From positions 1 to 22,355 of the IMG/VR virus record IMGVR_UViG_3300024520_000527: DNA of 22,355 nt. One strand, 5' to 3'. Shown here one piece after another: positions 1-22,355 of the stretch. How positions within the stretch are numbered: the first letter of the stretch is position 1; each line of letters opens with the position of its first letter. The translations under genes and the position numbers were made by a program. This DNA is from a virus. A model generated the notes under the pieces. That model was not told the origin of the DNA. It saw only the letters and a list, made by a program, of their open reading frames with translations, and did no database searches.

Positions 1-374
1 ATTTGAGAGCTCCCGGCGGCGGCGGCGGTTACGGCGGGTACTGGGAATCGATACCTCCAAAAGCCAAACCCCTCCACGGGGGGGCGGGCGGAGGCGGCTG
101 CGGCATTAATGTCGGCGTGGGCTTTGCGGATGGTGACACGATCGGTAACGGCGGCGCAGGCGGTACGGGCAAAACTAGCGGCAGCTTTACATCTGGCGAC
201 GGTGGCGCCGGTGGCGATTGGGGGCAGGCCGGCCAAAGTGGCGACCCAGGCACCGCAGGCAATCAAGATCCCGGCGGCGCAGCGGGCCGAGGCATAATAA
301 AGAATGGCGCAACAGTAACTATTTACGGCGACACGCCAACGAGATTTATAAACGGTACAGGTGACACAATATAA
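1..374 (+). CDS. Glycine-rich C-terminal end of a tail fibre or tail tip protein (5' truncated by window edge)
   Basis: The reading frame is open from the left edge to a TAA at 372-374, so only about the last 123 residues are seen; the TTG at position 3 is probably not the true start. The visible part is dominated by glycine with alanine, serine and aspartate (GGGGGYGG, GGAGGGG and GGAGGTG blocks). It ends in a short segment with little glycine, GIIKNGATVTIYG, then DTPTRF. Glycine-rich blocks followed by such a short beta-like ending are common at the C-termini of phage tail tip (J-like) and tail fibre proteins, where polyglycine helices can form the receptor-binding tip. It lies directly upstream of the endolysin, and its stop overlaps the next ATG by one base, as expected at the end of a tail operon feeding into lysis genes. 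The exact tail role cannot be decided from this fragment. Confidence 0.7.
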   Translation, partial: LRAPGGGGGYGGYWESIPPKAKPLHGGAGGGGCGINVGVGFADGDTIGNGGAGGTGKTSGSFTSGDGGAGGDWGQAGQSGDPGTAGNQDPGGAAGRGIIKNGATVTIYGDTPTRFINGTGDTI

Positions 375-763
375 TGAGTGATTTTGAATTAAGTGCCCGC
401 TCCATTGCGCGGCGTGCCGGGGTGGATAAACGACTAATAGAGATAAGCGACTTGGCTATAAAACTGACGGTTATTGATTTCGGGCACCCTGAACATGCGG
501 GGCTACGAACAGCCGACGAACAAAAAGCATTGTACGACGAGGGTGTGAGCAAGTGCGATGGCACTAGAAACAAAAGCTATCACCAGAGCGGTAAAGCGCT
601 TGATGTTTACGCTTACGTGGATGGCCGGGCAAGCTGGGAAACCGAACACCTGGCAATGGTAGCCTGCGCGTTTTTGCAAGCGGCTTCTATTCTTGGCTAC
701 CAACTTGAGTGGGGCGGTTTGTGGCCCTGGGATAAACCACACTTTCAATTAATTGGAGAGTAA
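374..763 (+). CDS. Endolysin, M15-family (VanY/L-alanyl-D-glutamate-type) peptidase
   Basis: The 129-residue protein is the likely cell-wall lysis enzyme, cutting peptide cross-links in peptidoglycan. It has the M15 layout: a conserved early block HAGLRTADEQKALYDEG (about residues 41-57), then SYHQSGKALDVY with the zinc ligands His and Asp in HxxxxxxD spacing, and DKPHFQL near the C-terminus with the third histidine. The WGG segment before it matches the region that carries the catalytic acidic residue in this family. There is no signal peptide and no wall-binding domain, so it needs a holin for release and fits a Gram-negative host. The ATG overlaps the tail gene stop by one base, with an AGGTGA ribosome-binding match upstream. 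It is followed at once by holin-type membrane proteins. M15 endolysins are known from phages such as T5; exact bond specificity is inferred. Confidence 0.88.
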   Translation: MSDFELSARSIARRAGVDKRLIEISDLAIKLTVIDFGHPEHAGLRTADEQKALYDEGVSKCDGTRNKSYHQSGKALDVYAYVDGRASWETEHLAMVACAFLQAASILGYQLEWGGLWPWDKPHFQLIGE

Positions 764-764
764 T

Positions 765-1172
765 ATGTCATTCATTGGTAAGTTGCTAGGAACAGAAAAG
801 GCAGTTGATTCGCTACTGGATAAAGATAAGGGCTTATTGGTTCGAGCTGGTGGCTGGGTTAATGACCTAAGCTACACCGAGGCCGAAAAAGCAGAGAACA
901 CCCTGCTAGTAAAAGAATGGGGGCTTAAACAATTATCCGCGCTTGAGCCTTTCAAAGTGGTGCAAAGAATAATGTCGTTCGCCGCTTGCTTCATGTGGCT
1001 GCTTGTGGGGCTGAATGTTGTTGCGGCTATGTGGGTCGAGGCGTTACACCCTGAAATTAAAATTAGCGAGTCTATGTTTAACTTCGCCTCAAGCGATTAT
1101 GTTTTTTGGCCTGTGCTATGCGTATTTGGTCTATATATGAGCGGCGGCGTTATACCAAGTCGTCTGAGGTGA
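765..1172 (+). CDS. Holin-like membrane protein (GTA/3TM-holin type)
   Basis: This 135-residue protein starts at the ATG at 765, chosen over an upstream in-frame TTG because GGAGAG lies at 755-760, a normal distance ahead. The N-terminal half is soluble and charged (about residues 1-70). Two strongly hydrophobic segments follow, about residues 73-97 (with FAACFMWLLVGLNVVAAMW) and 112-131 (VFWPVLCVFGLYMSGGVI). A soluble, amphipathic N-terminal region before C-terminal membrane helices resembles the 3TM holin family found in phages and gene transfer agents. Its place directly behind the endolysin supports a role in making membrane lesions that release or activate the peptidase. It could also be another lysis-associated membrane protein; holin function is inferred from context and topology. 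Confidence 0.68.
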   Translation: MSFIGKLLGTEKAVDSLLDKDKGLLVRAGGWVNDLSYTEAEKAENTLLVKEWGLKQLSALEPFKVVQRIMSFAACFMWLLVGLNVVAAMWVEALHPEIKISESMFNFASSDYVFWPVLCVFGLYMSGGVIPSRLR

Positions 1173-1190
1173 TGCTATACTTGCACAACT

Positions 1191-1232
1191 GGCGCTTCTT
1201 ATTTCGGTAATAAGAATAAAAGCGCCCGAAAT
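1191..1232 (+). other. Intergenic RNA structure with two competing hairpins
   Basis: The gap between two lysis genes holds a long inverted repeat: GGCGCTT (1191-1197) pairs with AAGCGCC (1220-1226), and inside it CTTATT (1198-1203) pairs with AATAAG (1209-1214). An alternative stem uses ATTTCGG (1201-1207) with CCGAAAT (1226-1232), and cannot form together with the first. No T-run follows, so it is not a simple terminator. The next gene's ribosome-binding site is about 20 bases downstream. Confidence 0.5.
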
Positions 1233-1265
1233 TGGAAGGCCGTTTAACTTTTGGGAGTGTGTAAA

Positions 1266-1553
1266 ATGGCCTATTTAACCCTAGCGGTTTTTATGTATGT
1301 ACTAATTGAGTGCATGGTCAGTCCCATATGGAAAGGGCGGCGCGAGCAAGTACGCATTATGCAGGTTTTATTTGCTAATGTGTTCATCGTGTCGATGATG
1401 GCTGCGTTTTTCGCAGTCGAATCAATTTTGAAGAATGAGCAGCTTTCGGGAATTGAGGGGGTTGTGTTAATTGCTTGCGGCATTGTGTTTCACCAACTTA
1501 TATGGATTTTGCGGCGACGCAAAATAGTAGGAAAAGACGAATATGCCCGGTAA
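1266..1553 (+). CDS. Small three-helix membrane protein in the lysis cassette (possible holin)
   Basis: The 95-residue protein starts at the ATG at 1266, preceded by GGGAG at 1253-1257; an upstream in-frame TTG at 1251 overlaps that site and is unlikely. Three hydrophobic segments are visible, about residues 2-18, 32-53 and 62-83, separated by short basic or polar loops (KGRREQ after the first), with a basic C-terminal tail (RRRKIVGKDE). Size and topology are those of class I holins and of small phage membrane proteins. Its 3' end overlaps the next gene by 11 bases, so the two are probably translationally coupled. No lipoprotein box or coiled coil is seen, so it does not look like a spanin. 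I do not recognise a named family with confidence. Confidence 0.65.
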   Translation: MAYLTLAVFMYVLIECMVSPIWKGRREQVRIMQVLFANVFIVSMMAAFFAVESILKNEQLSGIEGVVLIACGIVFHQLIWILRRRKIVGKDEYAR

Positions 1554-1869
1554 TTTATTGAGTGAAAATGTTGGCGAAATAGTTAGCATGGTCGAAACCG
1601 GCATTATTGGAATGCTGGGCGGCACTGTTAATTATTTCTATTCAGCCGAGAAAGGAAAAAAAGCCATAGGCTTTGGTTCGTTTGCGGTTAATGCTGGCCT
1701 AGCGTTTTTTGTGGCGTTTGAAATGGGGGAGCTTTTGCCCGCCTCAGATTATCGCCACGGGATAGCAGGGCTTAGCGGTTATTGCTGCTACCCTATTATC
1801 GGATTACTTGAGGCGTGGATCATTAACGCTGTTAAGCGGTTCACGAATCCTAGTAAAGAACTGGACTAA
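1543..1869 (+). CDS. LydA-like holin (holin superfamily III type)
   Basis: The 108-residue protein begins inside the previous gene (ATG 1543, 11-base overlap). Hydrophobic segments lie at about residues 18-30 (IIGMLGGTVNYFY), 43-61 (IGFGSFAVNAGLAFFVAFE) and 73-95 (GIAGLSGYCCYPIIGLLEAWII). The pattern of an early GMLGG motif, a lysine-rich loop (EKGKKA), a middle helix and a GIAGLSGY segment near the last helix resembles LydA-type holins. It ends the plus-strand lysis cassette and meets the minus-strand block head-on. It may be the main holin, or act as holin or antiholin with the two preceding membrane proteins. Family assignment is by pattern only. Confidence 0.65.
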   Translation: MPGNLLSENVGEIVSMVETGIIGMLGGTVNYFYSAEKGKKAIGFGSFAVNAGLAFFVAFEMGELLPASDYRHGIAGLSGYCCYPIIGLLEAWIINAVKRFTNPSKELD

Positions 1870-2014
1870 ACGACTCCCTGCGGCGGGTTCTCCTGGTTCT
1901 AGCTACATCGTCGTTATAATTGCCTGTAGCAACCATCGCGGGCCATACGGCGGCAGTGTATGCCATTAATATGGATAGAACCGCCGCTGCTATAATCCTG
2001 TTGTTATTGTCCAT
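1850..2014 (-). CDS. Possible small membrane peptide, unknown function
   Basis: A 54-residue frame begins MDNNNRII and carries one hydrophobic stretch (about residues 7-30, AAAVLSILMAYTAAVW) followed by a polar, strongly basic tail (RTRRTRRRE). This is a plausible single-pass membrane peptide. The ATG at 2014 has only a weak ribosome-binding match; an in-frame TTG at 2059 has AAGGATGAG ahead of it and would add 15 mostly hydrophobic residues, so the start is uncertain. It would be the last gene of the minus-strand block. Its 3' end overlaps the holin gene on the other strand by 20 bases. It could be a chance frame. Confidence 0.35.
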   Translation of the reverse strand: MDNNNRIIAAAVLSILMAYTAAVWPAMVATGNYNDDVARTRRTRRRESFSPVLY

Positions 2015-2077
2015 ATTCAAGCCACGCAGAAAGGCAATAAAAATAAATAAGCAGCGCAATTATTATCTCATCCTTCA

Positions 2078-2353
2078 CTATGGGATATCGCGATAAGTGA
2101 CGCGCCTCGCTATTTTAGAAATTGACTTGCTGGTGACACCGTGAACCCGTGCCATTTCCGCATAATAGGCGGCCAGCATTTTCGGCTTTCTCCAGTGCTC
2201 ATCGTGATAATCGCGTATTGCGACAACCTCCAGAGTGCTAACTTTTCGCGGCCCACCCATTGCCATCCTGCGTACCAATGGATTTACTACTGGGCGTTTG
2301 TAATAATCGTCGTCCATTTGGCCTAGTGATTTCGCCCCTAAAAGATCAAGCAT
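2078..2353 (-). CDS. Small putative DNA-binding protein with C-terminal HTH-like segment
   Basis: The 91-residue protein starts at the ATG at 2353, with AGAGGT nine bases ahead. The last third (about residues 60-90) reads like a helix-turn-helix: an AYYAEMARVHGV helix and turn, then SKSISKIARRVTYRDI, resembling the repeat-type HTH seen in phage and homing-endonuclease accessory domains, where IxxI followed by an aromatic residue and a terminal isoleucine is typical. The N-terminal half is mixed charge with no domain I recognise. It lies near the distal end of the minus-strand recombination block. A role in DNA binding or regulation is inferred; no function can be assigned. Confidence 0.6.
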   Translation of the reverse strand: MLDLLGAKSLGQMDDDYYKRPVVNPLVRRMAMGGPRKVSTLEVVAIRDYHDEHWRKPKMLAAYYAEMARVHGVTSKSISKIARRVTYRDIP

Positions 2354-2402
2354 AATATTATTACCTCTATTGCTATCATGGCTGCTACTGATTGAAATAC
2401 AT

Positions 2403-2621
2403 TCATTTGCCGATCATCCTTGCGTAATGCCTAATCCTGTCGTGCAGGTTGGCAGGTATAGTGTTAATCATTTCTTTTCTATTACCGGCGGGCTGGCTCA
2501 TCACTGCCCTGGCTGCCTTGTAAAAGTGGAACTCGCAGGCGCTCTGTATAGCCCTGCTACTGTCTTTTAGCATGGTGCGGCCTGATAGTACATCTTTGAT
2601 TAAGGCAGTAGGTCTAGCCAT
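2403..2621 (-). CDS. Hypothetical basic phage protein
   Basis: The 72-residue protein starts at the ATG at 2621 (MARPTALIKDV), where GGAGG stands eight to ten bases ahead. A longer frame upstream would run far into the VRR-NUC gene and has no such site. The start lies inside the 3' end of the VRR-NUC gene (22-base overlap), which suggests coupled translation. The protein is basic and mostly helical in appearance (SGRTMLKDSSRAIQSACEF, then KAARAVMSQ), with no membrane segment, cysteine motif or recognisable domain. I cannot assign a function. Confidence 0.6.
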   Translation of the reverse strand: MARPTALIKDVLSGRTMLKDSSRAIQSACEFHFYKAARAVMSQPAGNRKEMINTIPANLHDRIRHYARMIGK

Positions 2622-3004
2622 TGTTCTATCGCCTCCAATGCTGCCCTGTACCCGAACGCTACACAAACGAATGCGCCCGCCCGCTGTGCTGTTAATAAAT
2701 ACTCTTGTTGTTTTGGCTGCCACTGACTGCGTGTATGATCCTGGCGTTTCAGCTCGCACACAAACGCAGGGCTACCCGGTATAATAATGTCGCTGGCACC
2801 GGCCACCATGCCCTCGGCTTTCGCCCGTGCCGCTTGGTGGTGCGTTCGCTTGCCCTCGTTTTTTATATGAATGGCTATGGCCCCAATGGCGGGCCAGTTG
2901 TTGCGTAGGTAATTAAAAAAGGTAATCTGTTCGGCGTTCTCAGTGGGGCAATTGCCCCGGTAGCTCAGGTCACCAAACGCTTTTATTGCCGGATTAATTT
3001 TCAC
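2600..3004 (-). CDS. VRR-NUC domain nuclease (PD-(D/E)XK fold)
   Basis: The 134-residue protein has the VRR-NUC layout: an early helix with acidic and glutamine residues (TENAEQ, about 21-26), a strand with HIKNEGKR (46-53), the GASDIIIPG motif with Asp72, the ELK catalytic core (FVCELKR, Glu84 and Lys86) and a downstream QKEYL-like helix, here QQEYLL at about 99-104. Stand-alone VRR-NUC proteins in phages are structure-selective nucleases thought to act on Holliday junctions or flaps. The start is a GTG at 3004 overlapping the upstream gene by 11 bases; the ribosome-binding match is weak, so coupling is likely. Its place behind the helicase and exonuclease fits processing of recombination or replication intermediates before packaging. 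Confidence 0.85.
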   Translation of the reverse strand: MKINPAIKAFGDLSYRGNCPTENAEQITFFNYLRNNWPAIGAIAIHIKNEGKRTHHQAARAKAEGMVAGASDIIIPGSPAFVCELKRQDHTRSQWQPKQQEYLLTAQRAGAFVCVAFGYRAALEAIEQWLDLLP

Positions 3005-3248
3005 GAATTATATACTCGTCTAGTGCCGACATGAGCTTGTGGAATGATTGCAGGCGTACATCGTCGCGCACTTTCTTTACTCTATCGTCACACTCTGCAT
3101 CATCCCATCGGGCAAGCCCGGCCATTTCAATCAAAGCGTTAAGCGTGTCGCTGTCATTGCCTACAGCCTTGGCTATTTGCGTGGCCTCCTGTGCATCGGG
3201 GTTATGTAGCGCTTCGTCGTAAAGCTCATCTAACTCTAAATCGTCCAT
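2994..3248 (-). CDS. Hypothetical acidic phage protein
   Basis: The 84-residue protein starts at the ATG at 3248 with an AAGGGCAAGG purine stretch ahead. It is rich in Asp and Glu (MDDLELDELYDEA at the start), looks helical throughout and has no cysteine, membrane or nucleotide-binding motif. It lies between the helicase and VRR-NUC genes and overlaps the latter by 11 bases, so it is probably co-translated with the nuclease. A partner or regulator of the nuclease or helicase would be a reasonable guess, but nothing in the sequence proves it. Confidence 0.6.
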   Translation of the reverse strand: MDDLELDELYDEALHNPDAQEATQIAKAVGNDSDTLNALIEMAGLARWDDAECDDRVKKVRDDVRLQSFHKLMSALDEYIIREN

Positions 3249-3296
3249 AACCTTGCCCTTTGTTTAATGTATGCGTGTATATTAACAGTTTGTGCC

Positions 3297-5063
3297 CTAT
3301 TGTAAAGCAGATTCTGGCCTGTTGTGTCCGTAAACTGTAAAAAATTTACTGGTTTTGTCACGCTTAACACTGACAGTCTCAGGCATGGCGGCGTGGCGTA
3401 GCGCCCCGGCGAACGCATCGACTGTTGGGGCGACCTTGCCAAAGCATGCAATACACAAATCAGCCCATAGCCGTTGCTTGCTAGGCATATACCAGGCTGA
3501 AAACGTGCGGTACTCCGTAGTGAAGTCGACTTTTAGCGTGTCATTGCCTGCATTGCTTTTCCACTTCTTAGCCTTCCAGCCCAGCACCTTGTCGGTCGTC
3601 ATGCTGCAGGGGTCTGATTTCATTTTGTAAAAATCAAGCTTGAGCTTTTCGTTGGGGTCGATGATCTCGGCACCGCAGCCCTCACAGTCGCGGGCTGCTA
3701 TATCGTTTTCATGCTGGCAGTCCGGGCACTCTTTTAGCGTCCAGCGGTAGCTGCATTGCTGATTGAGGCCCGCTAGTAGGTTTTGCCCCTGGCACCGCCG
3801 ACCATAGTGCGCTGGTAAATCAAGTGGCTCACCATCAAGATCAACGAAATAGCCCTCGGCGTTATGCTGTAGCTCGTCCGGGTTGGGGCGGCCCTTGAAA
3901 TCATTGACCATTAAACAGTCGGGGCATTGGGCGTGAATGATATGCTCGCCGGTTGGTGTGGGTAGCGCCCTGATTTCAGGGTTAAAAATATCACCACCCG
4001 GGCAATGGCGCTGGATATTCTCGGCATAGTCCAGCACAAGGCAGTCGGTTTTATCGTCATATAAGCGCAGGCCACGGCCAATTATTTGCTGGAATAACCC
4101 CGGACTTTCGGTGGCCCGTAGCACGGCCACAACGTCAATATGGGGTGCATCAAAGCCGGTCGTTAGCACTGAGCAGTTAACGAGGTACTTTATTCCCTGT
4201 GCTTTAAAGCGCTTGATAATGTCCTCTCGCTGTTTTTTTGGCGTGCTACCCGTCACCAGTTCGGCACCCAATGGCAGGGACTCTAGCACTTCTTTGGCGT
4301 GCCGGATGGTGGCCGCGAATATAATAACGCCCATTCGGTCACGGGATAGCTCGACTACCTGTTTCACAATCGCAGCGGTTTTGCGGCCCTTACCCTCGAA
4401 TGCCTGCTCCGATTCCTTGGCCGTGAAATTCACTATCCCGCTGGTGTCATAGTGCGCCTGCGGCTCTTGAGCTACCGGGGGCGTTAAATACCCTTGATCG
4501 ATTAGCTCGTTAGCGGTAATACGATAAATCAATGTATTAAAAAACGGGTTTTTTGCCTGTTCGACCGGCTTGCCATGCTCATCATAGGCGTAAATGTAAC
4601 CATCGCCGGTACGGTACGGCGTGGCGCTCAAGCCTATCACCCGGACTTTTGGGTTCTTTAACTTGATGCCATCCACAATGGCTTTAATGGTGGGGGTGAT
4701 GCCGTGGGCCTCGTCGATAATAATCGCTGCAAACCGTGAGCAAAATTTATCTATGCTGTTTTTAACGGTCTGCGGCGTGCCGAAAACAACATCATGCACA
4801 AGGCTTTTATCAATGCTGGCACTGTAAAAGCTGGCAGGGTTGCCCGTGGCCAGGTATTTCTCGTGGTTTTGTTCGGTAAGCTCCTTAGAGGGCGCTAGGC
4901 ACAAAACCCTTTTGCCGGTATTGACGGTTACCCACTCGGCGACAGCCGCGACAATGTGCGACTTGCCCGCACCTGTAGCGGCCTCGATCAGGCATGGATC
5001 AACGCACAATCTAACCCACTCGATAACCCTATCAAAGGCGGCTTGCTGATAATCTCTAAGCAT
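3297..5063 (-). CDS. Superfamily 2 DEAD/DEAH-type helicase with zinc-ribbon C-terminal region
   Basis: The 588-residue protein carries the SF2 motifs in order: the Q-like LRDYQQ at 2-7, Walker A EAATGAGKS (27-35), DEAH at 117-120, motif III SAT at 146-148, motif V TTGFDAP (301-307) and motif VI QIIGRGLR (326-333). This is the RecG/UvsW/SSL2-like arrangement of phage helicases that unwind or remodel branched DNA. After the second RecA domain come paired cysteines: CPDC at 380-383, CPDC at 446-449 and CEGC at 460-463. They look like zinc ribbons and may bind DNA. The ATG at 5063 has AGGGG ahead, and the gene lies five bases behind a small membrane protein gene. With the exonuclease, the Sak4-like protein and VRR-NUC it likely serves recombination-dependent replication. 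All motor motifs look intact. Confidence 0.93.
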   Translation of the reverse strand: MLRDYQQAAFDRVIEWVRLCVDPCLIEAATGAGKSHIVAAVAEWVTVNTGKRVLCLAPSKELTEQNHEKYLATGNPASFYSASIDKSLVHDVVFGTPQTVKNSIDKFCSRFAAIIIDEAHGITPTIKAIVDGIKLKNPKVRVIGLSATPYRTGDGYIYAYDEHGKPVEQAKNPFFNTLIYRITANELIDQGYLTPPVAQEPQAHYDTSGIVNFTAKESEQAFEGKGRKTAAIVKQVVELSRDRMGVIIFAATIRHAKEVLESLPLGAELVTGSTPKKQREDIIKRFKAQGIKYLVNCSVLTTGFDAPHIDVVAVLRATESPGLFQQIIGRGLRLYDDKTDCLVLDYAENIQRHCPGGDIFNPEIRALPTPTGEHIIHAQCPDCLMVNDFKGRPNPDELQHNAEGYFVDLDGEPLDLPAHYGRRCQGQNLLAGLNQQCSYRWTLKECPDCQHENDIAARDCEGCGAEIIDPNEKLKLDFYKMKSDPCSMTTDKVLGWKAKKWKSNAGNDTLKVDFTTEYRTFSAWYMPSKQRLWADLCIACFGKVAPTVDAFAGALRHAAMPETVSVKRDKTSKFFTVYGHNRPESALQ

Positions 5064-5067
5064 TGGC

Positions 5068-5256
5068 CTACCCCTCGTTAATGGGGGTTATGGTAGCCGC
5101 CATGGTAGCCGCTACTGCTATGGAAAAGAACAGTTGCTCGTTTGTGAGGCCGACACCGCTGGCCCAATCTGCGGCAACCATGCAAAGCGACGATCCAACT
5201 ATTACGCAAAACTTATCCCTATAACGCCAATCCAAGAATATAAGAAATAACATCAC
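5068..5256 (-). CDS. Small membrane protein between exonuclease and helicase genes
   Basis: The 62-residue protein starts at an ATG whose last bases overlap the exonuclease stop (ATGA-type overlap at 5253-5256), strong support for a real coupled gene. Two hydrophobic segments are visible, about residues 2-8 extending into a short aromatic stretch, and 16-30 (FCVIVGSSLCMVAA), with a further alanine-rich segment at 43-57 (FFSIAVAATMAATI). It has no recognisable family motif. A direct repeat at DNA level (TGGTAGCCGCCATGG and TGGTAGCCGCTACTG at 5090-5118) encodes part of the alanine-rich segment. A membrane protein inside a recombination operon is unusual; function unknown. Confidence 0.6.
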   Translation of the reverse strand: MMLFLIFLDWRYRDKFCVIVGSSLCMVAADWASGVGLTNEQLFFSIAVAATMAATITPINEG

Positions 5257-6110
5257 TTAACCCCCCAGCTAGTCGAAGCTTTGCCTCGGTACGGCTCCAG
5301 GTCTAGGTCGGGCAAATGCTCTTTCACCACCTTTGCATAGGCGATATTGCCCTTTTTCTCAATGGGGTATACCAGCAACCCGTCAATACTGGCTTTCTCT
5401 CCACCCGCTGCTATTACCAAATCAGATTTATAGTAAGCCATGAGCTCCTTGAATTTTTCCATCTGCTCTTTAGCGTTGCGGTATTTGTCGGCCAGGTCGC
5501 GGTTCTCAATGATGGCAACCTCGGCCCCCAGGTACTTGTCGGGGTTCTCACACTCAATCAAAAATTGCTCATAAAATGCACGCAATATAGGCAGGTTTAA
5601 ATCAAGCCATTCATCGTCTACACCAACAATCTCTAGCTGGTTACCGTGCGCTGTCCATTGGTAGAAATGGCATTTCGTGCGGCCAGTGCATAGCATTTCA
5701 ATTTGAATTTGTGCGTAGTAGTGCGGCATTTCCGCTAACCATTTAAACACAGGGTTGGCCTCGTTACGCTTGCCAAACGGGCATTTAATCTCAAGCACGG
5801 TGTCATCACCCACCAAGCCGTCGGGGCTTGCGCCTAGCCATTCGTCAAACGGGTGGAAGCCTGTTTCTTTTACAGTGACATCATACTCAAGCTCATAACT
5901 ATTTTGGGCGTAGTCCTCGTAAAAAACACCATGCTCGGTGGCCACATTGCCTTTAAATTCAGTCTCCGCACCGTGGTGGTCGCGAACCATGGCCCGCATT
6001 ACGTCTTTGGGTTTACGATAGGGGTCGCAGCCTAGTATTGCGCCTACGTTTGAGCCCGTCACCCGGCCCCGTCTTTTTGCGAACCACTCTTTTGTTCTTT
6101 GAGTTTCCAT
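5253..6110 (-). CDS. YqaJ/lambda-Exo-type recombination exonuclease
   Basis: The 285-residue protein resembles the YqaJ viral recombinase family, the lambda exonuclease relatives that chew one strand of double-stranded ends to feed an annealing protein. Visible signature: an N-terminal EWFAKRRGRVTGSNVGAILG block (8-27), an acidic residue in EHGVFYED (59-66), the catalytic Asp in GASPDGLVG (Asp97), the LEIKCP core (Glu107, Lys109) and the YYAQIQIEML helix (131-140) with its conserved glutamines. All expected active-site residues are present. The ATG at 6110 forms a TAATG junction with the upstream gene. A Sak4-like ATPase and DUF669 gene upstream supply likely partners, giving a complete single-strand annealing recombination set. 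Confidence 0.93.
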   Translation of the reverse strand: METQRTKEWFAKRRGRVTGSNVGAILGCDPYRKPKDVMRAMVRDHHGAETEFKGNVATEHGVFYEDYAQNSYELEYDVTVKETGFHPFDEWLGASPDGLVGDDTVLEIKCPFGKRNEANPVFKWLAEMPHYYAQIQIEMLCTGRTKCHFYQWTAHGNQLEIVGVDDEWLDLNLPILRAFYEQFLIECENPDKYLGAEVAIIENRDLADKYRNAKEQMEKFKELMAYYKSDLVIAAGGEKASIDGLLVYPIEKKGNIAYAKVVKEHLPDLDLEPYRGKASTSWGVK

Positions 6111-6490
6111 TACAAAACCCCCGCAAAGTGAGCTAGGCCAACCAATGCGTATGCACAGGCGTTTAAAGCAATACCTATGATTATGGTCTCGGCCAGTGCG
6201 CCGTAGCCATCCTGGTAAATGCCTTTTACAGATAAATCTCTAACGCCAATATTGCGCAGCTCTTCATATTCTTTGTCGTTAACCATTAGGCCGCTGCATG
6301 AGTAGTAGTCATGGCTGGTATAGTCGCTGCTATCTTCTTTTTTGCCAAGCTCCAAGCTGTTCACATATTGCGCGAATTTTGACTCGTTGAGCTTTTTGGC
6401 CACTAACAGACACTTCCGGTGTTCGCTTTCCTGCGAGCTGTATATGCTGCCATTGAATGTTACGAATCTTGCTGCTTTTAATAATTTCAT
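6110..6490 (-). CDS. Hypothetical protein with C-terminal membrane segment
   Basis: The 126-residue protein starts at the ATG at 6490 with AAGAG ahead. The first 95 residues are hydrophilic, with many Lys, Glu and Ser (LNESKFAQYVNSLEL, DSSDYTSHDYYSC). The end is hydrophobic (about residues 102-125, IIIGIALNACAYALVGLAHFAG), a likely membrane anchor. It is the first gene after a terminator-like hairpin in the operon and is linked to the exonuclease gene by a TAATG overlap. I do not recognise a family. Its topology would place a soluble N-terminal domain at the inner membrane. Confidence 0.55.
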   Translation of the reverse strand: MKLLKAARFVTFNGSIYSSQESEHRKCLLVAKKLNESKFAQYVNSLELGKKEDSSDYTSHDYYSCSGLMVNDKEYEELRNIGVRDLSVKGIYQDGYGALAETIIIGIALNACAYALVGLAHFAGVL

Positions 6491-6515
6491 TTTTATTCAC
6501 TCTTGATTTAATTTG

Positions 6516-6539
6516 AAAAATGCCCCCATCCATAGGGGC
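6516..6539 (-). terminator. Possible attenuating terminator after the DUF669 gene
   Basis: Read on the minus strand, a GCCCC/GGGGC stem (plus strand 6535-6539 with 6522-6526) with an 8-base loop is followed by ATTTTT (T-run at plus 6516-6520). It lies 11 bases behind the DUF669 stop and ahead of the 126-residue gene. Downstream genes are clearly in the same orientation, so it would reduce rather than end transcription. The stem is short but GC-only. Confidence 0.5.
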
Positions 6540-6549
6540 GAGGGGGACG

Positions 6550-7035
6550 CTAGAAGCCTACGTCTTCGTTAAGGTTTACGTTAGCAGTGGGACTATTCAA
6601 TGCGTCAACAGCCATAACCCAGTTGCCGACCGTAACTCCGTCGTCATTAATATCGTAAACTGCCAACTTCAACTTCATTGGCTTGTTCTCCAGGCATGCG
6701 CTTAAATCATTATCGGTAGGCTCGCTGGCAATCTTCATTAACTGGCCGCCACTGTTGGTATCGATAGCCGCCAACATGCGTAACGCCTTGTCGCTCTTTG
6801 TTTTGTCGCTATCCTTAACGCGGATTTTCTGAAAAAGGCGACGCCCTTTATGCTCACCGTCAACAACGATCCATTTAGCATTGATATACTCATCGCCCTC
6901 GTATGCGTCCCATTTAACCTCGTCGATCATTGCGGTAACAGTGGTGCCCGCTGGGATGGGGTCAAAGCCGCCAGCTTTAAAACTGGTTTTTGCTTCGGCT
7001 TGTGTGTTGTCTGATAAGTTCCAAAAATTTGACAT
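6550..7035 (-). CDS. DUF669-family protein, likely phage single-strand DNA-binding protein
   Basis: The 161-residue protein matches the DUF669 pattern: an N-terminal FWNLSDNTQAEAKTSF-like block, GGFDPIPAGTTVTAMIDEV (about residues 22-41), then a beta-rich region with WIVVDGEHKGRRLFQKIRV. Proteins of this group sit beside phage recombinases and are thought to have an OB-like fold and bind single-stranded DNA; that role is family knowledge plus context, not shown by the sequence. The acidic C-terminal tail (NLNEDVGF) resembles the acidic tail with a terminal aromatic residue found in single-strand-binding proteins. It starts 15 bases after the Sak4-like gene stop, with AAAGAGAAAT ahead. Confidence 0.82.
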   Translation of the reverse strand: MSNFWNLSDNTQAEAKTSFKAGGFDPIPAGTTVTAMIDEVKWDAYEGDEYINAKWIVVDGEHKGRRLFQKIRVKDSDKTKSDKALRMLAAIDTNSGGQLMKIASEPTDNDLSACLENKPMKLKLAVYDINDDGVTVGNWVMAVDALNSPTANVNLNEDVGF

Positions 7036-7049
7036 AATTTATTTCTCTT

Positions 7050-7805
7050 TTAATTTAATGATTTAACAAATGGTTTTAGTGGGTTTTTATTCTGTTCACA
7101 AAGCAGTTCTTCGGCGATACCGAATCGGTTTTTGCTCACATTCGCAGCGGTAGCATGGCATACCAGCAGGCGTGCGCCCGTTGACGTTGCTTTTTTACGT
7201 TCGCCATCGCCTTTATAGAATGTCTGCAACTTCAAAAAACCTACTACGTCGCTATCGTCTACATAGGGCGCAACACTTTTCTTGCCCAGCCGTAGGTTGT
7301 AGCGTGTGTAGGGGTCGCTGTCTGGCAGCTCAATTGTCTCAGTGTCGGCGTGCGCCACGAAAACAATGTGCATACCCTTACGAGTGTTAAGCATTCCGCA
7401 GCCTTGACGTAACCGCTGGTGCATCGTAGCCACTGCGTTCAAGCCAGCGCCATAACCACCTAAAGCTTGGTTGATGGTGCGGGGGTTTTTGCTGTCGCTA
7501 TCAATAACGCTTTGTATAAACATACGCTCCAAAGCTGTCACGCTATCGATAATCAGCGTTTTATAATTATGATCCTCGCTGAGCAGTGTGCGTATTTGAT
7601 CCCATAAAGAATCGGGGCCATCTACCATTGGGAAAGCATCCGGGCGCAAGTCTTCGCTGATAGCTTGTAGACCATCCTCTGCACGGATAACGATTGGGGT
7701 TGGAAATGTTGCGGCTAAGGTAGTTTTACCTAAACCTGAATCACCACAGATTGTGGCTACTATTGGACGGTCTGCGGGTTTGCCGACCTGTTCGAGTAAA
7801 GACAT
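7050..7805 (-). CDS. RecA-fold ATPase of the AAA_24 / Sak4-like annealing recombinase type
   Basis: The 251-residue protein has Walker A GDSGLGKTT at 21-29, a conserved FPTPIVIRAEDGLQAI block after it (34-49), and Walker B KTLIIDSVTALE (82-93, Asp87). This is the phage nucleotide-binding (AAA_24) family, which includes the Sak4 single-strand annealing proteins: minimal RecA-core ATPases that promote homologous pairing of phage DNA. DUF669 and YqaJ genes directly downstream strengthen that reading. The ATG at 7805 has a very good site, AAGGAGGG, and is the first gene behind the head-on promoter region, so it likely leads its own transcript. It could act as a more general DNA repair ATPase, but the neighbourhood favours recombination. 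Confidence 0.88.
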   Translation of the reverse strand: MSLLEQVGKPADRPIVATICGDSGLGKTTLAATFPTPIVIRAEDGLQAISEDLRPDAFPMVDGPDSLWDQIRTLLSEDHNYKTLIIDSVTALERMFIQSVIDSDSKNPRTINQALGGYGAGLNAVATMHQRLRQGCGMLNTRKGMHIVFVAHADTETIELPDSDPYTRYNLRLGKKSVAPYVDDSDVVGFLKLQTFYKGDGERKKATSTGARLLVCHATAANVSKNRFGIAEELLCEQNKNPLKPFVKSLN

Positions 7806-7833
7806 AATATGCCCTCCTTTTTTCTCTCAACGG

Positions 7834-7863
7834 TTGAAATAGTATATGCTCCGATAGTATAAT
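7834..7863 (+). promoter_or_regulatory. Plus-strand sigma70-like promoter for the lone HTH gene
   Basis: TTGAAA at 7834-7839 and TATAAT at 7858-7863 are separated by 18 bases, close to consensus. Transcription would begin near 7870 and reach the HTH gene at 7906. Confidence 0.65.
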
Positions 7864-7867
7864 GCAA
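7839..7867 (-). promoter_or_regulatory. Minus-strand promoter for the recombination genes, overlapping the plus promoter
   Basis: On the minus strand TTGCAT (plus 7862-7867) and TACTAT (plus 7839-7844) are 17 bases apart. It would drive the Sak4-like gene at 7805. Its elements interleave with those of the opposing promoter, so polymerase could not occupy both. The match is moderate. Confidence 0.45.
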
Positions 7868-7895
7868 GCATATATTTAACTTTATTTATAAATAA
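7839..7895. promoter_or_regulatory. Operator-like repeats in the control region
   Basis: Three symmetric or repeated signals are visible. A direct repeat, ATAGTATATGC (7839-7849) and ATAGTATAATGC (7854-7865), covers both -10 regions. An inverted repeat, TATATGCT (7843-7850) and AGCATATA (7867-7874), flanks the plus -10. A perfect 14-base palindrome, TTATTTATAAATAA (7882-7895), touches the ribosome-binding site of the HTH gene. All are candidate repressor sites; the binder is not known. Confidence 0.5.
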
Positions 7896-7905
7896 GGCAA
7901 AAAAA

Positions 7906-8091
7906 ATGATTACCCTGCTAAGATTGTCAGAAGTACAAAGGCGGCTAGTACCTATGAACCTGCGCCACGTAGCCCGTGAAACCGGCATAGAGTATGGGAC
8001 GCTATACCGGGTTGCTAATGGCGCTGGTAACACCTCTTATACGGTTGTTGAAAAGCTAAGTGATTGGCTTGTCGCCGCTAACGACGGCTAG
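7906..8091 (+). CDS. Small Cro/CI-type helix-turn-helix regulator, lone plus-strand gene
   Basis: The 61-residue protein consists almost only of a helix-turn-helix: about residues 18-38 (NLRHVARETGIEYGTLYRVAN) carry the Ala at the helix start, Gly in the turn and the recognition helix, followed by a helix with YTVVEKLSDWL, as in Cro/CI and XRE proteins. There is no protease or oligomerisation domain, so it resembles Cro more than a full CI repressor. The ATG at 7906 follows AAGG at a spacing of eight. It is the only plus-strand gene between 1869 and 12794. Its 3' end overlaps a minus-strand gene by 36 bases. It likely regulates the overlapping promoters just upstream, including its own. Confidence 0.75.
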   Translation: MITLLRLSEVQRRLVPMNLRHVARETGIEYGTLYRVANGAGNTSYTVVEKLSDWLVAANDG

Positions 8092-8250
8092 CGCCACTGG
8101 CTGCTCTATTGTTTTAAACGATTTATGACACTCAGGGCATCGGCGGTAACGCACCACTGTATCTAGCTCAACTTTCCCGTTGCTGTGAGATTGGTGGTTG
8201 CGGCTATCGGTTACTTTTGTTTTGTGGTGATTACAGTGCGGGCAATTCAT
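8056..8250 (-). CDS. Small zinc-ribbon protein, NrdR/Ogr-like
   Basis: The 64-residue protein has CPHC (Cys3, Cys6) and CPEC (Cys38, Cys41), with TKVTDSRN after the first pair and VRYRRCPECHKSFKTIE around the second. This closely resembles the N-terminal zinc ribbon of NrdR (CPxC, KVxDSR, RRRxC, FxTxE), but the ATP-cone is missing. It may bind nucleic acid as a small transcription regulator. The start ATG at 8250 has AAGGAGTG ahead, an excellent site. It is the last gene of its minus-strand group and runs 36 bases into the HTH gene on the other strand. Confidence 0.7.
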   Translation of the reverse strand: MNCPHCNHHKTKVTDSRNHQSHSNGKVELDTVVRYRRCPECHKSFKTIEQPVALAVVSGDKPIT

Positions 8251-8267
8251 GTTTCACTCCTTACAGA

Positions 8268-8411
8268 TTATTGTGTCTTAATAATTGAGCCGCAATAGCT
8301 ACAGCACTTCATAAGAATAAATCCTTGTTCATGGCCGTGTTTACAATCGATAGCCCATGCAACTAACTTATATTTTGTTGATGGGTGGCGGCACAACATT
8401 AGGTTTACCAT
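8268..8411 (-). CDS. Small cysteine/histidine-rich protein
   Basis: A 47-residue frame starts at the ATG at 8411 with AAGGA seven bases ahead. It carries Cys7 and His9, CKHGH (23-27) and CCSYC (36-40), a spacing fit for one small zinc site. It fills the gap exactly: its stop is 17 bases before the next gene's start and that gene's strong ribosome-binding site follows the stop. No family is recognised. Size, site and packing argue for a real gene. Confidence 0.6.
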   Translation of the reverse strand: MVNLMLCRHPSTKYKLVAWAIDCKHGHEQGFILMKCCSYCGSIIKTQ

Positions 8412-8473
8412 GTTTTATTCCTTACATTAATTAAATACAGCGCCCTAAGACGCTTTTATGGTCGTCCGGTGAG

Positions 8474-8656
8474 TTAGATTTTATACATAACAAACAGCCC
8501 TACACTTACCTGGGCTTGTGCTGAGCAGTCTGTTTCGTCGTGCTGCACTCCCATATTCATAACGACAGGGGAGGATTGATAAATATTTACGCCTTCGTTA
8601 CTTTTTTGCCAATCTTCAAATTCTTCAGTCGTTTTAAATGTTTTAAACTTGAACAT
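8474..8656 (-). CDS. Hypothetical small phage protein
   Basis: The 60-residue protein starts at the ATG at 8656 with GAGGG ahead. The first third is charged (FKTFKTTEEFEDWQKSNEG). A more beta-like part follows, with SPVVMNMGVQHDE and a C-terminal VSVGLFVMYKI. A lead-in of this kind followed by a valine-rich end recalls short phage proteins of unknown role. No catalytic or metal-binding motif is seen. It lies between the integrase and the small cysteine-rich protein in the same orientation. Confidence 0.5.
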   Translation of the reverse strand: MFKFKTFKTTEEFEDWQKSNEGVNIYQSSPVVMNMGVQHDETDCSAQAQVSVGLFVMYKI

Positions 8657-8683
8657 ATGTAACCCTCAGTTATGGTCATTTTG

Positions 8684-9289
8684 TTATGACGCTATATCTA
8701 GCGTGTTATCAAAAAATAATTGCTGAATACTGGATTTGGTTATCCCAATATATCTAAGCGTCATGTACTGGTCTTTGTGGTTTAAAGCGGCCTGTATATA
8801 ATTCAAATCAGCATCGTTTGTGTAAGCGTTGTAGCCCCACGTCTTACGCATTGAATGGGTGTTGATGTTGTAATCAATGCCTAAGTCCTTCTGACAATCC
8901 TTAAATGCCAAGCCTAACCACTGTATGCAAATAGGCTGGCATAAGTGGAAAGCGCGTCTACTGGTCGATTGAAATAAGTATTCAGGGTTAAAATCTTTTG
9001 CCTTGTACGGCTTAAAGCCTGAATAATAAGCCCTCAACCTAGCAACTGATTTAAGAATAATTGGCGTTATGATTATCTCTCTACGCTTACCCGTTTTTTG
9101 CTCATTAATTACAATCTTCTTTTGACCTTGTTCAATTTGGTCAAACTTTATTTTCAATAGATCACCAGCGCGTAACGCCACGTTACAGCCGATAATAAAA
9201 CACTCGGCCTCTCTGGGTGATCTATTCGCTAGCATCCAGTCATAGACTCGCTTTCTGTCTTCTGCGGTTCTTATCGGTTCAACTTCCAA
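8684..9289 (-). CDS. Short tyrosine recombinase (integrase family), catalytic domain only
   Basis: The 201-residue protein has every tyrosine-recombinase catalytic residue: Arg40 in ALRAGDLL, Lys65 in EQKTGKRR, the HxxR pair His145 and Arg148 in HSMRKTWGY, His171 in LNHKDQYMTLRY and the nucleophile Tyr180. It lacks most of the N-terminal core-binding and arm-binding domains of phage integrases, which are usually well over 300 residues, so it resembles FimB/FimE-sized enzymes. The start is a TTG at 9289 overlapping the ASCH gene by 11 bases, with GAGGTG seven bases ahead. It may integrate the phage, resolve multimers or invert a segment. No attachment site or excisionase gene is evident here. 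Confidence 0.88.
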   Translation of the reverse strand: MEVEPIRTAEDRKRVYDWMLANRSPREAECFIIGCNVALRAGDLLKIKFDQIEQGQKKIVINEQKTGKRREIIITPIILKSVARLRAYYSGFKPYKAKDFNPEYLFQSTSRRAFHLCQPICIQWLGLAFKDCQKDLGIDYNINTHSMRKTWGYNAYTNDADLNYIQAALNHKDQYMTLRYIGITKSSIQQLFFDNTLDIAS

Positions 9290-9563
9290 TTTCTAACACC
9301 TCACCTAATTTCAATATATACACCGGCTGCGCTTCAGGTGCGCCCCATTCAATTATTCCAAGCCCTGACATTAACCCTTTGCATTCAACTGTCATGCTTG
9401 GCGCAGTTTTGGAGTAGCCGTTTCTAAATTTAATCGTGTCATAACCTTTGTTTAGAAGCCGCTTATGCCAATAGGGTTTCATTTCCCTGTATTCTTCTTT
9501 TTTAGTACCGCTAGCAATCAAATCAAACCATTGCTTCTTTAATGTAAGGTGCAAAACCTTCAT
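9279..9563 (-). CDS. ASCH-domain protein
   Basis: The 94-residue protein shows the ASCH pattern: MKVLHLTLKKQWFDLIASG at the start, the GTKKEEYRE motif (19-27) with the charged residues that line the domain's cleft, a tryptophan soon after (KPYWHKRL) and a strand YDTIKFRNGY (41-50). ASCH domains have a PUA-like beta-barrel and are linked to RNA binding or nucleoside modification; some act as amidohydrolases on modified cytidine. The start ATG at 9563 has AGGAG ahead. Its 3' end overlaps the integrase start by 11 bases, implying coupled translation. The precise role in the phage is unknown. Confidence 0.82.
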   Translation of the reverse strand: MKVLHLTLKKQWFDLIASGTKKEEYREMKPYWHKRLLNKGYDTIKFRNGYSKTAPSMTVECKGLMSGLGIIEWGAPEAQPVYILKLGEVLEIGS

Positions 9564-9592
9564 TTTAACTTTCTCCTAACTGGTCTAATTAC

Positions 9593-9620
9593 GTGTTAAT
9601 ACAGCCATACGGCTATACAC
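9593..9620. other. Intergenic hairpin ahead of the ASCH gene
   Basis: TACAGCC (9600-9606) and GGCTATA (9611-9617) pair around ATAC, with one G-T pair when read as minus-strand RNA; GTG (9593-9595) and CAC (9618-9620) can extend the stem across a 4-base bulge. There is no adjoining T-run, so it looks like an RNA structure or binding site rather than a terminator. Confidence 0.4.
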
Positions 9621-9625
9621 TTTTG

Positions 9626-9829
9626 TTAGTTATCTATTCTGCTATGGCACTCAATGAACTCAACGCTCTTACTGCTTAGCGTCCATTCTAGGCCGTTATG
9701 TTTAAACGGCTTACCATGCACGCCTATTTTGTAATACAGGTTGTCGATGAAATACTCAACCCCTATTGGGGCATTGGCGTGCTGTCCTATCGTCCCGGCT
9801 GGCAATTCGTTATGTGTTGGTGTTGCCAT
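9626..9829 (-). CDS. Hypothetical small phage protein
   Basis: The 67-residue protein starts at the ATG at 9829 with AGGA nine bases ahead. It reads as a compact beta-type protein: an N-terminal polar stretch with GTIGQHANAPIGVEYFID, then YYKIGVHGKPFKHNG and a final WTLSSKSVEFIE. There are no cysteines in pairs, no membrane segment and no known catalytic motif. It follows the primase gene by 36 bases in the same orientation. I cannot assign a function. Confidence 0.55.
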   Translation of the reverse strand: MATPTHNELPAGTIGQHANAPIGVEYFIDNLYYKIGVHGKPFKHNGLEWTLSSKSVEFIECHSRIDN

Positions 9830-9865
9830 TATTTTTATCCTATTGTGATTTTATTGAGCGTGGCG

Positions 9866-12112
9866 TTATGCCAAGTACCATTTTTCTGATTTACCTGTTC
9901 CTATCGATTTTATTTTCCCGTCCTGTTTAAGTATCGCGATTGCGGCTATAACGTCCTCTTTTTTGAATTTCCGCATTCTATTCACGACCACTCCGGTAGT
10001 TTCACCATGGTGCTTGTTAATCATCGAGATTATACGCCGCAACAAAACCTCGTCGTGGCGCTTATCGTCGGTGGCCATACTGGCAGCGGCTAGGTTTATT
10101 TTTTCGTCTATATCACGTTTCACAGTCGCAAACGCCCACTGTACATGCTCCAGGGTTCGCACGCCTTCGGGTGCCGCCAATACCAACGACACTTTTAATA
10201 CCAGCTCGAACGCCCTGCGGCTTATCGCCTCCAGGCCGGTAACTTTATTGTCTTCACTATAGCTCCAGAAAAAATCCTCTATCTCGTCCAAGCGCTTTGC
10301 CGCATCCTGCGTAGTGGGCACTTTTATTTTATCGCCATAGTGTTCTATTCGAGCACCGGGCTGCACCGTGGTGCCACCGCTGTACAGGCTGGCCAGTGTC
10401 ATTTTCATGGGGGCGGCCATTGGTTCCGCTTTAAATCGTTTCTTTGGTGCCGGGTTAGTGTCAACATCATGGAATATTAGCGACCGGCCAATAAAGCCGT
10501 TTGTTGATTGCTCATAATTCACCAGGTTAAAAAACGTTACCGGCGTCGTGAACCCTATCAGCGACAAGAACGGCTTTTCTAAACCGCTACCTATTGTTGC
10601 CAATTGGCGCTCTATGGCCGGTATTTTCCGCTCAACAAAGCCGCCCTTGTCTTCGTTGGCAGCTACTATTTTACGGCACGCTTTTAAGTCACGGGATAAA
10701 TCGGCCTCCATTACCCGCCGAACATCACCGCTTATCATAAGGTAATCATTCGCCTTACTGTAGGCGCTCATTAACAAACCTATAACACCCTCCAGGTAGC
10801 TTGCACTGCCACTTTTTTGTGCGTTCGCCACTTTTGTCAACACAATTCCTATTTCATCCACAGTGTAAAACGCCGCCTGGTGCGCCGTTAGGTTCCTGAC
10901 TATTTCCTGCTCGGATTTGATCGACCCGTGGGCTGCTTCAATCACGCCAGCCGCTCGCATAATGCCAGCCGATGATTTTAAGATGGCCTCTTTGCCTGTG
11001 GCGCTACCCGCCACACAAAATATAAACTGGTTAGCTGTTACGCCGTAACTCTCGTCTTCATAGCGCAGGCCGCACACGTTACCAATGCTCGATAGCGCAG
11101 CCGCTACCGCTAACCGCTCACGTGGAAACCGCGATTGCTTATTAATCCATTCCACCACTTCACCCACAAAACCCGGCGGCCTGTTAAGGTCAATATTATC
11201 CAGGTCGTCAGTAGGCGTTGTAGGCATCACGGCATCATCGGTGAACGTCACCGGCTGGATATAACCGCCTTTTTCAGCATGGTAGAGCAGGGTGCCTAAT
11301 GTTACCGGGTTGGCCGACTTGCCAAATGAGTGCCATTTCTTTTCCATGGGGTCGCTTTCATAACCCTTGCCTTTAGCGCTCCAGCTATCCCAAATATTGA
11401 ACCCGCCGCCCCCTGTCGCATGGTGCACAGACATACCACATTTAACCCACGTTTCATAATCACAATCAGGGCTAACACAGCTCAGCATGTCGACTAGTTC
11501 GCTGTCAGATACGTCTATGGCCACTCCTTCGCGCATAGCGCGGTGCTGGTCGGTTTTTATCAGCTTATTGATAAGCTGGGTAGGGGTATCGCTAATGTCG
11601 CTAGGATGGCCTTTCTCGGCCTCGTAAGGGGTGCCGCTTTTATGCATACTTCCACAGCCAACAACGAACCCGCTCGATTTAAAATCAATACCGGCATAGT
11701 CGTGGAGGTGAGATTTGAGCGCAGCACCCTCAGGGGCTTTAAAATAAATATGCCAGCCACCCCCGCCAGTGCGAACCACGAACGATGATTCTTTTTTGTA
11801 ATCGGTGTCAGTGTCTTTGCACAGTTTCGCATAGCCCTCGTTACCGCCATTGCGTGGGTCTATGTCGATGATTAGGAACCCCTGGCATAACACGCCAAAC
11901 CCTGTTGCAAAGAATCCGTATTTTTCCATGTTGCCCATCTGTTCGTCACTCCAGTGTGGGGTGGACTGCCAGCCGCGACTACGAGGGTGCTTGTACAGCG
12001 CTTTACATTGAATATCACCACAATCACACAATCCGTTCTTAACCGGGTGCAGCGCCATAATTTTCATGTTGGCGTCGAGATAGTCTGCGTGGCTTAGAGT
12101 TCGATTAAACAT
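9866..12112 (-). CDS. Replication protein: prim-pol (AEP) domain fused to PriCT and DUF3987 helicase-like domains
   Basis: The 748-residue protein joins three parts. Residues about 1-175 form a primase-polymerase domain: a Cys cluster near 29-36 (CDCGDIQC), the catalytic DxD in IDIDPRNGG (Asp83, Asp85), GGGGWHIYFK with His121, and GIDFKSSG with Asp143. Residues about 205-283 match the PriCT type, with YETWVKCGMSVHH and FNIWDSWSAKG. The rest resembles DUF3987, with a Walker A-like GSATGKE (369-375) and an acidic pair in TVDEIG. It likely primes and helps unwind phage DNA. I chose the ATG at 12112 because AGTAGGT stands ahead; two upstream ATGs would add 4-10 residues. It overlaps the HTH gene by 8 bases. 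The unusual E after the Walker lysine is noted. Confidence 0.9.
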   Translation of the reverse strand: MFNRTLSHADYLDANMKIMALHPVKNGLCDCGDIQCKALYKHPRSRGWQSTPHWSDEQMGNMEKYGFFATGFGVLCQGFLIIDIDPRNGGNEGYAKLCKDTDTDYKKESSFVVRTGGGGWHIYFKAPEGAALKSHLHDYAGIDFKSSGFVVGCGSMHKSGTPYEAEKGHPSDISDTPTQLINKLIKTDQHRAMREGVAIDVSDSELVDMLSCVSPDCDYETWVKCGMSVHHATGGGGFNIWDSWSAKGKGYESDPMEKKWHSFGKSANPVTLGTLLYHAEKGGYIQPVTFTDDAVMPTTPTDDLDNIDLNRPPGFVGEVVEWINKQSRFPRERLAVAAALSSIGNVCGLRYEDESYGVTANQFIFCVAGSATGKEAILKSSAGIMRAAGVIEAAHGSIKSEQEIVRNLTAHQAAFYTVDEIGIVLTKVANAQKSGSASYLEGVIGLLMSAYSKANDYLMISGDVRRVMEADLSRDLKACRKIVAANEDKGGFVERKIPAIERQLATIGSGLEKPFLSLIGFTTPVTFFNLVNYEQSTNGFIGRSLIFHDVDTNPAPKKRFKAEPMAAPMKMTLASLYSGGTTVQPGARIEHYGDKIKVPTTQDAAKRLDEIEDFFWSYSEDNKVTGLEAISRRAFELVLKVSLVLAAPEGVRTLEHVQWAFATVKRDIDEKINLAAASMATDDKRHDEVLLRRIISMINKHHGETTGVVVNRMRKFKKEDVIAAIAILKQDGKIKSIGTGKSEKWYLA

Positions 12113-12299
12113 TGTTGTACCTACTTTCATGCTCGCATTCAAGATAGGTTGATAATTTTTCGATCAGATCATGGCTTGGTTTTACCGAATCACCACGGGC
12201 TATTTTGCTGACAGCGGCACGGGTTAATCCGACCGCCTCGGCAACCTTGGACAAGTTTCTATCCTGTAGCCGTTTTACGATTTCATCTTTGCTTAACAT
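12105..12299 (-). CDS. Small helix-turn-helix regulator (Cro-like), first gene of the minus-strand group
   Basis: The 64-residue protein has a clear HTH at about residues 16-36: LSKVAEAVGLTRAAVSKIARG, with the Ala, Gly and recognition-helix pattern of XRE/Cro proteins, followed by SHDLIEKLSTYL. It has no other domain, so it is likely a dimeric DNA-binding repressor or Cro analogue. It heads the minus-strand replication genes, and its stop overlaps the primase start by 8 bases, which ties its level to replication gene expression. The intergenic region upstream would be its operator zone. Confidence 0.8.
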   Translation of the reverse strand: MLSKDEIVKRLQDRNLSKVAEAVGLTRAAVSKIARGDSVKPSHDLIEKLSTYLECEHESRYNNV

Positions 12300-12332
12300 T
12301 GTCGTTTGCTCTGCGTGAATGTGAGTTGGGAA

Positions 12333-12341
12333 TGTATATCA
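12333..12341 (-). promoter_or_regulatory. Possible extended -10 promoter for the minus-strand replication genes
   Basis: On the minus strand TGATATACA (plus 12333-12341) gives a TATACA -10 with the TGn extension, about 35 bases before the HTH start. A TTTACA lies 14 bases further upstream, too close for a standard -35, so the call rests on the extended -10. Confidence 0.35.
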
Positions 12342-12558
12342 AGGGGGGGCATTTGTAAACATTTATTCACATAACTTTTAGCTATAATGGGCGATGTGTT
12401 TTTGCTTTACTAAGTATAAGGTGCGTATTCATTGGGCTGTAGCGGTTTTCTTGTTATTTTTACTATGTAAAACTAAAAAAACTAAGCAAAAACCCTTATA
12501 AATCAACAACTTAGTCAAAAGTAGTAAAATAGTAAGCCCCCTATAAATAAACACTTTA

Positions 12559-12578
12559 TTAAATACCCTTAAATACCT
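12559..12578. repeat. Tandem 10-base direct repeat in the AT-rich region
   Basis: TTAAATACCC (12559-12568) is followed at once by TTAAATACCT (12569-12578). One helical turn of spacing would put both copies on the same face of the DNA, as in protein-binding iterons. Confidence 0.5.
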
Positions 12579-12734
12579 TTAGTAATTAACCCTAAACAAC
12601 TTTTTGAGCTATTAAAAAATATTATTTAATGTATGTACTATCTACTATATATATATAAGGTATTGATTCTAAAGAAGTTTTCCTTAGTAAAAAAATAGTA
12701 AAATTACTATAACTTTATCATAGATTAAATTTTC

Positions 12735-12764
12735 TTTACATTTATGACTATATGGATATATAAT
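12735..12764 (+). promoter_or_regulatory. Plus-strand sigma70-like promoter ahead of the rightward genes
   Basis: TTTACA at 12735-12740 and TATAAT at 12759-12764 are separated by 18 bases. Transcription would start near 12771, about 20 bases ahead of the first rightward open frame at 12794. Confidence 0.6.
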
Positions 12765-12793
12765 TCAATTCTACATTGATTGAGGGGGTTTTT

Positions 12794-12916
12794 ATGAAAG
12801 TGACAAAATTTGTCAAGGCCGGATCATTGAGGGGTGGGCTGTTTTTAGCGACACAATACGGTATTGTGTATAAAACGATCAGATCGAAAGGGGTGTATTA
12901 TGTCTTTTATCGGTAA
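12794..12916 (+). CDS. Possible 40-residue peptide at the head of the rightward operon
   Basis: A 40-residue frame starts at the ATG at 12794, directly behind a strong purine-rich site (GAGGGGG) and a near-consensus promoter. The peptide is basic and aromatic (KFVKAGSLRGGLFLATQYG, ending YYVFYR), with no known motif. It overlaps the next gene by 17 bases. Ribosome-binding site, promoter and overlap favour a real gene, but so short a frame could be a leader. Confidence 0.5.
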   Translation: MKVTKFVKAGSLRGGLFLATQYGIVYKTIRSKGVYYVFYR

Positions 12917-13124
12917 AACATCATTACAGCGACCCTGTAATGTTGAAGTTTTTGATGATGAACACACTAGATTATTCTGGCAAAAAGAAATCGGGGCTAG
13001 CGTTTGGACGAAAGGAAAGGCTAAAATCGAGCTGCTATCATGGTATTATTTAACCGTTGATGGTGTCGATATGGGTGCGTTTAAAACACTGGATGAAGCA
13101 AAAGAGGTGGGGAAAAATGTTTAA
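12900..13124 (+). CDS. Hypothetical small phage protein
   Basis: The 74-residue protein starts at the ATG at 12900, where AAGGGG lies at a normal distance; the longer frame from 12864 lacks a site and would overlap the peptide gene almost wholly. It appears to be a small mixed alpha/beta protein, with EHTRLFWQKEIGASVW (21-36), KIELLSWYYLTVDGVDMG (42-59) and a final helix FKTLDEAKEVGK. The last part resembles a short domain in which a strand pair is followed by a helix after FKTLDEA. The 3' end overlaps the next gene by 8 bases. Function unknown. Confidence 0.6.
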   Translation: MSFIGKTSLQRPCNVEVFDDEHTRLFWQKEIGASVWTKGKAKIELLSWYYLTVDGVDMGAFKTLDEAKEVGKNV

Positions 13125-13506
13125 TATTGGGGATAAAGTTAAGCGCAAAGATGGAGATGATTTTAAAAATGGGGCTGCGGTGTTAGTGGTCGATTCAGTC
13201 TCGGAAGGGTTTGCCAGCCTTGGCCACCCTAGCACTTTTCATGCTCATGTGAGTATTTATGAATTGGAGCTGGCAGTAGTAGAAGACCGCACAGCCTGGC
13301 ACCCACATCACGACTTGATTGTGGCGTGGGCTAAGGGGGCTAGGATACAAAGGCAATCCTGTGGAGAGTGGTGTAATACCGACTCACCATCATGGAGCCC
13401 TAGTATTGAATACCGTATAGCCACCCCAATAGATGAGGCGGTGGAAAAGCTAGAGCAAAAAATACTGATAATAAAAGCGCAGATTAAATGTTTGAGGGGT
13501 CAATGA
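13117..13506 (+). CDS. Conserved phage protein with HxDLIxAWAxGAxIQ motif
   Basis: The 129-residue protein starts at the ATG at 13117 (MFNIGDKVKRKDG), with GAGGTGGGG just ahead; an earlier in-frame ATG at 13057 lies well inside the previous gene. The first 55 residues look like a small beta-barrel (FNIGDKVKRK, then AVLVVDSVS). The second part carries HHDLIVAWAKGARIQ (64-78) and W...SIEYRI (93-101), a motif widely seen in short phage proteins of unknown function that often ends in a YRI tail. A C-terminal helix (about 105-126) may form a coiled coil. The gene overlaps its neighbours on both sides. Confidence 0.65.
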   Translation: MFNIGDKVKRKDGDDFKNGAAVLVVDSVSEGFASLGHPSTFHAHVSIYELELAVVEDRTAWHPHHDLIVAWAKGARIQRQSCGEWCNTDSPSWSPSIEYRIATPIDEAVEKLEQKILIIKAQIKCLRGQ

Positions 13507-13643
13507 CTAAGAAATGCCCTCACTGTAAAGAGCCATTGGTGTCACTGCGCAGCATTGGTAAGAAGCTGTGCAGTGGCTGCAAACAGTATTGGCCGTTTAA
13601 CCTTAAGCCATCGCAGAAACCTTTACACCAACATACGCGATAA
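13503..13643 (+). CDS. Small zinc-ribbon protein
   Basis: The 46-residue protein starts at the ATG at 13503, overlapping the previous stop as ATGA. It has CPHC (Cys5, Cys8) and CSGC (Cys23, Cys26), a complete four-cysteine zinc site, followed by KQYWPFNLKPSQKPL. Small proteins with this two-knuckle layout and a tail of NLKxxQKPL kind occur in other phages, but no function is known to me. It may bind nucleic acid or a host protein. Confidence 0.65.
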   Translation: MTKKCPHCKEPLVSLRSIGKKLCSGCKQYWPFNLKPSQKPLHQHTR

Positions 13644-13660
13644 CCTATACTCCGAACATT

Positions 13661-13673
13661 GTGCCGGTGGCAC
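13661..13673 (+). other. Short triloop hairpin ahead of the methyltransferase gene
   Basis: GTGCC and GGCAC pair around GGT, 18 bases after the stop of the zinc-ribbon gene and 26 bases before the methyltransferase ATG. The CC-GGY-GG top matches two longer hairpins ahead of the scaffold and capsid genes. Confidence 0.35.
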
Positions 13674-13698
13674 TCTAAACTATTCCGGTGGGGTAATA

Positions 13699-14904
13699 AT
13701 GAACGAATATACAACGAGGCAGGTCGGCGACCTATTGCCTTATGTGAACAACTCACGGACGCATTCAAGCGACCAAGTGGCGCAAGTAGCCGCCAGCATT
13801 AAAGAATTCGGCTTCACCAACCCCATACTGATTGATGAGCAGAACGGCATTATAGCCGGTCATGGCAGGCTGTTAGCTGCTCAAAAATTAAGCATGGCCG
13901 AAGTTCCCTGCATTGTTTTAGCCGGATTAACCGATGCACAGAAAAAGGCTTATGTGATTGCCGATAACCAACTGGCCTTAAATGCAGGCTGGGATTTAGA
14001 CGCACTGAGGCTTGAGGTTGAGCACCTGCAAGAGGTTGATTTTGACGTTGGCCTGCTTGGCTTTGAAGATGAGTTTATCGATGGGCTGCTAGAGGATGAG
14101 CCTATGGATGGACTAACAGACGAGGACGAATGCCCAGAACCACCAGAACAGCCGGTAAGTGTATTGGGCGACGTATGGCAGCTTGGCAACCACAGGCTTA
14201 TGTGCGGCGATTCAACCAGTATTGATGCGGTTGATAGACTTATGGATGGTAATTCAGTAGATATATTGTTTACTGACCCGCCTTATAATGTGGCGTTTAA
14301 TGGCCGTAGCGGTAAGCACGATATAATAAAAAATGATAATTTGAGCGATGGCGATTTCGGCTCATTCATTGATAATGTGATACAGACAATCAAAACAATA
14401 GACCCGCCTGTTTATTATATCTGGTGCAATTGGAAATTTTACGGGATATTGCAGGAGACCCTCGAATATAAGAGCTGTATCGTGTGGGCTAAGAATGTGT
14501 TTGGTATGGGCAACGGTTATCGCCATCAGCATGAATTTTGTTTATATAACGGAAAGATCGACGGCCATATAAAAAACGAGTCTGACTTGTGGGAGGTCAA
14601 GAAAGATCATGCCTACGTTCACCCAACGCAAAAGCCGGTTGCGCTAAGCGTGAGAGCATTCAGTAACCATATTAAGCAAAAAAACGTCCTTGATTTGTTT
14701 GGCGGTTCAGGTTCGACCCTGATAGGCGCAGAAGAAACAAACCGCAATGCCTACCTAATGGAGCTAGACGAAAAGTACGTTGATGTAATTATAAAGCGCT
14801 GGGAAGCATTCACAGGTAAAGAGGCTGTTCACATAGAAACAGGCAAAACATACCGCGAATTAGCTATATCAAAAAATATCGATATAGATGGCGAGGTGGC
14901 ATAA
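13699..14904 (+). CDS. ParB-like domain fused to a DNA methyltransferase
   Basis: The 401-residue protein starts at the ATG at 13699 with GGTGGGG ahead; a longer frame from 13555 lacks support and overlaps another gene. Residues about 1-95 form a ParB/Srx-type domain with LLPYVNNSRTHS and GIIAGHGRLLAA (50-61). The second part is a DNA methyltransferase: TDPPYNV (motif IV, Asp193-Tyr196), HPTQKP (308-313) and DLFGGSGST (332-340, S-adenosylmethionine loop), with motif IV before motif I as in the beta class. DPPY suggests N6-adenine methylation, though N4-cytosine is possible. ParB-methyltransferase fusions are common near phage terminase genes and may mark DNA before packaging or protect it from host enzymes. 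No partner nuclease is present. Confidence 0.92.
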   Translation: MNEYTTRQVGDLLPYVNNSRTHSSDQVAQVAASIKEFGFTNPILIDEQNGIIAGHGRLLAAQKLSMAEVPCIVLAGLTDAQKKAYVIADNQLALNAGWDLDALRLEVEHLQEVDFDVGLLGFEDEFIDGLLEDEPMDGLTDEDECPEPPEQPVSVLGDVWQLGNHRLMCGDSTSIDAVDRLMDGNSVDILFTDPPYNVAFNGRSGKHDIIKNDNLSDGDFGSFIDNVIQTIKTIDPPVYYIWCNWKFYGILQETLEYKSCIVWAKNVFGMGNGYRHQHEFCLYNGKIDGHIKNESDLWEVKKDHAYVHPTQKPVALSVRAFSNHIKQKNVLDLFGGSGSTLIGAEETNRNAYLMELDEKYVDVIIKRWEAFTGKEAVHIETGKTYRELAISKNIDIDGEVA

Positions 14905-15407
14905 TGGCTAAAGCGGGCCGCCCAGCGCTCGAGATAACCGAGCAGGTATGCAAAAAGGCTGAAAAGCCCACCCTCGAGAAGAAAGCCCCGGCCAAGAAAA
15001 TGGCGGCAGCTAAAAAGAAGCCAGCCGCTAAAAAGCCAGCCGCCAAGCGCGGGCGCGGTCGGCCTAAGTGGGTGCCGTCTGAGAAAGAAATACAACAAGC
15101 GCAGCAATTAGCCGCCCAAGGCCTTACTGTTGAGCAGGTTGCCCGCTCGCTAGGCGTGGGCGCGACTGCTTTCTTTGAGCGCCAGCAGGAATACCCCGAA
15201 TTAATGGAAGCGATGTTGAACGGCAGGGCTAAGGGCGTGGCCACTATATCCAACGCGCTATTTGTAAAAGCTAAGGGCGGCGATAATACGGCGATGATTT
15301 TTTACCTAAAGAACCGCGCGCCTAATGAGTGGAAAGACCGCGTGGAGCATACAGCGCCGCCCACAGCACCCATTAGAATCAATATCACAAGAGCAGTGCG
15401 TAAGTGA
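14904..15407 (+). CDS. Terminase small subunit-like protein with a lysine/alanine-rich insertion
   Basis: The 167-residue protein lies directly ahead of the large terminase subunit. Residues about 59-112 hold the typical small-subunit DNA-binding region: SEKEIQQAQQLAAQGLTVEQ, then VARSLGVGATAFFERQQEYP, an HTH-like segment, and then ELMEAMLNGRAKG. Before it sits a lysine- and alanine-rich stretch (about 26-50, KKAPAKKMAAAKKKPAAKK) like histone H1-type tails, ending in the AT-hook-like KRGRGRPK (48-55). The N-terminus repeats a GRP start (MAKAGRPALEITEQVCKKAE), which in this family usually begins the domain. A DNA-binding extension may have been inserted or the start duplicated. TAATG junction with the methyltransferase gene. 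It recognises the packaging site in the usual model. Confidence 0.82.
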   Translation: MAKAGRPALEITEQVCKKAEKPTLEKKAPAKKMAAAKKKPAAKKPAAKRGRGRPKWVPSEKEIQQAQQLAAQGLTVEQVARSLGVGATAFFERQQEYPELMEAMLNGRAKGVATISNALFVKAKGGDNTAMIFYLKNRAPNEWKDRVEHTAPPTAPIRINITRAVRK

Positions 15408-16654
15408 GCGCCAATATAGACGTGGCATTAACCGAGCCGCAAGAAGACTTTTGTTTTAGTGATGCGCCATTTCCCGCCATTGTTGGTGGGCTAGGCAGTG
15501 GTAAATCCAGAGCGGGCACGTTCCGCCTATTGCTCAAGATGATAGAAACCCCAGGCGCTAACGGGGCTTACTACATGCCTACGTATGACCTGCTAAAGCT
15601 TAGGGGCATGCCTGGGCTTGAAGATGATTTAATAAGTCTCGGCCTATTCTATACAATCAATAAATCTAATTACTCAATTAATGTTTTGGGCTTAGGCTTT
15701 GTTATATTCCGTTCCTATGATAACCCTAACCGCATCATTGCCTATGAGGTGGCGCACTCTATCGTCGATGAGCTGGATACGCTACCAATAGATAAAGCCG
15801 CCGAGGTATGGCGCAAAATCACAGAACGTAACCGCCAAGACGTTGGAGTTCCTAATACTATAGGGTGTGTGACCACGCCGGATCAGGGACTCAGTGGGTA
15901 CGTGTACCAGAAATGGGTGGAGCAGCGCAGCGAGGGCTATGAGCTAATCAAGGCACCGACCGACAGCAACCCCTTTATACCCGATGATTACGTTGAGAAT
16001 ATCAGAAAGAATTATGATGAAAAACTGGCTGAAATGTACATTAGTGGCGAGTTTGTGTCGCTGTCAGATAATAAAGTTTATCACTATTTTGACCGGCTGC
16101 GGCATCATAGCGACCGTGTGCTTCTGGATAGTGATGCTGTTGTCTGTGTATCTATTGACTTTAATGTGGGCGGCTGCTGTAGCGTCGTATCAGTTATTGA
16201 TAGCGGCTACCCTATAGCGGTCGATGAGTTTGTGAGTAATGACACGCACGACTTTGTAAACCAATTAGCTAACCGATTAGCGGGCCGCACTGTGATAGTG
16301 TTCCCCGATGCGAGCGGCAAGGCCAATAGCACCAATGCCACGGCGTCCGATATTCAGATCATTAAGGGGGCTGGGTATCAGGTAGAAGTGAACGCTGCTA
16401 ACCCTAGAATTAAGAATCGTGTGAATGCAGTTAATAAATTGTTATCCCATAATAACCTAAAAATAAACACAGATAAGTGCAAGCGCTTAACGCATGCGCT
16501 AGAATCGCAGGGGTACAACAAGAAAGGTGAGCCAGAGAAGTTCGACAATCATCCGGCAATTGATGATTGGACGGATAACTTCGGTTATTTTGTCGCCAAA
16601 CGATACCCAATAACCGCGCCGAATTACGGTAGCGTAACTGTTCAAGGATTTTAA
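15404..16654 (+). CDS. Terminase large subunit
   Basis: The 416-residue protein is the packaging motor and headful or cos nuclease. ATPase: Walker A GGLGSGKS (28-35) and Walker B SIVDELDT (119-126, Asp122, Glu123). Nuclease (RNase H-like): Asp252 in VSIDFNVGG, Asp302 in VFPDASGK and an acidic pair near 387-388 in HPAIDDW. These match the two-domain large terminase layout. The start is GTG at 15404, overlapping the small-subunit stop by 4 bases (GTGA); it is the expected coupled start. The length is at the short end for the family but all key residues are present. It is followed by portal two bases after its stop. Confidence 0.95.
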   Translation: MSANIDVALTEPQEDFCFSDAPFPAIVGGLGSGKSRAGTFRLLLKMIETPGANGAYYMPTYDLLKLRGMPGLEDDLISLGLFYTINKSNYSINVLGLGFVIFRSYDNPNRIIAYEVAHSIVDELDTLPIDKAAEVWRKITERNRQDVGVPNTIGCVTTPDQGLSGYVYQKWVEQRSEGYELIKAPTDSNPFIPDDYVENIRKNYDEKLAEMYISGEFVSLSDNKVYHYFDRLRHHSDRVLLDSDAVVCVSIDFNVGGCCSVVSVIDSGYPIAVDEFVSNDTHDFVNQLANRLAGRTVIVFPDASGKANSTNATASDIQIIKGAGYQVEVNAANPRIKNRVNAVNKLLSHNNLKINTDKCKRLTHALESQGYNKKGEPEKFDNHPAIDDWTDNFGYFVAKRYPITAPNYGSVTVQGF

Positions 16655-16656
16655 AT

Positions 16657-17958
16657 ATGCCTATTAATGAGCCTAGCGCTGCCTACAAGAGCGCCGCTAC
16701 ACAAGTGGCAAGGGTGCGCGATTGTGCTGCTGGTTCCGATGCTATCAAGGCAAAGGGTGACACATACCTACCTAAGCTGGACGCACAAACTGAGCAGCAA
16801 TACAACGCCTATAAAGCCCGAGGTTATTATTTGCCCGTGGTGGCTCCAAGTGTTAAGGCGCTAACCGGCGCTATTATGCGTAAGCCATTGACCAATGATA
16901 AGTCTGACACCCTGGAAGTTGATTTCAACGGGCTAACCGATGACGAGGTGGCAACGCTAGCCTGTGCCGAGCTGTTTGTGGCCGGGCGTGGTGGCTACCT
17001 TGTTGAGGTAGACAAGGCCAAGTTTTATAGCCGTGAATCAATCATTAATGAAGGCGAGAATTTTATAGCGTTGTTGCAGCAATATAAGGTTGCGAGCGAT
17101 GATCCCTATACGCCTGTATTCAGGGACGAAATACTAGAGCTAACCATTATCGATGGTATTTATACACAGCGTATATGGAGGCAGATAGGCAAGAGCAAGA
17201 AGTTCCAGGTAACCAATGTTATCGTGCCCAACCGCCGTGGTGAGCCATTAGATTTTATACCGTTCGTGTTATTTAACACGTTCACTGCTAGCGATAAGCT
17301 AACCCCCCCAGCGCTGCTAGAAATGTCCGATATTTCATTGGATCATTACCGCCTGGCCACCGACCTACGCCATGGCCTGCATTTCACAGCATTGCCTACT
17401 ATGTTTGTGTTCGGTGATATGCGCGACGACAAGGGTAACCCTATACAGTTAAAAGTGGGTCCAGGCAGCGCTAACCACATCACTGATACCACAGGGCGGG
17501 CTGAACTGCTGGAGTTTACGGGTGCGGGCCTTGGCTCTATACGTGAAACCATTAGCGATGACCTGAAAGAGATTGCGGCGGTTGGTGCTCGTATGTTTCA
17601 GGACAACTCCAGCGGTGTTCGTGCGGCTGAGACTGCACGTATTGAGCAATCAGGTGAGAGCGCTACATTAGCTACCATTGCTAACAGTGTGGGCAAGGCA
17701 CTAACGCAGGTATACAACCATGCAGCATGGTGGGCTGGTGATGAGAGTGACCCGGTAACTGTAACGCTAAACACTGACTTTCTAAGCACTAACTTATCAG
17801 CGCAGGACATTACTGCATTGATGGGCGCTTATATTCAGGGCGGTCTATCGCTTGACGACTTCTTATGGAACATGAAACAAGGCGAGCGCTTAATGCCCGG
17901 GGTATCGCTTGAGGATACTAAAGCTAAAATCCAAGGCGGGGAATTAGACCTTGGCTAA
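16657..17958 (+). CDS. Portal protein (DUF4055 type)
   Basis: The 433-residue protein resembles DUF4055-family portals, the ring through which DNA enters and leaves the head. Visible pieces: an N-terminal YLPKLDAQTEQQYNAYKARG (about 37-56), VVAPSVKALTGAIMRKP (61-77), then a long alpha/beta middle part and a C-terminal helical region with GVRAAETARIEQSGE (about 323-337). Gene order, terminase then portal then MuF-like protein, supports the call. ATG at 16657 with AAGGA ahead. The 3' end overlaps the next gene by 8 bases. Confidence 0.88.
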   Translation: MPINEPSAAYKSAATQVARVRDCAAGSDAIKAKGDTYLPKLDAQTEQQYNAYKARGYYLPVVAPSVKALTGAIMRKPLTNDKSDTLEVDFNGLTDDEVATLACAELFVAGRGGYLVEVDKAKFYSRESIINEGENFIALLQQYKVASDDPYTPVFRDEILELTIIDGIYTQRIWRQIGKSKKFQVTNVIVPNRRGEPLDFIPFVLFNTFTASDKLTPPALLEMSDISLDHYRLATDLRHGLHFTALPTMFVFGDMRDDKGNPIQLKVGPGSANHITDTTGRAELLEFTGAGLGSIRETISDDLKEIAAVGARMFQDNSSGVRAAETARIEQSGESATLATIANSVGKALTQVYNHAAWWAGDESDPVTVTLNTDFLSTNLSAQDITALMGAYIQGGLSLDDFLWNMKQGERLMPGVSLEDTKAKIQGGELDLG

Positions 17959-19036
17959 GGCTCCAGAGCAAACCATAGAGGCCGAAACCCGTCATAGCGT
18001 GTTTGTTAATCGATACGCTGGCGGGTTATCCAATGATTTCGTGCCGTTCCTTGAAAGGCTAGGGCGTGATATTGATAGCCGCCTAGCTAAAGAGGGTGCG
18101 ACTATCGCGAGTGCTGCAAGGCTTAGGGCTTTGAATAAAGACGTTCGCGAATTGCAGGCTGAGATATACGCCAGCTATCAAGAGTCGTTATTTGATGATC
18201 TCGAAGGCTTCTCAGAGCATGAGGGTGAATTCGAGCATACCCTGCTAGGCAAGACGGCACCGACCTACGATTTCGACCTACCCTCCACCACCCAGCTATG
18301 GAGCGCTTCAAAGGCTGTCCCGTTGGTATTGCCTGCTACTGAGACTGCTAAGTTTTTAAACCCGTTTATTAAAGATTGGTCGAAGACTGAGATTAAAAAG
18401 GTTAATGACCTGATTCAGTTCGGCTTTGCTCAGGGGCAAACTATTGATGAAATGACCAGGGCGGTTAATCAACGGCTAGGCAAGCAAACAAAGGCCAACA
18501 ATAAAGCGGTGGTACGTACTGCGGTAAACCATACATCGACAACCGCCCGTGAGCGCACCATGCGAGAGAACGACGATATAGTGGTGGGCTATAAGATTGT
18601 GGCCACACTGGACAGCAGAACGTCCGATGTGTGCAAGGGCTATGATGGCCTAGAGGTCAAGTGGTCGGACAGCAACCACCCCCGGCCCCCGTTCCATCCC
18701 AATTGCCGAACCACTACAGCGCCTCTATTAGATGAGCGGTTTTCAGCTAAGGACGAGGATGGCGTAAGGGCAAGTACCGGCGCACAGGGTGGCCAGCCTA
18801 CCAAGGCCGACCAAACCTATTACGAGTGGTTAAAGAACCAGGGTAGCACTAAGGGTGGGCGCGAGTTTGTGTTTGAAACGCTGGGCAATGACCGGGGCAA
18901 GCTGTTACTAGATGGCGGGTTAACATCGGATAAGTTTAAGAAACTAACCACTGATGATCTATTTGCGCCCATAACCTTAAAAGAATTGAAGAAAAAGGAC
19001 TCACTTTCTACAGCTTTCGACAAGGCTGGTATATAA
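17951..19036 (+). CDS. MuF-like minor head protein
   Basis: The 361-residue protein carries the Mu F C-terminal pattern: VVRTAVNHTSTTARERTM (about 187-204), then DSRTSDVCKGYDG (221-233) and PFHPNCRTTTAPL (247-259), the metal-binding-like HPNCR motif of this family. Such proteins stay at the portal inside the head and may help DNA injection. The start is TTG at 17951, backed by GGCGGGGA about nine bases ahead and an 8-base overlap with portal; no ATG or GTG near it gives the N-terminal helix. The last 75 residues beyond the MuF region have no toxin domain I can recognise. Confidence 0.88.
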   Translation: MAKAPEQTIEAETRHSVFVNRYAGGLSNDFVPFLERLGRDIDSRLAKEGATIASAARLRALNKDVRELQAEIYASYQESLFDDLEGFSEHEGEFEHTLLGKTAPTYDFDLPSTTQLWSASKAVPLVLPATETAKFLNPFIKDWSKTEIKKVNDLIQFGFAQGQTIDEMTRAVNQRLGKQTKANNKAVVRTAVNHTSTTARERTMRENDDIVVGYKIVATLDSRTSDVCKGYDGLEVKWSDSNHPRPPFHPNCRTTTAPLLDERFSAKDEDGVRASTGAQGGQPTKADQTYYEWLKNQGSTKGGREFVFETLGNDRGKLLLDGGLTSDKFKKLTTDDLFAPITLKELKKKDSLSTAFDKAGI

Positions 19037-19046
19037 TTCCCAACGA

Positions 19047-19065
19047 GGCTTACCGGCGGTAGGCC
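19047..19065 (+). promoter_or_regulatory. Triloop hairpin in the scaffold gene leader (copy 1)
   Basis: GGCTTACC pairs with GGTAGGCC around a GGC loop (8 pairs, one of them G-T). It begins 11 bases after the MuF stop and ends 22 bases before the scaffold ATG. The same shape with compensating base changes is found ahead of the capsid gene. Confidence 0.55.
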
Positions 19066-19070
19066 ATAAT

Positions 19071-19082
19071 CTTAAAAGGTAA
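19071..19082 (+). promoter_or_regulatory. Ribosome-binding leader of scaffold, shared with the capsid gene
   Basis: CTTAAAAGGTAA precedes the scaffold ATG by five bases and recurs without change at 19898-19909, six bases ahead of the capsid ATG. AAAGGT is the likely ribosome-binding element. Confidence 0.55.
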
Positions 19083-19087
19083 TAACC

Positions 19088-19786
19088 ATGCTTACGTATA
19101 AAATTGACGGTGAACAACTGGCGGCGCTAGATGATAACCTCAAATCACTCTATAAAGAAAAGGACGGCTTTCATTTCTTAGAGGTAGAGGGCGCAACGTC
19201 TAAAGATAAAATTGATGAGTTCCGCACGAACAATATAAGCCTTCAAGACCAGCTAAAAAAGTTCGATGGCGTTGATTTAGATAAATATACAGCCCTGCAA
19301 GAAACAGAGCGCAAGCTGCGTAACAAAGAACTCATTGATAAGGGTGATTTTGATACCTTATTAAAAGAGCATACCAATACCATGCAAAGCGATTTCACCG
19401 GCAAGCTATCCGTGGCACAGGCACAGATTGACGAGCTAACCGGCAAAAACAAATCAATGGTAAATCGTTATGAGATCGAAGGCGCAGCACAAAAAGCATT
19501 CTCGGCAAACCATATCCGCCCAGAGGCGCAAGCTGCAATCATGGCGCAAATTAAAAGCACCTTCACCGTCAATGGCGAATCAGTCGTTGCAATGGAAGGC
19601 GACAACATAATGACCGGGGCCGATGGTAACCTTACTGTAAATGAGTTCGTGAGCGCACAGCCTGAGTTTATGAAGGTGCCCAGTGAGGCCGGTGCAGGCA
19701 GTGGTAGCGAGAGCAGTACCCCCGCTGGTGGCGACAAATTAGCGGCCAAAAGGGCGGCAGTTGCAAAGCTCGTAGGCAAGGGCTAG
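19088..19786 (+). CDS. Capsid scaffolding protein
   Basis: The 232-residue protein sits just before the capsid gene and has the scaffold shape: a charged, coiled-coil-like region (about 35-125, with NNISLQDQLKKFDGVD, ALQETERKLRNKEL, VAQAQIDELTGKNKSM), a middle region with QKAFSANHIRPEAQAAI, and a low-complexity Gly/Ser C-terminal segment (GAGSGSESSTPAGGDK), ending in a basic tail with KRAAVAKLVGKG. Phage scaffolds often bind the capsid protein through such a basic C-terminal helix and leave before DNA fills the head. There is no protease motif. ATG at 19088 with AAAGGT ahead. Confidence 0.82.
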   Translation: MLTYKIDGEQLAALDDNLKSLYKEKDGFHFLEVEGATSKDKIDEFRTNNISLQDQLKKFDGVDLDKYTALQETERKLRNKELIDKGDFDTLLKEHTNTMQSDFTGKLSVAQAQIDELTGKNKSMVNRYEIEGAAQKAFSANHIRPEAQAAIMAQIKSTFTVNGESVVAMEGDNIMTGADGNLTVNEFVSAQPEFMKVPSEAGAGSGSESSTPAGGDKLAAKRAAVAKLVGKG

Positions 19787-19804
19787 AATACCACTACATA
19801 CGAA

Positions 19805-19823
19805 AGGTTACCGGCGGTAATCT
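19805..19823 (+). promoter_or_regulatory. Triloop hairpin in the capsid gene leader (copy 2)
   Basis: AGGTTACC pairs with GGTAATCT around a GGC loop (8 pairs, one G-T). It begins 19 bases after the scaffold stop. Outer pairs differ from copy 1 in a way that keeps pairing. Confidence 0.55.
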
Positions 19824-19830
19824 ACTTTTG

Positions 19831-19879
19831 CGGCGCAAGAGATTAGTATTAAAAACACTATTCCCTATGCGCCGTTTTT
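19831..19879 (+). terminator. Terminator-like hairpin between scaffold and capsid genes
   Basis: CGGCGCA (19831-19837) pairs with TGCGCCG (19868-19874), followed by TTTTT (19875-19879). The 30-base loop holds a small inner stem, TAGT with ACTA (19844-19847 and 19857-19860). It may be a partial terminator or an RNA element in the capsid leader, since the capsid must be expressed strongly beyond it. Confidence 0.5.
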
Positions 19880-19915
19880 GGCTTTAGGGGTCAAAAACTT
19901 AAAAGGTAAATTATC

Positions 19916-20854
19916 ATGGCTACTCAAACATTAGCCCAAGCGGGCCTACACATTAGCGACGAGATTGTAAGCGGCGTTGTTGAAGACATTATCACCACTA
20001 ACCCTATCTGGAATGTAATGCCTTGGACTGGTTACGCTGGTCAAGCAATTCTAGTTAACCGCGAGGACGTATTGGGCGACGCTCAACACTTAGCGATTGG
20101 CGGCACCATTACTGCTAAAGCTCCTAGCGAAGCGGTACAAACTCCATTCACAGCAGTTACCACTCTCGGTGATGCTGAAATGAATGGCTTGGTTCAAGCG
20201 CAATCATTGTCCGGCGGTGTCGATCAACTTATGGCTGAGATTACCTCAAAAGCTAAAAGCGTTGGTCGCTTATTGCAAGCGGGCATGGCTACAGGCACAG
20301 GCACTAGCCCAGAGCTGCATTCAATGCACACTTTGTGTGATGCTTCGCAGTACACCACAGCGTCGGCTGGACAAGCGTTATCGTTTGAGCTGTTAGATGA
20401 GTTGCTTGATTTAGTTAAGGCCAAAGATGGCGAGGTTGATTTCTTGCAAATGCCAGGGCGTACACTTCGCAGCTACCGCACCTTAGTGCGTGCATTGGGC
20501 GGCGTTAATGAAACTATGGCATTCGATATGGGTAACGGTCGTTCACGCAACGTCGATACTTATAACGGTATCCCAATGTTCCAAAACGATTACTTGTCAG
20601 TAGCTGAAACTGCTAACGGCGCGGCATTAACGGGTGGCGCATTAGCCTCTGTTTACGCTGGCTGTTTCGACGATGGCACTAGCAAGATTGGCGTTTCAAT
20701 GATTCACCCCGAAGGCGTACCCGTTGGCGTAGCAGTTGAAAACGTTGGCGTGGCAGAAACTAAAGATGAGTCGATCACCCGTGTTAAATCTTACAGTAAC
20801 TTTGTAAGCTTCAACCGCCGTGGCCTTGCTCGCTTGCCTTCAATTAGCAACTAA
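19916..20854 (+). CDS. Major capsid protein (HK97-fold type)
   Basis: The 312-residue protein lies after scaffold and before head-completion genes, the usual place of the major capsid protein. The sequence fits the HK97 fold seen in capsids without a protease domain: an N-terminal helical arm (residues 1-30), an alpha/beta middle with LLDELLDLVKAKDGEVDF and PGRTLRSYRTLVRALGG (about 178-194), then GIPMFQNDYL (about 219-228) and a beta-rich C-terminus with YSNFVSFNRRGLARL. Small residues are frequent, as usual in capsids. The ATG at 19916 has AAAGGTAA ahead. A strong terminator follows, which matches the need for high expression of this gene. No propeptide is evident. Confidence 0.9.
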   Translation: MATQTLAQAGLHISDEIVSGVVEDIITTNPIWNVMPWTGYAGQAILVNREDVLGDAQHLAIGGTITAKAPSEAVQTPFTAVTTLGDAEMNGLVQAQSLSGGVDQLMAEITSKAKSVGRLLQAGMATGTGTSPELHSMHTLCDASQYTTASAGQALSFELLDELLDLVKAKDGEVDFLQMPGRTLRSYRTLVRALGGVNETMAFDMGNGRSRNVDTYNGIPMFQNDYLSVAETANGAALTGGALASVYAGCFDDGTSKIGVSMIHPEGVPVGVAVENVGVAETKDESITRVKSYSNFVSFNRRGLARLPSISN

Positions 20855-20871
20855 GTTTCACCACCCCAGTT

Positions 20872-20898
20872 AGGCGGGGTACACCCCCGCCCTTTTTT
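20872..20898 (+). terminator. Strong rho-independent terminator after the capsid gene
   Basis: GGCGGGG (20873-20879) pairs with CCCCGCC (20885-20891) around TACAC and is followed by six T (20893-20898). It begins 18 bases after the capsid stop. Downstream head genes continue in the same direction, so it would set capsid output above that of later genes. Confidence 0.85.
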
Positions 20899-20918
20899 AT
20901 TTCTTAGGAGCTATAACG

Positions 20919-21116
20919 ATGGCTAAGTCAAAACCAGCGCCAGAAGCACCAAAAACAATTACAGTTGCAGCGGCTATACGCCAAGTGCCACCATCTGGCG
21001 AAACACGTACCCTATGGGGCGTTACATTTACCTCTGTTGATGAAAAATTAGTTGCTGAATTGCCTGCTAAAGAGGCCGAGGCAATGATTGAATGTGGTCG
21101 TGCTGAGAAAGTTTAA
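20919..21116 (+). CDS. Small head-region protein, unknown
   Basis: The 65-residue protein starts at the ATG at 20919 with TAGGAG ahead. A proline- and alanine-rich N-terminus (MAKSKPAPEAPKTI) leads into VAAAIRQVPPSGETRTLWG and a C-terminal helix with AKEAEAMIECGRAEKV. Short proteins of this size between capsid and head-tail connector genes occur in many phages and often contact the portal or capsid. Its stop overlaps the next ATG by one base. No specific family is recognised. Confidence 0.6.
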   Translation: MAKSKPAPEAPKTITVAAAIRQVPPSGETRTLWGVTFTSVDEKLVAELPAKEAEAMIECGRAEKV

Positions 21117-21397
21117 TGTCTGTTATTTATCACGACTTTGACGAGCTGACAGAGGATGGCTCGTCAATACCGCACAACGTGCCATTGTCAGGCGATTACC
21201 TGTTTTACGTTAACGGTGATTTTGATGGTGGCAAGTTATTGCTTGAATCAAGCATTAACGATTCAGATTTCTACACAATATATTTCAAAACTGTGCCAGG
21301 GCGCGCCCCGGTGACATTATCCACAGGCGAAAAAATACGTGTTACGCTCGTTGATTCAGGTGGTGCGGCTTCATTATTTAGCGGGGTTAGACAGTGA
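21116..21397 (+). CDS. Small head protein, beta-rich, possible decoration or connector protein
   Basis: The 93-residue protein starts at the ATG at 21116 in a TAATG-type overlap. It looks beta-rich, with LSGDYLFYVNGDFDGGKLLL (24-43), DFYTIYFKTVPGRAPVTL (50-67) and TGEKIRVTLVDSG, a pattern like small Ig-like or beta-sandwich domains. Similar proteins sit behind capsid genes as capsid decorations or in the connector. The function is inferred from place and shape only. Confidence 0.55.
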   Translation: MSVIYHDFDELTEDGSSIPHNVPLSGDYLFYVNGDFDGGKLLLESSINDSDFYTIYFKTVPGRAPVTLSTGEKIRVTLVDSGGAASLFSGVRQ

Positions 21398-21891
21398 CAA
21401 TTATTGTTGAAGATGGCGGCCAGGTTAGCGGTGCCAATAGTTATGTGTCGCTGGCCGATGCCCGCACATTGCTGGCTGATTATGGCCAGGATTTAGACGC
21501 CGATGACACAATAGCTGAGCAGCAATTGCTATCGTCTATGCGCTACATTGAGGCATACCGTGAGCAGTTCAAAGGCTATAAGCTAACCCGTGAGCAGTCG
21601 CTACAATGGCCGCGTGGCGATGTTTATATCGATGGGTGGTTATCGCCCAGCGATGAAATACCCGTTGAACTGCCAAGGGGTCAGGTGTTCGCTGCTTATG
21701 AAATAGCAAATGGTGAGAGCCTACAGGCCAACGACTCAGGCCGCAAAGTATCCAAAGAAAAAGTTGATGTTATCGAGGTGGCTTATTTTGAGAGCTCAGC
21801 CACGGAAGCGAGCGTTCGCTATACCAGGGTAGATGATGAATTAAGCGCGCTATTGGATTCAACCAGCTCGCTTACACTAGCAAGGACATAA
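21394..21891 (+). CDS. Head-tail connector/head completion protein (DnaT-like-domain type)
   Basis: The 165-residue protein begins with a GTG at 21394, overlapping the previous stop by 4 bases (GTGA). It has the signature of phage proteins labelled as DnaT-like: GANSYVSLADARTLLADYG (13-31), then a helix with QLLSSMRYIEAYREQFKGYK (44-63), LQWPRG (70-75) with a tryptophan, and VELPRGQVFAAYEIANGE near 91-108. In tailed phages this type is the adaptor that binds portal and starts the connector. Despite the label, no replication role is expected in this place. Confidence 0.8.
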   Translation: MTIIVEDGGQVSGANSYVSLADARTLLADYGQDLDADDTIAEQQLLSSMRYIEAYREQFKGYKLTREQSLQWPRGDVYIDGWLSPSDEIPVELPRGQVFAAYEIANGESLQANDSGRKVSKEKVDVIEVAYFESSATEASVRYTRVDDELSALLDSTSSLTLART

Positions 21892-21895
21892 TACA

Positions 21896-22355
21896 GTGGA
21901 TGGGAATTTTGTGCACAAGGGATTGCCAGACGACCTACTTACCCCACAGTCTGAAACAGCTAGGCGGCTAAAGGTTAGCGCTCAATCGGCAGTTGTCGAA
22001 AGAATGTCTAGCGGCCAAGTGTTTGTTGGTGCCGCCACCCGCACGGGGGTCATACCCGCAAGCCTCTTTTACACAGCGATTGAAACAGGGGCCAACTGGC
22101 TTGTGGTTGATAATATCGATGTTGAATTTGATTTTAGTGCTATATCGGACGGTAAATTCACCTACAACGTGACGGGCTATGTGGAGATATCGGACATAAG
22201 CGATTTCACCTATAGCGGCGGGGCGTTGTTACCGGTGGGTCGAAGTATGAACGCGGCCCTGATTAATACTGCACCCACCACTATGGTTAAGCGCGACGTT
22301 ACGGCTGATACGTTAACCGGGCAAGCCGACTACCCGCTGTTTTATGCGTCTTATT
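21896..22355 (+). CDS. Head-tail junction protein, unknown type (3' end beyond window)
   Basis: An open frame from GTG at 21896 runs off the right edge with at least 153 residues. AAGGA nine bases ahead supports the start, five bases after the previous stop. It begins VDGNFVHKGLPDDLLTPQSE (first residue read as Met) and continues with VFVGAATRTGVIPASLFYTA, then a beta-rich part with VEFDFSAISDGKFTYNVTGY. The position after the connector gene makes it a candidate for head completion or tail completion protein. No family is recognised. Confidence 0.6.
   Translation, partial: MDGNFVHKGLPDDLLTPQSETARRLKVSAQSAVVERMSSGQVFVGAATRTGVIPASLFYTAIETGANWLVVDNIDVEFDFSAISDGKFTYNVTGYVEISDISDFTYSGGALLPVGRSMNAALINTAPTTMVKRDVTADTLTGQADYPLFYASY

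Follow-up and report, generated by a model that had tools for sequence, protein, structure and literature searches.

On balance, we think that a group of tailed phages carries a conserved family of 5′-leader RNAs that gates translation of the head genes, access probably being set by a loop-reading factor, for which the scaffold protein is the favoured candidate. As judged from sequence comparison, these leaders share a module of predicted hairpins with a central-G triloop (C-NGN-G in the clade of the phage studied here), the first of which probably lies at or near the mRNA 5′ end. In terminase small-subunit leaders and most scaffold leaders, the loop or 3′ arm of a second predicted hairpin contains the SD. 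In leaders of the major capsid gene (MCP), hairpin 2 is predicted to alternate with a long helix, whose formation releases an arm that can pair with the SD.

The analysis started from a partial viral genome of 22,355 nucleotides (IMG/VR record IMGVR_UViG_3300024520_000527, positions 1 to 22,355; hereafter the window), in which the longest open reading frame is 758 aa. Its relevant features are collected in Table 1. An earlier note on this DNA had described two hairpins of 8 pairs with a GGC triloop, ahead of genes that it named scaffold and major capsid. Both hairpins are present, each with one G-U among its 8 pairs, and both names are borne out by PHROG matches. The note was also right that the outer arms differ and still pair: from the first hairpin to the second, pair 1 goes from G-C to A-U and pair 3 from C-G to G-U, both sides having changed. 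Pair 4 (U-G to U-A) is changed on one side, and the inner pairs are identical. Taken alone, two copies in one genome could be called a duplication. Overlooked were a further hairpin at 19825-19841, a tandem pair at 13661-13695, the upstream −10 boxes and the alternative folds.

Table 1. Genes, promoter-like boxes and predicted RNA elements of the window
Feature	Positions	Strand	Remark
Sigma70-like promoter, TTTACA-18-TATACT	13622-13651	+	10/12 in a consensus scan; such matches are overall no commoner than in shuffles
Module 1 distal hairpin, GTGCC-GGT-GGCAC	13661-13673	+	
Module 1 proximal hairpin, TATTCC-GGT-GGGGTA	13681-13695	+	holds SD; ATG at 13699
ParB-N/DNA methylase gene	13699-14904	+	opens packaging operon
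Terminase small subunit gene	14904-15407		phrog_309; after methylase gene
−10 box TATAAT, scaffold leader	19032-19037	+	9 nt upstream of hairpin
Scaffold leader hairpin, GGCTTACC-GGC-GGTAGGCC	19047-19065	+	positions −41 to −23
Scaffold gene	19088-19786	+	phrog_206, E 1.8e-21
−10-like box TAGAAT, MCP leader	19784-19789	+	
MCP leader hairpin 1, AGGTTACC-GGC-GGTAATCT	19805-19823	+	
MCP leader hairpin 2, CTTTTGC-GGC-GCAAGAG	19825-19841	+	loop as in hairpin 1
State B helix, CGGCGCA with TGCGCCG	19831-19837 with 19868-19874	+	excludes hairpin 2
Hairpin 4 of state A, CCCTA...GCC-loop-GGC...TAGGG	19862-19890	+	constrained fold
MCP SD, AAAAGG	19901-19906	+	state A: unpaired; state B: largely paired
Major capsid gene (MCP)	19916-20854	+	phrog_212 (major head protein), E 2.6e-38

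Both hairpins of the note fold as drawn, with z scores of −2.2 (scaffold leader), −2.3 (two-hairpin piece of the MCP leader) and −3.3 (whole MCP leader); the 44-nt piece of module 1 is no more stable than its shuffles (z −0.4). Unlike in most scaffold leaders, the scaffold SD of the window lies outside any hairpin. Just 3′ of the capsid gene, at 20873-20891, is a strong intrinsic terminator (GGCGGGGTACACCCCCGCC then TTTTTT); together with the −10 box and the leader, it makes the MCP its own transcription unit. In the packaging operon, the terminase small subunit is followed by the terminase large subunit, the portal and a MuF head protein, and the first hairpin begins 9 nt from the end of the −10 box.

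Relatives were collected by a capsid-protein search, which gave 30 viral contigs; further scans brought the number up by about 100 loci, a few re-fetched ones included, of which 19 came from genome contigs. The window and its relatives supplied 42 scaffold and MCP leaders, in which we counted 70 perfect triloop hairpins against 7.3±2.7 in dinucleotide shuffles, and 55 C-NGN-G triloop hairpins where 0.26 were expected (maximum 2). The latter count excludes chance. The 70 triloops include AGT (15), GGT (13), GGC (7), AGC (7), AGA (6), TGT (5) and GGA (1), while the stems are nearly all different, with pairing preserved. Scanning the intergenic parts of nine relatives' whole contigs for C-NGN-G hairpins led to the scaffold, MCP and terminase small-subunit genes, with few other matches. 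In nine contigs, these leaders held 35 of the 84 such hairpins found on both strands, a density about 140-fold that found elsewhere. At one further locus (L075, on the minus strand of G003 at 31723), a 121-aa gene (phrog_32847) is preceded by one long hairpin, AGCAGCTGTTGC-AGT-GCAATGGTTGCT, and is possibly a fourth target beyond the head genes.

Wherever relatives possess an MCP leader, its layout is uniform: a −10 box is followed in order by hairpin 1, hairpin 2 (AGC-RGY-GCT), the stem GAT...ATC, the hairpin GGC...GCC, the SD and the ATG. DNA is inserted between scaffold and MCP in L021 (2517-3197) and L009, where the leader remains with the MCP, and in L023 (4281-4863), where an int-alpA RNA and an extra open reading frame stand between scaffold and MCP leader. 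This int-alpA RNA (RF02996, 39.7 bits, L023 4281-4346) was the only match of the Rfam 15 covariance models above the gathering score; the window had none, and neither had the leaders of 14 relatives. A different loop type, for instance C-TAA-G or C-AAG-G (L017, L024, L146), occurs in the scaffold leaders of L017, L019, L022, L024, L146, L150 and L164, examples being AATCGTTAGGCGATT, GGC-TAA-GCC and CCC-AAG-GGG over the SD. The capsid proteins of this group are still about 71-74% identical to that of the window.

The earlier note had suggested that the structure is under selection, and a covariation check in related phages, carried out with simpler statistics than R-scape, agrees with it. In a sequence-based alignment of 17 MCP leaders, hairpins 2 to 4 showed 27 double-change cells against 8.2±2.6 when shuffled (at most 6 with partners slid), and the scaffold SD hairpin showed 11 double changes against 4.7±1.5 (14 leaders, AGAGG class), results that are inflated by the fact that shuffle nulls ignore relatedness. 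Hairpin 4 alone gave no significant covariation. Compensated changes are also seen between close pairs of leaders: the SD hairpins of L193 and L196 read ATGACT-GGA-GGTCAT and ATGATC-GGA-GATCAT, and hairpin 2 of L170 and L195 has arms ACAGC/GCTGT and ACGAC/GTCGT. Scaffold leaders of the L003, L011, L012 and L013 type have their first hairpin in the final codons of the upstream gene (Tyr-Pro-Thr-Ala-Trp-Gly or similar, read from the leader sequences), and part of the pairing may there be dictated by the protein sequence; in L012 the encoded residues differ and pairing is kept. Relatives without the hairpin, which the note had held to count against selection, do exist in the form of one group that lacks the entire MCP leader, with a scaffold-MCP gap of 8-18 nt. 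Most of this group keep triloop hairpins in the scaffold leader. Of the functions that the note had put forward, control of ribosome access and a binding site for a putative RNA-binding protein are the best fits.

Among 43 scaffold leaders, 28 have their SD within a C-NGN-G hairpin, for 0.1 expected from shuffled sequences. Relatives' terminase small-subunit leaders consist of hairpin 1, 4-9 nt, a hairpin with the SD as loop and 3′ arm, and the ATG (for example AACGTTTAC-AGT-GTAGGCGTT, then TATAGC-GGA-GTTATA, then ATG); the second hairpin covers the SD in all five such leaders found, and module 1 of the window has the same layout. The terminase proteins behind these leaders fall into at least two PHROG families (phrog_606 and phrog_51); the 98-aa protein behind the G002 leader had no PHROG match and takes its terminase name from its position.

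For the 3′ arm of hairpin 2, MCP leaders offer a second possible partner in the 5′ arm of hairpin 4, and the two would then join through a long helix that includes hairpin 3. Pairs of this helix numbered 235 of 253, against 207±4.6 with arms swapped between leaders, and 154 of 161 against 138±3.1 outside hairpin 3; none of 5000 swaps reached the observed value in either case. With a fixed alignment, 19 double changes were scored against 8.4±1.9. When the long helix forms (state B), the SD (AAGGTACA) becomes the partner of the 3′ arm of hairpin 4 (...TGTGCCTT), with 98 of 115 outer pairs against 88.7±2.4 in the swap test, an effect that is weaker in a thinned set (32/5000). As in a bistable SD-sequestering leader of the riboswitch-like expression-platform kind, the MCP leaders have two conserved helices that exclude each other, and one of them results in sequestration of the SD. 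When 23 MCP leaders were folded under constraint, every one of them had its whole SD paired in state B, and state A left the SD mostly free. State B is usually the more stable by 4 to 17 kcal/mol (L025 is reversed), and the lowest-energy state sequesters the SD in nearly all 23. For the window leader the values are −18.2 for state A, with the SD free, and −25.2 for state B, where most of the SD is paired. With hairpin 2 held in silico, SD access rose in 23 of 23 leaders, slightly in most: the median SD unpaired probability went from 0.005 to 0.02 at equilibrium, and that of the window, folded from hairpin 1 on, from 0.18 to 0.51. The equilibrium effect being small, the direction that we infer for the MCP switch, towards which this modelling points weakly, would depend on co-transcriptional kinetics or on some further contact.

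More distant phages of the YuA type carry a related element. Their scaffold and MCP leaders contain G-NGA-Y triloops (equivalent to GNGAY pentaloops), often in tandem, with 31 such hairpins against 0.6 expected in 44 leaders, several of which have none. The distant set comprises YuA, PaMx28, DLP4, Ab18, RcSimone-Hastad and genome-contig loci binned to several phyla, with capsid proteins about 40% identical; the hosts assigned to metagenome bins are uncertain, and L118 and L123 nearly duplicate leaders of the CN1 and YuA types. HHU4 is of the first clade's type, with TACTTC-GGA-GAAGTA over the scaffold SD and TTCCTC-GGT-GAGGAA before the MCP. In five YuA-type MCP leaders (L036, L037, L040, L043, L045), minimum-energy folds join the 5′ flank of the first hairpin to the pre-SD stretch, for example GGCAGAGG with CCTCTGTT. 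This long-range pairing is possibly a second version of the switch in these predicted folds; a partner-swap test of the SD-sequestering helix in YuA-type leaders was not significant (50/500).

We weighed several rival explanations. The hairpin sequences are inverted repeats near −10 boxes, as would be expected of DNA operators for a transcription factor at late promoters. Half-sites differ, however, between copies in one genome. When the three innermost pairs and the loop were taken as an anchor and stem positions 4-6 were scored, we found 25 G-U (U being in the 5′ arm in 23 of them), 9 A-C, 125 Watson-Crick and 24 further combinations; G-U exceeded A-C (25 versus 9, p 0.009) and loop motif anchors numbered 65 on the sense strand versus 3 on the antisense strand. 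We conclude from the last two results that the hairpins are RNA, not DNA, and with the variable half-sites they rule out a DNA operator for almost any practical purpose. As for the −10 boxes, the first hairpin usually starts 3-15 nt (mode 8-9) past the box, an exact TATAAT is found at most 24 nt upstream of it in 18 of 33 cases (1.7 expected), and a match of at least 5/6 in 32 of 33 (14.4 expected). This spacing places hairpin 1 at or near the transcript 5′ end, if these boxes are used. With the usual 7-9 nt the stem would begin at about +1 to +3, and the first hairpin might be a 5′-terminal stabiliser that shields late mRNA from 5′-end-dependent decay with no dedicated binding protein. We consider this unlikely, as it leaves unexplained the shared loop (central G, C-G closing), the SD hairpin and the MCP switch, and some scaffold hairpins sit inside the end of the upstream gene, without a −10 box.

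Promoter-proximal tandem hairpins, present in the leaders studied here though not in all scaffold leaders, also recall the put RNA of phage HK022, which acts on RNA polymerase. Two hairpins immediately after a phage promoter, and a strong intrinsic terminator after the MCP, are what one would look for if polymerase read them to become terminator-resistant. To this idea we give little credence: here the second hairpin overlaps the SD, the loop rather than the stem is conserved, and some modules have no nearby −10 box. Folding alone might instead slow initiation at head genes, for instance as a kinetic or temperature-dependent gate. Sequestration of the SD in SD hairpins and in the lowest-energy folds of nearly all 23 MCP leaders speaks for such a gate, which we nevertheless judge rather improbable; it predicts neither one loop rule in hairpins that do not cover the SD nor a different rule in another clade. 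Complementarity of the loops to the 16S rRNA 3′ end was also considered and rejected: by inspection it fits YuA-type GGTGATCC hairpins, but AGT, AGC, GGC, CGA and AGA loops do not fit.

The reading that we favour remains control of translation by a factor that recognises the loops. The RNA fold would restrain ribosome access to the head genes, and such a factor, bound to the hairpins, would set that access. Its binding would block translation of scaffold, terminase and methylase, and on the MCP message the bound factor would keep hairpin 2 in place, to the advantage of the open form. As candidate, a head protein present in all these phages would be likeliest, scaffold first, in which case scaffold binding would lower its own synthesis and favour that of capsid. 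Scaffold is preferred because self-repression and capsid activation together would balance the two proteins, and because of the precedent of phage P22, an argument of logic only; a host factor could also be the reader. All scaffolds tested belong to one family, phrog_206: scaffold is shared by sequence in 8 of 10 contigs, and those divergent scaffolds that were tested hit this profile too. Common to all 10 contigs were the portal, the MuF head protein, a head-tail adaptor and the MCP only, and no small phage-encoded RNA-binding protein common to all was found among them. A structure model of scaffold (mean pLDDT 74) had no known-fold match and gave no RNA-binding clue. Between the portal and MuF genes, G001 (23284-23460, minus), G003, G004, G005 and G009 encode a CxxC zinc-ribbon protein of 55-59 aa; none was seen in the window. 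In its most extended form, the proposal would have one head protein, most simply free scaffold, read the triloops of three operons; a build-up of unassembled scaffold would shut its own and packaging translation and open that of capsid, with the state of assembly setting the scaffold:capsid ratio through one RNA code that persisted from the window's phage group to YuA-type phages under clade-specific loop rules. We offer this form as speculation that may well be wrong.

In 1985 Wyckoff and Casjens reportedly described autoregulation of the P22 scaffolding gene at a post-transcriptional level, and such feedback is the behaviour that operators in the scaffold leader would give. We know of no hairpin operator of the C-NGN-G kind in P22, where, to our knowledge, the RNA target of autoregulation is undefined. 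Here, by contrast, terminase and capsid genes share the element, and autoregulation is hypothetical. The coat proteins of MS2 and Q-beta bind translational operator hairpins. As in those phages, short hairpins are found overlapping or next to gene starts (the window's scaffold SD being outside its hairpin), and a structural protein that reads the loop and controls translation is putative here; the differences are a tailed DNA phage, hairpins in tandem, a central-G triloop and several target genes, with putative binding. Terminase and scaffold leaders, with one hairpin upstream and one over the SD, resemble the dual-site leaders of CsrA/RsmA. These require GGA in the loop, and its presence in only 1 of 70 triloops rules out a CsrA/RsmA target. 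The hairpin promoters of the N4 virion RNA polymerase likewise have a short stem and a 3-base loop with a central purine and C-G closing; they are single-stranded DNA read by a giant polymerase, whereas the present hairpins lie 3′ of ordinary −10 boxes and their G-U pairs mark them as RNA.

Operator hairpins, SD sequestration and bistable leaders are known logic; what appears to be new is this hairpin family, together with its loop code and the set of genes that it targets. In the open-access literature we found no description of the hairpin element, an account in a subscription journal being possible, and an article on the evolution of Mesyanzhinovviridae (PMC11946847) mentions neither promoters nor hairpins.

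How tailed phages match the amounts of scaffold, capsid and packaging proteins is an old question. The compact RNA element described here lies at exactly those genes and combines a loop code with a hairpin over the SD and a switch that sequesters the SD. The element is also found in cultured phages (YuA, RcSimone-Hastad, HHU4), and the question is thus directly testable. If a head protein does read the hairpins, the two would make a new RNA-protein pair of practical use.
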